Below, in pieces: positions 1-64,000 of a stretch of DNA of 64,000 bases (the first letter of the stretch is position 1; every line of letters starts with the position of its first letter). The notes under the pieces were generated by a model. That model saw nothing but the letters and a program-made list of their open reading frames with translations. It was not told the DNA's origin and made no database searches. The DNA is from Prosthecobacter sp. SYSU 5D2. GTDB taxonomy: Bacteria; Verrucomicrobiota; Verrucomicrobiia; Verrucomicrobiales; Verrucomicrobiaceae. The stretch lies in assembly GCF_039655865.1 (NCBI RefSeq), contig NZ_JBBYXL010000006.1, positions 310,001-374,000 on the forward strand, written 5' to 3'. A program made the translations under genes and the position numbers.

Positions 1-153
1 GATTTCAGCCAGGACTTTTTCGGCGGTCTCAATGGAAGAGTGCCGGAAGCCGGTTGTGACGGTGACGACGAGGAGTTTTTTAGGCGCATCAGCCGCCTGG
101 GCGGTGACGGTGGCCAGGACGGCCAGCAAGGTGAAAAAGGAACGGCGGAGCAT
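1..153 (-). CDS. ThuA-domain protein, N-terminal fragment (runs off the left edge)
   Basis: Reading leftward from the ATG at 151-153, the frame stays open to base 1 and gives 51 residues. They begin with a signal peptide (MLRRSFFTLLAVLATVTAQA) followed by KKLLVVTVTTGFRHSSIETA. A beta-strand followed by a G-F-R-H-S-type motif and an alpha-helix is how ThuA-like (trehalose utilisation, class I glutaminase-like fold) domains start; the complete ThuA protein at 47772 in this window has the equivalent LFFSKSSGFEHSVI. The protein is therefore probably secreted or periplasmic. In Verrucomicrobia such proteins are common and often sit beside sugar oxidoreductases, but their reaction is not established. 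The catalytic core and C-terminus lie outside the window. Confidence 0.75.
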   Translation of the reverse strand, partial: MLRRSFFTLLAVLATVTAQAADAPKKLLVVTVTTGFRHSSIETAEKVLAEI

Positions 154-217
154 AAGGGTGGGGTTGGTTTGACAGGGACACAACGCGGGCTAAGGTATCT
201 CCCTTGCCAACACGGAA

Positions 218-264
218 GCGGGGACGACCCCGCCGCTCCATTTTTCACATCAGGGACGGCCCTG
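218..264 (+). promoter_or_regulatory. Guanidine-II (mini-ykkC) riboswitch
   Basis: Two perfect hairpins with ACGR tetraloops lie just before the exporter gene. The first pairs GCGGGG (218-223) with CCCCGC (228-233) around loop ACGA (224-227). The second pairs CAGGG (251-255) with CCCTG (260-264) around loop ACGG (256-259). The linker is 17 nt. Twin GC-rich stems with ACGR loops are the defining architecture of the guanidine-II class, in which the loops dock through their CG dinucleotides and each binds guanidinium. The 16 nt between the second stem and the ATG at 281 fit translational control by exposing the ribosome-binding region. Association with a gdx/sugE gene is the typical context. Confidence 0.88.
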
Positions 265-280
265 GCAACACTTGTTTAAA

Positions 281-601
281 ATGGCTTGGATCTATCTTGT
301 TCTCGCAGGCATTACTGAAATCGCATGGGCCATCGGCCTGAAACATACACACGGGTGGACCCGGCTTGGCCCTAGCATCGTTACCGCTGCTTTGATGGTG
401 GTGAGCTTTGGCTTTCTTTCCCAGGCTCTGAAGACGCTTCCAATCGGGACAGCTTATGCGGTCTGGACGGGCATTGGGGCTGTGGGCACGGCAATCGTGG
501 GTATCGTCTTTTTCGATGAACCGCGTACGGCCATCAGGCTGATCTGCATCGGGCTGATCATGGCGGGTATCATTGGACTGAAGATGAGTGCGGAGGCGTG
601 A
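281..601 (+). CDS. gdx: Guanidinium exporter, SMR family (Gdx/SugE)
   Basis: This 106-residue protein has the length and four-helix pattern of small multidrug resistance transporters. The membrane Glu at residue 13 (AGITEIAWA) is the proton/substrate-coupling carboxylate of the family. [27 protein letters not shown] and the C-terminal [11 protein letters not shown] are characteristic of the Gdx (former SugE) subtype rather than EmrE. It should act as a dual-topology homodimer in the inner membrane exchanging guanidinium for protons. The ATG at 281 is preferred over an in-frame TTG at 272 because it gives the canonical [10 protein letters not shown] start. The guanidine-II riboswitch directly upstream supports both function and regulation. 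Confidence 0.93.
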
Positions 602-625
602 ACAAGCCGGAGAGGTACTGTGGCT

Positions 626-1882
626 TTAAAGACCCACCTGGGGAAGCCCCAGAAGGCGGCGGCGAAGCATGTCCATGGCGGCCTGGGAGGTGAGCAATTT
701 GAAACGGTCCCGGCTGATGGGAAAGAAGAAGCGACGGACCAGGGTTTCCTGCCCCTTGGTGGCGAGACCGATAAAGACAGTTCCTGCGGGTTTTTCCTGC
801 GTGCCGCCGGTGGGACCGGCGATGCCGGTGATGGAGAGGGCGTGATCCGCACCCGAGGTGGCCAGACAGCCATCCGCCATGGCACGGGCGACGGGTTCAC
901 TCACAGCGCCGTGAAGGTCCAGAAGGCTGGCTGGCACGCCGAGGTGCTTTTGTTTGGCTTCATTGGCGTAGGTGACAAAGCCGTGGCCAAAGACTTTGGA
1001 AGAGCCGCTGACATCGGTTAGCCGGCTGGAAAGGTAACCGCCGGTGCAGGATTCCGCCGTGGCCAGCCACTGGCCCCGTTCTGCGAGGCTATGAATGATG
1101 ACCTCCTCCAGCACGCGGCGGTCTTCTGAGATGATGAATTCACCGAGGCGGTCTCGGACGATCTGCGCGCCGCGCAGTACCGGCTCCGGCTGTCCGGCCA
1201 GCCGCACATCCACATCGCCCTTGCCGATGCAGTAACCCAATTCCAGCCCCGCAACAGCTTCCAGCTCCTTTTCGGCTTTTTCGACAATGTCGGATTCTCC
1301 AATACCGGTGAGTTTTAAATAGAGGACGAGGCGGGACAGGCCATCCGGGGATAGGGCGCGGAGGCGGGGCTCGACACAATTTTCGACCATGGGCTTGATC
1401 TCGCGGGGCGGGCCTGGGAGCAGGAAAATGTGACTGTGCCATCCACGTGCAGCCCCGAGTTGTGCGGGAAAATAAAGCCCCGGAGCGGTACCAAAGGCAT
1501 TTTCCAGCACCTCTGCCCCCACAGGAACCATGGCCTGGCGCAGGGTGGCGGGAGAGACGGGCTTATTGCGCTTGATAAAATAGGCCTCCAGGTGCGCGGT
1601 GACCTCAGGATTCTGCACCATGGGCAGGCCGAGGAGTTCAGCGGTAGATTCGCGGGTGACGTCGTCATTGGTGGGACCAAGACCGCCGGAAACGAGGACG
1701 ACATCAGCGCGAGAGGCAGCTTCCGCGATGGCTTCACGCACGGCACCGCCATCGGGGACAACGGTCTGCCGGGCAACCTCGATTCCCAGAGCGGCCATGC
1801 GCTGGCCGATCCAGGCGGCATTGGTGTTGATGGTATCACCGAGGCAGAGTTCGGTGCCGGTATTGACGAGTTCAAGGCGCAT
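626..1882 (-). CDS. cinA: CinA family protein / NMN amidohydrolase
   Basis: The product is about 418 residues, the usual length for two-domain CinA. The N-terminal half is the MoCF-like domain (residues about 1-170) with TGTELCLGDTINTN and SGGLGPTNDDVTRE. The C-terminal domain (from about residue 255) has ATAESCTGGYLSSRL, FVTYANEAK and ITGIAGPTGGT, the conserved signature of PncC-type nicotinamide-mononucleotide amidohydrolases. It probably recycles NMN to NaMN; in some bacteria cinA is also linked to competence. The in-frame ATG at 1882 (MRLELVNTGTE) is chosen over one 39 nt upstream because family members begin just before the first beta-strand. It is convergent with gdx, with 24 nt between the stops, and divergent from sucA. 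Confidence 0.92.
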   Translation of the reverse strand: MRLELVNTGTELCLGDTINTNAAWIGQRMAALGIEVARQTVVPDGGAVREAIAEAASRADVVLVSGGLGPTNDDVTRESTAELLGLPMVQNPEVTAHLEAYFIKRNKPVSPATLRQAMVPVGAEVLENAFGTAPGLYFPAQLGAARGWHSHIFLLPGPPREIKPMVENCVEPRLRALSPDGLSRLVLYLKLTGIGESDIVEKAEKELEAVAGLELGYCIGKGDVDVRLAGQPEPVLRGAQIVRDRLGEFIISEDRRVLEEVIIHSLAERGQWLATAESCTGGYLSSRLTDVSGSSKVFGHGFVTYANEAKQKHLGVPASLLDLHGAVSEPVARAMADGCLATSGADHALSITGIAGPTGGTQEKPAGTVFIGLATKGQETLVRRFFFPISRDRFKLLTSQAAMDMLRRRLLGLPQVGL

Positions 1883-2065
1883 GGAGTGGGAGCAGATAGC
1901 GGTGAAGAGGGAGGACATCAAGGGGCCAGATCAGGTGATGGTTTGATGATGCTTTTGCGTCTTCGAATGATCTTCTGGCCTTGGTGCAAGAAGAATCGTC
2001 AAATTCCAACCTTTACCAAGTTGCAAGCGTAGCAAAAGCGTCCCATTCTGCCACACCCCATAGCC

Positions 2066-4837
<2,772 letters not shown>

Positions 4838-4873
4838 TCGCCGGAACCCAAGACCCTTTATTACTCTTTAGCT

Positions 4874-5977
4874 ATGCCTGACATCAAAATCCCTGCTCTT
4901 GGCGAATCCGTCGCCGGAGGTCAAATCGCCAAATGGCACTTCAACAATGGAGATGCCGTCAAAGTGGGCGACGTCCTGCTGACCCTGGAAACCGACAAAG
5001 TGGCCGCCGAGGTCACCGCCGAAACTTCCGGCGTTTTGACCATTGGCAGCCAGGCCGGTGACGATGTGGAAGTAGGAGCTGTCGTCGGCAGCATCGCTGA
5101 AGGCGCAGCCGCACCCGCTGCCAAGGAAGAGCCCAAGCCAGCACCAGCCGAAGATAAACCCGCAGCCAAGGTAGAAGAACCCAAAACGGCTCCTGCACCG
5201 GAGGCCAAACCTGCGCCCGCGCCGAAGGCAGAACAGGCCCCCGCTCCGAAACCTGCTGCGGCCCCTGCAAAGCCTGAGGGCCGGACGACCCGCAAGAAAA
5301 TGAGCCCGCTGCGCAAGAAGATTGCTGAGCAGCTTGTCAGCGCCCAGCAGACGGCAGCCATCCTGACCACCTTTAACGAGTGCGACATGAGCAACATCAT
5401 GGCCATGCGCTCCAAGCTGCAGGACAGCTTCGTCAAAACCCACGGAGTGAAGCTGGGCTTCATGTCCTTTTTTGTGAAGGCTGTGGTGGAAGCATTGAAA
5501 GCAGTGCCAGCCATCAATGTGCGGGTGGATGGCGATGAGATCGTCCAAAACCACTTCTATGACATTGGCGTGGCCGTAGGCACTGAAAAGGGCCTGATCG
5601 TGCCTGTCCTGCGTGACACAGACCAGAAGTCCTTTGCTGAGATCGAGAAAGACATCCTTGCTTACGCAGCCAAGGCCAAGGAAGGCAAAATCTCCATTCC
5701 AGATCTGACGGGCGGCATTTTCACCATCTCCAATGGAGGTGTCTATGGTTCCCTGCTCAGCACACCCATCATCAATCCCCCTCAGAGTGCCATCCTGGGC
5801 ATGCACACCATCCAGCAGCGCCCGGTGGCCGTGGACGGCCAGGTGGTGATCCGTCCGATGATGTATCTGGCCCTCAGCTATGACCACCGCGTGGTGGATG
5901 GCAAAGAAGCCGTGACTTTCCTCATTCGTATCAAAGACTGCATTGAGAATCCGGCCCGGATGCTTGTAGGTGCATAA
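4874..5977 (+). CDS. sucB: 2-oxoglutarate dehydrogenase E2 (dihydrolipoyl succinyltransferase), short form
   Basis: The 367-residue protein starts with one lipoyl domain (residues 1-77; lipoylated Lys42 in LETDKVAAE). An Ala/Pro/Lys/Glu-rich flexible linker (about 78-135) follows, then the catalytic acyltransferase domain (about 136-367), ending with the active-site motif DHRVVDG (His338, Asp342). [21 protein letters not shown] and [20 protein letters not shown] are typical of succinyltransferases. The linker runs straight into [15 protein letters not shown], so the peripheral subunit (E3)-binding domain found between linker and core in most bacterial E2s is not visible. The arrangement resembles mitochondrial DLST. 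It sits 36 nt after sucA. Confidence 0.95.
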
Positions 5978-5983
5978 ATTGAT

Positions 5984-6001
5984 ACGAACTTTCACGTTCG
6001 T
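5984..6001 (+). terminator. Possible hairpin after sucB
   Basis: ACGAAC (5984-5989) and GTTCGT (5996-6001) form a perfect 6-bp stem with a 6-nt loop, starting 7 nt after the sucB stop. There is no T-run behind it, so intrinsic termination would be weak. It may instead be an mRNA 3-prime-end stabiliser. Confidence 0.3.
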
Positions 6002-6076
6002 TGAACAATTATAGGTGTCAGGTGCTCTATAACAAGGAAGCTGCTTCCTTTGTTGGCCCAGGGCCTGCACTTCTCC

Positions 6077-6988
6077 ATGTCCCCGCTCCCCCCCATACCT
6101 CCGCCTAACCCGCGCAGCCCGTTTGTGTGGCTGCGTAACAAGTTTCTGGCGGGACTGGCTGTGGCATTGCCACTGCTGATCACGTTCTGGATTCTCCAGA
6201 GCGCGTATCATCTTCTGCACGGATGGAGCGTCACCTTGGTGGATTTCATGGCCCGATTTATCAATGAACTGGTAGGCCGTGTCATCGTGGATCCGAGTTC
6301 TCCCACCTATCAGCATGTTCTTACCTTTGTGGGGTTCCTGATCCCGCTGATCGTTTTTCTGGCACTCGGTGTCATGGCCACCAATGTTCTTGGCGTGCGC
6401 GTGGTCACGGCCATGGACAAGCTTTTGCTAAGCGTTCCTCTGGTTTCCTTCATCTACAAATCGCTCAAGCAGGTGATTGACGGCTTCAAGGGGCTGGGGG
6501 GAAGACAGAATTTCAAGCGGGTGGTGTATGTGGACTACCCATCAGGCGACATGAAGATGCTTGGTTTTGTGACCGGCCAATATCTGGATCCTGAACAGAA
6601 CAAAGTGCTGGCCGCTGTTTTTATCCCCGGTGCACTCAGCCCGATGACAGGTCTGCTTTTGGTGGTGCCGATTGAGCAGGTGACCGATGCTCCGCTGACG
6701 GTGGAAGATGCCATGAAGCTGATTTTCTCAGGTGGCCTGATTGTGCCCCCCCGGCTGGCGGCCCCGGCTTCCAAACCGGACATCAACCCAGCCCCCCTGC
6801 CAGTGGCGGAGGATGCCGAAGAGGAGGAGACCGCACCTGAGCTACCCATGGGCCTGCCCAGGGCCGAAGATTTTGATTCCGGGGATCCTGACATCCTCAG
6901 CGACAGCGAGCTGGAGGCTGCGGAACTGACCGGAGCACGCTCCCCTGGACGCCGCATTTTGAGCGCCCTTTCATGGAAGAAAAAATAG
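6077..6988 (+). CDS. DUF502 family membrane protein
   Basis: About 303 residues. After a Pro-rich N-terminus come two hydrophobic helices (FLAGLAVALPLLITFWILQ and FVGFLIPLIVFLALGVMATN), then LLLSVPLVSFIYKSLKQVID, a conserved block of the DUF502 family. The soluble region includes FVTGQYLDPEQNKVLAAVFIPGA and a C-terminal acidic tail (EDAEEEETAPE). DUF502 proteins are widespread in bacteria, chloroplasts and plants (COV-like proteins) and have no firmly assigned biochemical role. The ATG at 6077 is preferred over a TTG at 6050. It lies about 100 nt downstream of sucB on the same strand and could be read through from it. Confidence 0.85.
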   Translation: MSPLPPIPPPNPRSPFVWLRNKFLAGLAVALPLLITFWILQSAYHLLHGWSVTLVDFMARFINELVGRVIVDPSSPTYQHVLTFVGFLIPLIVFLALGVMATNVLGVRVVTAMDKLLLSVPLVSFIYKSLKQVIDGFKGLGGRQNFKRVVYVDYPSGDMKMLGFVTGQYLDPEQNKVLAAVFIPGALSPMTGLLLVVPIEQVTDAPLTVEDAMKLIFSGGLIVPPRLAAPASKPDINPAPLPVAEDAEEEETAPELPMGLPRAEDFDSGDPDILSDSELEAAELTGARSPGRRILSALSWKKK

Positions 6989-7058
6989 TGTTTATAAAAA
7001 GCTGCTGCCACGCCTTGCACTCGACACATTGTCTGCCAAGGATAAGCGCTCCCAACAC

Positions 7059-9035
7059 ATGAGCGACCCCATCCGACACGAGTGCGGCATTGCCGTAGTC
7101 CGGTTGAAAAAACCTTTGGCCTATTACCAGGACAAGTACGGCACAGCCCTTTATGGACTGGAGCGCCTGTTCGGTCTGATGGCCAAGCAGCGTAACCGTG
7201 GCCAGGACGGCATCGGCATCGGCTGCTGCAAACTGGACATGCCTCCAGGTGCCCCGTACATGTTTCGCGTCCGCTCTACCAAATCCGCCGAGGCTATTGG
7301 TGAAGTGCTGGCCGATGAAATGAAGGAGTTTGGCAGGATCGCCCGCCGGGTGAATGCCGAGCGCAAGGAGCAGAGAGACGAACTGGGCATCGAATACGTC
7401 AAATTTGAAGACGATCCGGAGGCCATCAAAAGGGAGTTTGAACTCGCCGGTGAAGTCAATATGGGCCATTTGCGCTATGGCACGAGCGGCGCTTTTGGCA
7501 AAGGCAGCCTGCATCCCTACATCCGCCGCAGCACCTGGCCGACGCGCAGCCTGATGGTGATGGGGAATTTTAATCTCACCAACTCAGGCGAGCTGAACAG
7601 CCTCATGATGAAACGGGGACAGCATCCCGTTTTCGATACGGATACGCAGACCGTTTTGGAAGAAATCGGCTTCCAGCTGGATGAAGCTCACACGGATCTC
7701 TACCACAAGATGCGGGACACCGGTATCCCACCGGAAAACATTACGCAGCACATCAGCCAGCAGCTGGATGTGGCGCAGATAATCCGCAAATCCGCCGAAC
7801 TGTGGGATGGAGGCTACACCATCGCCGGAACCATCGGCAACGGTGATTTTTTCATCATGCGTGACCCGCAGGGCATCCGTCCCTGCCACATGTATGAGGA
7901 CGATGAAGTCGTGGCTTTCGCCTCTGAGCGTGTGGCTTTGATGACGGTGTTTGAAGTGGGGGAAAATGATATCCGGGAGCTGCCGCCCGCGCATGTGTGC
8001 GTGATCAAATCCTCCGGGGAGCAGTCCATCACTCCCTTCATGAATTCTGACCTGCCACTGCGCCCCTGCTCGTTTGAGCGCATCTACTTTTCACGCAGCA
8101 ATGACTCCGTCATCTACCGTCAGCGCAAGGCGCTGGGAGAGCAGATGGTGCCGCAGCTTATCGAGGCCATTGGCAACGACTGGGAGCACACCGTCACCAG
8201 TTTCATTCCGAACACGGCTGAAACGGCCTACCACGGCTTTCTCGACGGCTTGCGTTACAAACGCCGGCAAGAAGTCAAGGACGCCATCCTGGAGATGGTA
8301 CGCAGCGGCACGCTGGATGAACCGGCCCTGGATGACCTAATCCTGCGCAACTGGCCGCGGTCTGAAAAGATCGCCCACAAGGACATCAAGATGCGCACCT
8401 TCATCGCCCAGGAAAGCGGGCGTGACCAGCTTGTCTCCAGTGTCTATGACATCACCTATGGGGTGGTGACTCCCAATGACAACCTGGTCGTTATTGACGA
8501 TTCCATCGTGCGCGGTACGACGCTGAAAAAGAGCCTGTTGCGCATCCTGGCCCGCACCGATCCGCAGCGCATCATTGTCTGCTCCACCGCCCCGCAGATC
8601 CGCTACCCGGACTGCTACGGCATTGACATGTCGGAACTGGGCAAATTCATTGCCTTCCAGGCCGCGATTGCGCTGCTCGATGAACGGGGCATGCGCCATG
8701 TGGTGAAAGACACCTACCTGGCCTGCAAAGAAGAATTGAAGAAGCCCAAGTCTGAGATGCGAAATGCGGTGAAGGCCATCTACGCACCCTTCACGGATAT
8801 TGAACTCTCTGCCAAGATCAGCGAACTGGTCTATCCGCAACACACGGCCTGGAAGGGTGAGGTGCGCGTCATTTTCCAGTCCATCGAAGGCCTGCACAAA
8901 GCACTCGGACCTGAATATGGCGACTGGTATTTCAGCGGCGACTACCCGACTCCTGGCGGTTTCTCCACAGTGAACCGGGCATTCATCAACTTCTTCGACG
9001 GCAAGGGCGGCCGGGCTTACGACACCCTTCTGTGA
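7059..9035 (+). CDS. Amidophosphoribosyltransferase-like protein, long PurF form
   Basis: The 658-residue product has an N-terminal class II (Ntn) glutamine amidotransferase domain. It begins MSDPIRHECGIAVVRLKKP, so the nucleophilic Cys would be exposed by removal of a short propeptide. QRNRGQDGIG and MGHLRYGTSG are conserved glutaminase motifs. The phosphoribosyltransferase half carries the PRPP loop VVIDDSIVRGTT. The expected reaction is PRPP plus glutamine to phosphoribosylamine, the first step of purine synthesis. It is about 150 residues longer than E. coli PurF (505) and resembles the long form known from Bacteroidetes, with insertions in both domains. The ATG at 7059 is chosen over an upstream TTG (7029). 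A second standard purF elsewhere cannot be excluded. Confidence 0.85.
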   Translation: MSDPIRHECGIAVVRLKKPLAYYQDKYGTALYGLERLFGLMAKQRNRGQDGIGIGCCKLDMPPGAPYMFRVRSTKSAEAIGEVLADEMKEFGRIARRVNAERKEQRDELGIEYVKFEDDPEAIKREFELAGEVNMGHLRYGTSGAFGKGSLHPYIRRSTWPTRSLMVMGNFNLTNSGELNSLMMKRGQHPVFDTDTQTVLEEIGFQLDEAHTDLYHKMRDTGIPPENITQHISQQLDVAQIIRKSAELWDGGYTIAGTIGNGDFFIMRDPQGIRPCHMYEDDEVVAFASERVALMTVFEVGENDIRELPPAHVCVIKSSGEQSITPFMNSDLPLRPCSFERIYFSRSNDSVIYRQRKALGEQMVPQLIEAIGNDWEHTVTSFIPNTAETAYHGFLDGLRYKRRQEVKDAILEMVRSGTLDEPALDDLILRNWPRSEKIAHKDIKMRTFIAQESGRDQLVSSVYDITYGVVTPNDNLVVIDDSIVRGTTLKKSLLRILARTDPQRIIVCSTAPQIRYPDCYGIDMSELGKFIAFQAAIALLDERGMRHVVKDTYLACKEELKKPKSEMRNAVKAIYAPFTDIELSAKISELVYPQHTAWKGEVRVIFQSIEGLHKALGPEYGDWYFSGDYPTPGGFSTVNRAFINFFDGKGGRAYDTLL

Positions 9036-9055
9036 GCAAACCGTGATCCATTGGT

Positions 9056-11176
9056 TCACTCCAAAGCAGGAGAGGTAAGCCAGGCTTTCACTCGCAGAAA
9101 GGTTCGGTCTGCGGCCATTTCGGGCGGAAGGGTTGCAATGATACGGTCTCCGTTGCGGATGATCGTCGCTCCATCCGTCTCATGGACCACCTCCTGCCAG
9201 GAATCCGGCAGGAGGGTGGTGGATTTCTCTATCATCCAGCTCACGTCCGTGCGCACCGCTGGCTGATGAAATTCGAGCAGGGTCGTGGTACCGTTTTCGG
9301 GAGTAGTGACCGTTGAGAGATGCGGTTTACGAACTTCATCTTCAGACAAATCCTGGGAAGGATCTGTACCAAAAAGGTATTCCAGCATATTTGCCAGGCC
9401 ATCTCCATCACTGTCCGCGGTAAGATCCGGTGCCGAAGCCGCCAGATAATAATATCCCCAAATTGGCAGATCGTCCAAGTCGGGAGGGTATTGCTCAAAC
9501 AAGAGCGCTGTTGCCGCTTTCAAATCCGGCAGCGGGCCGATGGCCGTTGACGTGTCTCCCGCTTGTTCCTGACCTGTCTCCTTCAATATTTGGCGGATTT
9601 CTCCGGGAGACAGTTGAACCTCCGATATGTTAAGAGCGACTGCCTGCAACAAAGCTGCTGCAGACACGACGATGGGGGTCGCTGAACTGGTGCCGCTAAA
9701 TCCCGCAGTGTATGACTGTCTCGGGTCCGCGCCGTAAACATAAGTGCCAGAGCTGCTGCTCGATGTGGTAAAAACGCTTCCTCCCCAGGCTTGCATGTCC
9801 ACCCTGCGGCCATAGGTGCTGAATGAACGCTTCACCCGATATTGATCCCCGGCTCCTACAATGATGGCACCGCTATCCCCCCGGGCGTGGTAAGGATCAA
9901 ACATGGCATCGTCCAGATTTTGGTTTCCATTGCCAGCAGCAGCGATGGTCAGAACTCCGGCATTGGTGCCTGTCCTGACAGAAGTCCAAACACTTTGATT
10001 GTATTCAGCAGGTACATAATCTGAATCAGGTCCAGGGCCGCCTGTCTGCATTTCTAAAACGACAATGTCCCCGGGACCAGAAGCAACAATGGCAGCCAGA
10101 ACGCAGGCTGCCCGGTATTGAGCACCTGTGGTCAGGGTCGAGTATTCGGGATAAAACCAATAATCACAATCTGGTGCACCTCCACTGGTTCCATAACCAT
10201 TATCGCCTGAGGCCATGATTCCCAACACTGATGTCCCATGTCCCATGCCAAAGCCGGTATATCTGGAAACGACTTCCGGCTGCATCTTTACCAGGCCGGA
10301 AAGATCTTCGTGATCCATATTGAGATCGTATTCACAATCGCTGATGCGGATTCTGGCATCACCACGGATTCCGTATTCGTTCCACACGTGGTCAATATCC
10401 ACCCCGATATCGGCCCATCGGTACCTTTGGTGGCTGACAAGGAGAGGAGTGGGCGGAGCAATATCCTCCGCAGGAGGAGGCGGCAAAAGATCCATCGCTT
10501 CTAGTTCCACCCACTCCACCTCATCCATGGCGTGGAAGTCTTGAGCCAGACTGACCACCTTTTGCCGTGTCGGCAAAGGCAGTTTTACTTCGATCATAGC
10601 GGCAAGATCAGCCTGGGCTTCCCCCGTCATTTCAGCCGCCCTTCGGGTGAGTGCGGCAATTTGTTCATCACTTGCCGTATGCAGCCGATGAAAATTAAGC
10701 CTATGGGAGTCAGCCAGCTCCGTCAGCCCGTTCAAGGATTTTGATTCCTTTGCGTGCAGCAGCAATCTTCCATTCTGATCAGCACGCGCGATTAATGGAT
10801 CAGCAAGTTTGACTGTCAGTTTGAGATCCTGGCCTTCAGGCACATGCAAGGGCTCCTTGGGCGGGATGACACGAGGCTTTAGAGATTTCAAAAAGGCCGC
10901 CTCTTCTGCAGACATCATCGGTGATGATCTGATGATAACCCGTTTTTCAGCCACATCATTTTCACCGGATTTCGTCCTCAAAAGTAATGCTGTTCGCGCA
11001 TCAACTTCTGTTGGTGGCGGCCTCGGAGCGTCATTTTTGGGAGCCAGCGTGTCCGCCTGATCAATACGGGGCACGAAAGCGCCACCGTCCCCATGATTAG
11101 ACTTCCAGTTAAGAATAAAAGCTACAGCAACAGCCAATAAAAATAGCAGCCAAAGTGAAGCTCGTCGAAAATTCAT
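9056..11176 (-). CDS. Subtilisin-like (S8) serine peptidase, membrane-anchored
   Basis: The 706-residue protein starts with an N-terminal hydrophobic anchor or uncleaved signal (LWLLFLLAVAVAFILNW). An extended pro-region of about 240 residues follows, then a subtilase domain with a readable triad: Asp280 (RIRISDCEYD), His313 (GMGHGTSVLGI) and Ser497 (FSGTSSATPIV). The oxyanion Asn is in IAAAGNGN (416). The C-terminal segment has LTADSDGDGLANMLEYLFGT, a calcium-binding-type repeat common on secreted PVC proteins. It probably acts in the periplasm or at the cell surface. The gene is noticeably more AT-rich than its neighbours. It converges on the purF-like gene and is divergent from moeB. Confidence 0.9.
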   Translation of the reverse strand: MNFRRASLWLLFLLAVAVAFILNWKSNHGDGGAFVPRIDQADTLAPKNDAPRPPPTEVDARTALLLRTKSGENDVAEKRVIIRSSPMMSAEEAAFLKSLKPRVIPPKEPLHVPEGQDLKLTVKLADPLIARADQNGRLLLHAKESKSLNGLTELADSHRLNFHRLHTASDEQIAALTRRAAEMTGEAQADLAAMIEVKLPLPTRQKVVSLAQDFHAMDEVEWVELEAMDLLPPPPAEDIAPPTPLLVSHQRYRWADIGVDIDHVWNEYGIRGDARIRISDCEYDLNMDHEDLSGLVKMQPEVVSRYTGFGMGHGTSVLGIMASGDNGYGTSGGAPDCDYWFYPEYSTLTTGAQYRAACVLAAIVASGPGDIVVLEMQTGGPGPDSDYVPAEYNQSVWTSVRTGTNAGVLTIAAAGNGNQNLDDAMFDPYHARGDSGAIIVGAGDQYRVKRSFSTYGRRVDMQAWGGSVFTTSSSSSGTYVYGADPRQSYTAGFSGTSSATPIVVSAAALLQAVALNISEVQLSPGEIRQILKETGQEQAGDTSTAIGPLPDLKAATALLFEQYPPDLDDLPIWGYYYLAASAPDLTADSDGDGLANMLEYLFGTDPSQDLSEDEVRKPHLSTVTTPENGTTTLLEFHQPAVRTDVSWMIEKSTTLLPDSWQEVVHETDGATIIRNGDRIIATLPPEMAADRTFLRVKAWLTSPALE

Positions 11177-11363
11177 CCAGGTAGGCTCTTAATTTAAACA
11201 TCCCATGTCACGATGAAAGTGAAATGTATTTCTAAATTGAGCGAAAATCACAACAGCCTGAACCGGCGGGTTTAATAATTTGAGGCCCCTGATTTCGTGA
11301 CACGGAATTCACATAAGCCTGTTGCCTTTATGCCCGGCAAATGCTCCTCTGCCCTTCCCTCCC

Positions 11364-12497
11364 ATGTCCGATCTCACCCCTGATGAGCTTCAACGTTATG
11401 CCCGGCACCTGGCCATGCCGGAATTCGGCCTGGCTGGGCAGCGGAAGCTGAAGGCGGCAAAAGTTTTGTGCATTGGTGCTGGGGGGCTGGGCTCTCCCAT
11501 CACCATGTATCTGGCGGCCGCTGGCGTGGGCTGCCTGGGCTTGGTGGACCCGGATGTGGTGGAGGTATCGAACTTGCAAAGACAGCTTCTTTTTGGCCAG
11601 AGTGACATCGGGCGGCCCAAGCTGGAGGCGGCACGGGACCGTCTGATGGACATCAATCCCCACCTGGAAGTGCGCCTGCACCGGGAAATGTTTACCGCCG
11701 CCAATGCCCGTGAGATTGCGGCGGACTATGATGTCATTATTGACGGAACGGATAATTTTCCAACACGCTACCTGTCCAATGACACGGCTGTCTGGCTGGG
11801 CAAACCGAACGTGTATGGCAGCATCCTGCGTTTTGAAGGACAGGTGGCCGTGTTTGCCCCGCATCTGGATGCCCCCTGCTACCGCTGCATGTCCCCTGCC
11901 CCGCCGAAGCCCGGCCTGGTGCCTTCGTGTGCCGAGGGCGGTGTGCTGGGCGTGCTTCCCGGCCTGGTGGGCACACTGCAGGCGCTGGAGGCCATCAAGC
12001 TCATCACCGGCATTGGGCAACCTTTGTTAGGCCGCCTGCTGCATGTGGACACGCTCAGCCTGAGGTTTCGCACGTTTAACCTGCGGAGCGATCCTGACTG
12101 CCCGGTCTGCGGCGACCATCCCACCATCACTGAACCCATTGATTACCAAGGCTTCTGCGGCATGACCCCTCCCCCCAATGTCCCCACCCTGACCGTCCAG
12201 CAACTGCATGAAAAACGCCAAAAGGGGGAGGACCACTTCCTCCTGGATGTACGTGAGCCGGATGAGTACGCAACTGCCCGCATTGAAGGCTCCACGTTGA
12301 TCCCTCTGGGCGAGGTGGCCTCACGATCCGCTGAGATTCCGCGTGACCGGACCGTGCTGGTTCATTGCCGCTCCGGCATGCGCAGCGCCAAGGCGGTGGC
12401 CGCTCTTCAAGAACAGGGCTTCACAGATGTCTGGAATGTCGCGGGCGGCATCCTGGCCTGGGCCAGAGAGATAGATCCTTCCGTTCCCGCAGCCTGA
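11364..12497 (+). CDS. MoeB/ThiF-type adenylyltransferase with C-terminal rhodanese domain
   Basis: About 377 residues. The N-terminal E1-like domain has the nucleotide-binding GAGGLGSPITMYLAAAG, RQLLFGQSDIGRPK, IDGTDNFPTRYL and the catalytic-Cys loop VPSCAEGGVLGVLPG. Structural-zinc cysteines are at CYRCM and CPVCG. The C-terminal rhodanese domain (about 275-377) has the active-site loop VHCRSGMRS. The enzyme should adenylate the C-terminus of a ubiquitin-like sulfur carrier (MoaD, ThiS or CysO type) and pass sulfur through the rhodanese Cys. No carrier gene is adjacent, so the pathway (molybdopterin, thiamine or cysteine) cannot be fixed from this window. The ATG at 11364 is used; upstream in-frame TTG gives only a Pro-rich leader. 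Confidence 0.9.
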   Translation: MSDLTPDELQRYARHLAMPEFGLAGQRKLKAAKVLCIGAGGLGSPITMYLAAAGVGCLGLVDPDVVEVSNLQRQLLFGQSDIGRPKLEAARDRLMDINPHLEVRLHREMFTAANAREIAADYDVIIDGTDNFPTRYLSNDTAVWLGKPNVYGSILRFEGQVAVFAPHLDAPCYRCMSPAPPKPGLVPSCAEGGVLGVLPGLVGTLQALEAIKLITGIGQPLLGRLLHVDTLSLRFRTFNLRSDPDCPVCGDHPTITEPIDYQGFCGMTPPPNVPTLTVQQLHEKRQKGEDHFLLDVREPDEYATARIEGSTLIPLGEVASRSAEIPRDRTVLVHCRSGMRSAKAVAALQEQGFTDVWNVAGGILAWAREIDPSVPAA

Positions 12498-12515
12498 TCC
12501 CCCTTCCCCCCCCTC

Positions 12516-12704
12516 ATGGACCTTTCCTGGATTGACGATTTCCTGCCCACGTTTCGTTGCCCGCACACGCATCAGACACTGCGCTGGGCCACGGCTGAAG
12601 ACTTGCTGCACCATCAGCATCCCGCCGAGAAACAGGCGCTGGTCAGTGAAGACGGCTCACGCCTCTTTCCCATAGAGGAGGGCATCCCGGTGCTGCTGCC
12701 GTAG
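12516..12704 (+). CDS. Trm112-like (YcaR/UPF0434) small protein
   Basis: This 62-residue protein lies 18 nt after the moeB-like gene. LPTFRCPHTHQTLRW at the start and the ending LFPIEEGIPVLLP match the Trm112/UPF0434 family, whose members are small zinc-ribbon-like partners of methyltransferases. Only one Cys remains here, so the zinc site of canonical members is not retained. The tight spacing suggests co-transcription with the moeB-like gene, though no functional link is known. Confidence 0.75.
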   Translation: MDLSWIDDFLPTFRCPHTHQTLRWATAEDLLHHQHPAEKQALVSEDGSRLFPIEEGIPVLLP

Positions 12705-12717
12705 CGGCGGGGCGGGC

Positions 12718-13563
12718 CTACTCCTCGCCGGCTTTCCAGCCAGGGCCGCGCAAGACATAACCCAGGCGCTTTCGCCAGGGCAAAGAACTGCGCCGCACAT
12801 CCGCCCACATGTCCCGCCATTCATGCAGAACGATGTTCACCGGCCCGCGATCTTCGATCCTTTTGGTTAGACCGTAGCGCACGGGTTCTTCCGGAAGCTC
12901 GGCCTGAAAGGTGCCGAAAAGCTTGTCCCACAGAATGAGGCACATGCCCATGTTTTTGTCCAGATAACGGCCATTGGAGGCATGATGCACCCGGTGATGG
13001 CTGGGTGTGACCAGCACATGCTCCAGCCAGCCCATGGAGCGGATACGCTCCGTGTGAATGAGGCTGCCGTAGATCTGCGTGGCAGCATACATGAAAAGGA
13101 TGTCTAACGGCTCAAACCCCAACCAGGCGATGGGGAGAAAGTAGAGGGTGCGATAAACTGGCTGAAAAACAGAGGACCGGAATCCTGTGGTCAGATTAAA
13201 CTCTTCCGACGAATGATGCGTCACATGCACCGCCCAAAACAGGCGGCAGTGATGATCCACGAAATGCAAAACGTAATAGGCCAGGTCCTGCAGCAGGAAC
13301 AGGGCCGCCCAATACAGCCAGCCCTGCTCCAGGTCCATCACCCGCCGGTTCCAAAACCAGAGCAGCAGCGGCAGCACCAAAACGGCCCGCAGCAGGAGAT
13401 CCAGGCTGCCGTTCAGGGCGGCCATGTAAAAATTGGTCAGCGTCTCCCGCCGGGTGTAAGCCCGGATACCATGGAAATGGGTGACGATGATCTCCAGGAG
13501 AATGGCCCCCAGGATCACCGGCACGGTGATGAGCAACAGCAGTTGTTCACGAAACAGTTCCAT
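12718..13563 (-). CDS. Sterol desaturase / fatty acid hydroxylase superfamily protein
   Basis: The 281-residue integral membrane protein has several hydrophobic segments and the clustered His motifs of the di-iron hydroxylase superfamily: HFVDHH, HVTHHSSE and HHRVHH. These ligate two irons for oxygen-dependent hydroxylation or desaturation of a lipid substrate. The substrate cannot be deduced; bacterial relatives act on sterols, hopanoids, carotenoids, fatty acids or alkylglycerols. It is convergent with the Trm112-like gene and follows the DUF5069 gene at a 23-nt spacing on the same strand. Confidence 0.88.
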   Translation of the reverse strand: MELFREQLLLLITVPVILGAILLEIIVTHFHGIRAYTRRETLTNFYMAALNGSLDLLLRAVLVLPLLLWFWNRRVMDLEQGWLYWAALFLLQDLAYYVLHFVDHHCRLFWAVHVTHHSSEEFNLTTGFRSSVFQPVYRTLYFLPIAWLGFEPLDILFMYAATQIYGSLIHTERIRSMGWLEHVLVTPSHHRVHHASNGRYLDKNMGMCLILWDKLFGTFQAELPEEPVRYGLTKRIEDRGPVNIVLHEWRDMWADVRRSSLPWRKRLGYVLRGPGWKAGEE

Positions 13564-13586
13564 GGCTGGTCATGCGCCGGCCAGGA

Positions 13587-14114
13587 TCAGGCCTTGCGGG
13601 ATTTGACGTAGTCGAGGATTTTTTGGTCATCGCCATCCGCCGCCCAGACCACGCGCAGGAAATCGGCCGGATGGATGTCATGTTTGGATAAAAAAGCCCG
13701 GTCTCCGCCGCAGCAGAACATGGTGTCCGGGTCCATTTCCCCCTTCAGTTTGGCACGAGCCTTGGCGATGATGCGTGGCAGCCAGACATAGCCATCCATG
13801 TCCGCCGTTTTTGCCGGAAGCTCCGAAGGGACGATGACCTTTGTGCTTGGCACGCCTTTTTGAATGGTCAGGAAATAATCCCGGCGCACGGCGGCGATGA
13901 GCAGCGCGGTGATTGCAGTGGGATCCTCGCCACCGGAGCTGACGTTATCTTCAACGAAGTCGAAAAACTCCCTTTCCCGGCAGCCGATGGCCTTGAGGAA
14001 ATCCTGGTCCTCGTCGCTGAACCAGCTTTCGAAGTCCTTGTTGCCCTCATCGTATTCGTCCACGCAGGCGTCGAAGAGTTCCACAAAATACGAGTCCCAG
14101 ATGTAATGCTTCAT
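13587..14114 (-). CDS. DUF5069 domain protein
   Basis: About 175 residues. The C-terminal part reads DGYVWLPRIIAKARAKLKGE, then MFCCGGDRAFLSKHDIHPADFL and ends ILDYVKSRKA. This follows the DUF5069 pattern (a G-Y-x-x-L-x-R-x-x-x-K-A-R-A-x-L block, a Cys-containing strand, a closing W/Y helix). The N-terminal about 100 residues (MKHYIWDSYFVELFDACVDE onward) are acidic and predicted helical, and are not typical of the short DUF5069 proteins. Function is unknown. The ATG at 14114 is chosen; an ATG 21 nt upstream is in frame. It lies between an upstream potC-like gene and a downstream hydroxylase gene on the same strand. Confidence 0.7.
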   Translation of the reverse strand: MKHYIWDSYFVELFDACVDEYDEGNKDFESWFSDEDQDFLKAIGCREREFFDFVEDNVSSGGEDPTAITALLIAAVRRDYFLTIQKGVPSTKVIVPSELPAKTADMDGYVWLPRIIAKARAKLKGEMDPDTMFCCGGDRAFLSKHDIHPADFLRVVWAADGDDQKILDYVKSRKA

Positions 14115-14196
14115 AAGTGGCACATGCATAAACACGACCCGGCCTCAGGGCACGCGAAAAGTTTGGAAGATGGCTGCAGGCGCACCGCCACGACTG

Positions 14197-14952
14197 CTAC
14201 CGGCGCTGCAATCTGAAGCTTAAAGCCGCCAGGAAAAAAGTGGCCAGGATCATCAGAGTGCTCAGGGCATTGATCACAGGCAGGTTTCGGCTGGTTTTCA
14301 TCATGCTGGCCACCCGCAGGGGCAGCGTCGTGTTTCCTGGGCCTGAGACAAAAAAGGTGATGACGTAATCATCCATGGAAAGCGTGAAGGCCAGCAGGCC
14401 CCCGGCCAGGATGCCTGGGAGTAGCATGGGAAGCAGCACCCGCCGCAGTGTCTGCAAGCGCGTGGCCCCCAGGTCCCGTGCTGCATCCAGAAGCGTCATG
14501 TCAAAGTCTTGCAACCGCCCCATGACGACCAGGGTCACGTAACTGACGCAGAAAGTCACATGGGCGATCCAGATGGTCAAAAAACCGGTCTCCACTCCCA
14601 AGGCTACAAACAAGGCCAGCAGGGACATGCCCATCAGGAGGTCCGGCAGCGCCAGCGGCAGGGTGACGAGGCTGTGATGCACCGATTGCAAGCGGGAGCG
14701 GAACTGATGCAGTACCCAGGCGGCCATCGTGCCCAGGACCATGGCCGCGAGACTGGCAAGACAGGCAATTTTTAAGGTGAGGAAGAGAGAGTCCCAGACC
14801 TCGTCCGCGTCCCAAAGACGCTGGTACCATTTCCAGGTGAAGCCCTCCCATTCGCCGCCGAACCTGGAATCATTGAATGAATTCACCATCAGCACGACCA
14901 GGGGAGCGTGCAGGAAAAGAATGACGGTGAAAGTGACGACACGGGCGGGCAT
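14197..14952 (-). CDS. ABC transporter permease, PotC-like (polyamine type)
   Basis: This 251-residue inner-membrane protein has about six hydrophobic segments. It carries the binding-protein-dependent permease (EAA) loop DAARDLGATRLQTLRRVLLP and an ending LSMDDYVITFFVSGPGNTTL typical of PotC, the second permease of spermidine/putrescine importers. PotC works with PotA (ATPase), PotB (permease) and PotD (binding protein). None of these is adjacent: upstream is a GreA-like gene, downstream a DUF5069 gene. It is therefore an orphan here, and its partners must be elsewhere if it functions. Confidence 0.88.
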   Translation of the reverse strand: MPARVVTFTVILFLHAPLVVLMVNSFNDSRFGGEWEGFTWKWYQRLWDADEVWDSLFLTLKIACLASLAAMVLGTMAAWVLHQFRSRLQSVHHSLVTLPLALPDLLMGMSLLALFVALGVETGFLTIWIAHVTFCVSYVTLVVMGRLQDFDMTLLDAARDLGATRLQTLRRVLLPMLLPGILAGGLLAFTLSMDDYVITFFVSGPGNTTLPLRVASMMKTSRNLPVINALSTLMILATFFLAALSFRLQRR

Positions 14953-15021
14953 CCGGGCAGGAAAATGAGGCAGGCTTTATAAATGATCAATCCCGCACTT
15001 GCCTGCATGAAACGGGTTTGT

Positions 15022-15480
15022 TCAAGCAATTGCCGTGATACGAAAAGTGCGGCTCTGGCCAAGCCCGGCCGTCTCGCCAACCTTTTTGCCCATCAGCTTT
15101 GCACCCAAAGGTGAAGCGGGGGTGATGACGAGAATTTCCTGCCCATCCACAACGATCTCGGTGCCACCGGCAGCGGGCCCGACAAAGTAATGGTTCTCAC
15201 CGTTGAGAGTCACCAGGGAGCCGGGCCTCACTTCATCCTGGGCTTTCGGGTCCTGGGCCAAATTTTGATAAAGGTGGACGGCCTGCTGCACCTCCGCCAC
15301 ACGCTGCGCCTGGCCCCTGGCCACATAAGAGGCCTCCAGAGTGCGGGTGTCATACTTATTTTCCGCCTTGCTGTCGGGATCTGTCGCCGCAGCATAAGAG
15401 GCACGGGCACCGCGTGTCAGCATCTTCAGTTCCTCTTCCAGGGTTTTCAGGATGGCGGCAAGGACAGCAGTTTTTTTCAT
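15022..15480 (-). CDS. GreA/GreB family elongation-factor-like protein
   Basis: About 152 residues. The N-terminal half is helical and should form the coiled coil; the tip region reads ATDPDSKAENKYDTRTLEAS in place of the GreA GDLSENAEY motif, keeping an acidic pair. The C-terminal half (from about residue 70) is an FKBP-like globular domain ending in ASPLGAKLMGKKVGETAG, the family signature. Canonical GreA proteins insert the tip into the RNA polymerase secondary channel to stimulate transcript cleavage. This variant resembles the divergent clade of GreA-like proteins also seen in Bacteroidetes, so anti-pausing activity is inferred only. The ATG at 15480 (MKKTAVLAAILKTLEEELK) is chosen over one 45 nt upstream. 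Confidence 0.8.
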   Translation of the reverse strand: MKKTAVLAAILKTLEEELKMLTRGARASYAAATDPDSKAENKYDTRTLEASYVARGQAQRVAEVQQAVHLYQNLAQDPKAQDEVRPGSLVTLNGENHYFVGPAAGGTEIVVDGQEILVITPASPLGAKLMGKKVGETAGLGQSRTFRITAIA

Positions 15481-15639
15481 GAACCGGGATTCATAGGAAG
15501 GGCGGGCCCAATAGAAAAGGGGCAATCCCTGGAGATTTGCAGGGGACGTTGGGACTTCCCAATAAACAAGTTTAAATTTTTCACCTCAAGTTTATTTAAT
15601 TTCCATAATTTCATGCTATTTTCATGATCTCAACATCGA

Positions 15640-17886
15640 ATGGCTCCTCCCGAATCACCCGCTGCCAAGCCCAAAAAGCGTGTGCGCCTGACACCCTGGC
15701 GCGGGCCCATTCATTTTCTGCTGCTGCTGACGACGAGCAGTCTGACGCTGATGCTGCCGCTTTTTTATGTGTTTGTGGTGGTGCTCATGGGTTTTTATGT
15801 GGGGTGGCTGGGGTTCGAATGGGTGACGTCCCTGGCACTGGCGGAAAAATGGCATTGGCAGGATATTCTTCCGCTCGGTTATATCAGCGCCGGAGCGGTG
15901 ACCTGGACCTTCATGCTCAGGCCGCTGATGCCCAGGCCACGATCCATTCATGTGGCCCTGCAAATCACCCCGTCGAGCCAGCCCCGGCTGTTTGAGATGG
16001 TGGATGAGATCTGCTGGCATCTGCGGCTGGACCCGCCACAGGAAATCTGGCTGGACACCACCACAGGCATCCGTTCTTCAGTCAAAGACGGGGTGCTGGG
16101 TGTGGCAGGCGGAGAGCTGATCTTGCACATCGGGCTGCCGATTGTCGCTGTGGCCAATGCCCGTGAACTGGCCGGGATGCTGGTACGGGAGCTGGCGATG
16201 AATGCAGGCGGCCTGGGAACCACCTTTTCCCACCTGGTGCGGGAGCTGAACACTTGGTTCTACCGGGCGCTGCATGAAAGGGATCCATGGGAAATGGAGC
16301 TGTGCACCCGCCGGAGGAAAGAAACAGGCGGCCAGCGTGCGGTCAGAGTGATCACATGGCTCTGGATGGGGCTGGCCAAGCTGCCGTTTGGACTGTTTGT
16401 CATCGCTGCCAAGCTGATCAGCGTGGCGGCACTGGTGCGGCTGGGTCAAGGAGCCGACCGCGCGGCCATGAATGTCATTGGTAAAGACGAGTGGAAACGG
16501 CTGGAGCAAAAGCTGGCGATGCTCCAGGGAGCCTGGGACGCCTCAAAAACGGAAATCAAACGGGGAATGACCCAGCATCGTCTGCCAGAAAATCTCTCTC
16601 TTTTGCTGGCACGTCATGTGGCCCGGGAAGAACGAAAATCCGGCACAGCTCCACACTCCTCTGCCCGACCACATGAGGGACCGGCTTCGGTGATTGTGCA
16701 GGACCTGACGGCTGATGCCCCCGCTGCAGCCCTGATCCGCAGTTTTGTGGATCTGTCGCGCCAGGTGACCTGTTTTTATTATCAGCACGAACTGGGCATC
16801 GGTCTGCATGAAACCCGCCTGGTCGCGGACGAGGAGGTCATCCATCAAAACCGGCGGGAGGATGAATCACTGGTGATCATCCGGCGCTATTTTGGCGGGC
16901 TGGCCCATCCTGAACGGGCCATGTGCGGGCTGGGAAACACCCCCCTGGTTTCCCCGGGCAGGCTGCAACTCCAGGATGAGATCCTGCGAGTGCGTACTGA
17001 GATCCGCGAATGGGGAGGGCGGCTCAAGCTGGCGCTGCACGAATGGAACCTGGCCTGGCAAAGGCGTCGGGATCTGGAATCCGCGGCCCTGATGAGCCTG
17101 GCAGGTTACACCATTTCCCGCATCCAGTTTGGCACAGATGACACCACTCCGCAGTCCCTTCGCAGTGAGGCAGCGCGGCAAAGAATGCTGATGGAACACA
17201 TGGAGACGGCCCTGGCAGCTTACGAAGCCAAGCTGGAGAGCCGCTTCGCCGCAGCCCTGGGCCTCCTTTGGTGGGTGGAAAAAGAACAGCTCAATGATGT
17301 GCTTCTGGATCGCCGCCAGGATCTGCCAGCCTGGGTTTCCATTTATGAGGCCATGGCTGGCGCACTGCCCAGCTTCCGCGAGCTGCTGACGACGTTTTTT
17401 GCCTTTCAAACACTGGGAGCCAGGTTCGCCAGCCAGGATGACACAGCCAGCTCTTTCAATGCCCTGCAAACCGTGGTCCCCAAGATGACGAACCTGCTCA
17501 AGCAGATCCTGTCCACATTGGACGGAGCCATGTATCCCTTTACGCAATCCAAACGCCGGATACCGCTAAATGAACACCTGCTGCAAGGGAAACTGCCGGA
17601 GCCTGTGAACATCTCCATGAACCCCGGAGCGGCAGCGGACACAAAAGCCATGTCCGCCAAAATGGCTTCTGATGCCTCGGATGTGATTGCTCCTTTTGTG
17701 GACCGCTTCCTCCATTTGTATCACAAGGCTTATGCCTGGCTGGCGGAATCTGCCGAACTGACGGAACAGCATTTTTTGGGTCCGCTAAGCCTGGGAAGCG
17801 ATACCGAGCTGCTGATGCCGGAGGAATTCGCGAAAATGAACGAAGAGCAGACGCTGGCCCCCAAGTCTCGTTTGCCCGTAAAATAA
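15640..17886 (+). CDS. Large membrane protein with a degenerate M48-peptidase-like region
   Basis: The 748-residue product has a basic N-terminus and two or three transmembrane segments (residues about 25-60 and 80-95). A region from about 110 to 200 follows (LFEMVDEICWHLRLDPPQEI then LILHIGLPIVAVANARELAG) and is laid out like the start of M48 metallopeptidases. Where M48 enzymes have HExxH this protein has LVRELAMNAGG, so neither zinc-binding His is present. The remaining about 500 residues are helical with charged segments and no recognisable domain. It is most likely a non-catalytic M48 relative of unknown role; the fold assignment is tentative. It precedes the phosphatase gene by 37 nt and may be co-transcribed with it. 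Confidence 0.65.
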   Translation: MAPPESPAAKPKKRVRLTPWRGPIHFLLLLTTSSLTLMLPLFYVFVVVLMGFYVGWLGFEWVTSLALAEKWHWQDILPLGYISAGAVTWTFMLRPLMPRPRSIHVALQITPSSQPRLFEMVDEICWHLRLDPPQEIWLDTTTGIRSSVKDGVLGVAGGELILHIGLPIVAVANARELAGMLVRELAMNAGGLGTTFSHLVRELNTWFYRALHERDPWEMELCTRRRKETGGQRAVRVITWLWMGLAKLPFGLFVIAAKLISVAALVRLGQGADRAAMNVIGKDEWKRLEQKLAMLQGAWDASKTEIKRGMTQHRLPENLSLLLARHVAREERKSGTAPHSSARPHEGPASVIVQDLTADAPAAALIRSFVDLSRQVTCFYYQHELGIGLHETRLVADEEVIHQNRREDESLVIIRRYFGGLAHPERAMCGLGNTPLVSPGRLQLQDEILRVRTEIREWGGRLKLALHEWNLAWQRRRDLESAALMSLAGYTISRIQFGTDDTTPQSLRSEAARQRMLMEHMETALAAYEAKLESRFAAALGLLWWVEKEQLNDVLLDRRQDLPAWVSIYEAMAGALPSFRELLTTFFAFQTLGARFASQDDTASSFNALQTVVPKMTNLLKQILSTLDGAMYPFTQSKRRIPLNEHLLQGKLPEPVNISMNPGAAADTKAMSAKMASDASDVIAPFVDRFLHLYHKAYAWLAESAELTEQHFLGPLSLGSDTELLMPEEFAKMNEEQTLAPKSRLPVK

Positions 17887-17923
17887 TGTTTACGCATGCA
17901 CCGGAACGCGCAAAGGTGAACTG

Positions 17924-18646
17924 ATGCGAATCCTGGCTATCGGAGACATCCACGGCTGTTCAATCGCTCTCCGCACACTGCTGGACGTGGTGCAGCCAGG
18001 GAGTGATGACATTGTGGTCCCCCTGGGTGATTATGTGGATCGTGGTCCTGACTCCAAAGGCGTCATCGAAATCATGCTGGGGCTGGAAAAGACGACGCAG
18101 CTTAAACCGCTGACGGGAAATCATGAAGTGCTGTTTTTGGATGCGATGGCGGAACAGGTGGATGTGGAATCCTGGCTGCGGGTGGGAGGCAGGGAGACGA
18201 TGCTTTCCTATGTGCCCGAGGGCACGCCGATGTCCTGGCAGCACGTGCCACCGGAGCATCTGGAATTTCTCAGCCAGCGTTGCCTCCGGCATTGGGAAAG
18301 TGAGCATCATTTTTTTGTGCATGCGAATGCCAACTCGGTCTTTCCGCTGAGTGAGCAGAGCGATGACTGGCTGTTCTGGACCCGGTTTGATGACAGCTAT
18401 CCGCATGTGTCCGGCAAGACGATGGTGTGCGGCCACACGGCTCAAAAGAGCGGCATACCAGCGCTCCGCCCCCACGCGATCTGCATTGACACCTGGGCCT
18501 GCGGAGAAGGCTGGCTAACCTGCCTGGACGTGACAACGGGTCAGATTGTGCAAACAAACCAGGCGGGAAAGGTCAGGAAGCTGACACTGGAGGATCTGCA
18601 AGATCCGCCGACTGCGACGAATCTTCAGCTCACTCCTTTGGCCTGA
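17924..18646 (+). CDS. PrpA-like serine/threonine protein phosphatase (metallophosphoesterase)
   Basis: The 240-residue protein has all signature motifs of the PPP family: GDIHGC (residues 7-12), GDYVDRGPDS, GNHEVLFLDA, and the later metal ligands in FFVHANAN and VCGHTAQ. It should be a cytosolic dinuclear-metal phosphatase acting on phosphoproteins, or less likely on diadenosine polyphosphates. It follows the M48-like membrane protein on the same strand and converges with the uracil-DNA glycosylase gene 13 nt away. No cognate kinase gene is in the window. Confidence 0.9.
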   Translation: MRILAIGDIHGCSIALRTLLDVVQPGSDDIVVPLGDYVDRGPDSKGVIEIMLGLEKTTQLKPLTGNHEVLFLDAMAEQVDVESWLRVGGRETMLSYVPEGTPMSWQHVPPEHLEFLSQRCLRHWESEHHFFVHANANSVFPLSEQSDDWLFWTRFDDSYPHVSGKTMVCGHTAQKSGIPALRPHAICIDTWACGEGWLTCLDVTTGQIVQTNQAGKVRKLTLEDLQDPPTATNLQLTPLA

Positions 18647-18659
18647 ATCCGAGCGCGGC

Positions 18660-19391
18660 TCAGGCCGCCCAGACGCCCTGCTTCACCATTTGACGTGTCG
18701 CCTCACCGGGCCAGTCCCGGTTGGCCAGCGGGCTGGCAGGGCTGGGGTGAAGGATGCGGCCCACGTTAAAATGACCGCCGAGGCTGTCCTTGGCACGCTG
18801 GGCACGCACTTCTGCAAAGGCTCCGACACCGATGACCCACTCCGGATCCAATGTGGAGAGGACCTCGCAGAGATGGGCATCGCAGAGCTTTTCCATGGCT
18901 TCGGTCTCGTTGGCCGGAAGTTTGTCCGGCGTGCGGTTGCGACCACCTTCCTCCATAAAAACAAGGGGGCAGTAATTGGCCACAAAGTGGTCTTTGAAGA
19001 AATTTTCAGCCGTGCCAAACCGCTGGGCAAAGAGCCCCCAGAGGCGGCGGCCGCTGACCTCGGAGTTTTTGCAGGCAAAGCCTGTTACGCGACGCTTGGG
19101 ATGCTCCTTTTCAGGATGGCCGACGGGCGTTTCAATCTTCATCCAGTCGCGCACGGAGGCGATCTCGCCAAAGGGAACACCGGTTTGCGTCATGCCAAAA
19201 GGACCTGGGTTCATGCCGACAAAAACGACCTTCTTTTGACCTTCGCCATAGCGGCTGAGGTAAAGCTCATGCGGCACCCGTGCGTAATCGAGCGGGCAAT
19301 AAACATACGCTGTCGGCGGGGCAAAGGTCAGTGAGTGCAGACCGTCACTCAGGGTGCGGGCGGCCTGGATGAGGCGGGCGGAGGTGGACAT
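18660..19391 (-). CDS. SMUG1-like single-strand-selective uracil-DNA glycosylase
   Basis: About 243 residues. The motif FVGMNPGPFGMTQTGVPFGE is the catalytic/uracil-pocket sequence of the SMUG1 family (UDG family 3), followed by SVRDWM. The C-terminal ILHPSPASPLANRDWP contains the His-Pro-Ser-Pro loop of motif 2. The enzyme should excise uracil and hydroxymethyluracil from DNA. The ATG at 19391 is chosen (MSTSARLIQAARTLSDGL), 4 nt after the hemB stop, so it is the second gene of a hemB operon. SMUG1 is best known from animals and occurs in a limited set of bacteria. Confidence 0.92.
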   Translation of the reverse strand: MSTSARLIQAARTLSDGLHSLTFAPPTAYVYCPLDYARVPHELYLSRYGEGQKKVVFVGMNPGPFGMTQTGVPFGEIASVRDWMKIETPVGHPEKEHPKRRVTGFACKNSEVSGRRLWGLFAQRFGTAENFFKDHFVANYCPLVFMEEGGRNRTPDKLPANETEAMEKLCDAHLCEVLSTLDPEWVIGVGAFAEVRAQRAKDSLGGHFNVGRILHPSPASPLANRDWPGEATRQMVKQGVWAA

Positions 19392-19395
19392 GGGA

Positions 19396-20367
19396 TCAGA
19401 GAACGGAAGCGACTTTTTTGGCAAAATACGTGAGGATCATATTGGCCCCGGCACGACGGATGCCGAGGAGGGATTCCATGGCCACTTTGTCCTCATCCAG
19501 CCACCCGGCGGCAGCACCGGCTTTGATCATGAGATACTCCCCGCTGACCTGATACGCAGCGATAGGCAGGGTGCTGGCATCGCGGATACGGGTGATGATG
19601 TCCAGATAAGGACCGGCAGGTTTGACCATGAGGATATCCGCCCCTTCAGACTCATCCAGGGCGGCTTCGCGAAGAGCTTCGATGGTATTCGCAGGGTCCA
19701 TTTGATAGGTCTTTTTATCCCCGGACTTGGGGGCGGAATCCAGCGCACCGCGGAAAGGGCCATAGTAGGCGCTGGCATATTTGGCCGTGTAGCTCATGAT
19801 GGAGACCTGCGTAAAGCCGTCGTAGTCCAATGCAGCCCGCAGGGCAGCCACGCGACCGTCCATCATGTCACTTGGTGCCACGATGTCCGCCCCGGCCCGG
19901 GCATGACAGCGGGCCTGCTGGCAGAGCACGTCCACTGTTTCATCATTGAGGATTTGGCCATCCGCCGCGACAAGGCCGTCGTGGCCGTCGCTGTTGTAAG
20001 GATCCAAGGCCACATCTGTGATGACCATCAGTGTCGGATGAGCGGCTTTGAGGGCACGGATGGCACGCGGTACAAGGCCGTCGTCGTTATAACATTCTTC
20101 AGCGCTTGGCGTCTTGAGATCATCAGGGATACGGGGGAAAAGAACCACGCCGGGAATGCCCAGGGCGTGGGCCTCACCTGCTTCCTTCACCAGATCCGCC
20201 AGGCACCAGCGCTGGCATCCTGGCATCGCAGCGATGGGAGTGTTTTCATCCCCTTCCTGAATGAACAGCGGGTAGATGAGATTGCCAGGAGTGAGCACCG
20301 TCTCCCGCACCAGATCGCGGATGGCGGGAGACTGGCGGTTGCGACGTGGACGGATGGGCAGGTTCAT
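19396..20367 (-). CDS. hemB: Delta-aminolevulinic acid dehydratase (porphobilinogen synthase)
   Basis: The 323-residue protein condenses two 5-aminolevulinate molecules to porphobilinogen in haem synthesis (cytosolic, octameric). Active-site lysine regions are visible in SYTAKYASAYYGPFR and ILMVKPAGPYLDI. The metal-site segment reads VALDPYNSDGHDG, with Asp in place of the Cys residues of zinc enzymes, which marks it as the magnesium-dependent type found in Pseudomonas and plants. Length is normal. It is followed 4 nt later by the SMUG1-like gene. Confidence 0.96.
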   Translation of the reverse strand: MNLPIRPRRNRQSPAIRDLVRETVLTPGNLIYPLFIQEGDENTPIAAMPGCQRWCLADLVKEAGEAHALGIPGVVLFPRIPDDLKTPSAEECYNDDGLVPRAIRALKAAHPTLMVITDVALDPYNSDGHDGLVAADGQILNDETVDVLCQQARCHARAGADIVAPSDMMDGRVAALRAALDYDGFTQVSIMSYTAKYASAYYGPFRGALDSAPKSGDKKTYQMDPANTIEALREAALDESEGADILMVKPAGPYLDIITRIRDASTLPIAAYQVSGEYLMIKAGAAAGWLDEDKVAMESLLGIRRAGANMILTYFAKKVASVL

Positions 20368-20432
20368 GCCCCCATGATGGCGGGGGCTGAAGCGAGATCA
20401 AATGTGTTATGCCGCAGATCGCGATGCACAGC

Positions 20433-23400
20433 CTAGTTTGCAGCTTCGATGAAGCTGATCAGATCCGCCATCTCCTGGACGCTCATCCCCTGCTCCAGCC
20501 CCTCTGGCATGAGGCTCTGGCCAATGGAATTGCTGCCCTGGATGTTGGAGCGCTGCACGGTGACCTCGGCCCCGCCCATCATTTTGAGGGTCATGCTGCT
20601 GGCATCGTCCTTGGCAATGATTCCGCTGAGAGTCTGGCCGTCCTTGGTATTGACCGTGTAGGCGATGTATTGCGAGGCCACTTCCTTGTGCGGCTCCAGA
20701 ATGGCAGTGAGGAGGCCGTCTTTGCCCCGGGTTTTGACGGTGGTCATGTTCGGACCGACTTCGATCCCCTGCCCGTTGGCGACATGGCAGGCAAAACAAC
20801 GCGCCATGAAGACCAGATTGCCTGCGGCAGCATCGCCTTTCAGGCTGAGGGCGGGCTGGAATTTCTTCACCACTTCCTCGCGAGACGGCGGGATGACGGA
20901 GGCGAGGACAGTCTTGGCCAAGGCGGCCACCTTGTCGTTTTTATGCTTGGCCAAAGCCTGGACCTGGGAGGCACTCAGATCTGCCGGTTTCAGGACGGGC
21001 GTATCCGCCCCCATGGATTCCAGAAGAGCAAGCACGCTGTCATCGCGTGCCATCAGGGCGGCCAGCGCGGTTTCACGGGCCTTGGGCTTCAGGCCGGGCC
21101 AGACCGTGAGGCAGGTCTTGGCGAGATCCTTTGTCCCCAGGTCCTTCAATGACTTCACGGCGGCAGCCTGAATGGCTTCGGACTGGTCGGGTTTCAAACA
21201 GGCTTCCACCGCCGCCAGGGCCTGGTCTTTGGTGGCCAGGGAAAGCAGGCTGAGCGCTTCAAGCCTGGCTCGTTCATCGGCGATGCTGTCTTGAGCGGTC
21301 AAGGAGGCTTGGGTAAAAACTGCATTGAGTTTTCCTTCCTTGTCCACCTTTGCCAGAGTGGTACCCGCACGGCGGAGACCAGTGCCCAGAGCGGCGAGTT
21401 TGTCTGACTGAAGCTGACGGTGTTCAAGCGTCCACAATTGAAGAAGCTCCTGAATTTCTGCGCTTTCATTGCGTGCGCCGATGATGTTGATCAAAGCGAG
21501 CTGGAGTTCATGGGGATCGCCTACTTTTTGTGGGTTTTGCTCCATTTCCTTTTGCAGTCTAAAGGCGTGTTCAGGCCGACCGCTGGCAATCGCTTCAACC
21601 ATCCTTACTTCTCGGGAAGACCGCCGCAGGGAACTCACGGCTTTATGACCCGATGGCAGACCTGCCAAGGTGAGTGCCAGTTGATAAGCGAGCCTCGGCG
21701 AAGAAGATTTGAATGAACGATCGGTGATCACCTTGATCACCTCAGCGGGGTATTGCACATCCGGGTAAACTGTGTCCAACAGTGCTAGTGCTCGCTCTTT
21801 CACGAACGTGTCCTTGTCTTTAAGCGCTGTAAGAAGCACGGCTTCATTAAGCTGGCCAATCGACTGAAGGGCCTGCAGGACATGTAGCTTGGCCACGGGA
21901 TCCGTGTCACCTTCCATCATCGCCTGAAGAGGCAGCATGGAAGCCATGGGTTTCCTTTCATACAGTAGCCGGGTGGCGGTATCGCGATGCCAGCCATTCG
22001 GGTGGGCGAGGGTCTGGACGAGTTCCTCGGTGGAGGCTTTGTCCAGCGCTGGACGGGTGCGATAACCGACGGGTTTGTCATCAGTGTTTTTGACGATGCG
22101 CCAGATGCGGCCACGGTCATTGCCGCTGTTCAGGTCCAGATGTTTTTTGATTTCATCCGGCACGGACCAGGGGTGCTCGATGATCTCGCGATACATGTCG
22201 CAGATGTAGAGATGGCCGTCGGGGGCATTGGCGAAGTTGACGACACGGGTCCAGGTATCATGACTGGCGGCAAATTCGATACCATGTTCGTCCGATGGAC
22301 GCTCTCCGATCAGATCAATGCCGTTCTCGGCATAACGGATGATTTTGCGATGAACCAGCTGGCCGCCGGCATCGCCGGTGAAGCTGTTGTTCAGAAACTC
22401 AGGGCCGTACGCATCGCCACGATAGATGGTGGTGCCGGTGGCTCCGGTGAAGTAACCGCTGACGCGGCCGCCGCCTTCCACAGCTCCCTTCACAACGCCG
22501 GCGATGCGCCACCGTGTGCGGATGATGCGCCAGGGCTCATCCGGACTGAGGCGGAAGACTTCCGCCGCGCCGCCATCCACCGCGATGCTCTTGCGGGCCG
22601 ACGGCATGGAGTAGTAGGGATTGCGGGCGGCATATTTGTCATCATAGACCCAGTATTGAAGGTGGTCGGAGTTTGAGCAGCCGAACTTGCGACCGTAGTT
22701 GTCATAGCTCATGCCATACTGGGCACCGCCGCCTTCCAGGCCGAATTCATGAGTGAGCGGATCAAACCAGAAGTCCTTGCCGCCCAGCTCCTGCTCAGGC
22801 AGATCAGGCCGCACAAGGCATTTGATCTTCCCCCGGTTGCCGCCGCCTGCGAGAATATGCACGCGGTTGTCCTGCCCCCATTGGAAGCTGTTCATGAGGC
22901 CCTGCACGTTGAGCATTTTCAAACCGGTGCCAAAGCCCGTATAGATCTTTTCACGGACTTCGGCTTTGCCGTCATCATCCTTGTCCTCAAAGCGCCAGAT
23001 ATCAGGCGTGGCACCGACATAGAGACCGCCATTGGCCCAAGTGAGACCGGTGGGCCAGGGAAGATTGTCGGCAAAAACCTGGCTGGTTTCAAAAAAGCCA
23101 TCGCCATCCTTGTCCTCCAACATGGAAATGCGGCCCAGATGCGGGGTGACATCGCGCATCTCCGAGTAATCAATCATCTCACACACAAACATGCGACCTC
23201 GCTCGTCAAAACAGACAGCGATGGGATCACGCACAAGAGGCTCATTGGCGACGAGTTCCAGCTTGAAGCCTTTTTTCACCTGCCAGGTCTGGACGGCATC
23301 CTTCGGCTCCACCGCCGGATAACGCGGCAGTTCCTTGGCGGGATCCACCATGGCCTCATTATTGGTTGGTCCATACGCGGCGGCATAAGTGGTCTTGGAT

Positions 23401-23477
23401 TTGATGCCGCCTGCCGGAGGGGGCTCTGCCCATATGAAACCAGTGAGAGCAAGGAAGAATGGGAGGAGATGCTTCAT
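20433..23477 (-). CDS. PVC-type membrane-bound dehydrogenase / HEAT / haem-binding c-type cytochrome
   Basis: About 1014 residues with a signal peptide (MKHLLPFFLALTGFIWA). The first about 480 residues form a beta-propeller-like region of the kind labelled putative membrane-bound dehydrogenase in PVC genomes (FKLELVANEPLVRDPIAVCF, DNLPWPTGLTWANGGLYVG). A helical HEAT-like region (about 500-880) follows. The C-terminal domain has one haem c motif, CFACH, then the planctomycete-type haem-binding block (NGQGIEVGPNMTTV, VNTKDGQTLSGIIA). It is probably a periplasmic electron-transfer or sugar-oxidising protein. The ATG at 23477 is chosen; one 15 nt upstream (23492) also gives a plausible signal peptide. 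It is divergent from the lipid cluster. Confidence 0.88.
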   Translation of the reverse strand: MKHLLPFFLALTGFIWAEPPPAGGIKSKTTYAAAYGPTNNEAMVDPAKELPRYPAVEPKDAVQTWQVKKGFKLELVANEPLVRDPIAVCFDERGRMFVCEMIDYSEMRDVTPHLGRISMLEDKDGDGFFETSQVFADNLPWPTGLTWANGGLYVGATPDIWRFEDKDDDGKAEVREKIYTGFGTGLKMLNVQGLMNSFQWGQDNRVHILAGGGNRGKIKCLVRPDLPEQELGGKDFWFDPLTHEFGLEGGGAQYGMSYDNYGRKFGCSNSDHLQYWVYDDKYAARNPYYSMPSARKSIAVDGGAAEVFRLSPDEPWRIIRTRWRIAGVVKGAVEGGGRVSGYFTGATGTTIYRGDAYGPEFLNNSFTGDAGGQLVHRKIIRYAENGIDLIGERPSDEHGIEFAASHDTWTRVVNFANAPDGHLYICDMYREIIEHPWSVPDEIKKHLDLNSGNDRGRIWRIVKNTDDKPVGYRTRPALDKASTEELVQTLAHPNGWHRDTATRLLYERKPMASMLPLQAMMEGDTDPVAKLHVLQALQSIGQLNEAVLLTALKDKDTFVKERALALLDTVYPDVQYPAEVIKVITDRSFKSSSPRLAYQLALTLAGLPSGHKAVSSLRRSSREVRMVEAIASGRPEHAFRLQKEMEQNPQKVGDPHELQLALINIIGARNESAEIQELLQLWTLEHRQLQSDKLAALGTGLRRAGTTLAKVDKEGKLNAVFTQASLTAQDSIADERARLEALSLLSLATKDQALAAVEACLKPDQSEAIQAAAVKSLKDLGTKDLAKTCLTVWPGLKPKARETALAALMARDDSVLALLESMGADTPVLKPADLSASQVQALAKHKNDKVAALAKTVLASVIPPSREEVVKKFQPALSLKGDAAAGNLVFMARCFACHVANGQGIEVGPNMTTVKTRGKDGLLTAILEPHKEVASQYIAYTVNTKDGQTLSGIIAKDDASSMTLKMMGGAEVTVQRSNIQGSNSIGQSLMPEGLEQGMSVQEMADLISFIEAAN

Positions 23478-23634
23478 GTGGGGAGACTGCATTAAACCAA
23501 CGCGCTGAGGAGGACCGGGTCTCGCCTGCGGATGACAGGTACAGGTACTTTTATGGCAGAGATCTGAAACAAGATGAATCCGCAAAGACGCGGCAGGCGA
23601 AGAACTCAGCAGCTTCGACAAATTTTCCACAGTC

Positions 23635-24912
23635 ATGCCAAAATTTAAATTATGCATTATCGGAACCGGTATTTCCGGACTGGGATGCGCGTATTTATTA
23701 GACAAAAAATTCGACATAACATTGTACGAAGCTGGAGATTACATAGGAGGCCATACCAACACGGTCACCGTGACGGAAGACGGCAAGGAACTTCCCGTGG
23801 ATACAGGGTTCATGGTCTTCAACCACCAGACCTATCCCCTGCTCTGCCGTCTGTTTAAAGAATTGGGCGTCGAAACCAAGCGGACGGACATGTCATTCAG
23901 CCTGCGGCATCTGCCCACGGGCTATGAATATAATGGCAAAAATCTGGATACGATTTTCGGACAGCGCAGCAACCTGCTGAGCCCGCGCTTTTGGAAGTTC
24001 CTGCTGAAGATCAAACGTTTCAATGAGGAGACGGTGGCCGCCATGAACGATCCCCGCTTTGAGCACATGACACTGCGTGAGTATGCGCAGGCCCGCGGAT
24101 ACGGGCAGGATTTTCTGGACCTCTACATCATTCCCATGGGCAGCGCGGTGTGGTCAACTCCGCCGGAACTGATGCTGGAATTCCCTGCGCGCACATTGAT
24201 GCACTTTTGGTTCAACCATGGGTTTCTCGGCATGGAGACCCGGCATCCCTGGTGGACGGTAGTGGATGGCTCGCGCCAGTATGTGCGCAAGATCGTGGCC
24301 CCTTTCCGTGACCGCATTCATCTGAACACACCGGTGGAGAGGATCGAGCGCAGGGATGGCTGCGCCGTTGTTTATGCTCGTGGCCGTGAGCCGGAAATCT
24401 TTGACAAGGTGATCCTGGCCACCCATGCCCCCACCTCCTTAAAAATGCTGGCTGATCCAACGCCGCTGGAGCAGGAGCTGCTGCCGCTTTTCAAATACCA
24501 GGCCAATGTGGCGACGCTGCATACGGATGACCGGTTCATGCCCAAAACACGCAAATGCTGGGCTTCATGGAATTATCACATCGAATTCGACAAGAACGGA
24601 ATCATCCAGCCGAGCACTCATTACTGGATGAATTTGCTGCAAGGGGTCTCTGAGAAAACAAACTACTTTGTCAGCATCAACGGAGAGGATGCCATTGATC
24701 CCGCCAAAGTGATCCGGCGAATTTCGTATGAGCATCCTCTGTTTGATGTGAAGGCCACGGCAGCTCAAAAGCGGCTGCCTGAGCTGAACCGGATCTCCAA
24801 AGACCAGACGACGTATTATTGCGGAGCCTGGTTCCGCTACGGCTTTCATGAAGACGGCTTCATGTCTGCGGTCAACCTGTGTCGCGATCTGCTGGGGGAG
24901 GAGCCTTGGTGA
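23635..24912 (+). CDS. FAD-dependent amine-oxidase-like oxidoreductase (COG2907 type)
   Basis: The 425-residue protein opens with an FAD dinucleotide-binding motif (LCIIGTGISGLGCAYLL, residues 6-22) and GDYIGGHTNTVTV, then YPLLCRLFKELGVE. It matches the predicted NAD/FAD-binding protein family COG2907 of the flavin amine oxidase/desaturase superfamily. It is the first gene of a cluster with DUF1365, CFA synthase and DUF1295 genes. In that context it probably oxidises or desaturates a lipid acyl chain; alphaproteobacterial UfaD in furan fatty acid synthesis is a possible functional precedent. The first about 100 nt are AT-rich relative to the rest. No good ribosome-binding site is visible before the ATG. 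Confidence 0.88.
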   Translation: MPKFKLCIIGTGISGLGCAYLLDKKFDITLYEAGDYIGGHTNTVTVTEDGKELPVDTGFMVFNHQTYPLLCRLFKELGVETKRTDMSFSLRHLPTGYEYNGKNLDTIFGQRSNLLSPRFWKFLLKIKRFNEETVAAMNDPRFEHMTLREYAQARGYGQDFLDLYIIPMGSAVWSTPPELMLEFPARTLMHFWFNHGFLGMETRHPWWTVVDGSRQYVRKIVAPFRDRIHLNTPVERIERRDGCAVVYARGREPEIFDKVILATHAPTSLKMLADPTPLEQELLPLFKYQANVATLHTDDRFMPKTRKCWASWNYHIEFDKNGIIQPSTHYWMNLLQGVSEKTNYFVSINGEDAIDPAKVIRRISYEHPLFDVKATAAQKRLPELNRISKDQTTYYCGAWFRYGFHEDGFMSAVNLCRDLLGEEPW

Positions 24913-25706
24913 ATACGCAATCCGCCATCTATGAATGCGAGGTGATGCACCACCGGCTGAAGCCGAAGACGCACCGTTTCATCTATCGGTTGTTTTATCT
25001 CTGGCTGGACCTGGATGAACTGGACGGCCTGGACGGCAAACTGCGTCTGTTTAAGCGCAATCGTCGCGCGCTGTTCTCCTTCCATGATGCGGATCACATC
25101 CTGCGGGACAGCCAGGAGACCAAGGCGAATGTCTTGCAGATCATCCATGAGGCAGGTGTGGACACGTCACACATCGCCATGGTGCGGCTGCTGACCTTTC
25201 CACGCGTGCTCGGATACATCTTCAATCCGGTCTGCTTTTACTACTGCTATGATGCAAGCGGCGCACCTGTGTGCGCGGTGGCTGAAGTGACCAACACCTT
25301 CCATGAGCAGAAGCCTTATGTGCTGAAGACGCAGGAAGGAGACCGGTTCCGCCTGATCACGCCCAAGCATTTTTATGTCTCCCCCTTTTTCGGGTTGGAG
25401 CTGAATTTCGATTTCAAACTTCGGCTGCCGTCTGAGCACCTTGAGATTCATGTGGATGATCGCGAAGGTGACGAACGGGTGATGCTGACAAGTCTGACAG
25501 GCAGCCGCCGTGAACTGACTGATGCGGCTTTGCTGGTCTGCGCCTTGAAGTATCCGCTGCTGACGCTCCGCGTGATCTTTCTCATCCACTGGCATGCCCT
25601 CCGCCTTTGGATGAAAGGCCTGCACGTGTACAAAAAGGCCGCCGATCCGGACCTGCAAAAAGGGGTCTTCCGCCCTCATCGCTCCATCTCTCCCATCAAG
25701 CCATGA
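24909..25706 (+). CDS. DUF1365 family protein
   Basis: About 265 residues. IYECEVMHHRLKPKTHRFIY, FYLWLDLDELDGL, RLLTFPRVLGYIFNPVCFYY and CAVAEVTNTFHEQKPYVL are conserved blocks of DUF1365 (COG3496). The biochemical role is unknown, but the family is habitually encoded between a COG2907 flavoprotein and a CFA-type methyltransferase, as here. The GTG at 24909 is chosen: it overlaps the preceding stop (GTGA) and has a strong GGGGGAGGAG ribosome-binding site at 24894-24903. An upstream ATG (24879) would lie inside the previous gene. Confidence 0.88.
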   Translation: MNTQSAIYECEVMHHRLKPKTHRFIYRLFYLWLDLDELDGLDGKLRLFKRNRRALFSFHDADHILRDSQETKANVLQIIHEAGVDTSHIAMVRLLTFPRVLGYIFNPVCFYYCYDASGAPVCAVAEVTNTFHEQKPYVLKTQEGDRFRLITPKHFYVSPFFGLELNFDFKLRLPSEHLEIHVDDREGDERVMLTSLTGSRRELTDAALLVCALKYPLLTLRVIFLIHWHALRLWMKGLHVYKKAADPDLQKGVFRPHRSISPIKP

Positions 25707-26998
25707 ACCCCACTACGCTCAGCCTCGAAGATACCGACGTCGTCGCCACACTCAGCGCAACCGCCACCTCCCGGCGGGCAGGTTTTTATGAAAAGCTGGT
25801 GATGAGCACGCTGAGAAGCTTTCCCGTCGGCGGGCTGCGAATGGCCCTGCCGGACGGGCGTGAACATCGCCTGGGAAATGCTGATGGAATGCCCCCACTG
25901 GAGATGCGGGTGCACAACCTGGAGTTCTTCCGCCAGTGCGCGCTGTTTGGAAACATCGGCTTTGGAGAATCCTACGTGCATGGAGACTGGGATGCGGAAG
26001 ATGTGGCAGGCGTGATCACCTGGTTCATCCAGAACATTCACGCCACCCAAGGCAGCCGGGCTTCCTCCACCCGGTTGCGGGGAATGAACCTGCTCAAGTT
26101 CTACAACCGTGCCCTGCACCTGCTGCGGCCGAACAGCCTGAAGACAAGCCGACGGAACATCGCCGAACATTATGACCTGGGGAATGACTTTTATTCCCTG
26201 TGGCTGGACAGGACGATGACGTATTCTGCCGCCCGGTTTGAGCATCCCGGGCAGCCTTTGGAAGAGGCACAATTTTCCAAGTATGAGGCGCTCTGCCAAA
26301 AGCTGGAACTCAAAGCAACGGACCACGTGCTGGAGATTGGCTGCGGGTGGGGTGGATTTTGCACCCATGCCGCACGGGAATATGGCTGCCGGGTCACCGC
26401 TGTAACGATCTCCCAAGAACAGCACAAATATGCCACGGAACGGGTGAAGAAGGAAGGTCTTGACCATCTGGTGGAAATCCGGCTTCAGGATTACCGGCTG
26501 GTGACCGGGCAGTTTGACAAGATCGCTTCCATTGAAATGCTGGAGGCTGTGGGCGAAGCCTATGTGAACGGATACTTTGCCAAGTGTCATGAGCTCCTGA
26601 AGCCGGAAGGATTGCTGGCCTTTCAGGTCATCACCGTTCCCGACTGCCGCTACAAAAACCTTGTTCAGGGGGTGGACTGGATCCAGAAACACATCTTCCC
26701 TGGCTCGCTGCTGCTTAGCATGGCCCGGGTGAATGAGGCCATCAACAAAACCGGCGACCTGTTTCTCCACGGCCTGGAGGACCTTGGAGCCGGTTATGCC
26801 AAAACGCTCCGTCTTTGGTTCGAGCGGTTCAACGAGCGCCTGGATGAGGTGAAAGCGCTGGGATTTGACGAGACCTTCATTCGCAAGTGGAACTACTACC
26901 TGCAATACTGTGAAGCGGCCTTTGCCACCCGAAACATCAGTGTGGTGCAGGCGGTCTATACCCGGCCTAACAATGTCCTGCTTCACCGCACCTGGTAA
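25703..26998 (+). CDS. cfa: Cyclopropane-fatty-acyl-phospholipid synthase
   Basis: The 431-residue SAM-dependent enzyme has NIAEHYDLGNDFYSLWLD, TMTYSAARF, the SAM motif LEIGCGWGGFCTHAA, FDKIASIEMLEAVG and the ending WNYYLQYCEAAFATRNISVV. All are typical of the Cfa/mycolic-acid cyclopropane synthase family (COG2230). It transfers a methylene or methyl group from SAM to the double bond of phospholipid acyl chains at the inner membrane. The about 100-residue N-terminal extension (LPDGREHRLGNADG onward) is the substrate-binding domain also seen in E. coli Cfa. It overlaps the DUF1365 gene by ATGA, so translation is coupled. Confidence 0.92.
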   Translation: MNPTTLSLEDTDVVATLSATATSRRAGFYEKLVMSTLRSFPVGGLRMALPDGREHRLGNADGMPPLEMRVHNLEFFRQCALFGNIGFGESYVHGDWDAEDVAGVITWFIQNIHATQGSRASSTRLRGMNLLKFYNRALHLLRPNSLKTSRRNIAEHYDLGNDFYSLWLDRTMTYSAARFEHPGQPLEEAQFSKYEALCQKLELKATDHVLEIGCGWGGFCTHAAREYGCRVTAVTISQEQHKYATERVKKEGLDHLVEIRLQDYRLVTGQFDKIASIEMLEAVGEAYVNGYFAKCHELLKPEGLLAFQVITVPDCRYKNLVQGVDWIQKHIFPGSLLLSMARVNEAINKTGDLFLHGLEDLGAGYAKTLRLWFERFNERLDEVKALGFDETFIRKWNYYLQYCEAAFATRNISVVQAVYTRPNNVLLHRTW

Positions 26999-27028
26999 TG
27001 AACAGATATCCTAAAACAGTGGAAAACC

Positions 27029-27364
27029 ATGATTCTTACCCTGCGCATCTTCTTCATCATCGTGCTGCTTTCCATGCTGGCGGTCACCACCTGGGCCAGC
27101 AAGCAGATCCCCTTGTGGAAGATACCGTATGAGACGTGGACCCATCCCTGGTGGATCGCAACGCTGTTTGATGCGTATTGGGGCTTCCTGACGTTTTATT
27201 GCTGGATCGTTTATAAAGAGGTGTCCTGGATTGCCCGTGGAGCATGGTTCATCGCGGTGCTGTTGCTGGGGAATATCGCCATGGCGGTGTATGCGCTGAT
27301 CCAGCTCTTCAAAGTACCGCTGAATAGCAGGGCTGAAGATGTGCTGCTTAGGAGAAACCCATGA
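27029..27364 (+). CDS. DUF1475 family small membrane protein
   Basis: The 111-residue protein has three hydrophobic segments (residues about 4-22, 45-65, 68-95). THPWWIATLFDAYWGFLTFY and LLLGNIAMAVYALIQLFKVP match my recollection of the DUF1475 pattern. Its function is unknown. It starts 30 nt after cfa and overlaps the next gene by ATGA, so it belongs to the same operon and probably acts at the membrane with the lipid-modifying enzymes. Confidence 0.72.
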   Translation: MILTLRIFFIIVLLSMLAVTTWASKQIPLWKIPYETWTHPWWIATLFDAYWGFLTFYCWIVYKEVSWIARGAWFIAVLLLGNIAMAVYALIQLFKVPLNSRAEDVLLRRNP

Positions 27365-27855
27365 AGGAGAAGAAGTCCAGCCTCTGGCGCCGTTGGGTGA
27401 TAGATCCCATCATCCAGCAACTGACGCAGGGAACGAGCCCCTCAAAGATCGCACAGGCCATCGCCTATGGCATTGCGCTGGGCATCTTCCCCATCATTGG
27501 ATCCAATACGCTGCTGACCCTGCTGGCCGGTATTCCGCTGAAGCTGAACCAGCCCATTTTACAGGCCTTCAAAACCCTGGCCTATCCTCTGCAATGGGCG
27601 CTGATCCTGGGCTTTTACCGGGCCGGGGAATGGCTGTTCAATGCACCTCATGTGAGCATCCACGTCCCCAGCATGATTGAAAGATTCTTTGCCGAGCCTG
27701 GGCCGTTTTTCAGGGATTATGGAATGACGGCCCTGTATGGCATCGCCGTCTGGTGCCTTGTGGCCCCGCTGCTGCTGGCCGTCATTTATTACAGCACCCG
27801 ACCGCTCATCGAGCACCTGGCTGCCAGGATTTCGTTACGCCCTTCCACGCCATGA
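27361..27855 (+). CDS. DUF2062 domain membrane protein
   Basis: The 164-residue protein has the DUF2062 signature: GTSPSKIAQAIAYGIALGIF, PIIGSNTLLTLLAGIPLKLNQ and AYPLQWALILGFYRAGEWLF. A last hydrophobic helix follows (IAVWCLVAPLLLAVIYYSTR). DUF2062 proteins are small polytopic proteins of unknown function, often encoded near glycosyltransferases or lipid enzymes. It overlaps the genes on both sides by ATGA and has an AGGAG ribosome-binding site at 27350-27354. Confidence 0.85.
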   Translation: MKEKKSSLWRRWVIDPIIQQLTQGTSPSKIAQAIAYGIALGIFPIIGSNTLLTLLAGIPLKLNQPILQAFKTLAYPLQWALILGFYRAGEWLFNAPHVSIHVPSMIERFFAEPGPFFRDYGMTALYGIAVWCLVAPLLLAVIYYSTRPLIEHLAARISLRPSTP

Positions 27856-28625
27856 TTCTGACCGTCGCCGCACTCATTCTACTGGCTCTGTTTCTGCTAA
27901 CCTGGCGGCTGAGCATCCGGCTGGACAATTACAGCTTTGTGGATGTGACCTGGTCCCTGGCGTTTGCGCCGGTGGCTCTATGGTATGCGCTGGCCCATGA
28001 TGGCTGGATGCCAAGACGGGCGGTCATCGGCGTGTTGGTGGCGGCCTGGAGCCTGCGACTGGGCCTGCACCTGTGGAAACGTGTGGCAAGCCATCATCCC
28101 AAGGAGGACGTGCGCTACGCAGTGCTGAGAGAAAAATGGAAGGTCAACCGCGAGCGGGCCTTCCTTTGGTTCTTCCTGATGCAAGGCGCACTGGTGTGGC
28201 TGCTGATGCTGCCTGTGCATCTCATTGCCCAGCAAGAAGCGATGGAGTTTCATCCTTTGGAATATGCCGGACTTGCTCTTTGGTTGCTGGCCCTGACTGG
28301 CGAAGGACTGGCGGATGCACAACTGGCCAAATTCAAAAAGACCAACAGAGATCCGAATGCCATCTGCCAGGCAGGACTGTGGCGCTACAGCCGGCATCCG
28401 AATTACTTTTTCCAGTCTTTGCTCTGGTGGGGCCTGTTTCTGATGGCTCTGCCGGCACCGTGGGGCTGGACGGCCATCGTGGCCCCGCTGGCCATGCTGC
28501 ATTTCCTGCTGAATGTGACGGGCATTCCGCTGACCGAGAAGCTTTCCATCGAGAAACGCGGGGATGTTTACCGGGAGTATCAGCGCACGACCAGCGCCTT
28601 TGTCCCCTGGTTTCCGAAACGCTGA
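27852..28625 (+). CDS. DUF1295 family protein (steroid 5-alpha-reductase-like)
   Basis: The 257-residue polytopic membrane protein ends in a C-terminal block typical of DUF1295/COG3752 and of the steroid 5-alpha-reductase/isoprenylcysteine methyltransferase fold: ICQAGLWRYSRHPNYFFQSL then LNVTGIPLTEK and YREYQRTTSAFVPWFPK. Eukaryotic relatives are NADPH-dependent reductases of C=C bonds in steroids or polyprenols. The bacterial substrate is unknown; next to CFA enzymes an acyl-chain reduction is a reasonable guess. The ATG at 27852 overlaps the DUF2062 stop. Confidence 0.88.
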   Translation: MILTVAALILLALFLLTWRLSIRLDNYSFVDVTWSLAFAPVALWYALAHDGWMPRRAVIGVLVAAWSLRLGLHLWKRVASHHPKEDVRYAVLREKWKVNRERAFLWFFLMQGALVWLLMLPVHLIAQQEAMEFHPLEYAGLALWLLALTGEGLADAQLAKFKKTNRDPNAICQAGLWRYSRHPNYFFQSLLWWGLFLMALPAPWGWTAIVAPLAMLHFLLNVTGIPLTEKLSIEKRGDVYREYQRTTSAFVPWFPKR

Positions 28626-28666
28626 ATCCAGGCGGTGACGCCACACACAATTGTACACTTTCTGTT

Positions 28667-29707
28667 ATGCTCAACCTTAACGATCTCCTCGCCAAAGACA
28701 TCCTGCCGGATGCGGCCATCCGCTTCGGCATCCGCCAGCGGCTGGCCAATACGCTGCGCAAGCACAAGCAGCCCACCGTGGAAGCGCAAAAGGCCGCGCT
28801 GATAAAGCACATCGAAAGCCTGAAAAACAGCCCTGTGGCCATCGCTACAGATGAGGCCAATGAGCAGCACTATGAGGTGCCAACCCGCTTTTACCAGCTC
28901 TGCCTGGGCAGGCACCTGAAGTACAGCAGCGGCTACTGGCCGGAGCCAGGAACCACCTTTGATGAATCTGAAGCCATCATGCTGAGGATGACCTGTGAGC
29001 GGGCTGAGCTGGCCAATGGGCAGCGCATCCTGGAACTGGGCTGCGGGTGGGGTTCCCTGTCCCTCTGGATGGCGGAGCATTATCCAGGCGCCCAAATCAC
29101 CAGCGTCTCCAATTCACGCACCCAAAAGGAGTTCATTGATTCGGAAGCGGAAAAGCGCGGCCTGAAAAACCTGACCGTCATCACGGCCAACATGATCCAC
29201 TTTGAGGGTGTGGGAGAAGGCGTCTTCGACCGTTGTGTGTCCGTGGAAATGTTTGAGCACATGAAGAACTACCAGGAGCTGCTGCGGCGGATTTCCACCT
29301 GGCTGAAACCTGGCGGCAAACTCTTTGTCCACATCTTCACGCACCGCGAATATGCCTACCATTATGAGGTCACCAGCGACGATGACTGGATGGCCAAATA
29401 CTTCTTTACCGGCGGGCAGATGCCTTCCGATGATCTGCTGCTGTATTTCCAGGATCATCTGAAAATCGAGCAGCACTGGTGCGTCAGCGGCATGCATTAC
29501 AGCAAGACCTCCGAGGCCTGGCTGGGGAAGATGGATGCCAACAAGGAGGAGATCATGCAGCTGTTTGCTGCCACCTATGGCAAGGACCAGGCCGTGAAGT
29601 GGTGGGCCTACTGGCGCATCTTTTATATGGCCTGCGCGGAGCTGTGGGGATACCGCGACGGCGAAGAATGGATCGTCTCCCACTACCGGTTTGCCAAACC
29701 TGAATGA
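28667..29707 (+). CDS. SAM-dependent methyltransferase, CFA / coclaurine-N-methyltransferase-like
   Basis: About 346 residues. EQHYEVPTRFYQLCLGRHLK replaces the usual HYDLGN motif. The SAM motif is ILELGCGWGSLSLWMAEHYP, followed by ITSVSNSRTQKEFI, VSVEMFEHMKNY and FTHREYAYHYE. These resemble the CFA-related clade that includes plant coclaurine N-methyltransferases, not classical Cfa. It lacks the long N-terminal domain of the first cfa gene and should act on a different or soluble substrate. It lies 41 nt after the DUF1295 gene. Two CFA-superfamily enzymes in one operon is unusual and suggests sequential modification steps. Confidence 0.87.
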   Translation: MLNLNDLLAKDILPDAAIRFGIRQRLANTLRKHKQPTVEAQKAALIKHIESLKNSPVAIATDEANEQHYEVPTRFYQLCLGRHLKYSSGYWPEPGTTFDESEAIMLRMTCERAELANGQRILELGCGWGSLSLWMAEHYPGAQITSVSNSRTQKEFIDSEAEKRGLKNLTVITANMIHFEGVGEGVFDRCVSVEMFEHMKNYQELLRRISTWLKPGGKLFVHIFTHREYAYHYEVTSDDDWMAKYFFTGGQMPSDDLLLYFQDHLKIEQHWCVSGMHYSKTSEAWLGKMDANKEEIMQLFAATYGKDQAVKWWAYWRIFYMACAELWGYRDGEEWIVSHYRFAKPE

Positions 29708-29710
29708 CCC

Positions 29711-30454
29711 ATGAAAACATACCTTTTGTTAGGCTCACTCCTCCTTGCGCTGAATGTTTACGGCAACGTGGACGACCTCATCCGCCAGGGGGATACCTAC
29801 GACGCAAAGTTCCAGCCTGATGAGGCGCTGAAACACTACCTGCCTGCGGAAAAACGACGTCCGGGCGATGCGGCCCTGATGGTGAAAATCGCCCGGCAGT
29901 ATGTCTTCCGGATGGATGAACTTTCATCCAGTGCGGACAAAATGGCCTCTGCAAAAATGGCCCTGTCCTATGCTGAGAAGGCGGTGAAGGCAGCACCGGC
30001 AACAAGCGACCCGCATCTCTCCATCGCCATCGTCTATGGCAAGATGACCCCGCTCCTGGGCAACAAGGAGAAGATTGAAGTTTCCAGGAAAATCAAAGAA
30101 GCTGCGGAGAAAGCGGTGAAGCTGAACCCCAGGGATGACTACGCCTGGCATCTGCTGGGCCGGTGGCACCAGGCACTGGCCGGCATGGGCAGCCTGACGC
30201 GCGGCATTGCAAGGCTGGTCTATGGAGAGCTGCCTGCCGCCTCGAATGAAGAAGCCGTAAAGTGTTTTGAAAAAGCCCTTTCACTGAACCCCAGACGGCT
30301 GATCCATCACATCGAGCTAGGCCGGACCTTTGCGCAGATGGGACGAACTGAAGAGGCCCGCCAGGCAATCAACAAAGGTCTGGCCATGCCTGACCAGGAA
30401 AAGGATGATCCGGAAACGAAACGCCGCGGAAGGGCGGCATTGGATGCACTCTAA
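29711..30454 (+). CDS. Periplasmic TPR protein
   Basis: The 247-residue protein starts with a signal peptide (MKTYLLLGSLLLALNVYGN). Helical repeats follow: YDAKFQPDEALKHYLPAEKR, MALSYAEKAVKAAPATSDPH, then AAEKAVKLNPRDDYAWHLLG and AVKCFEKALSLNPRRLIHHI. The last three have the A-L-x-x-N/D-P spacing of tetratricopeptide repeats. It begins 3 nt after the methyltransferase stop, so it closes the operon. A partner-binding or scaffold role in the periplasm is inferred. Confidence 0.82.
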   Translation: MKTYLLLGSLLLALNVYGNVDDLIRQGDTYDAKFQPDEALKHYLPAEKRRPGDAALMVKIARQYVFRMDELSSSADKMASAKMALSYAEKAVKAAPATSDPHLSIAIVYGKMTPLLGNKEKIEVSRKIKEAAEKAVKLNPRDDYAWHLLGRWHQALAGMGSLTRGIARLVYGELPAASNEEAVKCFEKALSLNPRRLIHHIELGRTFAQMGRTEEARQAINKGLAMPDQEKDDPETKRRGRAALDAL

Positions 30455-30469
30455 GGTCACACATTAATA

Positions 30470-30518
30470 GAACAGGCCGCACAAAAGGTGCGGCCTGTTC
30501 ACTGTGTGATTTTATTTT
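30470..30518 (+). terminator. Strong rho-independent terminator closing the lipid cluster
   Basis: GAACAGGCCGCAC (30470-30482) pairs perfectly with GTGCGGCCTGTTC (30488-30500) around a 5-nt loop. Flanking CACAC and GTGTG can extend the stem, and a T-rich stretch (GATTTTATTTTAC) follows. It sits in the 62-nt gap between the convergent TPR and glgP genes. The T-run favours termination of the plus-strand operon, but the stem could also serve glgP. Confidence 0.85.
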
Positions 30519-32982
30519 ACCCTTCGATCACCACCTGGGGGAGATTCCAGACTTTATCGGCGTATTCGAGGATGGTACGGTCGCTGCTGAATTTGCCGAC
30601 CCGGGCTGTGTTCAAGATGGCCATTTTGACCCACTTGTCCTGGTCCTTGTAAGTGGCATCCACCTTGGCCTGTGCGTCCACATACATCTGGTAGTCGGCC
30701 AGACAGAGGTAGGGGTCACCATGATCCAGCAGGCTGTTGCGCAGAGGTTGGAACTCCTCGGCATTGCCGGTGAAGTAGTCGCTGCTGAGCATGTCAATCG
30801 TATTGCGCAACTTCTCGTTAGCCCAATAATAATCCCACGGATTGTAGCCTTTCGTGCGCAGCTCGGTGACTTGTTCAACGGTGAGCCCGAAGATGAAGAT
30901 GTTTTCTGAGCCGACCTCCTCTTCAATTTCGACATTGGCTCCGTCAAGCGTGCCGATGGTGAGGGAGCCATTGAGGGCCAGCTTCATGTTACCGGTACCG
31001 GAGGCTTCCTTGCCGGCGGTGGAGATCTGCTCCGAGAGGTCGGAGGCGGGGATGATTTTCTCCGCCAGGGAGACGCGATAGTTCGGAAGGAAAACGACCT
31101 TCAGCTTGTCACCCACGCGCGGGTCATTATTGACCTTGGCCGCCACGGCATTGATGGCGTGGATGATGTTTTTGGCCAGATAATAACCTGGAGCGGCCTT
31201 GGCACCGAAAATGAAGACACGTGGATGGAAATCAGCGTCAGGATTTTCCAGAATTTCACGATACAGGGTGACGATGTTCAGCAGGTTCAGGTGCTGGCGC
31301 TTGTACTCGTGGAGACGTTTGATCTGCACATCAAAGAGCGCATCCGGGCTGACAGTGACCCCGCAATCCTCCTGAATGATCCGGGCCAGGACGACCTTGT
31401 GGTCGCGCTTGATCTTGGCAAAGCGGGCGCGGAAGGCCGGATCGTCTGCATAGGGGTCCAGCTCACGAAGAAGCATGGCGTCTTTTTTCCATTTCTCGCC
31501 GATGGTCTCGGTGATGAGGGCGGAGAGCTGGGGATTGCAAACGTCCAGCCAGCGGCGGAAGGTGATGCCGTTGGTGAGGTTGAGAAAGCGCTCCGGGAAT
31601 AGCGCGTAAAAGTCAGCAAACAGACGCTCGCAAAGCAGCCTTGTATGAAGGGCGGCGACGCCATTGGTGGCATGGCTGCCGAGCACGGACAGATTGGCCA
31701 TGCGGACGTATTTGGCACCGCGCTCTTCGATGAGGGAGAGGGTGCGTTTTTTCTCCGCATCGCCCGGCCACTTGTTCTCGACTTCGGTTTCGAGGAACTT
31801 GTGGTTGATGCGGTAGATGATCTGAAGATGCCGGGGCAGGACGCGTTCGAACAGGCCCACTGACCACATTTCCAGGGCTTCAGGAAGAAGCGTATGATTG
31901 GTGTAGGAGAAGGTTTCCTGGCAGATGGCCCAGGCTTCATCCCAAGGCAGTCCCTCCAGGTCCACCAGGATGCGCATTAGTTCAGGAATGGCGACAGCCG
32001 GATGGGTATCATTGAGCTGGATGGCGGCCTTGGAGGGAAACTCGCTCCAAGGCAAAGTATAACCAACTTTGAAACGACGGACGATATCAGCCAGGGAGCA
32101 GGCAACGAAGAAATACTGCTGAACAAGGCGGAGCTCTTTGCCGTTCTCCGTGGAATCGTTGGGGTAGAGAACTTTGGAAACCGTTTCAGCGATGGCCTTG
32201 TCGCGGAGGGCTTCGACATAACTGCCTTCATTGAAGACCTGAAAGTTAAAGTCTTCATCCGCCTGTGCCTGCCAGAGGCGGAGCACATTGACGGTGTGAC
32301 TGTCATAACCGACAATGGGGATGTCCCATGGGAGACCCAGGAGGCTCTTGGTCTCGATCCACTCACTGCGGGGGTGGCCAAGGTCGTCAAACTTCTGCAC
32401 AACGCGACCGTAGAGCTGGATGGTCTGGCGATAGCTGGGGCGGGCAATTTTCCAGGGGCTGCCATCACGCATCCATGCATCCGGATGCTCCACCTGCTTG
32501 CCATTGACGAACTCCTGCCGGAAAAGCCCGAACTCATAGTGGATGCCGTAGCCGATGGCGGGCAGGTTCACCGTGCTTAGACTGTCCATGAAACAGGCGG
32601 CAAGACGGCCCAGACCACCATTGCCGAGCCCCATGTCAGGCTCGCTCTCCAGCAGCACGTCCAGGTCTTTTCCCATGTCTGCCAGGGCCTGCTTGGTGGC
32701 ATCATACAGGCCGGAATTGCGCAGATTGTTCTCCAGCAGGCGGCCCATGAGATACTCCAGGGACAGGTAGTGCACCCGGCGCACGCCAGACTGGCGGTGG
32801 AGCGTGCGGGATTTGGTGGCGTGCTCCATGACACGGTCACGCACAGCCAGACAGGTGGCCACCCACCAGTCATTGGGGCTGGCGGACTCCACATAGGCGC
32901 CCAAGGTGAAGCGCAGGTGGTTGATGATGGAGTTTTTAAGGCTGTCTGTGGAATTGCCGAGGTCGCAAGGGGCTGGAGTCAT
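30517..32982 (-). CDS. glgP: Glycogen/starch phosphorylase
   Basis: About 821 residues, the normal length. The pyridoxal-phosphate site [20 protein letters not shown] holds the Schiff-base Lys. Other motifs are [44 protein letters not shown]-like [15 protein letters not shown] and [12 protein letters not shown]-like [16 protein letters not shown]. It releases glucose-1-phosphate from glycogen or maltodextrin in the cytosol. The ATG at 32982 is preferred; the frame extends 72 nt further upstream without a family-like sequence. It is flanked by convergent TPR and upstream rsmI genes, with no other glycogen genes in the window. Confidence 0.97.
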
Positions 32983-33155
32983 GAGATTGAGGCTGGTTGA
33001 AAGGGGAAATATAATCAAACGGGAGGGAAACTGCGAAGGCACCGGTGGCGGCAAACTAACACGGTTTCAGCAGGACCCAAACAAGAGCGGGACCCTTGAT
33101 TATTCGTGGAGCGTTCAGGGGGCGGCTTGCTGATTTTTTCATGGTTGGGCGGTTG

Positions 33156-33950
33156 TCACCAAGTGATCCATTTGGGCAGCTCACGTGGTGCAATGACCAG
33201 GGTGATCTCACCTTTGGGTGTCTTGGTTTGGTAGTGAGAAAGCACATTTCGGGCCGGACCGCGCTGGAATTCCTCAAACTTCTTCGTCAACTCCCGCGCA
33301 ACGACGACCCGGTGCTCTGGAGACTGCTCAGCAATCATCGCCAGCGTATCGACGATGCGATAAGGGCTTTCGAAATACACCGTGGTGCAATCTCTCTGCA
33401 GGGCGCTGGACAGTTCCGTATTTCGCTGGCCTTTTTTGTGAGGCAGGAAGCCGCCAAAGTAAAAAGGAGTGGTAGGCAATCCCGATGCCGCCAGGGCGGT
33501 GAGCACGGCGCTTGGACCTGGAATGCCCTCCACACGAAGCCCTGCGGCAACCACGGCCTGCACCAGGCGCTGGCCGGGATCTGAGACCGTGGGCATGCCG
33601 GCATCTGAGATGAGGGCGATGCTACTGCCCTGATGGAGCTGGGCAATCAGCTCCGGAATGCGACGCGCTTCATTGTGCTCATTGAGACTGATGAGCCGGG
33701 AACGGATGCCATGATGGGAAAGCAGCCGGCCAGAGTGCCGGGTGTCCTCACAGGCAATGGCGCTGACGGTTTTGAGAAGGTGCAAGGCCCTCAGGGTGAT
33801 GTCGGCGAGATTGCCAATTGGCGTGCCAACCAGGTAAAGTGCTGGCGGCAGGGAACTGGGCAGGAGATCCACGATCTCCTCTTCCTCAGGCAATTCCACT
33901 GCTGAGGAAGGTTCAGCTTCCCCGGCACCCGGATCTGCAAAATCTTCCAT
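33156..33950 (-). CDS. rsmI: 16S rRNA 2-O-ribose C1402 methyltransferase
   Basis: About 264 residues. An acidic N-terminal extension of some 35 residues precedes the tetrapyrrole-methylase-fold domain with LYLVGTPIGNLADITLRAL, ACEDTRHSGRLLSHH, ALISDAGMPTVSDPG and GIPGPSAVLTALAASG, all diagnostic of RsmI (YraL). It 2-O-methylates C1402 in the ribosomal decoding centre using SAM. The ATG at 33950 overlaps the lptE stop, so the two are translationally coupled. The Glu-rich extension (ELPEEEEIVDLL) is not usual for the family. Confidence 0.94.
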   Translation of the reverse strand: MEDFADPGAGEAEPSSAVELPEEEEIVDLLPSSLPPALYLVGTPIGNLADITLRALHLLKTVSAIACEDTRHSGRLLSHHGIRSRLISLNEHNEARRIPELIAQLHQGSSIALISDAGMPTVSDPGQRLVQAVVAAGLRVEGIPGPSAVLTALAASGLPTTPFYFGGFLPHKKGQRNTELSSALQRDCTTVYFESPYRIVDTLAMIAEQSPEHRVVVARELTKKFEEFQRGPARNVLSHYQTKTPKGEITLVIAPRELPKWITW

Positions 33951-34462
33951 CACCAGCCTTCGGTGATATCAGATGCAACGTTTACAGACAGACGCTGGGC
34001 AGCGTCCTCAAGAGCCTGCGCTTCCGAATTCTGAATGTTGGTATCCAGAATCGTGTAGGAATCTGCCGAGGCACGTCCGCGATGGATGATGACACTGCGT
34101 CCGGAATCCTTGATGTTGTAATCCACACGCAAGGTCATGAGGAGCTGCGAGGTGCGCAAAACGTTGCGACGATCCGCACGGAACTGGGAGCGCTCCACGT
34201 TGGTCACCCGTCCTTCCAAAATGGCCTCGGCATTCTCAGCCGAGACAATCTCATAACCTCCGCTGTTTTGAATCTGCTTGATGATGGCATTGGTCACCAA
34301 GGAGCCCAGACGGGGCTCCAGGGTCAGATTCTCAAAGGTGGGCACCGCCAGCTTGGTGACGTGACTCAGGTGTGCAGGTTTCTGGCTGCCCAGACGATAG
34401 CCTGCACAGCTCGTAAGACTGACAACCACACCAAGGAGACTGGCGAAAAAAAAAGTTTTCAT
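33950..34462 (-). CDS. lptE: LptE-like LPS-assembly lipoprotein
   Basis: About 170 residues. The signal sequence ends in a lipobox (VVSLTSCAGYRLGS), placing the mature protein on the outer membrane. GYRLGSQKPAHLSHVTKLAV, PTFENLTLEPRLGSLVTNAI and LEGRVTNVERSQFRADRRNV follow the LptE/DUF-lipoprotein pattern: a G-Y-x-x-G start, a V-P-x-F-x-N strand and a helix. LptE plugs the LptD barrel during lipopolysaccharide insertion. It follows the BamD-like gene by 29 nt and overlaps rsmI. The ATG at 34462 is chosen because it places the signal peptide correctly. Confidence 0.82.
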   Translation of the reverse strand: MKTFFFASLLGVVVSLTSCAGYRLGSQKPAHLSHVTKLAVPTFENLTLEPRLGSLVTNAIIKQIQNSGGYEIVSAENAEAILEGRVTNVERSQFRADRRNVLRTSQLLMTLRVDYNIKDSGRSVIIHRGRASADSYTILDTNIQNSEAQALEDAAQRLSVNVASDITEGW

Positions 34463-34491
34463 CCGGGAGAAAGATGGTCGGTGCTGGGCAA

Positions 34492-35814
34492 TCAAGGTGC
34501 AGGTGTGACCGGCTTGGGCGGCACGGGCAACTGAGGCGGGATGCCGGGTGCATCGGGAACAGCAGGGACGGGCAAAAGCGCCGGTTTTTCTTCTGTCATG
34601 GGCGGAAGCAGGCTGCCTCCGGTAGGGGCTTCCCCTGGAGTCAGAGGAAGCGTAGGCTCCTGGATGGGGATGGGAAGGAAATTGTCGTCACCAGCGCGCA
34701 TCTTGGGTTTCTGGCCGAGGCGGGTGAGTTCTGGCGAAAGCGGTCCGATGTAATCATCCCGGTTTTTCAAATTGCGGGCACCTGGAATGGTGTAGTCCTG
34801 GTCAGGCTGGCCTTTTTTTGCATCGGCCACTGCCTCAGGATCAATGGCGGCAAGCTGGGCGAGCAGCTCACGGGCTTCATTGGAAGCCTCCGGCGAACCG
34901 TATTTCAGGGCTTCGTTGTAATAAATGGCAGCCGCTTTGGTCTTGCCCATCCGCTGGTAAAATTTACCTACCGAGAGGGACTGGGTGGCTTCGGCGGCAT
35001 TCACCTGCTGAAGGATCATCTCGGCCTCGCTCGCACGCTCACCCTTCGGATTGGTGGTCATGTAGGTGGTCAGCGCATCACGGGTGGCCACGAGATTGGA
35101 TTTATCTTCACTGCGGCTGGCGGCCACACTGCTGATGGAGCCGATACGGAACTGGGCCTCGCTGGCCTGCTTGGTATTCGGGTAGTTTTCAGCCACGTTC
35201 TGATAAGCCAGAACGGACCTGTCTTTTTCCCCCAGGTCCTGGTAGATCTCGGCGATGCTGAACTGGGCCAGAGGAGCCAGTTTGCCAAACGGGGCATTGG
35301 AAATGATCTGCTGATAAAGCTTGATGACATCTTCCCCGCCCATCTTCACCGGCAGGACGAGCATGGCTCGCTGTTTGCGACCGCCACGGGCTTCTTCCGC
35401 CAGCTCATACTGCTGCTGGAGCGCATCATTGAACCGGGGGCTGGAACGGTAGTCATTGATGAACTTCTGAAAGGCGTCGAACGCCGTCGTAACGTCGCTG
35501 TTGCTGCGGGTGATGGTGGCGTTGGCGTAGGCGGCCTCCGCAGCGGCGGTGGTGAACGGGTATTGCTTGACGATTTCCCGGTACTGGCTCTGGGCCCGTC
35601 CTGTTTTCCCATTGTTCTGAGAATCACGCGCGGCCATCAGCAGCGCCGTGGCCTGGGCTTCCTGTACCTGGCGTTCATTGGCACCAGGCGCCTGCTTGCT
35701 TTTCTTTTCAAAAAGACCCAGGAAAGCATGGGCTGGGGCTGGCAGCATGCACAACGAAACTGCCGCAAGGGCGCAGGTGGACAAACTGAGTCTGGAAAGG
35801 GCAGGTTCTCTCAT
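34492..35814 (-). CDS. BamD-like TPR envelope protein
   Basis: The 440-residue protein has a signal peptide ending AHA (MLPAPAHA). Helical repeats then include SQYREIVKQYPFTTAAAEAA, AFDAFQKFINDYRSSPRFND, SVLAYQNVAENYPNTKQASE and AAAIYYNEALKYGSPEASNE. The F-P-x-S/T and Y-P-x-T/S-x-x-A spacing is that of BamD/YfiO TPRs. The C-terminal about 110 residues are Pro-rich and low-complexity. Neighbouring lptE supports a role in outer-membrane assembly. Unlike BamD it has no lipobox Cys at the signal-peptide end, so it would be soluble in the periplasm or held by partners. A CpoB-like or general TPR role is the alternative. Confidence 0.72.
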   Translation of the reverse strand: MREPALSRLSLSTCALAAVSLCMLPAPAHAFLGLFEKKSKQAPGANERQVQEAQATALLMAARDSQNNGKTGRAQSQYREIVKQYPFTTAAAEAAYANATITRSNSDVTTAFDAFQKFINDYRSSPRFNDALQQQYELAEEARGGRKQRAMLVLPVKMGGEDVIKLYQQIISNAPFGKLAPLAQFSIAEIYQDLGEKDRSVLAYQNVAENYPNTKQASEAQFRIGSISSVAASRSEDKSNLVATRDALTTYMTTNPKGERASEAEMILQQVNAAEATQSLSVGKFYQRMGKTKAAAIYYNEALKYGSPEASNEARELLAQLAAIDPEAVADAKKGQPDQDYTIPGARNLKNRDDYIGPLSPELTRLGQKPKMRAGDDNFLPIPIQEPTLPLTPGEAPTGGSLLPPMTEEKPALLPVPAVPDAPGIPPQLPVPPKPVTPAP

Positions 35815-35877
35815 CGGAAGGACATACTAAGGGCGTGACAATGACACGTCAAGCAGACCGAATGGCAGCTTTTGATC

Positions 35878-36855
35878 TCATTCTGCGGATGTCGGTGACG
35901 GCGGAATCCGGATTTCCAGCCAGCTTGCGTCGGGGGAAACCTCTGTAAGACGGCGTTCCGGGTCGCTCATCAAGGCTGGAATCACCGCAAAGTCTCCGGT
36001 CTGCAACGGACAGCCGCTGATGGAAAGACTGCCGGCGACCATGGCGATGGTCAAGTTCTCCCCTGCCCTGCCCAGCTTCCCACAGGAAGCATAAGCCTGG
36101 CTGACATGGAAGTCTTCACAACTTACCAGCGTACCGTTGGCCTGGCGGGGCTGCAAGGCAGGCTCATGATCTGAAAAGTCCATGCTGCGCAGGGACTGCT
36201 CTACATGCAATGTCCGCGGCTGGCCATCCAGCCCGACGCGGTTCCAGTCAAACACGCGGTAGGTGGTATCGCTGTTTTGCTGGATCTCAAAGATGACCAA
36301 ACCGGCACCGATGGCATGAACACGGCCGCTGGGCAGAAAGAGACAGTCCCCGGCCTCCGGCTCAATGGAATGCATGAGTTCTGCAACAGCCCCCGTCTGG
36401 AGAGCGGATTCAAACTGGTCCCGTGTGACACCCGACTTCAACCCTGCATACAGACGGGCACCTGGCTGAACCTGGGTGATGAACCACATTTCTGTTTTGG
36501 GTTCGCCGCCAAGACCGGCTGCGACGCTGGCCGGAGGGTGGACCTGGATGGAAAGGTCTTCACAGGCATCCAGGATTTTGATGAGTAGCGGAAACCGTTC
36601 GGACGGGTGCCCTTCCAGCGCGGCACCAAAAACAGACACCCGGTGCTGCTGCCAGACTTCATGCAAAGTCATTCCCGCAGCCGAACCTTCCTGAATGACA
36701 CTCTGTGCTTCCTCCCGGTCACTGACCTCCCAGGATTCACCATAGGGGAGAGCTGGGTCCGGCAAGGTCCGGCCGTAAAGGGATTCCAAATTTCGCCCTC
36801 CCCAGATGCGGGTTTGATACAATGGGCGGAAACGCAGCGGTTGGTTCCAGTTCAT
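35878..36855 (-). CDS. manA: Mannose-6-phosphate isomerase, class I
   Basis: The 325-residue protein matches the short bacterial class I PMI. LYQTRIWGGRNLESLYG and YGESWEVSDREE open the family. The zinc-site cupin motifs are LSIQVHPP (Gln/His), KTEMWFIT (Glu) and GRVHAIGAGLVIFEIQQNSD (His). It interconverts fructose-6-phosphate and mannose-6-phosphate, feeding GDP-mannose and envelope glycans. It is the first gene of a run manA - bamD-like - lptE - rsmI on the minus strand, with a 63-nt gap to the next gene. Confidence 0.93.
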   Translation of the reverse strand: MNWNQPLRFRPLYQTRIWGGRNLESLYGRTLPDPALPYGESWEVSDREEAQSVIQEGSAAGMTLHEVWQQHRVSVFGAALEGHPSERFPLLIKILDACEDLSIQVHPPASVAAGLGGEPKTEMWFITQVQPGARLYAGLKSGVTRDQFESALQTGAVAELMHSIEPEAGDCLFLPSGRVHAIGAGLVIFEIQQNSDTTYRVFDWNRVGLDGQPRTLHVEQSLRSMDFSDHEPALQPRQANGTLVSCEDFHVSQAYASCGKLGRAGENLTIAMVAGSLSISGCPLQTGDFAVIPALMSDPERRLTEVSPDASWLEIRIPPSPTSAE

Positions 36856-37000
36856 GATTCATTTCAGTGCAAAGGCATTGTCCCTCATGCAAGCCCTTGT
36901 ATCCTCTATTTTCTTTCCCGGTAATTTAACTCAATGAAACCCGGCCAGTCTTACGTTGTTGAAGCGGAAGCCCCTTTTTTACCATCCTCCCATCACAACC

Positions 37001-38041
37001 ATGAAGTTCCTGATTCTCCCTTCAGCCATTCTTCTCACCTCCATGACCTGCTCCGCGCTGGCTCAGGGGACAAGGAACCGTCCCAACCAGGGAGGCGGCG
37101 CTGAAACAGCCGTGGCACCCACGCCCAATCCGGCCGCCGCCCTGACTGAGGCGCAGGTCAACACCGTCCTGAACCAGCTCAAGGAACTGGAAGCCCAGGT
37201 CCTTCAGATGCGTGGCAGCAATTTGTCATCCATCCTGTCCAAACTGCAAGCCGCCATGGCCAGCGACCAGGCCGCGATGGGACTCTATCTGGACTGTGAC
37301 CGGCTGGTCAACAGCGACCGGAAAGAGGTGGCCAAGACCGATGCACGCAAGCGCCAGGACGACATGGAAAAAAGGATGGACCAGCGGGCCAAGGGAGGAG
37401 GCAACAATGAGGAGGGCGAATTTGGTGTGGCTGTAAGGCTGGGGATCCATTACCTGGTCCTGACCCTGCAAGCGCATGAGGCTAAAGAGGAAGACTTCGA
37501 AAAAATGGCCCCCAAGCTTCAAGAGTATATTCAAACACTGGTCGCTTCCGCCCCGAAATTGAAAGGCCGGGCAAATGGTTATCTGGCCAATGCGCTGTCC
37601 AACAACAATCCTATCGTGGATGCATTCAGCCTGTCCCGCTACCTGACCCGGAAAGACTGGAACAAAAACCCCCTGGACATCGGCAGCATGTACTCGCAAA
37701 CACTGTTCCCGCTTGCTGCACAGGATAACAAAGACAGTCTGCCCGGTCTCTGGGATGCACGCATCATGGCAGAAGGCACATTTAAAAAGGAAAATCTCTA
37801 TGCACCGGAGTTTGAGCTCTGGACCAAGAACGAACTTCCTGCCATGCGCTGGCAGAGGGCTGTGTATCTTTATGAAAAAGGCCCCTCCCCGGTCAATGCA
37901 CTCGCGGACATGCTGAAAGTCATCAAAGATAACCCGGCTCACGCCGATGCCCCGAAATGGGTGGCCGATTTGCGGCAGTTAGTGAATCATTCCGCACCTG
38001 AGCAAACCAGCTCCAACCTCGAGCCAGCACCTGGCTCCTGA
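37001..38041 (+). CDS. Secreted protein of unknown function
   Basis: About 346 residues; not recognised. A signal peptide (MKFLILPSAILLTSMTCSAL, then AQG) is followed by a short low-complexity Asn/Gln/Gly/Pro-rich stretch. Then comes a helical segment with coiled-coil character (LNQLKELEAQVLQM), a KRQDDMEKRMDQRAKGGG charged patch and a mostly helical C-terminal region ending in WVADLRQLVNHS. No catalytic motif is visible. The start at 37001 is chosen because it places the signal peptide at the N-terminus. It is divergent from manA. A periplasmic or surface location is the only inference supported. Confidence 0.65.
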   Translation: MKFLILPSAILLTSMTCSALAQGTRNRPNQGGGAETAVAPTPNPAAALTEAQVNTVLNQLKELEAQVLQMRGSNLSSILSKLQAAMASDQAAMGLYLDCDRLVNSDRKEVAKTDARKRQDDMEKRMDQRAKGGGNNEEGEFGVAVRLGIHYLVLTLQAHEAKEEDFEKMAPKLQEYIQTLVASAPKLKGRANGYLANALSNNNPIVDAFSLSRYLTRKDWNKNPLDIGSMYSQTLFPLAAQDNKDSLPGLWDARIMAEGTFKKENLYAPEFELWTKNELPAMRWQRAVYLYEKGPSPVNALADMLKVIKDNPAHADAPKWVADLRQLVNHSAPEQTSSNLEPAPGS

Positions 38042-38167
38042 GAATTCCGCTTTGAAAGAAGCGAAAAGTAGCCCCAGGGGTTCAGAAAAGCATCAATTAC
38101 AACGATTTCCATCGCGATCAAAATTGGAAAAATCTAATTATGGTGTTATTAGTGCGTATTGCAGATA

Positions 38168-39079
38168 ATGGAATCACTCACTGTTACCAAGTTAGCCACC
38201 TCTCACGCCACAACGTCTGAGGGGCGCGAGCTGGTGAAGTTTTGCTCCCTCGGGGTTGAGATTCATGCCTTTTTTGTGCCTGCTGCCGCAGAGCTGCCAG
38301 GACCCGTGTTAATCGTGTCCCATGGGGCTGGAGAATTTAAAGAGAACTATCTGGAAATGGCCGACCACCTCTCCAGACGCGGAATATCAAGCCTGCTGCT
38401 GGACATGCACGGTCATGGTGCCAGCGGCGGCAGGCGATACCACGTATGCATCAAGGAATGGGTGGCAGATCTGAGGGCGGCCATTGATTATCTGGAGACA
38501 CGCGATGATGTGGATCCGCAGCAAATTAGCGGATTCGGCCTGTCATCGGGCGGGACGACCATCCTGGAGGCCGCGGTGGTGGAGCCGCGTCTGCATGCGC
38601 TGGTGGCTCTGGATGCCACGGTGATGAACACCCTGCCGTTGTCCATCACACTGTCCATGAGCGCCATGTCCGGCCTGGGGTACATCAAGCGTCTGCTCAC
38701 GGGTGAGGATCTGCGGATCTCCATCGTCAAATTGCTGGATGAAGTGGAACTGGCATCGGACCCGGAGATCAACGCCCGTTTGAGAGTCGATCCTGGAAAA
38801 GTGATGGCCTTTAAAAACTTTCCGCTTCCAGGGGCAGCCCAGGCTTTTTTTGTCAGCACCATCAAGCGTGTATCAAAGATCAAGGCAGCGACTCTGGTCA
38901 TCTGGGGGGAGGACGACCATCTGGATCCGGTAAGCACGGCGCATCTGCTGCATGAAAAGCTGACTTGCCAGAAAGCGATTGAAATTGTGGCAGGAAATGG
39001 TCACGCAGGCCACCTGGACAGAAACCGGAAACAAGTCTTTGATCTAACAGCCAACTGGCTTTTGAAACATCGGCCCTAG
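38168..39079 (+). CDS. Alpha/beta hydrolase
   Basis: About 303 residues with a complete alpha/beta-hydrolase triad: nucleophile Ser in GFGLSSGGTT, acid in VIWGEDDHLDP and His in GNGHAGHLDRN. The oxyanion strand is LIVSHGAGEFKENYLEMADH, and LLLDMHGHGASGG is the usual second conserved loop. Substrates could be esters, thioesters or acylglycerols. No signal peptide is seen. It precedes the DUF2156 gene by 42 nt, suggesting an acyl-transfer/hydrolysis pair. The upstream 125-nt spacer is AT-rich and probably holds the promoter. Confidence 0.85.
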   Translation: MESLTVTKLATSHATTSEGRELVKFCSLGVEIHAFFVPAAAELPGPVLIVSHGAGEFKENYLEMADHLSRRGISSLLLDMHGHGASGGRRYHVCIKEWVADLRAAIDYLETRDDVDPQQISGFGLSSGGTTILEAAVVEPRLHALVALDATVMNTLPLSITLSMSAMSGLGYIKRLLTGEDLRISIVKLLDEVELASDPEINARLRVDPGKVMAFKNFPLPGAAQAFFVSTIKRVSKIKAATLVIWGEDDHLDPVSTAHLLHEKLTCQKAIEIVAGNGHAGHLDRNRKQVFDLTANWLLKHRP

Positions 39080-39121
39080 CAAGTTGCCAAAGCCGGGCTA
39101 TTATGCTGTTCTATCAATATC

Positions 39122-40261
39122 ATGCCTTCAATCTTAGGAAAAGAAGCTAGAGAAATCAACTGGGAGACTAAATGGTCTTTGTTGGCTCCCTTTATTCAAC
39201 GTTATGGAAGCGGTTCCCTGGCCTATGCGACACTTCAGCAGGGCATGGAATATTTCGTGCATGAGCTGGGCTACATCGCCTTCATCACGACCACCCATCC
39301 GGTCTTTGCCCGCAAGCCCAAGCGCATTGTACTGACGGATCCTATCTGCGATCCCAACAACCGGCAGGCTTTGATCTCGGCCTTTCTCCAGGAGTTTCCA
39401 TCCGCAGTCTTTGGGGTCGTCTCGGAGGAGTGCGCGACGCTGCTGCGTCAGATGGGTTTCAAGGTGAACTGCGTGGGTTATGAACCGGAACTGCCCATCC
39501 AAACATACAATACGTCAGGCAACTGGAAGGAGCTGGATATGATCAAGCGGGCCCGGAATGAAGCCCGGCGTGAGGGAATCAGCATCCGTGAAGTGGACAT
39601 CACCCAAGTACCCCTTGAGCAGTTGAACGCGCTTTCGGCCAAATGGCTCCAGGGCAAAAAGGTGAATGACCGTGAAATCTGGATCTACGCCAGGCGGCCC
39701 GTTTACCAGCACGAGCAGGATGTGCGCAAATTTGTGGCCTTTGACAAAGAAGGCACGGCCGTCGGTTACGTCTTCTATGATCCCATGTATCGGGACGGGA
39801 AAATCTATGGTTACTCCGCCAACATCGTGCGTTGTGATGAGGCACTCTATGGCCGTCTGGCCACATCCATCCACATGGTGGCCATGGAGGTCTTCAAGCC
39901 AGAAGGCGCGGAAATTTTAAACCTCATGCTATGCCCCTTCACCCATCTGGAGAATGGCCTCTATGCGGATGATTTGATGACCAAATGGTTCTTCCAGATC
40001 AGCCAGCGATTCGGCGGTGAGATTTACAATTTCAAAGGGCTGGCCTTTCACAAATCCAAATATCGCGGCCAAGAAAAGCCGGTTTATTACGCCTCCAACA
40101 GCCTCCTGCCGTCCAATGACGTTTACCTGGCCTTCCTGACGGCGGACATTGCCAAGAGCTACTTCGCCACGATGAATCTGCTGGGCATCGGCATGATGAA
40201 GGAGCTCTTCAAAAGCAAGCCCGCGCCTGTGAAAGAGACTGCCGGGGCCGCAAAAAAATGA
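39122..40261 (+). CDS. DUF2156 (GNAT-like, MprF C-terminal type) protein
   Basis: The 379-residue protein has two GNAT-like lobes. The N-terminal lobe has RYGSGSLAYATLQQGMEYFV and GYIAFITTTHPVFARKPKRI; the C-terminal lobe has KRARNEARREGISIREVDI, LNALSAKWLQGKKVNDREIW and KWFFQISQRFGGEIYNFKGL, then FHKSKYRGQEKPVYYASN. This follows DUF2156, the catalytic domain of lysyl-phosphatidylglycerol synthases, without their membrane flippase part. Transfer of an acyl or aminoacyl group to a lipid or small molecule is likely, but the donor is unknown. It probably shares a transcript with the hydrolase upstream. Confidence 0.8.
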   Translation: MPSILGKEAREINWETKWSLLAPFIQRYGSGSLAYATLQQGMEYFVHELGYIAFITTTHPVFARKPKRIVLTDPICDPNNRQALISAFLQEFPSAVFGVVSEECATLLRQMGFKVNCVGYEPELPIQTYNTSGNWKELDMIKRARNEARREGISIREVDITQVPLEQLNALSAKWLQGKKVNDREIWIYARRPVYQHEQDVRKFVAFDKEGTAVGYVFYDPMYRDGKIYGYSANIVRCDEALYGRLATSIHMVAMEVFKPEGAEILNLMLCPFTHLENGLYADDLMTKWFFQISQRFGGEIYNFKGLAFHKSKYRGQEKPVYYASNSLLPSNDVYLAFLTADIAKSYFATMNLLGIGMMKELFKSKPAPVKETAGAAKK

Positions 40262-40276
40262 CGCGTACATGGGCCC

Positions 40277-40291
40277 CGGTGCTGAGCACCG
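40277..40291 (+). terminator. Possible shared hairpin between convergent genes
   Basis: CGGTGC (40277-40282) and GCACCG (40286-40291) pair around a TGA loop in the 69-nt gap between the DUF2156 gene and uxaC. There is no T-run on either strand, so it would be a weak or rho-assisted stop. Confidence 0.3.
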
Positions 40292-40330
40292 AAGCCAGGG
40301 CATTGATCCTGCACAAATCCCGAAGACGGA

Positions 40331-41743
40331 TCAGCTCACCTCCAGCCCCAGGTAGGCTTTGGCATTGGCGTAGCAGATGTTTTTGACCATGCTGCCAGTC
40401 AGTTCATCATCGTCAGGGATGAGACCGCCTTCGATGTCATTGCCAAGAAGATTGCAAAGGGTGCGGCGGAAGTATTCATGCCGGGGGAAGGACATGAAGC
40501 TGCGGCTGTCTGTGAGCATGCCGATGAAACGGCTGAGCAGGCCCAGGTTGCTGAGGGCATTGATCTGCCATTCCATGCCTTCCTTCTGGTCCACAAACCA
40601 CCAGCCGGAGCCGAACTGGACTTTGCCCGGTGTGGTGCCGTCGGCAAAGTTGCCGGCCATGGTGCCGAAGACGTAGTTGTCTGCCGGATTGACGTTGTAG
40701 AGCACGGTCTTGGGCAGGGCGTTTTCCGTGTCCAGCGCATCCAGGAAACGGCTCAGGCTTTCGGCCTGCGGAAAGTCTCCGATGCTGTCGCAACCGACAT
40801 CAGCACCCACCTTTTTGGCCAGACGGGTGTTGTTGTTGCGCACCGGCCCCAGGTGAAGCTGCATGGTCCATTTGCGCCGCGCATTCAGGCGGCCCACATG
40901 CATCATGATGTGAGTGGCCAGAAGTTCCTGGTCCTCCGGATAAAGCCGCTTGGTACGGTGGCTGCGGTAACGGTCAAAGACCCGTGCGGCAGCAGCATCG
41001 GTGGAGAAATTGGCGTAACAACGGCTCAGGCCATGGTCGCTCAGGCGGCAGCCTATGCTGTGGAAGTAGTCGTGCCGCTTTTCCAGGGCCTGAAGAAGGG
41101 CGCTAAAGTTGTTGATGGTAATGTTGGTGACTTCGGAAAGTTTGTCGCACCAGTCATTCCAGGCATCAGGCTGCAGCAGGCCCAGGGCCTTGTCCGGACG
41201 GAAAGTGGGATAAACACCGATTTCAAATCCGTCGGCTGCACATTTTTTATGCCAGGAGAGATCATCAGTCGGGTCATCCGTGGTGCAGAGGGCGCGGACT
41301 TTTTGGGTGCGCAGAATGCCACGGGCACTCATTTCCGGGCGGGCCAGGGCGGCCTCTGTCTGCTCCCAGATGGCGGGTGCGGTCTTTTCATTCAGCAGCT
41401 CATCAATGCCGAAATAGCGTTTCAACTCGATGTGGGTCCAGTGATAGAGCGGATTGCGCAGAGTATGCGGAACGGTTTTGGCCCAGGCCAGAAACTTGTC
41501 ACGCGGGCTGGCATTGCCGGTGATGAGCTCCTCGTCAATGCCATTGCAGCGCATGGCGCGCCATTTGTAATGATCGCCCTCCAGCCAGATCTCGTGAATG
41601 TTACGAAACTGGCGGTCTTCGGCAATGTCCTTGGGCGGGAGGTGGTTGTGGTAATCCAGGATGGGCTCGTCTTTGGCGAAGGAATGATAAAGGCGGCGCG
41701 CTGTCTTCGTGGACAGCAGAAAGTCATCGTGGATAAAGGACAT
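40331..41743 (-). CDS. uxaC: Glucuronate isomerase
   Basis: The 470-residue enzyme isomerises D-glucuronate to fructuronate (and galacturonate to tagaturonate) in hexuronate catabolism. HNHLPPKDIAEDRQFRNIHE holds the N-terminal metal/His motif of the amidohydrolase-like TIM barrel. RALCTTDDPTDDL, then AWNDWCDKLSEV and FSRFIGMLTDSRSFMSFPRH-type sequence (LLSRFIGMLTDSRSFMSFPR) are typical of UxaC. Length is the family standard. The rest of the hexuronate pathway (uxuA, kdgK) is not in the window; the gene stands alone between convergent and divergent neighbours. Confidence 0.96.
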   Translation of the reverse strand: MSFIHDDFLLSTKTARRLYHSFAKDEPILDYHNHLPPKDIAEDRQFRNIHEIWLEGDHYKWRAMRCNGIDEELITGNASPRDKFLAWAKTVPHTLRNPLYHWTHIELKRYFGIDELLNEKTAPAIWEQTEAALARPEMSARGILRTQKVRALCTTDDPTDDLSWHKKCAADGFEIGVYPTFRPDKALGLLQPDAWNDWCDKLSEVTNITINNFSALLQALEKRHDYFHSIGCRLSDHGLSRCYANFSTDAAAARVFDRYRSHRTKRLYPEDQELLATHIMMHVGRLNARRKWTMQLHLGPVRNNNTRLAKKVGADVGCDSIGDFPQAESLSRFLDALDTENALPKTVLYNVNPADNYVFGTMAGNFADGTTPGKVQFGSGWWFVDQKEGMEWQINALSNLGLLSRFIGMLTDSRSFMSFPRHEYFRRTLCNLLGNDIEGGLIPDDDELTGSMVKNICYANAKAYLGLEVS

Positions 41744-41822
41744 GAGGTTGGATCGTTAAAATGCAGGTTTTTTGAAAAAGTTCCAGCTTGGTGGAGCGAA
41801 AATTCCTCTCCATCGTGAACCG

Positions 41823-42899
41823 ATGAAGCACAAAGGCAACAAGATAGACACAGGGAGGTGGTTCTTTAGCCTGGCCCTGGCTCTCATGCTCACGGGCTGC
41901 TCTACCGTTGGTTTTTATGCCCAGGCCCTGCGGGGGCAGAGGGAGATCATGAACCAGGCGCGGCCGGTGGCCGAGGTGCTTGCAGATCCCTCAACCAAGC
42001 CTCTGCTGAGGGAAAAACTGACCACCGTGGAAGACATCCGGGCCTTTGCTGACAGCGACCTGGGCCTGCCGGCGGACGGGCAATATGAGCGCTACACCAA
42101 TCTGGGGCGGAAGTATGTCGTCTGGGTGATCTACGCGGCGCCCGAATTCAGCACGGAGGCCAAAAGCTGGTGGTATCCCCTGGTGGGATCTCTGAAATAC
42201 CGGGGGTTTTTCACCGAGGCCAGGGCGGAGAAAGAAGCTGCCAAGCTGCGTGCCGAAGGCCTGGATGTGTACATGGGCGGGGTGGCGGCGTATTCCACAT
42301 TGGGCTACCTGAAAGATCCCCTGCTGAACACCTTCATGGGAAGGCCGGATGCGGATCTTGCGGAGCTGGTCTTCCATGAGCTGACCCATCAACGCATCTA
42401 CCTGTCAGGGGATACCGATTTTAACGAAGCCCTGGCGACGGTGGTGGGGCGTGAGGGAGCGCTGCGCTGGATGAAGGCGCGCGGGATGCAGAAGGAACTG
42501 AAACAGTATCAAAGGGAGATGGTCCTGGAGACCGAATTCGTGGCAGAGGCTCTGCAAACCCGCAATGAACTGAAAGCCCTCTATGCCCGGTCTGACCTGG
42601 ATGAAGCCGCCATGCGCGAGGCCAAGCAGGCGGCCCTCGGTGAGCTGAAAATCCGCCTGAATGCGATGAACAAACGCCATGGTGGCTCATTGAAGCTGGA
42701 CCGGTGGTTTGAAAAACCGGTCAACAACGCCCGGCTCAACACCCTGGCCACCTATCACGATCTGGTGCCTGGCTTTGAGGCGATGCTGCGAGATTGTGCA
42801 GGGGATATAGATGTCTTTTTGAAACGCATGGAAGACATGAAAGACCTTTCCCCCAAGGAGAGGCGCGCCCTGCTCAGAGAAGCCACGCCCGCCTCATGA
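41823..42899 (+). CDS. Predicted aminopeptidase lipoprotein (COG4324 type)
   Basis: About 358 residues. The signal sequence ends with a lipobox (LMLTGCSTVG), so it is probably a lipoprotein. YAQALRGQREIMNQARPV and VAAYSTLGYLKDPLLNTF are conserved in the putative aminopeptidase family (Pfam Aminopep). The zinc motif is LVFHELTHQRIY (HExxH), followed by DTDFNEALATVVGREG, where the Glu is a likely third ligand. It would trim peptides in the periplasm or at the outer membrane. The start at 41823 places the signal peptide; it overlaps the following PPIase gene by ATGA. Confidence 0.87.
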   Translation: MKHKGNKIDTGRWFFSLALALMLTGCSTVGFYAQALRGQREIMNQARPVAEVLADPSTKPLLREKLTTVEDIRAFADSDLGLPADGQYERYTNLGRKYVVWVIYAAPEFSTEAKSWWYPLVGSLKYRGFFTEARAEKEAAKLRAEGLDVYMGGVAAYSTLGYLKDPLLNTFMGRPDADLAELVFHELTHQRIYLSGDTDFNEALATVVGREGALRWMKARGMQKELKQYQREMVLETEFVAEALQTRNELKALYARSDLDEAAMREAKQAALGELKIRLNAMNKRHGGSLKLDRWFEKPVNNARLNTLATYHDLVPGFEAMLRDCAGDIDVFLKRMEDMKDLSPKERRALLREATPAS

Positions 42900-43816
42900 A
42901 ACCGTGGATCCTGCCGTTTTTGCTGGCCTTCCTGGTGGCAGCAGGCCACTTCTGGAGGGACTCTTTGCGAGATCACTTGTTAGGCCGCAAAGCCCTCATC
43001 CATGACTTGGCAGTCCGGCAAGAAGAAGCGGCGCTGGTTTTCCGCCAAGGCCATTCGTCAGCCACACCAGAGGCGGCCCGGCAAAGCGTGATGCTGGAAG
43101 CACTCGTCCGCCAGCAACGGCTGATGGATACGGACTTCCATCCGGATATCAGGCTGGCCTACGCGGCAGAATGGCAGGCCTGGGCACGCCAGTGGGAGAT
43201 TGACGGAGAACGGCTCCAACGCCTTGCCGGACAAGGGCTGACCGAAACGCAAATGCAGCAGTCCATTCAAGATGCCCTGCTGGACCAGGCATGGATTGAA
43301 GAACAGGTGAGCGAGGCAAGCCAGGTCTCGGATGAGGAGCTGGAGACCGCCTTGAAGCAGTACGAAAGCCAGATGCTGCTGCCCCAGGTCCATCGCGTGG
43401 CCCATTTGTTTTTATCACGTCATGGATCAGTCAAAAAGGACCGGACCCCGGAACTCGCGCTCATCCGGCAAAAGCTGGCGGAGGGGGAGGACTGGGCCGC
43501 ACTGGCGCAAAGACATTCGGAGGATGCCCGCAGCAAGCTCCGTGCGGGAGACCTGGGATGGATGAGCATGGAAAGAATGCCGGCCGAATTCATGGCGGCT
43601 GTGAAAGGCCTGAAGCCAGGACAGACCAGCGGCCCTGTCAGCTCGCCTTTGGGCTGGCATCTCATCCGTGTGCTGGAAAGGAAACCCGCCCGCAAGGCGA
43701 TCCTGGAAGAGGGGCGGTCCGAACTGGAGTCCCTGCTGTCCTGGCGGAAAAGAACGGCTGCATTGGAGGACCTCCCCCGCCGGTTTCTACAAACCCATCC
43801 AAGGTCCGGTCTCTAG
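42896..43816 (+). CDS. Membrane-anchored parvulin-type peptidyl-prolyl isomerase
   Basis: About 306 residues: an N-terminal membrane helix (WILPFLLAFLVAAGHFW), a helical SurA/PpiD-like chaperone region (residues about 30-150), and a PpiC parvulin domain (about 160-275). The last has VHRVAHLFLSRHG, LAQRHSEDARSKLRAGDLGW, EFMAAVKGLKPGQTSGPVSS and GWHLIRVLERK. It should assist folding of envelope proteins. It is translationally coupled (ATGA) to the aminopeptidase upstream. Its last 30 nt overlap the convergent gene at 43787. Confidence 0.87.
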   Translation: MKPWILPFLLAFLVAAGHFWRDSLRDHLLGRKALIHDLAVRQEEAALVFRQGHSSATPEAARQSVMLEALVRQQRLMDTDFHPDIRLAYAAEWQAWARQWEIDGERLQRLAGQGLTETQMQQSIQDALLDQAWIEEQVSEASQVSDEELETALKQYESQMLLPQVHRVAHLFLSRHGSVKKDRTPELALIRQKLAEGEDWAALAQRHSEDARSKLRAGDLGWMSMERMPAEFMAAVKGLKPGQTSGPVSSPLGWHLIRVLERKPARKAILEEGRSELESLLSWRKRTAALEDLPRRFLQTHPRSGL

Positions 43817-45196
43817 CACGATTTGCGGCACCAGGGTGCGCCAGCGTTCATCCCCTTGATTGATCATCTGGCGGACGTCGGCGCTGGTTTGGAAAATGTG
43901 GTCCTCCAGGCCATTTTCTATGGGATGCACGGAGCCGGTCTCGAGCAGATAGCTGAGCAGATGCTGCTGCTCCTTGGTGACACGGGCATGGCGTACATCG
44001 CGAATTTTCCCCGTCATGGGATCCCCGGCGGGATAAACATAGAGCCGCACCTGGTTGCGGAAAAGCCGTCCAAAGGCCTCCATCAGCCCGCCCTCCAGGT
44101 CGGTGTACCAGCGTTCATTAAACAGCTCTTCAAACAGCGGCAGTCCCAGAATGATGCCGACAGGCTCATGGGTATGCCGGGCCAGATAACCGCTGAGCCG
44201 GTGAAACTCCGCATACTTGGAAATGAGGACATTTTTCCCCAGCGACTGAAGGACATCCGCGCGGGCCAGAAAGTTATCGTACTCCACCGTGCAGTCATCC
44301 ATGCACAGCAGATTGTGCATGGTAATTTCCAGGATTTCGATATGGTTTTCCGCAGCGCTGCCAAAGTTTTCCAGGAAGGCTTTGCCGCCCTGCTCCAGCA
44401 TGTCCAGATTCACCCGGGTGATGGGATCAAAACTGCCGCGGTTCAGCAGTACGGGACGTTTATAAAGCACGTCTGAGGCTTGGAGAATCTGCCCGTCCGT
44501 CCCAAACAGCGCCGCATCTGCGAGGTCGCTGCGGACCAGTTCCAACGCCACCAGCCGGTCCTGATACATGGGGGCGTCAAAGGCCGGACCGCTGAAGTCC
44601 ACCATGTCAATTTCCACCCGCCACCGTGACAGCTCATCCATGAGACTGTGCAGAAAAGTGGGCAGATGGTCCCGAAGATGATAGGCCGCATACAGAAGAT
44701 TTACCCCCAGGATGCCTAAAGCCTTGGACTGACGCGCATTGGTGGCATCCAGCAGGCGCACATGGAGCTGGATGTCACTGCATGGACCCAAGGGATCGGT
44801 CTGAAAGCGCAGCCCCATCCAGCCATGACACTCCTCTTTGGTATCGCGAAAACCGCGCGCCCGGACGGTATTGGCGAGCGCAAAAAAGGTGGTCGCCTCT
44901 CCCCGGCTGCTGCCTAAACGCTCCTGCACAATCTGGAATTCATGCCCCAACATGGCCTGCATGCGCTGGCGGGAGACGTAGCGGGCGCTTTTGCCATAAA
45001 TCTCATCGCTAAAGGTCATGTCATAGGCGGACATGGTTTTGGCCACCGTGCCGGAAGCCCCGCCGGCGCGGAAGAACCAGTTGGCGATCTCCTGGCCTGC
45101 ACCGATCTCGGCAAAGGTGCCATACACCCGATGGGCCAGGTTCAGTTTCAACGCTTTTTCAAGCGTTCCAGGGCGGTCAGTTGGATTCCCGGTCAT
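43787..45196 (-). CDS. Conserved protein of unknown function (about 470 residues)
   Basis: The 469-residue protein has no signal peptide. AHRVYGTFAEIGAGQEIANW, GGASGTVAKTMSAYDMTFSD and YVSRQRMQAMLGHEFQIVQE belong to a widely distributed bacterial family that databases variously label TonB-dependent receptor or nicotinate-nucleotide adenylyltransferase. I see no TonB barrel and no nucleotidyltransferase HxGH motif, so neither label is supported. Other conserved segments are CHGWMGLRFQTDP, LGILGVNLLYAAYHLRD and VLLNRGSFDPITRVNLDMLE. Its role is unknown. The final 30 nt overlap the PPIase gene tail to tail. Confidence 0.8.
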   Translation of the reverse strand: MTGNPTDRPGTLEKALKLNLAHRVYGTFAEIGAGQEIANWFFRAGGASGTVAKTMSAYDMTFSDEIYGKSARYVSRQRMQAMLGHEFQIVQERLGSSRGEATTFFALANTVRARGFRDTKEECHGWMGLRFQTDPLGPCSDIQLHVRLLDATNARQSKALGILGVNLLYAAYHLRDHLPTFLHSLMDELSRWRVEIDMVDFSGPAFDAPMYQDRLVALELVRSDLADAALFGTDGQILQASDVLYKRPVLLNRGSFDPITRVNLDMLEQGGKAFLENFGSAAENHIEILEITMHNLLCMDDCTVEYDNFLARADVLQSLGKNVLISKYAEFHRLSGYLARHTHEPVGIILGLPLFEELFNERWYTDLEGGLMEAFGRLFRNQVRLYVYPAGDPMTGKIRDVRHARVTKEQQHLLSYLLETGSVHPIENGLEDHIFQTSADVRQMINQGDERWRTLVPQIVLETGPWMGL

Positions 45197-45330
45197 ACTC
45201 GGATAACCCTTACGCGGGAGATGTCCCGGGGGAAGTGGAGATTCTGTTTCATCGGTGCATCTTTTGCGTTGACGTCCATGCCAGTGTCGCGCTAATAGTC
45301 ACCCCTGCCCGCACTGCGGCAGAAAATTTG

Positions 45331-45420
45331 GGTGAGATGGCTGAGTGGTCGAAAGCACATCTTTGCTAAAGATGCGTAGCCTTACCGCTACCGAGGGTTC
45401 GAATCCCTCTCTCACCGCCA
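45331..45420 (+). tRNA. tRNA-Ser (anticodon GCU)
   Basis: The acceptor arm GGTGAGA (45331-45337) pairs with TCTCACC (45410-45416), followed by discriminator G and an encoded CCA (45418-45420). The anticodon stem-loop is CATCT-TTGCTAA-AGATG, giving anticodon GCU, which reads AGC/AGU serine codons. A long variable arm (GCGTAGCCTTACCGCTACC) and the T-loop GGTTCGAATCC are as expected for class II tRNA-Ser. It lies between the conserved 469-residue gene and pgsA. Confidence 0.97.
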
Positions 45421-45631
45421 CTTTCTGAGAGACAAACCAGAAAGTACACTTTTAGCCCCGCTCTTCCCCGCAAACACGCGGCTTCGTGGCTGTCTGAAAA
45501 ATGGTGAATGGGTGATTTTAAGCCAGACGTCTTCAAGTGCGTATTCACCGTACGGTCAGCGTGACCTGCCAAGCCCCTGCTGAACGCATCATTGCAATCC
45601 CTCCCGTCCGGGCTTAAAGGAAAGGTTCGCT

Positions 45632-46204
45632 TTGACCTTCGCCACTCAGATCACCCTGTTTCGCATCCTGCTCATCCCGGTTTTCATCGGGCTGGCGGTG
45701 TATTATGGGCAGAGCGTGGACCTTGGGGCTGCGAATGAATCCCTGCGCTGGTGGGCCATCGCCACCTTTGCTGTGGCGGCGCTAAGCGATGCGCTTGACG
45801 GCTATGTTGCGCGAAATTTCAACCAGAAAAGCCGGCTGGGCGGCATCCTGGATCCGCTCGCGGACAAGCTGCTGCTGCTTTCCGCCATCATCACGCTGGC
45901 GCTGGCCAATTGGGATCCGTCCTTTCCGCTGTGGTTTCCCATCCTGGTCATCTTCCGCGACCTGGCCAGCATCGGCGGGGCTTTTTTGATTGATTACCTG
46001 ACGGGCAAGTGCGTTATCAAACCGCACTGGACGGGCAAGGTGGCCACCTTTGCGCAGTTCTCCGCCGTGCTCTGGCTGATGCTGGACATCCCTTACCTCA
46101 TCTGGCCCACTGCCGTAGCGGGTGCCTTCACCGCCGTGTCCGGCTTTTTGAACCTCGCCGCCGGCGTCCGCCAGGTGCAGCATCACTCCGGCGACCGCGT
46201 TTAA
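45632..46204 (+). CDS. pgsA: CDP-diacylglycerol-glycerol-3-phosphate 3-phosphatidyltransferase
   Basis: The 190-residue integral membrane enzyme makes phosphatidylglycerophosphate. It has the CDP-alcohol phosphotransferase signature spread over DALDGYVARNF and LGGILDPLADK (D-G-x2-A-R-x8-G-x3-D-x3-D). TFATQITLFRILLIPVFIGL is the usual PgsA start. Translation appears to begin at TTG (45632), preceded by a purine-rich TAAAGGAAAGG; no in-frame ATG lies nearby. It precedes der by 97 nt on the same strand. Confidence 0.92.
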   Translation: MTFATQITLFRILLIPVFIGLAVYYGQSVDLGAANESLRWWAIATFAVAALSDALDGYVARNFNQKSRLGGILDPLADKLLLLSAIITLALANWDPSFPLWFPILVIFRDLASIGGAFLIDYLTGKCVIKPHWTGKVATFAQFSAVLWLMLDIPYLIWPTAVAGAFTAVSGFLNLAAGVRQVQHHSGDRV

Positions 46205-46217
46205 GCCTGTCCCCTTC

Positions 46218-46271
46218 TTGACCCCTTTGACCTTTGACTTCCTAGACCCGTCACCCTTGACACGTCTTGAC
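46218..46271 (+). repeat. TTGAC pentamer cluster before der
   Basis: TTGAC occurs at 46218, 46227, 46234, 46257 and 46267, with a degenerate TAGAC at 46243, in the 97-nt pyrimidine-rich spacer between pgsA and der. The spacing is 7 to 14 nt. A related but more regular array precedes thuA at 47722. Whether these are protein-binding sites, multiple minus-35 elements or slippage products is unknown. Confidence 0.6.
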
Positions 46272-46301
46272 ACTTCCCCTCCCCTTTAGAAACCACCATC
46301 C

Positions 46302-47684
46302 ATGCGTAAAACAGTCGCCATCGTAGGCCGCCCGAATGTGGGCAAGTCCGCCCTTTTTAACCGCCTCGCGGGCATGAACATCTCCATCGTCCATGACCTG
46401 GCCGGCGTGACACGCGACCGCATCACGGCGGAGTGCCGTCGCGGCCCGCAGGTCTTTAACATCATGGACACCGGAGGCATCGGTGCCAACACCGAGGACA
46501 TCCTCACCGAGCAGGTGCAGGTGGAAGCTGCCATCGCCTTGGATGTAGCGGATCTGCTGCTTTTTGTCGTGGATGTCACCGCAGGCATCACCACCATTGA
46601 CCAGTCTCTGGCGCAGATGCTGCGGCGGACGAACAAGCCGGTGATCCTGGTGGCCAACAAGTCCGATTCCGAAAAGCGCCGGCTCGGCTCCGGGGAGTTC
46701 TCCAAAATCGGCTTTGGCGATGCGGCGGAAGTGAGCGCGGTGCACGGTTACGGCATTGATGACCTGGTGGATTCCATCGTGGAAAAGCTGGAGATCACCG
46801 ATGAAGAAACCGAAGAAGCCCGCGACCTGCGGCTTTCCGCCCGGCCTCTGAAGCTGGCCATCGTCGGCCGCCCCAATGCGGGCAAGTCCTCCCTGGTCAA
46901 TGCCATCATGGGTCAGGAGCGCGCCATCGTCAGCGACATCCCCGGCACCACCCGCGACAGCCTGGACGTGCACTGCACGTATAACGGCAAGCATTACCAG
47001 CTCATTGACACCGCTGGCATCCGCAAGCAGGCCAAGGTGGAGGATGCCGTGGAGATCTTCAGCATCCAGCGCAGCTACGCCGCCATCAAACGCGCCGACC
47101 TCTGCCTGCTGGTCATTGACTGCGCCGACGGTGCCAAGATGCAGGACCGCAAGATCGCCCAGATGATTGTTGAGGAGCGCAAGCCCTGCATCCTGGTGAT
47201 GAACAAATTTGACCTGTTCCATCCTCACGCCCAGCAGAAGGACCGGCTGGAAGAGCTGGCAGAAACCATGCGCCGGGAGTTTTTCTTCCTCAGCTATGCC
47301 CCCCTGGTAGCCACTTCCGCCAAGAACAACGAAAATGTTGGCAAGCTTTTTGTGCAGATCGAAAAAGTGCGCAAAGGCGCCCAGGGCCGCATCGGCACCG
47401 GTGTGCTGAACCGTCTGATGCACGAGACCATCGAGAACACCCCCGGCCCGCTGGGCCGCAGCCCGCAGACCTTCAAGCTGCTTTACGTCACGCAGGTGAA
47501 CGAAACCGAAGACGTCTCCATCCCCGTGCCACACTTCGTCATGTTCGCCAACCGTGCGGCAAAGATGACCGACGGCTACCTGCGATTCCTGGAAAGTGTG
47601 ATCCGCAAAGAATGGCCGGCTCCCGGCGTCCCCTTCCGCATGAGCGTCCGCGGCAAGCAGCCAAAAGAAAAGAAGCGGAAGTGA
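46302..47684 (+). CDS. der: Ribosome-assembly GTPase Der (EngA)
   Basis: The 460-residue protein has two tandem Era-like GTPase domains. The first has GRPNVGKSALFNRL (P-loop), the DTGG switch and NKSD; the second (from about residue 185) has GRPNAGKSSLVNAIM, DTAGIRKQ and MNKFD. A KH-like C-terminal domain follows, with FVMFANRAAKMTDGYLRFLE and a basic end (KQPKEKKRK). Der acts in late 50S ribosome assembly and is essential in most bacteria. It lies between pgsA and thuA on the plus strand; both flanking spacers carry TTGAC repeats. Confidence 0.96.
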   Translation: MRKTVAIVGRPNVGKSALFNRLAGMNISIVHDLAGVTRDRITAECRRGPQVFNIMDTGGIGANTEDILTEQVQVEAAIALDVADLLLFVVDVTAGITTIDQSLAQMLRRTNKPVILVANKSDSEKRRLGSGEFSKIGFGDAAEVSAVHGYGIDDLVDSIVEKLEITDEETEEARDLRLSARPLKLAIVGRPNAGKSSLVNAIMGQERAIVSDIPGTTRDSLDVHCTYNGKHYQLIDTAGIRKQAKVEDAVEIFSIQRSYAAIKRADLCLLVIDCADGAKMQDRKIAQMIVEERKPCILVMNKFDLFHPHAQQKDRLEELAETMRREFFFLSYAPLVATSAKNNENVGKLFVQIEKVRKGAQGRIGTGVLNRLMHETIENTPGPLGRSPQTFKLLYVTQVNETEDVSIPVPHFVMFANRAAKMTDGYLRFLESVIRKEWPAPGVPFRMSVRGKQPKEKKRK

Positions 47685-47721
47685 TGCGGACACTCCTGCC
47701 TGCAATGTTTGAATTTCCCTC

Positions 47722-47757
47722 TTGACGGCCCTTGACTCATCTTGACTCCTCCTTGAC
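47722..47757 (+). repeat. Helically phased TTGAC array before thuA
   Basis: TTGAC occurs at 47722, 47732, 47742 and 47753, so consecutive copies are 10, 10 and 11 nt apart, about one helical turn. All copies lie on the same strand in the 87-nt spacer after der. The last copy ends 14 nt before the thuA ATG. Confidence 0.7.
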
Positions 47758-47771
47758 CCAACCCACCCACC

Positions 47772-48734
47772 ATGTTCCCGAAAATCCTCGCTCCCCTCGC
47801 CTGCCTGGGCCTTGCGCTCAGCCTCGTCTTCGCAGCCCCTGAAGCGCAGAAAAAACCGCGCATCCTGTTCTTCTCCAAGTCCAGCGGCTTTGAGCACAGC
47901 GTCATCTCCTGGAAAAACGGCCAGCCGAGCCATGCCGAAAAAGTGCTGCAGGAACTGGGTGCCAAACACGGCTGGGACTTTGAGTTTTCCAAAGACGGCT
48001 CCAAATTTGGCAAGGACTACCTGGACCAGTTCGATGCCGTGTTCTTCTACACCACCGGCAACCTCCTGGAAGAAGGTACCGACAAACAGCCGCCCATGAG
48101 CGCCGAGGGCAAGCAGGCGCTGTTTGACTATGTCAAATCCGGCAAAGGATTCATCGGCACCCACTCTGCCAGCGACACCTTCCACACCGATAACGAATCA
48201 CTCAAAGGCCCTGAGCGTTACCTCAACCACGGCGAGAAAGCCGATTCCTACGTCCGGTTCCTGGGTGCGGAGTTCATCAAGCACGGTGCCCAGCAGGTGG
48301 CCAAAAATACGGTGGAAAACCCGAAGTTCCCCGGCTTTGAAAAAGTGGGCACCGAGTATTCCTTCCATGAAGAATGGTATTCGCTGAAGGACTTCACCCC
48401 GGACATCCATGTGCTCAGCGTCATGGATGCCCCGGCCATGACTGGCGTTGAATACCAGCGCCCGCCCTTCCCCAGCACCTGGGCACGCAAAGAAGGCGAC
48501 GGCCGCGTGTGGTACACCGCCATGGGCCACCGCGAGGACATCTGGACCAACCCCGTGTTCCAGGACATCCTCATCGGCGGCATCCGCTGGGCCATCGGCG
48601 AAGTCCAGGCCGACGTGCCGCCTAACCTCAAAGACGTCGCCCCCGGTGCCTACACCAATCCACCCTACGTAGAGCCCAAGCCGCCTGCCCCGAAGAAGGT
48701 CAAAGCAAAGCCCGCCAAAGCCGAGACGAAGTAA
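47772..48734 (+). CDS. ThuA-domain secreted protein
   Basis: The 320-residue protein has a signal peptide (MFPKILAPLACLGLALSLVF, then AAP) and a ThuA-like domain. It opens with RILFFSKSSGFEHSVISW; other conserved blocks are FDAVFFYTTGNLL, GFIGTHSASDTFHT and GVEYQRPPFPSTWARKEGDG, then RVWYTAMGHREDIW. The fold is related to class I glutamine amidotransferases; the name comes from trehalose utilisation, but the PVC secreted versions have no proven reaction. The C-terminal tail is Lys/Pro/Ala-rich. It follows der by 87 nt. Confidence 0.9.
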   Translation: MFPKILAPLACLGLALSLVFAAPEAQKKPRILFFSKSSGFEHSVISWKNGQPSHAEKVLQELGAKHGWDFEFSKDGSKFGKDYLDQFDAVFFYTTGNLLEEGTDKQPPMSAEGKQALFDYVKSGKGFIGTHSASDTFHTDNESLKGPERYLNHGEKADSYVRFLGAEFIKHGAQQVAKNTVENPKFPGFEKVGTEYSFHEEWYSLKDFTPDIHVLSVMDAPAMTGVEYQRPPFPSTWARKEGDGRVWYTAMGHREDIWTNPVFQDILIGGIRWAIGEVQADVPPNLKDVAPGAYTNPPYVEPKPPAPKKVKAKPAKAETK

Positions 48735-49064
48735 CGTCCAGTTTCATTAAAACCTGGTCAAAAAAAGCCGTCAATGAGGCTGGCGATGGCCTTCTGCAAG
48801 GGATAGAGCGTTGTTACCACACTCCGCAAAACCCCCAACTTCAGCGCTTCAACCTCTGGACGCGCCTGGATACCTGCTGCACCCGCCTGCCAAAACCGTG
48901 CGCATTAGTGCATCTCAAAAAACGCGGGAAAAACTGCGCTCCTTGGAGGTCCAAAATCACCAGATATCGCCTGGGTTAGCGCAAGCAAAGATTGACTTGC
49001 TTGCTTAGAACAAGAGTTAGTCAGTCCCTGACTTTTTTTCGACTGACTCGCCCCATCTCCAGTC
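48735..49064. other. 330-bp intergenic region without a convincing gene
   Basis: The gap separates the convergent thuA and histone-deacetylase genes. One 65-codon open frame (48811-49008, plus) has no family-like sequence and no ribosome-binding site, and I do not call it. Apart from the hairpin at 49019-49039 I see no promoter, RNA or repeat. The base composition is lower in GC than that of the flanking genes. Confidence 0.6.
49019..49039 (+). terminator. Probable rho-independent terminator
   Basis: AGTCAG (49019-49024) pairs with CTGACT (49028-49033) around a TCC loop and runs directly into seven Ts (49033-49039). It is the only terminator-like structure between thuA and the convergent deacetylase gene. 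Its position 285 nt past the thuA stop is rather far, so some other transcript may be its target. Confidence 0.5.
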
Positions 49065-50003
49065 TTACTTGACTAATTCCTCCACATGCGCCGTCACTGC
49101 ACTGGCCAGCCCACTGAGGTTGTAGCCGCCTTCGAGGACGGAGATGAGGCGGCCCTGGCAGTGCGTTTCGGCGGCACTCATCAGGAGGCGGGTGAGGGTG
49201 GCAAAGTCTTCATCGGTGAGCTTGAAGTGGCCGAGGGGATCATCAATCCGGGAATCGAATCCGGCGGAGATCATGATGAGGTCGGGCTTAAAGCGTTCGA
49301 TGGCGGGGAGGAGGTGATCTTGGAAGGCGGCGCCGATTTGCTTCATACCGGTGCCTGCGGGGAGGGGGAAGTTTAGGGTGGTTCCCCTGCCCTTGCCGGA
49401 GCCGGTTTCCTCTTTGGCGCCGGTGCCGGGGTACCAGGGGGACTGGTGGGTGCTGGCGAAGAAGACGCTGCCGTCATCATAAAAGATGTCCTGGGTGCCA
49501 TTACCATGATGGACGTCCCAGTCCACGATGAGGACCTTTTCGGCGCCGTGGATTTTTTGCGCATGGCGGGCGCCGAGGGCGATATTGTTAAAGAGACAGA
49601 AGCCCATGCCCTGGGCGGGACAGGCGTGATGGCCGGGGGGACGGATGGCGCAGAAGGCGCGGGTCAGTTTTCCGGTCATGACGGCATCCACGGCGTTGAG
49701 GACAGAGCCGACGGCGTGGGTGGCGACGGTGTAGCTTTTTTCGCCGATCTGGGTGTCGCCGGTGCTGAGGGTATCGAGTCCGGCGGCGACTTCATCGCGG
49801 GCGAGCTCGACATAATGGCGGGGGTGGCAGCGCTCCAGCTCGGGCATCTCGGCGTGGCGGCCGGGGATGGAGGCCATTTTGGAAATGAGGCCGCTGGTGG
49901 TGAGGGCCTGAATGATGGCGGTGTAGCGGGCGGGGCTTTCGGGGTGGCCGGGACCGGGGTCGTGATCCTTGTACAGCGGGTCGAGGTGGAGGCCTGTGGT
50001 CAT
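49065..50003 (-). CDS. Histone-deacetylase-family (AcuC/class II-like) protein
   Basis: The 312-residue protein has the full set of zinc-dependent deacetylase motifs: DPGPGHPESPARY, RPPGHHACPAQGMGFCLFNN (tandem active-site His), VDWDVHHGNGTQDIFY (zinc Asp/His) and ISAGFDSRIDDPLG (second zinc Asp). LISVLEGGYNLSGLA closes the fold. Bacterial members deacetylate acetyl-lysine, acetylpolyamines or acetoin-pathway substrates; which one applies here is open. It is convergent with thuA and divergent from recG, with 109 nt between starts. Confidence 0.93.
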   Translation of the reverse strand: MTTGLHLDPLYKDHDPGPGHPESPARYTAIIQALTTSGLISKMASIPGRHAEMPELERCHPRHYVELARDEVAAGLDTLSTGDTQIGEKSYTVATHAVGSVLNAVDAVMTGKLTRAFCAIRPPGHHACPAQGMGFCLFNNIALGARHAQKIHGAEKVLIVDWDVHHGNGTQDIFYDDGSVFFASTHQSPWYPGTGAKEETGSGKGRGTTLNFPLPAGTGMKQIGAAFQDHLLPAIERFKPDLIMISAGFDSRIDDPLGHFKLTDEDFATLTRLLMSAAETHCQGRLISVLEGGYNLSGLASAVTAHVEELVK

Positions 50004-50112
50004 GACGGGATGATTTTGGCAGGTTGGCGGAAGATTTTAAAGCAGATAGCGGAAAGAAGGGCCATCTTTTCGATCTGCCCCGCTTTTACTCTTATTCTTT
50101 TAAACATCGTTC

Positions 50113-52200
50113 ATGCCGACCGCTTTAGACGCTCTTCTTTCTGATGTCCCTGGAATGCCTGCGAAGATCGTGAAGGCGCTGGCGAAGGAGCAGGTGATGA
50201 CGGTGGGGGAGATCGTGGCGTGGCTGCCGTTTCGCCATGAGGACCGGCGGCACATGGAGGGGGCCAGTTTTCAGGTGAGCGAGATTCCGGCCTGCTACAG
50301 GGTCCAGGTGACGAAGACGGGGAACAAATACTTTGGGGCTCGGCGTGGGGCGGGACTGTTTGAAGCGCAGGTAGAGCCGATGGGCGGGGCGGCGATGGGC
50401 GGGCTGCTGACGCTGCGCTGGTGGAACATGCCGTTCATGAGCCGGGCCATCGCGGAGGGGCAGGAGCTGATCATTTATGGCAAGGTGAAGGAATTCAAAG
50501 GGCGGCTGCTGATGGATCACCCGGAGTATGAGGTGCTGGGAGATGAGGAGGAAACGGTCAAAATCCATAGCGGGCGTATCACGCCGGTTTATCGGCTGAA
50601 GGCGGGGGTGACTCAGAAGACGCTGCGCACGGCGGCCTGGCATGTGCTGCAGTCGCTGGGGAATGCTTTTACCCAGGATCTCTTGCCAGTGCCGAGCCCG
50701 AAGGGGGAGTTTGCGGGATGGACACGGGCGCGGGCAGTGAAAGCGGTGCATTTTGCGGAGACGATGGAGGATCTGGAGAAGGCGCGGCGGTATTTGGCGC
50801 TGGAGGAGTTTTATGGCTATCAGCTCCGCGTGGTGCGGCGGCGGCGGGCGGTGCTGGAGGCGGGCGGTCATGCGCATGTGGCGGGGCCGCTGGCGCGGGA
50901 GTTTGCGGAGTCTCTGCCCTTTGAAATGACGGGCGCGCAAAAGCGGTCGCTGGAGGAAATCCAGCGCGACATGGCGAGCAACGCGCCGATGAACCGGCTA
51001 CTGCACGGCGATGTGGGCAGCGGCAAGACGGTGGTAGCTTTTGCAGCGATGCTGGGCGCGGTGGAGTCGGGCAAGCAGGCGGCGCTGATGGCCCCAACGC
51101 AGATCCTGGCGGAGCAGCATTTCCAGACGGCACGCAAGTGGCTGGAGCCGCTGGGCCTGAACGTGGCCCTGCGGACGGGGACGCGGGCGGAGGAGGGGGG
51201 CGTGGAACTTTTCAATAAAAAAACGTCATCCAAAAACGATATTTTAATAGGGACCCACGCACTTTTGCATGATGAAAACCTGGTGCGGAACCTGGGGCTG
51301 GTGGTGATTGATGAGCAGCACAAGTTTGGCGTGGCGCAGCGGGCGCGGCTGATTCAGAAAGGCAACACGCCGGATGTGCTGGTGATGACGGCGACGCCGA
51401 TCCCGAGGACGCTGACGCTGACGGTCTATGGGGACCTGGATGTCTCCACGCTGGATGAACGGCCGAAGGAACGGGGCAAAATCATCACCAAGGTGAGGCC
51501 GGCCACAAAGCAGGCGGAGGCGGCCAAGTTTCTCCTGGAGCAACTGGAGGCCGGGCGGCAGGGATACCTGGTGTATCCGCTGATTGAGGAATCCGAGAAG
51601 CTGGATGCAACGGCGGCGAAGAAGGGGCATGAGGTGTGGGCCAAACTTTTACCACACTTCCAGGTAGGCCTGCTGCATGGCAAACTCAGCGCGGAGGAGA
51701 AGGACGCGGTGATGCGGGAATTCCGTGCGGGCAAGCTGGATGCCCTGGTCTCCACGACGGTGATCGAAGTGGGGGTGGATGTGCCGAATGCGACAGTGAT
51801 GTACATCCACCATGCGGAGCGCTATGGGCTGGCGCAGTTGCATCAGCTCCGGGGGCGGATCGGGCGCGGTACGCACACTTCCTATTGCGTGCTCTTTGTG
51901 AAGGACAAGGACGAGGAGGCAAAGTCGCGGCTGGCCATTATGGAGGAGACGACCGACGGATTTCGGATCTCCGAAGAGGATCTGAAACGGCGCGGACCGG
52001 GCGATGTAATGGGCAAGGCCCAGAGCGGACAGGCTCCATTAAAGTTTGCGGAACTTTTGGCCGATACGCGGCTAGTCAGGCTGGCGCGGCAACTGGCGGA
52101 AAAGACGCTGGATGAAGACCCGCTCCTGATGGCCCCGAGGCTGGCGGAGGTGCGGGGTTTTGTTTTCCAGGAGGATGAGCCGGGGGCGATGAGGCAGTGA
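50113..52200 (+). CDS. recG: ATP-dependent DNA helicase RecG
   Basis: The 695-residue protein has the N-terminal wedge/OB region (residues about 1-240), then helicase motifs: Walker A LHGDVGSGKTVVAFAAML, the DEQH box VVIDEQHKFGVAQRARL, MTATPIPRTL, and in the C-terminal lobe TTVIEVGVDVPNATVMYIHH and LHQLRGRIGRGTHTSYC. It remodels stalled replication forks and Holliday junctions. Length matches the family. Its codon third positions favour G (GCG, CTG, GTG, ACG), whereas der and thuA favour C, which is a visible change in composition. Confidence 0.96.
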   Translation: MPTALDALLSDVPGMPAKIVKALAKEQVMTVGEIVAWLPFRHEDRRHMEGASFQVSEIPACYRVQVTKTGNKYFGARRGAGLFEAQVEPMGGAAMGGLLTLRWWNMPFMSRAIAEGQELIIYGKVKEFKGRLLMDHPEYEVLGDEEETVKIHSGRITPVYRLKAGVTQKTLRTAAWHVLQSLGNAFTQDLLPVPSPKGEFAGWTRARAVKAVHFAETMEDLEKARRYLALEEFYGYQLRVVRRRRAVLEAGGHAHVAGPLAREFAESLPFEMTGAQKRSLEEIQRDMASNAPMNRLLHGDVGSGKTVVAFAAMLGAVESGKQAALMAPTQILAEQHFQTARKWLEPLGLNVALRTGTRAEEGGVELFNKKTSSKNDILIGTHALLHDENLVRNLGLVVIDEQHKFGVAQRARLIQKGNTPDVLVMTATPIPRTLTLTVYGDLDVSTLDERPKERGKIITKVRPATKQAEAAKFLLEQLEAGRQGYLVYPLIEESEKLDATAAKKGHEVWAKLLPHFQVGLLHGKLSAEEKDAVMREFRAGKLDALVSTTVIEVGVDVPNATVMYIHHAERYGLAQLHQLRGRIGRGTHTSYCVLFVKDKDEEAKSRLAIMEETTDGFRISEEDLKRRGPGDVMGKAQSGQAPLKFAELLADTRLVRLARQLAEKTLDEDPLLMAPRLAEVRGFVFQEDEPGAMRQ

Positions 52201-52227
52201 GCAAGCGGGAGGCAGTTTACGATATAT

Positions 52228-52290
52228 AGTGTTCGGTTTTCAGTATTCTCTTCAGAGTACAAGCGCACTGAAAACTGCATACTGAACACT
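52228..52290. repeat. Interrupted inverted repeat after recG
   Basis: Outer arms AGTGTTC (52228-52234) and GAACACT (52284-52290), and inner arms GTTTTCAGT (52236-52244) and ACTGAAAAC (52267-52275), are perfectly complementary. The transcript could fold into a long hairpin with a 22-nt loop and an asymmetric bulge. There is no T-run. It resembles intergenic palindromic (REP-like) elements rather than a simple terminator. Confidence 0.6.
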
Positions 52291-52300
52291 GGCTTCGAAT

Positions 52301-52317
52301 GCCGACGGATCGTCGGC
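52301..52317. terminator. Short perfect palindrome between recG and a convergent gene
   Basis: GCCGACG (52301-52307) and CGTCGGC (52311-52317) form a 7-bp GC-rich stem with a GAT loop. It lies 9 nt beyond the stop of the convergent methyltransferase gene. It may be a two-way transcription barrier together with the larger inverted repeat at 52228, or the end of a repeated element. No T-run follows on either strand. Confidence 0.4.
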
Positions 52318-52326
52318 GCTCCATAA

Positions 52327-52902
52327 TTACTTCCGGGCGACGTACACAAACGCGGGCGGCACGTTGCCCCAGACGACGCGGCTGGTTTCGACACCGGGGA
52401 GGCGGTCGTGGAGGAGGCCGCGAAAGCGCTGGCCGCTGGGGAGGCGGTGGAAGCCGTAGTAGGCGAAGGTGGCAAAGCGGCCGCCCTCTCGAAGATGCGG
52501 CAACACATTGCTCAAAATGGCTTCCTGCAGGCAGCGCGGGAAGGCGGTCCAAGGGAGGCCGCTGACGACAACATCGAAGGGTTCGCGGTCGGCGAGGTAG
52601 CTGTTAAAGTCGAACTCCTGGGCGCCGGCGATGCGGAAATCCATGCCGGGAAAACGCGGCTTGAGCTGGGTGACAAAGGTCTCGTTCAACTCGATACCGA
52701 GGTAGCTGGAGCCATGGGGCATAGCATCCAGAATGGCCTCGGTAAAGGCTCCGGTGCCGGGTCCCAGCTCCAGGACGTGCCTGGCTTTTCCCACTTCGGC
52801 GGATTCCATCATGCGATAAGCAAGAGCCTGGCTGGACGGAGCCACAGCGCCCACGGTCTTCCAGTTACGGACGAATTCGTGGAGAAAAGTGGGGGCGGAC
52901 AT
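52327..52902 (-). CDS. Class I SAM methyltransferase, PmtA/KsgA-like
   Basis: About 191 residues. FLHEFVRNWKTVGAVAPSSQ at the start, the SAM motif HVLELGPGTGAFTEAILDAM and the late FDVVVSGLPWTAFPRCLQEA (motif IV) are characteristic of the bacterial phospholipid N-methyltransferase (PmtA) and rRNA-dimethylase-like group. Short PmtA-type enzymes methylate phosphatidylethanolamine to phosphatidylcholine; whether this one does is inferred. The ATG at 52902 (MSAPTFLHEFVRNWKTVGA) is chosen; the frame extends a further 135 nt without family-like sequence. Confidence 0.82.
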   Translation of the reverse strand: MSAPTFLHEFVRNWKTVGAVAPSSQALAYRMMESAEVGKARHVLELGPGTGAFTEAILDAMPHGSSYLGIELNETFVTQLKPRFPGMDFRIAGAQEFDFNSYLADREPFDVVVSGLPWTAFPRCLQEAILSNVLPHLREGGRFATFAYYGFHRLPSGQRFRGLLHDRLPGVETSRVVWGNVPPAFVYVARK

Positions 52903-52969
52903 GGCCTGCGGATATAAGCGTACTTGCGAAACGGTGCGAATGTTTTTCCTTGGCAGACGTTCTTCATTT

Positions 52970-53200
52970 ATGACCCTGCTATTGCGCCTCATAAGTACCG
53001 TTGCGCTGGCCACCCTTCTGACCGGTTGCCAGTCCACCGGCAGTTATCGAATCACTCTGAAAGATGGCCGCCAGTATCTCTGCAAAGGCCGGCCTGAATA
53101 CCAGGGGAAAACGGGCTATTACCGTTACCGCACCTTTGAAGACCGGGATTCCATGCTGCGCGCGGACGAGGTGCTCATGATCGAGGAACAAGGCACATGA
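52970..53200 (+). CDS. Small YgdI/YgdR-like lipoprotein
   Basis: About 76 residues. The signal peptide ends in a lipobox (LATLLTGCQSTG). The mature part (SYRITLKDGRQYLCKGRPEY, then KTGYYRYRTFEDR and LRADEVLMIEEQG) follows the YgdI/YgdR pattern: a small SH3-like beta domain with T-x-x-D-G-x near the start and a closing V-x-x-I-x-E. Function is unknown. It overlaps maf by ATGA. An in-frame ATG at 52940 would add ten residues; no clear ribosome-binding site separates the two options. Confidence 0.8.
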   Translation: MTLLLRLISTVALATLLTGCQSTGSYRITLKDGRQYLCKGRPEYQGKTGYYRYRTFEDRDSMLRADEVLMIEEQGT

Positions 53201-53772
53201 TGAATCCCACCAAGCTGGTGCTTGCCTCCCAGTCCCCCCGGCGGATCGAGCTGATGCAGGAGGCTGGTTACGTTTTTGACATCCTGGTTCCAGATGTAGA
53301 AGAGGCCCACGATGCCAGCCTGACGCCGGAAGCCCTGACGGTGGAGAATGCACGCCGCAAAGCAGTGGCCGGTGCCCTGCAAAGGCCGGACGTCCTAGTC
53401 ATCGGCGCGGATACGCTGGTGTATGTGGATGGCGAGCCGCTGGGCAAACCAGGTGACATGGAGGAGGCGCTGAAGATGATGCGACGGCTCTCCGGACGTG
53501 GGCACCAGGTGTGTACGGGTGTCTATCTGGCCAGCGAGGGTGGCACAGCGGGCCAGGGCTTTCATGTCATTACCGAGGTGGCTTTTAAACCGCTGACTGA
53601 TGAGATCATCCAGGCTTACCATGCCAAGGTGAATCCCTTGGACAAGGCCGGGGCATATGGCATCCAGGAAGCCAGTGAGATGATTTTGGAAAGCTATGAG
53701 GGATCTTGGACCAATGTGATGGGGCTGCCGATGGAGAGGCTGGGGGAGGTGCTGAAAGCCGTAGGCTTATGA
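53197..53772 (+). CDS. maf: Maf-family nucleotide pyrophosphatase
   Basis: The 191-residue protein has LVLASQSPRRIELMQEAGY (the Maf substrate loop S-x-S-P-R-R), DVLVIGADTLVYVDGEPLGK (Asp/Thr of the active site) and LDKAGAYGIQEASEMILE. Maf proteins hydrolyse dTTP/UTP or modified nucleotides to monophosphates, acting in nucleotide house-cleaning and cell-division control. It is the second gene of an overlapping set; both junctions are ATGA. The adjacent ATG at 53200 is an alternative start. Confidence 0.94.
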   Translation: MMNPTKLVLASQSPRRIELMQEAGYVFDILVPDVEEAHDASLTPEALTVENARRKAVAGALQRPDVLVIGADTLVYVDGEPLGKPGDMEEALKMMRRLSGRGHQVCTGVYLASEGGTAGQGFHVITEVAFKPLTDEIIQAYHAKVNPLDKAGAYGIQEASEMILESYEGSWTNVMGLPMERLGEVLKAVGL

Positions 53773-54209
53773 GTGCCGCCAAGAATGAAGCCGTTGAAGA
53801 CGATGAAATCATCATCACGGGCCGCGTGTCCATGTCCCTGCGCATTAGAACCCCATTTGATACCTCCGGTCTCAGCCAGCAGCTTGGTCTGCCCGCCAAA
53901 CGCGTTCGTCCCATAGTGAAAGGATTGAACTACTGGTGCGGGGAAATGGAAGACGAAACAGAAGCTCATTCTTCTTACCTCTGTGACCTTGTGACTTACT
54001 GGGTCCAGCATCTCAGTACCCACTCCGAGGTCATCCTGCAGGCAGTCAATGGCGGTGGTGAAGCCACCCTCGTCCTGGCCATGTTCGTTGATGGCAATCT
54101 CGATTTCCAGTTTGAGCCGTCCGACATCGCCACTCTCGCCCAGCTCAAAATGGGCTTCATCTGCGAAGTCTATCCACCCCGCATCGAGACCGTACCAGAC
54201 GCCTCCTGA
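53769..54209 (+). CDS. DUF4279-like protein
   Basis: About 146 residues. VSMSLRIRTPFDTSGLSQQL and GLPAKRVRPIVKGLNYWCGE, followed by YWVQHLSTHSEVILQAVNGG and FEPSDIATLAQLKMGFICEV, resemble DUF4279 (a beta-alpha protein with L-R-I-x-x-x-x-D-x-x-x-I-S near the start and a W in mid-sequence). Such proteins are often immunity-like or orphan small proteins; function unknown. The ATG at 53769 overlaps the maf stop, so it is translationally coupled to it. Confidence 0.68.
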   Translation: MSAAKNEAVEDDEIIITGRVSMSLRIRTPFDTSGLSQQLGLPAKRVRPIVKGLNYWCGEMEDETEAHSSYLCDLVTYWVQHLSTHSEVILQAVNGGGEATLVLAMFVDGNLDFQFEPSDIATLAQLKMGFICEVYPPRIETVPDAS

Positions 54210-54219
54210 AGTGTTTCTC

Positions 54220-54438
54220 ATGAAGTCATTATCCCCACCCCAGGTGAAGCGGACTCTCTGCATTTTCGATTCCTTTGAGGCTATCAGAAAGCACGAGCAG
54301 TCTGAATGGAGGGCAATGAGTCCGGTAGCGCGCCTGCGGGCCGTTGAAACCATGCGTCAGCTCAACCACCCAGGCTATGACCCCGCTACCGCGCGAATTC
54401 AGCGATTTTATACAGTTGTTAGACCGGCACAGGTTTAA
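54220..54438 (+). CDS. Small conserved protein (72 residues)
   Basis: The reading frame starts at ATG 54220, 10 nt after the DUF4279 stop, and gives MKSLSPPQVKRTLCIFDSFE followed by MSPVARLRAVETMRQLNHPG and YDPATARIQRFYTVVR. The helix P-x-x-R-L-x-A-V-E-x-x-R-Q and the ending G-Y-D-P-x-T-x-R-x-Q-R resemble small verrucomicrobial proteins that, to my recollection, precede nucleotidyltransferase genes. No such partner follows here; the next gene is an AraC regulator on the other strand. It is therefore either orphaned or part of the maf operon. Confidence 0.65.
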   Translation: MKSLSPPQVKRTLCIFDSFEAIRKHEQSEWRAMSPVARLRAVETMRQLNHPGYDPATARIQRFYTVVRPAQV

Positions 54439-54481
54439 GTGCTGCGGGGCATAAATGCGGTACTCCGAACGCTTCCCACCC

Positions 54482-55342
54482 TCAGTTCTGCTTCTCCTCA
54501 TCCCGAAACTGCGTAGGCGTGAGCTTGGTCATCCGTTTGAAGTCCTTGCTGAAAAAGAACTGGTCGGCGTAGCCTACCTGGCGGGCGATTTCTTTGACGG
54601 GATCATCCGATTCGATGAGGCGACGCTTGGCCTGGTTGATGCGCTCACGGCGCAGCCAGTCAATGGGGCTGGTGCCGATGGCAGCTTTGAACTGGCGGCT
54701 GAAGTGGCTTTCGCTCATGCCGGCGATCTGGGCCAGCTCCACCACGCGGATGGGCTGGTGGAAATACAGCCGCATTTTTTCCAGGGCCTTCTGCACCGGC
54801 ATCGGTAAGTCCGGACGGATGAGGTCGGGGTCCGACAGACGGGCATCGAAGGCTTTGGCGATGATGGCGGCGATGGCGGCATTCACATTGGCGGCATCGC
54901 AGGGGCGGTTGCCATCCAGAAACTGGAAACTGCGCTCAAATTCAACGGCGGCCCCGACGGCATCAAAGCCTCCCAGGACAGGCATGGAGCGAACCTCCAA
55001 CAGCTGGGCCAGGCGGTCGAGCGCGCGGCCTTCTACACGCACCCAATAGACCTCCCATGGGTCTTTGGAGACCGCTCCGTAAGCGTGCGGGTGGTGGCAG
55101 TTCACCCATACGAGCTCTTGCGGGGCGACATCATGGCGCTTGCCGGCGATTTGCACCCACCCCTTGCCTCGGAGACAAAGAATCAGTTCATGCCCGGGAT
55201 AAGTTTCCCGCTGAATACGGTGTTCCGTGCCGGCCTTGAGATGACCGGCGCGGACCACGGAATAAAACAAGTCCCTCTGCCAGTCCGCCGGGGTGGCGTA
55301 CAGGTTCTTGAGAAACAGGGTTTCCGTGGGCAGTGGAATCAT
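54482..55342 (-). CDS. AraC-family transcriptional regulator
   Basis: About 286 residues: an N-terminal cupin sensor domain (HRIQRETYPGHELILCLRGK, VWVNCHHPHAYG) and a C-terminal AraC double helix-turn-helix with VVELAQIAGMSESHFSRQFK, SPIDWLRRERINQAKRRLIE and IARQVGYADQFFFSKDFKRM. It probably senses a sugar. The start at 55342 (MIPLPTETLFLKNLYATP) is chosen; an ATG 15 nt upstream is possible. It is divergent from the SNF2 helicase with a 232-nt intervening region that must hold both promoters. The regulated genes are unknown. Confidence 0.9.
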   Translation of the reverse strand: MIPLPTETLFLKNLYATPADWQRDLFYSVVRAGHLKAGTEHRIQRETYPGHELILCLRGKGWVQIAGKRHDVAPQELVWVNCHHPHAYGAVSKDPWEVYWVRVEGRALDRLAQLLEVRSMPVLGGFDAVGAAVEFERSFQFLDGNRPCDAANVNAAIAAIIAKAFDARLSDPDLIRPDLPMPVQKALEKMRLYFHQPIRVVELAQIAGMSESHFSRQFKAAIGTSPIDWLRRERINQAKRRLIESDDPVKEIARQVGYADQFFFSKDFKRMTKLTPTQFRDEEKQN

Positions 55343-55574
55343 GGCGGTATAATACATCACCAGAGCAGCGCATCTCTTGACCGGGACACGGTTTTTTTTG
55401 AGTTGAGGCCCTCCACAGGGTCCGGGCCGCCGTCCACCGATGTCTCTCTGAGAGGAGGAGGGGAAAGAAAAATGTGTGACAGCCACGACATCTCCAAGTC
55501 AGCTCTGGCGCAGGGCGGATAGGTGTGCTAAGGCAACCAGTTCCCCCGGTCTCTCCGCCGCGGGCTTTGTGCTC

Positions 55575-58500
55575 ATGCCTGACTTCGCCACTTCCCTCCC
55601 CAGCCTCCTTCAGTCTTTTGATTCGCGCCTCCGCCAGGAAGCAGAAAGACTGGCCGATGATGACGCCATTCGCGGCCTCGACATCGTCGAAGATGAAGTT
55701 TTAGCCGAGGTGGTCCTGGATGACCGGCGGGTGAATGTGCGGTGGGCTTTGGAAAATGACATCTGGCAGGGCGAAAGCGACTGCGATGAAACCGCCCTGC
55801 ACCAGCTCGCCCTGTGCGCAACTTTGATTGCCGCCCAGCGGCGCTTCGCCCGGCAGGCCCCTGGCAGCGGAACCGTGCCCTCCCTGCCCCCTGAGGAAAC
55901 CTTCCAGCTCATGCTGGAGCGGCGTCTGGCACGCCAGCTGACACCGGAAGAAGAAGGCTACCTGAGCAAGCTGGAGAAGCGCTTCCAAAGAGTGCGCCAG
56001 AGCGGTCATATCTATGACCAGGACATGGTGCGTCTGCACCCGCGCTGGAGCATCCAGAGCGTGGACCCGCTGGCACTCTGGCCGGAGCCGCCGGTGAACC
56101 TGAAGGAATTTTGGGAGTATGTGGCCCTGGCGCTGCATGAGCGGAGCCTGCCTGCACCGTCGTTTCTGCGAGGCAGCGTGGACATTGATGCAGTGCGTGC
56201 CCGGCTGAGCGTGTGGCGGCAAGAGCGCACCCTGCCCCTGTGGCGTGAGCGCATCCGCGAACTGCTGAAAAGCCTGAATGAGGGCGCGCCGCAAAGCCGC
56301 CGGAACTGTGACTTCCGGCTCATCATCACCCCGGCCGAGGCCCGGTTGCAAATCAAGTCCGGGGCAGACACCGCCTTCCACAATGTCGCTGGCAACGAGC
56401 TCGGCAGCCTGGAAACGGAATACGAAAACGGCGCGCTGAACCTGCCGGCTGCGGCTGAGCTGCTGCTGCTGGCCTGCTGCGGCCAGTCGGGTGCCAATCC
56501 TGGAGATGTCTGCCGCTTTGACCTGGATACGCACAGCCGCTGGCTGGGCACGCTTTTCCAGCAGCCCGCCCTTCAGGCCCGGCTGCTCACGCTGGATGAG
56601 ATGCCCTTCCGCCGGGTGAGCGAGCCCCTGACCTGGAGCAGCCAGGAAGATGCAGAATCCGGCCAGCTTAAGCTTACGCTGATCCAGGCAGACGGCACAC
56701 CGGCCCCGCTGCCGCTGCGGGTCATGCATGGCGCAGAAACGTTGTTCCTCTCCTCAGATACCATCTTCAGCGGCCCCCTCTGGTTCCCTGAGGAAACCAA
56801 GCTGGAAGCACCTGCCACCATCCCGATCAATGCTCTGGCCACCCAGGACGGCATCGCCTTTCTGGACAAACTCGGCCTGCCTCTGCCTGCGGACATCGCC
56901 GCCCGCATCCGCCATGAGCCGCTGCAGGTCAATATCCGCGCCGGCTGCGTGGCCCGGTCGCATGCGACCAGCACGGAACACGCCGTCTTCCAAGTCGAGG
57001 CAGCCACGCCGGATGGCACCGTGCGGGAGGTCCTGCGCTATGCCGGCTGGCAGCCGACGGAGAACGCCCGCCAGGATGACGATGACAACAGCATCATCTG
57101 CCGCGACCGCAGCGCCCTGGCTCAGGCCGAGGCTACGCTGCAGGAAATGCGCCCTGTTTACGACCCGGAGTATGAAGGCTTCCGCGTGCGCCTGACGAAG
57201 ACCTTTCCAGACCAGTTCAATGCCTGGGCCCAGAACATGCCCGAAGGTATGAAGCTCACCGCCGATGAGCGGCTGCAGACCATCCTGGCGGATCCTCTGA
57301 TCGCCCGGGTCAGGATTGAGGCCTCACAAACAGCTAACATTGACTGGTTCGACCTCAAGATGGTTTTTGAAGTGGACGGTGCCGAATTGAAAGCTGCCGA
57401 CATCCGCCGGCTCATCGCCGCGAAGGGTGGCTTTGTACAACTGGCCGATGGCACCTGGCGGCGCGTGAAGCTGGAGCTCAGCGAAGAGCAGCAGGAGATG
57501 ATGGACCAGCTCGGCCTGGACATGGATGAATTTAGCAACGAAGCGCATCGCTTGCACTGGCGTCAGCTCACCGGCCAGGGAGCCAAGGAGATCATCAATC
57601 CGCGTGCCTGGCAGAATCTCACGCAGCGCATGGAGCAGGCCAAGCTGGATGAGAAACCGGAGGTCCCCGAAGGCCTGGGCGTGACTCTGCGCCCTTATCA
57701 GGAAGAGGGCTTCCATTTCCTCTCCTACCTGAGCTTGAACAAATTTGGCGGCATATTGGCCGATGATATGGGCCTGGGCAAAACCATCCAGAGCATCACC
57801 TGGATCCTCTGGCTGCGCACCCGTTACCGCAACGCCTGGCCCTGCCTGGTGGTGTGCCCAAAATCCGTCCTGGATGTGTGGGCCACGGAGTTTGCCAAAG
57901 CCGCGCCTGGGCTGAAAGTGCAGGTGCTCCGCGACAAGGAGGAGCTGGACCTGGAAAGCCTGTACAAAGACTACCATGTGCTGGTGATGAACTACGCCCA
58001 GCTCCGTGGCTGCATCGAGCTGCTGGAATCCGTGAAATGGCTGGCCGTGATCCTGGATGAAGGCCAGCACATTAAAAACCCGGACAGCAAGGCCGCCAAG
58101 GCCGCCCGCATGCTGAAGGCGGAAAGCCGCCTGGTGCTGAGCGGTACTCCAGTGGAGAACCGGTTGCTGGACCTGTGGAGCCTCATGACCTTTGCCGCAC
58201 CGGGGGCACTGGGGGACCGCAACTACTTCCACCGCCACTTTGACCGTCGCAAGGATGCCAAGGCAAGCGAGCGCCTGGCCGCCCGCTTGAAACCCTTTTT
58301 GTTACGCCGCACCAAATCCCAGGTGGCCAAGGAACTGCCCGCCCGCAGTGAGGAGGCAATGCTGTGCGAGATGAGCGGCACCCAGGAGCGGCTCTACCGC
58401 GAGGAACTGGCCAAGGCCCAGCACATGGTGCTAACGGCCTCCGGCTTTGAGGTGCTGACGCGGAAGCGTTTCGCCATCCTGCAGGCATTGACCCGCCTGC

Positions 58501-59090
58501 GGCAGATCTGCTGCCACCCGGCCCTGGTGGACAAGTCCGCCGGCGATGACGACAGCGCCAAACTGACCTCCACCCTGGAGCTCATTGAAGGCCTCCATGC
58601 CGAAGGCCACAAGGTGCTTCTCTTCAGCCAGTTCGTGACTATGCTCAGCATCATCCGCGACCGGCTGGATGCCATGAAGATTCCTCATTACTGGCTGACC
58701 GGCAGCACCAACAATCGCTCCGAAGTGGTGGAAAACTTCCAGAAGGATGAAGACCCCTGCGTGTTCCTCCTCTCCCTGAAAGCCGGTGGCAGCGGTCTGA
58801 ACCTCACCGCCGCCAGCTACGTCATCCTTTACGATCCCTGGTGGAACCCGGCCGTGGAAGCCCAGGCCATTGACCGTGCGCACCGCATCGGCCAGACGCA
58901 GCCGGTGATGGCCTACCGGATGATCACCAAGAGCACAATCGAAGAGAAGATCATGCTGTTGCAGCAGAAGAAGACGCTCATGTCCAACAACATCCTCGGC
59001 GAAGGCGGCTTCTCCAGCACCCTGGAAAAATCCGACTTCGAGTTCCTCTTTGGCCTGGAAGCTGAAGAAGCGATGCGTGCGGAAGACTGA
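55575..59090 (+). CDS. SNF2/SWI2-family ATP-dependent helicase
   Basis: About 1171 residues. The first about 680 residues have no recognisable motif beyond acidic and Leu-rich segments. The ATPase region then has GGILADDMGLGKTIQSITWI, VVCPKSVLDVW, the Walker B box LAVILDEGQHIKNP, LVLSGTPVENRLLDLW and FLLRRTKSQVAKELP. The C-terminal lobe has LFSQFVTMLSIIRDRLDAM, LSLKAGGSGLNLTAASYVIL and AQAIDRAHRIGQTQPV. Walker B is DEGQ where most members have DEAH or DEAQ. It probably translocates on double-stranded DNA, as bacterial SNF2 proteins linked to RNA polymerase recycling or defence do; no neighbouring defence gene is visible. Confidence 0.92.
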   Translation: MPDFATSLPSLLQSFDSRLRQEAERLADDDAIRGLDIVEDEVLAEVVLDDRRVNVRWALENDIWQGESDCDETALHQLALCATLIAAQRRFARQAPGSGTVPSLPPEETFQLMLERRLARQLTPEEEGYLSKLEKRFQRVRQSGHIYDQDMVRLHPRWSIQSVDPLALWPEPPVNLKEFWEYVALALHERSLPAPSFLRGSVDIDAVRARLSVWRQERTLPLWRERIRELLKSLNEGAPQSRRNCDFRLIITPAEARLQIKSGADTAFHNVAGNELGSLETEYENGALNLPAAAELLLLACCGQSGANPGDVCRFDLDTHSRWLGTLFQQPALQARLLTLDEMPFRRVSEPLTWSSQEDAESGQLKLTLIQADGTPAPLPLRVMHGAETLFLSSDTIFSGPLWFPEETKLEAPATIPINALATQDGIAFLDKLGLPLPADIAARIRHEPLQVNIRAGCVARSHATSTEHAVFQVEAATPDGTVREVLRYAGWQPTENARQDDDDNSIICRDRSALAQAEATLQEMRPVYDPEYEGFRVRLTKTFPDQFNAWAQNMPEGMKLTADERLQTILADPLIARVRIEASQTANIDWFDLKMVFEVDGAELKAADIRRLIAAKGGFVQLADGTWRRVKLELSEEQQEMMDQLGLDMDEFSNEAHRLHWRQLTGQGAKEIINPRAWQNLTQRMEQAKLDEKPEVPEGLGVTLRPYQEEGFHFLSYLSLNKFGGILADDMGLGKTIQSITWILWLRTRYRNAWPCLVVCPKSVLDVWATEFAKAAPGLKVQVLRDKEELDLESLYKDYHVLVMNYAQLRGCIELLESVKWLAVILDEGQHIKNPDSKAAKAARMLKAESRLVLSGTPVENRLLDLWSLMTFAAPGALGDRNYFHRHFDRRKDAKASERLAARLKPFLLRRTKSQVAKELPARSEEAMLCEMSGTQERLYREELAKAQHMVLTASGFEVLTRKRFAILQALTRLRQICCHPALVDKSAGDDDSAKLTSTLELIEGLHAEGHKVLLFSQFVTMLSIIRDRLDAMKIPHYWLTGSTNNRSEVVENFQKDEDPCVFLLSLKAGGSGLNLTAASYVILYDPWWNPAVEAQAIDRAHRIGQTQPVMAYRMITKSTIEEKIMLLQQKKTLMSNNILGEGGFSSTLEKSDFEFLFGLEAEEAMRAED

Positions 59091-59224
59091 TTGCCCCACA
59101 AATTCGTGCATCTCGCAATAAGCGGTCAGGTTGAGGGATCAGAGATTCCCTTAGCCTGCCCTTTTTGCATATATTTCTGCTGAAAATGGGGCGGAAAGGT
59201 GTCAATAGTGTCACCCCCCCAACC

Positions 59225-62200
59225 ATGAGAACAACCACTCTGACCGAGGCGCATGGCCGTGCCGTGCGCTTAAGCCGCCCCTTTCGCATTCTGACAGCCC
59301 TGGCCTCTGTGATCGCATTGAGCATGCCGGTCGCGTACTCCCAATCCTCTTCTTTGCAATGGGACGCCAATGGAACCGGTCCCGCTGTAACGGATGGCCC
59401 AGGCACATGGAACACAACTTTGACGAACACCAACTGGTGGAACGGCAGTACCAATGTGGCCTGGGACAACGACGCCAATAACATCGCCATCTTTGGCAAT
59501 GGTGGAGATCTTGGAACGACGGTCGGGGGAGCGACTGTCTCCGTTAGCGGAACAGTTAATGCAGGCGGTCTGCGGTTTAACAGCATCATCGTGGGGACCA
59601 CTCAGAGAGGGTATATTCTCAACGGCGGCACCGTGGCCCTAAGCGATGGAGCCTTCATCCGCATGGAGAACAGCACCTCCAACTCCGGCGGGAACTCCCG
59701 GCTGGTCTTCAATAACTCCTTTGCCGGCAGCAACATCTCCTTTCAAAAAGAGGGTAACGACAGTGCCTTCATCACCCTTTCCGGTACCAACACCTGGACT
59801 GGAACTCTTGCACTGGCTTCCGGCGGCGGTGGCATTTTCTTCAATGTGACGAACATCAATGCGGTTTCCAGTCTTGGTGCCTTTGAGGTCCAATCAGGCA
59901 ATACTCTGGTCATCAATCACACACAGACGGATGCCTGGAATGTTCCGCTGCTGCTGACAGGCACGGGGAACGGCTCACGCGGATCCATTCGTTTTGACCG
60001 CGACCGCACCCTGGCTGGAGAGATCACGCTGACAGGTAACACGGCCATCTCGACCAACTCCGGAACAACTGCACTTACAGGGACTCTGGCAGGTAACATT
60101 GGCGAATCCGGCGGCAGCCGCACCCTGACCATCAATACGGTAAGCGCCAGCACAGGCACCATTTTACTGAGCGGAGAGAACACCTTTACAGGGGGGCTGG
60201 TCATCAATCGTGGCACCCTCCGGATTGGCAGCACTGGAGCATTGAACCGTGACGCACCAAACCTGCTGACGTTTGCGAATACCACAGACAACAAGTTTGT
60301 CACTTTGGACGGATATTCAGTGTCAGCGGGCGGTCTTAATACCTTGGGCGTTTCAGATACGGTGACGGTCCAGAATACCAGCCTCACAGCAGCCACCCTG
60401 ACCATTCAGAATACGGACACCCAAACTTTCAGAGGCACCCTCACAGATGGCACTGGCGGTGGGGCGTTGTCCCTGGTCAAAACCGGCAGCGGCACCCAAA
60501 TCCTGACCCGTGCCAGCACCTATACAGGCAGTACCACGCTCACGGAAGGCACGCTTCAACTGGACTTCAGCGCCCCCGGCGCTCCTGCTTCCAACATTGG
60601 AAGTGCCAGCTCGGCCCTGACCATGAACGGGGGTACCCTTTCAATCACAGGCGGCAGTTCTGCTGCCAACAGCCAGACTTTTAACGGCCTCACAGTGGCG
60701 GAGGGGGCTTCGACGATCTCTCTTCTCACCAACGTCACTCCTCAGAATTTGGTGCTGAACCTGGGCACCATCACTTCCCAGAGCAATGGCACCATTAATT
60801 TCATCCTTCCTTCCGGTGCACAAAGCGCCACCAACGGCATTCGCACCACCAGTGCCAATGAGGCCAGCGGCATCCTGGGCGGTTGGGCCACGGTAAACGG
60901 CACCGACTGGGCCACCGTTCAGGACGGTAACATCGTCGCCTACACGGACTATGATCTGGTCACGAACTTTGGCACTGGAGCCGGTGCCATCGGCCCGCTG
61001 CCCAATGATGCGACGGCGAATGTGAAGATCGTGGATGGAGGAACCTCTGGCAACATCGCCCTGGGAAATCCCGGCGGTATGACCGATGTCAACACACTGA
61101 TCCAGTCCGCGACGGGGGATGCGGTGATCGGCAGCGCCAGCGGTGATACGCTAAGACTCGGGACCTATGGTGGCATTGTCCTGGCTGCGGGTGCGGGTGA
61201 TCTGACCATCGGCGCCGCGGCAAACAATGGCAGCCAGCTCACCGCAGGCGGTGCCGTGAGCGGGACCGCCGGGCAGCTTCTATTTTCCGACCAGGAAGCA
61301 GGACAGACCACCACTGTAAACTCAGACATCAATGACAACGGAGCAGGAGGCACCGTGAGCCTTTCCAAAAACGGCCCGGGTCTTCTGGTGCTGACCGGCA
61401 CCAGCAGCAACTACAGCGGCGGCACCTATTTAAATGGCGGGATTATCCGGATCGGCGGGGACAACCGCCTGGGCGCCGTCCCAGCCAATGTAGATGTTGA
61501 CAATCTGACCTTCAATGGCGGCACGCTGGAACTCACAACCAGCTTTAACCTGAATTCCAACCGTGGCATCACCCTGGAGGAAGGGGGCGGCAGCATTGAT
61601 ACCCGCACCTTTAACACCACCTATGATGGCGTCATTTCCGGCCCCGGTTCCCTGACTAAAATCACCACTTATCCACCCGGCACCCAGGCCACTGCCGTCT
61701 CCGGCACCCTTACCCTCACCAATGCTAATACCTACACCGGAGAAACCATTGTCCAGAGCGGCATCCTGCTCGTGAATCACAACGAAGCCCTTGGCAGCAC
61801 CGCCGCAGGCACCCAGGTGGGCACCAACGGCATCGTGCGTCTGGCTGATGGCATCGTCGTGACCGGTGAAACCTTGACCATTACTGGCCCCGGCAACAAT
61901 GCTGGCAATCTGCAGGTGCATGGTGGAACGGCCGAGTGGGCGGGCAACATCATCCTCGGCACTGATAGTGGACGCATCGGCACCAACAGTGGCACCGGCA
62001 CCCTGATTGTCAGCGGTGTCATCCAGGATGGAGCAGGCAGCAAACTGTCCATCAATGGCAATGCGGGAGGAACAGTGGTCCTGACGGCCAACAATACTTA
62101 CACCGGCATTACCGAAATGGTCCGCGGCTTTTTGCGTTTGGGAACAGACCAGGCTCTCAGCTCCCAGACCGTACTGTCGCTTCTGACCAACCCGATCGTG

Positions 62201-63214
62201 ACGGAAACGGTGGCTGTGGATCTCTATGGATTTGACCAGACGGTGGCAGGCATCCGCCACGGAGTGACTTCCAACGTGGACAATCTTGAGATCACCAATT
62301 CGCAGGCTGGGGAAGAATCCACACTCACTATTGACCAGTCCGCCAACTATACCTACAACGGCAAAATCACCGGTAACCTCGGTATCATCAAAGATGGTTC
62401 TGGCGTTCTCACGCTGACAAATACCTACAATTCAGCAACCCCAACGGCCTCCGTGAGTACGTATACCGGCAATACCATTGTCCGCGGCGGCACCCTGGCG
62501 CTGAGCGGGACCGGCAACCTCACCGGCACTCCCTGGATCCAGGTGGATGAAGGTGCCACCTTCAGCATCTCCGGCCGCACCAGCGGTGATTACACCATAA
62601 ACAACCAAGTCCTGTCCGGACGTGGAACGGTCAATGGCCAGCTTATTCTCACCGGCAGCAGTTATCTCACTCCGGGCGATTCCACCGGACTCCTTGCGGA
62701 CGCCGGCTACGGCACCGGTGAGCTGACCTTCAATAATGTCTCCCTCACCGGTGGCACCCCGACCCTGCGCGCTCTCTTCCAGCTTGGCGGCACCAACAGC
62801 CAGCTCGCCGACATCCTTTCCGGTGATGCCGCCGAATTTGCCGATGCGAGCTCAGGCGGGCTCTACGACTCCCTGCAAGTAAACGGCACCCTCGGCCTCA
62901 ATGCCGGAGCTACTCTCAGGGTAGAGTTGCTGGACAGCTACGAACCCGAACTTGGCGACGTCTTCAACCTCCTGGACTGGGGTTTCCTGGAAGTGGATGC
63001 TGACGGTGCCAATGGGGCCGGAGCGTGGACCCTCGCCGACCTGGACCTGAGCGCCGCCAATGCCGCCCTCGGCAACGGCTGGTTCTTTGAAACCGACCAG
63101 TTCCTGCAGCACGGCATCATCTACGTGGCCATTCCAGAACCTTCCAGAATGCTGTTCCTCGTACTCGGCGTCATGGCCGTTTTTGGCCGTCGTCGCCGGA
63201 CGCAACTGCTGTGA
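59225..63214 (+). CDS. PEP-CTERM protein with autotransporter-associated beta-strand repeats
   Basis: About 1329 residues. A long signal peptide (LTALASVIALSMPVAYSQSS region) is followed by a beta-helical Gly/Thr/Asn-rich passenger. It has recurring motifs of the form N-T-Y-T-G-x-T-x-V-x-x-G-x-L at ENTFTGGLVINRGTLRIG, ASTYTGSTTLTEGTLQLD, SSNYSGGTYLNGGIIRIG, ANTYTGETIVQSGILLVN, NNTYTGITEMVRGFLRLG and VSTYTGNTIVRGGTLALS (roughly 60170-62500). The C-terminus is a PEP-CTERM sorting signal: IPEPSRMLFLVLGVMAVFG then RRRR. It should be exported and processed by an exosortase (none here) to sit at the cell surface. There is no C-terminal beta-barrel. The ATG at 59225 is chosen over one at 59165. Confidence 0.9.
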   Translation: MRTTTLTEAHGRAVRLSRPFRILTALASVIALSMPVAYSQSSSLQWDANGTGPAVTDGPGTWNTTLTNTNWWNGSTNVAWDNDANNIAIFGNGGDLGTTVGGATVSVSGTVNAGGLRFNSIIVGTTQRGYILNGGTVALSDGAFIRMENSTSNSGGNSRLVFNNSFAGSNISFQKEGNDSAFITLSGTNTWTGTLALASGGGGIFFNVTNINAVSSLGAFEVQSGNTLVINHTQTDAWNVPLLLTGTGNGSRGSIRFDRDRTLAGEITLTGNTAISTNSGTTALTGTLAGNIGESGGSRTLTINTVSASTGTILLSGENTFTGGLVINRGTLRIGSTGALNRDAPNLLTFANTTDNKFVTLDGYSVSAGGLNTLGVSDTVTVQNTSLTAATLTIQNTDTQTFRGTLTDGTGGGALSLVKTGSGTQILTRASTYTGSTTLTEGTLQLDFSAPGAPASNIGSASSALTMNGGTLSITGGSSAANSQTFNGLTVAEGASTISLLTNVTPQNLVLNLGTITSQSNGTINFILPSGAQSATNGIRTTSANEASGILGGWATVNGTDWATVQDGNIVAYTDYDLVTNFGTGAGAIGPLPNDATANVKIVDGGTSGNIALGNPGGMTDVNTLIQSATGDAVIGSASGDTLRLGTYGGIVLAAGAGDLTIGAAANNGSQLTAGGAVSGTAGQLLFSDQEAGQTTTVNSDINDNGAGGTVSLSKNGPGLLVLTGTSSNYSGGTYLNGGIIRIGGDNRLGAVPANVDVDNLTFNGGTLELTTSFNLNSNRGITLEEGGGSIDTRTFNTTYDGVISGPGSLTKITTYPPGTQATAVSGTLTLTNANTYTGETIVQSGILLVNHNEALGSTAAGTQVGTNGIVRLADGIVVTGETLTITGPGNNAGNLQVHGGTAEWAGNIILGTDSGRIGTNSGTGTLIVSGVIQDGAGSKLSINGNAGGTVVLTANNTYTGITEMVRGFLRLGTDQALSSQTVLSLLTNPIVTETVAVDLYGFDQTVAGIRHGVTSNVDNLEITNSQAGEESTLTIDQSANYTYNGKITGNLGIIKDGSGVLTLTNTYNSATPTASVSTYTGNTIVRGGTLALSGTGNLTGTPWIQVDEGATFSISGRTSGDYTINNQVLSGRGTVNGQLILTGSSYLTPGDSTGLLADAGYGTGELTFNNVSLTGGTPTLRALFQLGGTNSQLADILSGDAAEFADASSGGLYDSLQVNGTLGLNAGATLRVELLDSYEPELGDVFNLLDWGFLEVDADGANGAGAWTLADLDLSAANAALGNGWFFETDQFLQHGIIYVAIPEPSRMLFLVLGVMAVFGRRRRTQLL

Positions 63215-63430
63215 TCTTTGAGTTATCCCCACGACTTACAAGCTGGTGACTCAGTCATCAATCTAGATCCTCGAAATCGCTCCCAGGAAAACATTAGTTT
63301 ATCAGGTTCTGCATGGCAGAACTCAACGGCTTCTGTTTTAAAACACAGCGAGGGACTTAAACGAAGGAAGTTTATTGTACGTTGTCGAGAAGGAAGGATG
63401 GGGAAAAATCCATAACCGCTGGATCCGTCC

Positions 63431-64000
63431 TCACTGTCCGGCGGCGGTTTTGGCCTGGGTCTGGCTCTCAGGGGAGAGGCGACTGAGGGGGAAGGTGTAT
63501 TCGGTACCGTTGGTGAGGCGGAGGGTGATTTGGTCGCCGTTAAGCGCTACGAAGGCGGCCTCGATGGTCTTGCCATCGTTGCTGGTCCAGGAGGTGGGCG
63601 CGGCGGCGGTGGCGGGTGCCATGGCGGGAGCGGCGGGTGCGGCGGAGCCGCCGGTAAGGAGGGCGCCCTCTTTAATCCAGGTCTCCAGGAGGGTCAGCTC
63701 GGCCGGAGTGAGGCGGTTTTTGCCTTTCGGCGGCATGACTTCTTCGTCATTGTCCGGCAGCTTGCAGAGGATGAGCATGGTGCTCTTTTGAGGCTCGCCA
63801 GGAATGATGTGCTGGCCGGGGCCGATGGTGGCTTTGAGCTTCTCTTCGGTATCCAGCGCGACCTTGCCTTTTTCCTTGCCGGCTTCCTCGCTGTGGCACT
63901 CGAAGCACTTGGCTTTGAAGATGGGCCGCACCTGGCTCTGATAATCCACGCTGAGGGCGGTGGTGGCGGAGGCGGCGACGAGGGCAAGGGCGGTCGGGAT
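63431..64000 (-). CDS. PSCyt1-type cytochrome with SHD1-like domain (5-prime end cut by the window)
   Basis: The frame is open from the stop at 63431 to base 64000. The N-terminal residues visible (IPTALALVAASATTALSVDY) look like the end of a signal peptide, so only the first few codons are missing. YQSQVRPIFKAKCFECHSEE has the CxxCH haem motif of the planctomycete cytochrome C domain. GEPQKSTMLILCKLPDNDEE and MPPKGKNRLTPAELTLLETW complete it. After an Ala/Pro-rich linker the C-terminal part (WTSNDGKTIEAAFVALNGDQ, ITLRLTNGTEYTFPLSRL) is an SH3-like SHD1 domain common in PVC secreted proteins. It is probably periplasmic. Confidence 0.87.
   Translation of the reverse strand: MPTALALVAASATTALSVDYQSQVRPIFKAKCFECHSEEAGKEKGKVALDTEEKLKATIGPGQHIIPGEPQKSTMLILCKLPDNDEEVMPPKGKNRLTPAELTLLETWIKEGALLTGGSAAPAAPAMAPATAAAPTSWTSNDGKTIEAAFVALNGDQITLRLTNGTEYTFPLSRLSPESQTQAKTAAGQ

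Follow-up and report, generated by a model that had tools for sequence, protein, structure and literature searches.

The eight-gene operon described here, from Prosthecobacter sp. SYSU 5D2, very likely serves to build methylated furan fatty acids on phospholipids of the membrane, the whole scheme with its proposed role for a DUF1295 protein included, and the product is probably mono- and dimethyl-furan acyl chains. We infer the four enzyme steps from homology to enzymes of Rhodobacter and Rhodopseudomonas (PMC7380195). A UfaM-type enzyme would methylate a cis-monounsaturated acyl chain and shift its double bond, a UfaD-type enzyme would desaturate that product to a methyl-branched conjugated diene, a UfaO-type (DUF1365) protein would close the furan ring with O2 to give the monomethyl furan acid, and a FufM-type enzyme would add the second ring methyl to give the dimethyl furan acid. 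DUF1295 may act as a membrane reductase, with either pathway intermediates or oxidised furan lipid as its substrate. Identities lie between 35 and 48%, so an altered substrate is possible. The original prediction had pointed to a multi-step methylated or furan lipid of unknown product. That lipid class holds and is narrowed by homology, a tree and an active-site signature to the UfaM-UfaD-UfaO-FufM pathway, and leaving the product unnamed was too cautious; the reading of the first methylase as Cfa and the unexplained second methylase do not hold, and neither export nor singlet-oxygen control is supported in this organism. One full-text search of the literature listed no report of furan fatty acids from this organism's group.

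The window, the whole 64,000-nucleotide stretch that was analysed, carries the eight ORFs between 23635 and 30454, all on the + strand by ORF calling. The first three encode a UfaD-type FAD desaturase (23635..24912), a UfaO-type DUF1365 protein predicted to carry out the O2-dependent furan-forming step (24909..25706; GTG start, in a GTGA overlap with the UfaD gene) and a UfaM-type SAM-dependent acyl-chain methylase, annotated Cfa and here called CFA1 (25703..26998). Two lineage-specific accessory genes follow, for a small DUF1475 membrane protein (27029..27364) and a DUF2062 membrane protein (27361..27855, with ATGA overlaps at both ends). The last three genes encode the multi-spanning DUF1295 membrane protein (27852..28625), for which co-occurrence and adjacency suggest a part in the furan-lipid system, a SAM-dependent methylase of the FufM type that would supply the second furan-ring methyl (CFA2, 28667..29707) and an accessory TPR protein with an N-terminal signal-like stretch (29711..30454). 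The four 4-base overlaps are exact and the gaps are 30, 41 and 3 nt. A strong hairpin at 30456..30510 (-34.8 kcal/mol, z -9.5; as stable in 0 of 200 shuffles) is a probable terminator, although it is absent from the list of a simple terminator scan; because it lies between convergent genes, it may terminate both sides. Layout and hairpin are as originally described, and so are the domain families, a Pfam search having found PF01593, PF07103, PF02353 twice, PF07343, PF09835, PF06966 and TPR models across the eight proteins. On the 5' side of the operon, an upstream alignment revealed a conserved block (23530..23557, + strand), a possible promoter or operator, that is near-identical in locus L046, recognisable in L047 and not recognisable in L048 or L049.

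For comparison within the phylum, 52 other loci (L046-L097) were fetched around DUF1365. The FAD, DUF1365, CFA1, DUF1475, DUF1295 and CFA2 genes share strand and order in 13 of them, with DUF2062 also present in 10 of these and the TPR gene in 9; in two of the 13 the FAD gene lies 1.4 and 2.7 kb away. With this six-gene order kept in 13 of 52 other loci, the cluster is more than chance. Across 240 genomes of the phylum, with matches taken at limits of 1e-10, 1e-40, 1e-15 and 1e-40 and p-values that ignore shared ancestry, a UfaM-like gene was present in 53/53 genomes with UfaO, and UfaO in 42/42 genomes with FufM and 47/48 with DUF1295. FufM was missing from 11 of the 53 UfaO genomes and DUF1295 from 6, two of which have FufM. 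A Pfam search for DUF1295 returned 59 genomes, the same 48 plus 11 under 30 bits that were left uncounted.

The genomic data associate DUF1295 with the furan pathway. Of the 48 genomes that carry it in the phylum set, 27 have its gene immediately 5' of FufM and 13 immediately 5' of UfaM, and in the order to which R. palustris belongs it is immediately 5' of FufM in 19 of 23 FufM-bearing genomes. In nine further loci it lies 3' of paired ECF sigma and ChrR genes, and UfaD and UfaO are close by. It is not confined to the pathway: 31 of 51 DUF1295 genomes in R. palustris's order have no FufM match, and among 20 of these 31 that were examined, 9 had UfaD and UfaO nearby (7 of them also UfaM; one of those nine loci, L178, has a partial FufM match at a contig end), 1 had DUF1295 with DUF2177 only, and 10 had a divergent DUF1295 with none of the pathway genes within ~6 kb. 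Because DUF1295 also stands before UfaM and behind ChrR without a FufM match, it was rejected as a partner of FufM only. A viral contig scan returned no DUF1295 relative.

We propose that DUF1295 is an integral-membrane NAD(P)H-dependent reductase for pathway intermediates or oxidised furan lipid, a chemistry that we infer. Instead of a reductase, DUF1295 could be a methyltransferase of the ICMT or PEMT type, or could assist the methylases; we are doubtful of this competing explanation, but it carries appreciable weight. A profile of 28 DUF1295 proteins favours ICMT 4a2n (2e-5) over steroid 5-alpha-reductase 7c83 (0.001), AtTam46 likewise outscores 7c83, and a methylase gene is directly downstream in 40 of the 48 genomes. 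The window protein on its own, however, matches PF06966 (E 8.1e-63) and then Steroid_dh as the best of the neighbouring Pfam families (1.5e-7, with PEMT at 5.2e-6 and ICMT at 0.0014). The P-N-Y motif and an upstream Asp align with 7c83, where ICMT has P-M-Y, and behind ChrR DUF1295 occurs without a methylase gene directly after it. Single-sequence structure prediction was too poor for use (pLDDT 55.6, pTM 0.34).

A furan acyl chain that traps singlet oxygen opens to a reactive ene-dione, and a saturated 1,4-diketone can lose water and re-close to a furan. It is conceivable, though unlikely, that the proposed reductase closes an antioxidant cycle of the furan lipid, reducing the ene-dione to the saturated 1,4-diketone with NAD(P)H, after which the furan would form again. 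The recycling reading treats DUF1295 as a relative of the enone-reducing 5-alpha-reductases.

The assignment of the first methylase departs from its annotation. CFA1 is 40.1% identical over 379 aa to the UfaM-position protein of R. palustris and has the active-site columns E236/A240/Q266 in common with R. palustris UfaM; E. coli Cfa and a third R. palustris CMAS protein have G236/H240/H266 in common. The bicarbonate ligands of cyclopropane fatty acid synthase are Glu239, His266 and Tyr317 (PMC11387697), and in the corresponding columns CFA1 keeps the Glu and Tyr and replaces His266 by Gln. The signature was checked in the fetched loci, UfaM-like genes elsewhere in the genomes being called by similarity alone, and the active-site alignment left out one CFA1 row of <=250 aa and had fused CFA1 proteins trimmed to their last 470 residues. 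A tree of 97 CMAS proteins, from which the row of L042 is missing, resolved a FufM clade of 41 (support 100/100), a UfaM group of 53 (88/82) that includes CFA1 and a Cfa group of 3 (95/89); the last, E. coli Cfa and two partners, consists of long branches possibly joined falsely, according to a warning of the tree tool. The broken gene L044_CFA1 also has a very long branch, and those of L054 and L064 are long. Tree group and signature make CFA1 a predicted UfaM-type methylase, and because it groups with UfaM and has Gln at the His266 position, it is not a cyclopropane synthase.

Over 430 aa, the flavoprotein shares 38.1% identity with the protein at the UfaD position in R. palustris XCP. Its Pfam matches are PF01593 (E 1e-25), PF13450 and PF01266 only, which places it in the amine-oxidase type, and 49 of the 52 phylum loci have a homologue; identity and position beside DUF1365 point to a UfaD-type activity. 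The DUF1365 protein (PF07103, E 7.7e-79) shares 42.1% identity over 240 aa with the protein in the UfaO position of R. palustris and is likewise a predicted UfaO. At nine loci, DUF1365 and CFA1 occupy one shared open frame. A DUF1365 profile search matched no solved structure, and the single-sequence structure prediction was too poor for use (pLDDT 42.6, pTM 0.36).

These results bear on a rival suggestion that we consider improbable: the product would be a cyclopropane acid or a saturated fatty acid with a mid-chain methyl branch, and a methylene intermediate would be reduced by the flavoprotein or by DUF1295, in the manner of 10-methylstearate formation. CFA1 does belong to the Cfa superfamily, and DUF1295 resembles reductases. 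The FAD oxidoreductase partner for 10-methylstearate is of the FAD-binding (oxidase-type) family, a family with no Pfam match in the window flavoprotein (P0005), which is thus not a partner of that kind. Although a pair of FAD oxidoreductase and methyltransferase has been published for 10-methylstearate (PMC5660069), the amine-oxidase type of the flavoprotein and its 38% identity to the UfaD-position protein count against the suggestion, as do the lack of His266 and the UfaM signature in CFA1. Moreover, UfaO never occurs without a UfaM-like gene in the 240 genomes, and furan formation is the only role for DUF1365/UfaO found in print.

CFA2 is 47.5% identical over 345 aa to the FufM-position protein of R. 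palustris XCP and lies inside the FufM clade of the CMAS tree. In vitro, FufM of R. palustris CGA009 transfers a methyl to a furan fatty acid (PMC7380195), and a corresponding activity, with a dimethyl product, is predicted for CFA2. With FufM as a known counterpart, the second methyltransferase is not the unexplained extra it had been taken for. Its best PDB match is coclaurine N-methyltransferase (286 bits vs 93 for E. coli Cfa), and the nearest solved relatives are plant N-methyltransferases, but methyl transfer to an amine, whether on a lipid head group or in a small molecule, with the cluster combining two unrelated functions, is very improbable given the in vitro substrate of the CGA009 counterpart, the presence of UfaO in every FufM-positive genome, the finding of the plant FufM relative LIME1 on lipid droplets together with UfaM/UfaD- and UfaO-like proteins (PMC10940516), and the identity to and single clade with FufM, which rule out an alkaloid-type N-methyltransferase only.

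All four enzyme types of the UfaM-UfaD-UfaO and FufM system of Rhodobacter sphaeroides and Rhodopseudomonas palustris (PMC7380195) are thus present in the window: the homology runs over the full length or nearly so, the methylases fall into the same groups and the UfaM active-site signature is shared. Their arrangement differs, the window having all four in one operon whereas R. palustris has FufM elsewhere, with DUF1295 in front of it. In strain XCP, FufM and the UfaM-UfaO-UfaD set lie on separate contigs, in agreement with the locus numbers RPA2569-2571 for the Ufa set and RPA0924 for FufM (PMC7380195); the equivalents of RPA0923 and RPA0924 were identified in strain XCP, where similarity and gene order were the guide, rather than from the CGA009 record. 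Proteobacterial plasmids, of Acinetobacter, Burkholderia, Cupriavidus, Rhizobium tropici and Caballeronia, carry clusters that resemble the window in grouping FAD, DUF1365, Cfa-like, DUF1295 and FufM-like genes, and in 5/5 the FufM-like gene comes immediately after DUF1295. Their own accessory genes vary (lipocalin, chalcone isomerase-like, DUF2878, photolyase, ECF sigma/anti-sigma). Plasmid pRL12 of R. johnstonii does not fit the proposed scheme, as it keeps UfaD, DUF1295 and FufM but lacks UfaO and has only UfaM fragments at the locus. The same enzyme types occur in Arabidopsis (UFAMD1, UFAO1 and FUFM1, or LIME1) and in the Chlamydomonas SAK1 set (PMC10940516, PMC4067076), as eukaryotic genes outside operons whose function is assigned by homology; in Arabidopsis, a single protein combines matches to UfaM and UfaD.

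Three proteins of the window, DUF1475, DUF2062 and the TPR protein, come on top of the R. palustris and Rhodobacter system. DUF1475 matches PF07343 (E 8.2e-9) over residues 39-104 of 111 only; homologues are present in 15 of the 52 phylum loci, and the plasmids searched gave no match. Of the 13 clusters that are otherwise complete, 3 lack DUF2062 (PF09835, E 6.6e-11). The TPR protein has its best Pfam hit in PF21033. Its gene comes after that of CFA2 in 9 of the 52 loci, and the protein may be periplasmic, judging by eye from its signal-like N-terminus. As a guess, these three proteins might organise the enzymes at the membrane. Pfam recognised no transporter family among the eight proteins, and the export role once considered for the cluster was rejected as unsupported.

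Sets of flavoprotein, DUF1365 and Cfa genes do occur in other phyla, as anticipated, and several Proteobacterial ones adjoin a pair of ECF sigma and ChrR-type anti-sigma genes. Singlet-oxygen-type regulons had been named among these sets, but one is not supported in the window organism, as no ChrR exceeds the family cut-off in its genome: the best match, on another contig and covering model positions 106-208 only, scores 44.5 bits vs 124.5, and a ChrR-type regulon was rejected for this genome. Alphaproteobacterial queries (tblastn) likewise found no ChrR- or ECF-like match at 1e-6 in L046-L097. In Chlamydomonas, genes for CFA1, CFA2/CPLD27, DUF1365, DUF1295 and DUF2177 appear in the table of SAK1-dependent singlet-oxygen genes, so that DUF1295 and DUF2177 are co-induced there (PMC4067076).

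Furan fatty acids are rare antioxidant membrane lipids, and in the literature found the whole pathway is published for two alphaproteobacteria. Here it appears as one compact operon in another phylum, in which 13 other genomes keep the gene order of the mono- plus dimethyl pathway. DUF1295 emerges as an overlooked component: it accompanies the pathway in two phyla, its gene standing immediately ahead of FufM or UfaM or following ChrR, and in a green alga singlet oxygen induces it together with the other genes. Among the deletions listed as made in R. palustris is one expected to remove RPA0923, the DUF1295 equivalent by position, and the main text of that paper gives no lipid result where RPA0923 is named (PMC7380195); with the deletion already made, the question of DUF1295 is directly testable. 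If recycling by DUF1295 were true, furan lipids would be regenerable rather than sacrificial quenchers of singlet oxygen in bacteria, algae and plants.

The eight genes predicted to form a tightly packed unit are co-directional on the + strand at 23635-30454, and the four 4-base start/stop overlaps and the gaps of 30, 41 and 3 nt described for them were exact on re-examination. Pfam agreed with the gene families that had been named. The proposed strong 3' terminator corresponds to a highly stable hairpin (-34.8 kcal/mol, z -9.5) after the last gene, between the TPR gene and a convergent gene; it was absent from the list produced by a simple terminator scan of the window. The window shares with its two nearest relatives a conserved block upstream of the operon (23530-23557), possibly a promoter or operator. 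A divergent ORF, as listed (20433-23717), overlaps the start of the FAD gene; a signal-like stretch further inside points to a later real start, which would make room for a divergent promoter region.

For comparison with enzymes of shown function, Rhodopseudomonas genomes were located via a light-harvesting protein. A search with the window's second CMAS-family protein (CFA2) found three CMAS-family genes in R. palustris strain XCP. One adjoins genes for a DUF1365 protein and a flavoprotein and matches the UfaM-UfaO-UfaD set, described as making monomethyl furan acids (PMC7380195). Another, on a separate contig, matches the gene for FufM, which adds the second methyl (PMC7380195). The third we take, by elimination, to be RPA3082, whose deletion is reported there to cause no significant change (PMC7380195). 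Since the paper's strain is CGA009, the XCP genes are orthologues by position and similarity. Identities between window and XCP proteins were 38.1% for FAD and UfaD, 42.1% for DUF1365 and UfaO, 40.1% for the first CMAS-family protein (CFA1) and UfaM, 47.5% for CFA2 and FufM, and 35.2% for the two DUF1295 proteins. The original prediction offered a multi-step branched, methylated or furan lipid, and these matches (38.1-47.5% for the four named enzymes) favor the furan reading. Judged by sequence, the eight genes very probably constitute a complete operon for mono- and dimethyl-furan fatty acids. The pathway is already known, and the window's cluster would be a variant of it.

The first methylase had been called Cfa, which holds for the CMAS family and fails for the type. 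Across 97 aligned CMAS proteins (a single short CFA1 row was left out; positions as in E. coli), G236/H240/H266 occurs in E. coli Cfa and in the third CMAS protein of R. palustris, and E236/A240/Q266 in CFA1 of the window and in UfaM of R. palustris. Among CFA1 rows, E236 and A240 were each found in 52/55 and Q266 in 53/55; the two rows with His266 are Cfa-type Rhodopseudomonas paralogues. Three residues are described as binding the catalytic bicarbonate, His266 among them (PMC11387697). The tree of these proteins separated FufM (41 rows, 100/100), UfaM (53 rows, 88/82) and Cfa (3 rows, 95/89, flagged by the tool as long branches). Cyclopropane synthase was rejected for CFA1, which has Q266 rather than His266, the UfaM signature and a place in the UfaM group.

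As had been noticed, CFA2 resembles coclaurine N-methyltransferase: the plant enzyme scores 286 bits against it and E. coli Cfa 93 bits. With its FufM match and its place in the FufM clade, it is no longer an unexplained second methylase. The coclaurine likeness fits FufM because Arabidopsis LIME1, a lipid-droplet methyltransferase, is reported to be 37.9% identical to FufM (PMC10940516) and Chlamydomonas CFA2 is also listed under coclaurine N-methyltransferase (PMC4067076). A third CMAS-family match over the cut-off in the window's genome (G000:C3:134252-134893; loci L003, L098; 75.7 bits) is only 26% identical to CFA2 within the matched part.

Mapping of co-occurrence, which had been proposed for all eight genes, divided them. 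Among 240 Verrucomicrobiota genomes, UfaO was present in 53 (18 family labels), FufM in 42, DUF1295 in 48 and a UfaM-like gene in 58. These four track together: the UfaM-like gene was found in 53/53 UfaO genomes, and UfaO in 42/42 FufM and 47/48 DUF1295 genomes (Fisher values of 5e-37 or lower for UfaO against each of the others, shared ancestry ignored). FufM was lacking in 11/53 UfaO genomes and DUF1295 in 6/53, which counts against the furan reading. UfaO, FufM and UfaM were all absent, at the limits used, from G231, a genome of the window's own family, so the gene set is patchy. Thirteen of 52 other loci of the phylum repeat the one-strand order FAD, DUF1365, CFA1, DUF1475, DUF1295, CFA2; ten of the thirteen also carry DUF2062 and nine TPR, and in two FAD lies 1.4 and 2.7 kb away. 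Where CFA1 did not lie beside FAD-DUF1365, a UfaM-like gene, by similarity only, was found elsewhere in the same genome. DUF1475 (15/52 loci), TPR (9/52) and DUF2062 (mostly in the same loci) were in fewer loci and look like lineage-specific additions. DUF1365 and CFA1 share a single open frame in nine loci (L066, L067, L069-L072, L079, L081, L082). Three of these fused frames, with stop-to-stop lengths of 884, 1129 and 1179 codons, far exceed the others and may encode an additional domain.

A further point against the furan reading is the R. johnstonii pRL12 locus (L042), where UfaD, DUF1295 and FufM are kept, UfaO is missing and UfaM is present only as fragments; on an Azospirillum thermophilum plasmid (L044) CFA1 is in pieces. 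Both are decayed clusters. Plasmid furan clusters of Acinetobacter, Burkholderia and Cupriavidus (L038, L039, L040) have lipocalin, chalcone isomerase-like and DUF2256 genes nearby, the first and third also a cryptochrome/photolyase gene, surroundings that suggest a light-stress island. No ChrR over the cut-off was found in the window's genome, leaving singlet-oxygen control without support here. Three fatty acid desaturase-family matches over the cut-off in that genome make an unsaturated substrate plausible.

The association of DUF1295 was the least expected result. In the 48 phylum genomes that carry it, DUF1295 lies directly upstream of FufM in 27, of UfaM in 13 and of neither in 8; given UfaO, it was present in 40/42 genomes with FufM and 7/11 without (p 0.013). 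Among 249 genomes of R. palustris's order, which belongs to another phylum, DUF1295 was directly upstream of 19/23 FufM genes, and 31/51 DUF1295 genomes had no FufM match. Twenty of these 31 were examined. In nine, UfaD and UfaO were nearby and DUF1295 lay downstream of an ECF sigma-ChrR pair, at a distance of about 1 kb in two cases; in ten, DUF1295 was divergent and no pathway gene lay closer than about 6 kb; in one, DUF1295 was found with DUF2177. Membership of the furan-lipid system is thus a feature of one DUF1295 subfamily and not of others. In the nine genomes with UfaD and UfaO nearby (L160, L161, L164, L167-L170, L172, L178), ECF sigma, ChrR and DUF1295 are consecutive and UfaD-UfaO is on the opposite strand; DUF2177, possibly another furan-lipid partner, is in the vicinity in 7/9. 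Chlamydomonas DUF1365, DUF1295 and DUF2177 genes and both CFA genes are reported to need SAK1 for singlet-oxygen induction (PMC4067076). That study alone had pathway relevance in a full-text literature search on DUF1295, judged by titles and the starts of abstracts. The R. palustris DUF1295 gene overlaps the FufM start and is therefore the equivalent of RPA0923, the deletion of which is listed in PMC7380195; where the main text there names the gene, it does so in entries for strains and plasmids, and no lipid result is given.

A DUF1295 profile built from 28 members matched AtTam46 (1.5e-5) and ICMT (4a2n, 2e-5), then steroid 5-alpha-reductase (7c83, 0.001; 7bw1, 0.006) and, weakly, sterol reductase (0.18). 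At the site of P-M-Y in ICMT, the invariant stretch S-R-H-P-N-Y-F has P-N-Y, as does the matched reductase, and we lean to a reductase, a role to which we would give about an even chance. Above all, the cluster is of value for bringing DUF1295 to light as a missing partner of the pathway that can be tested.
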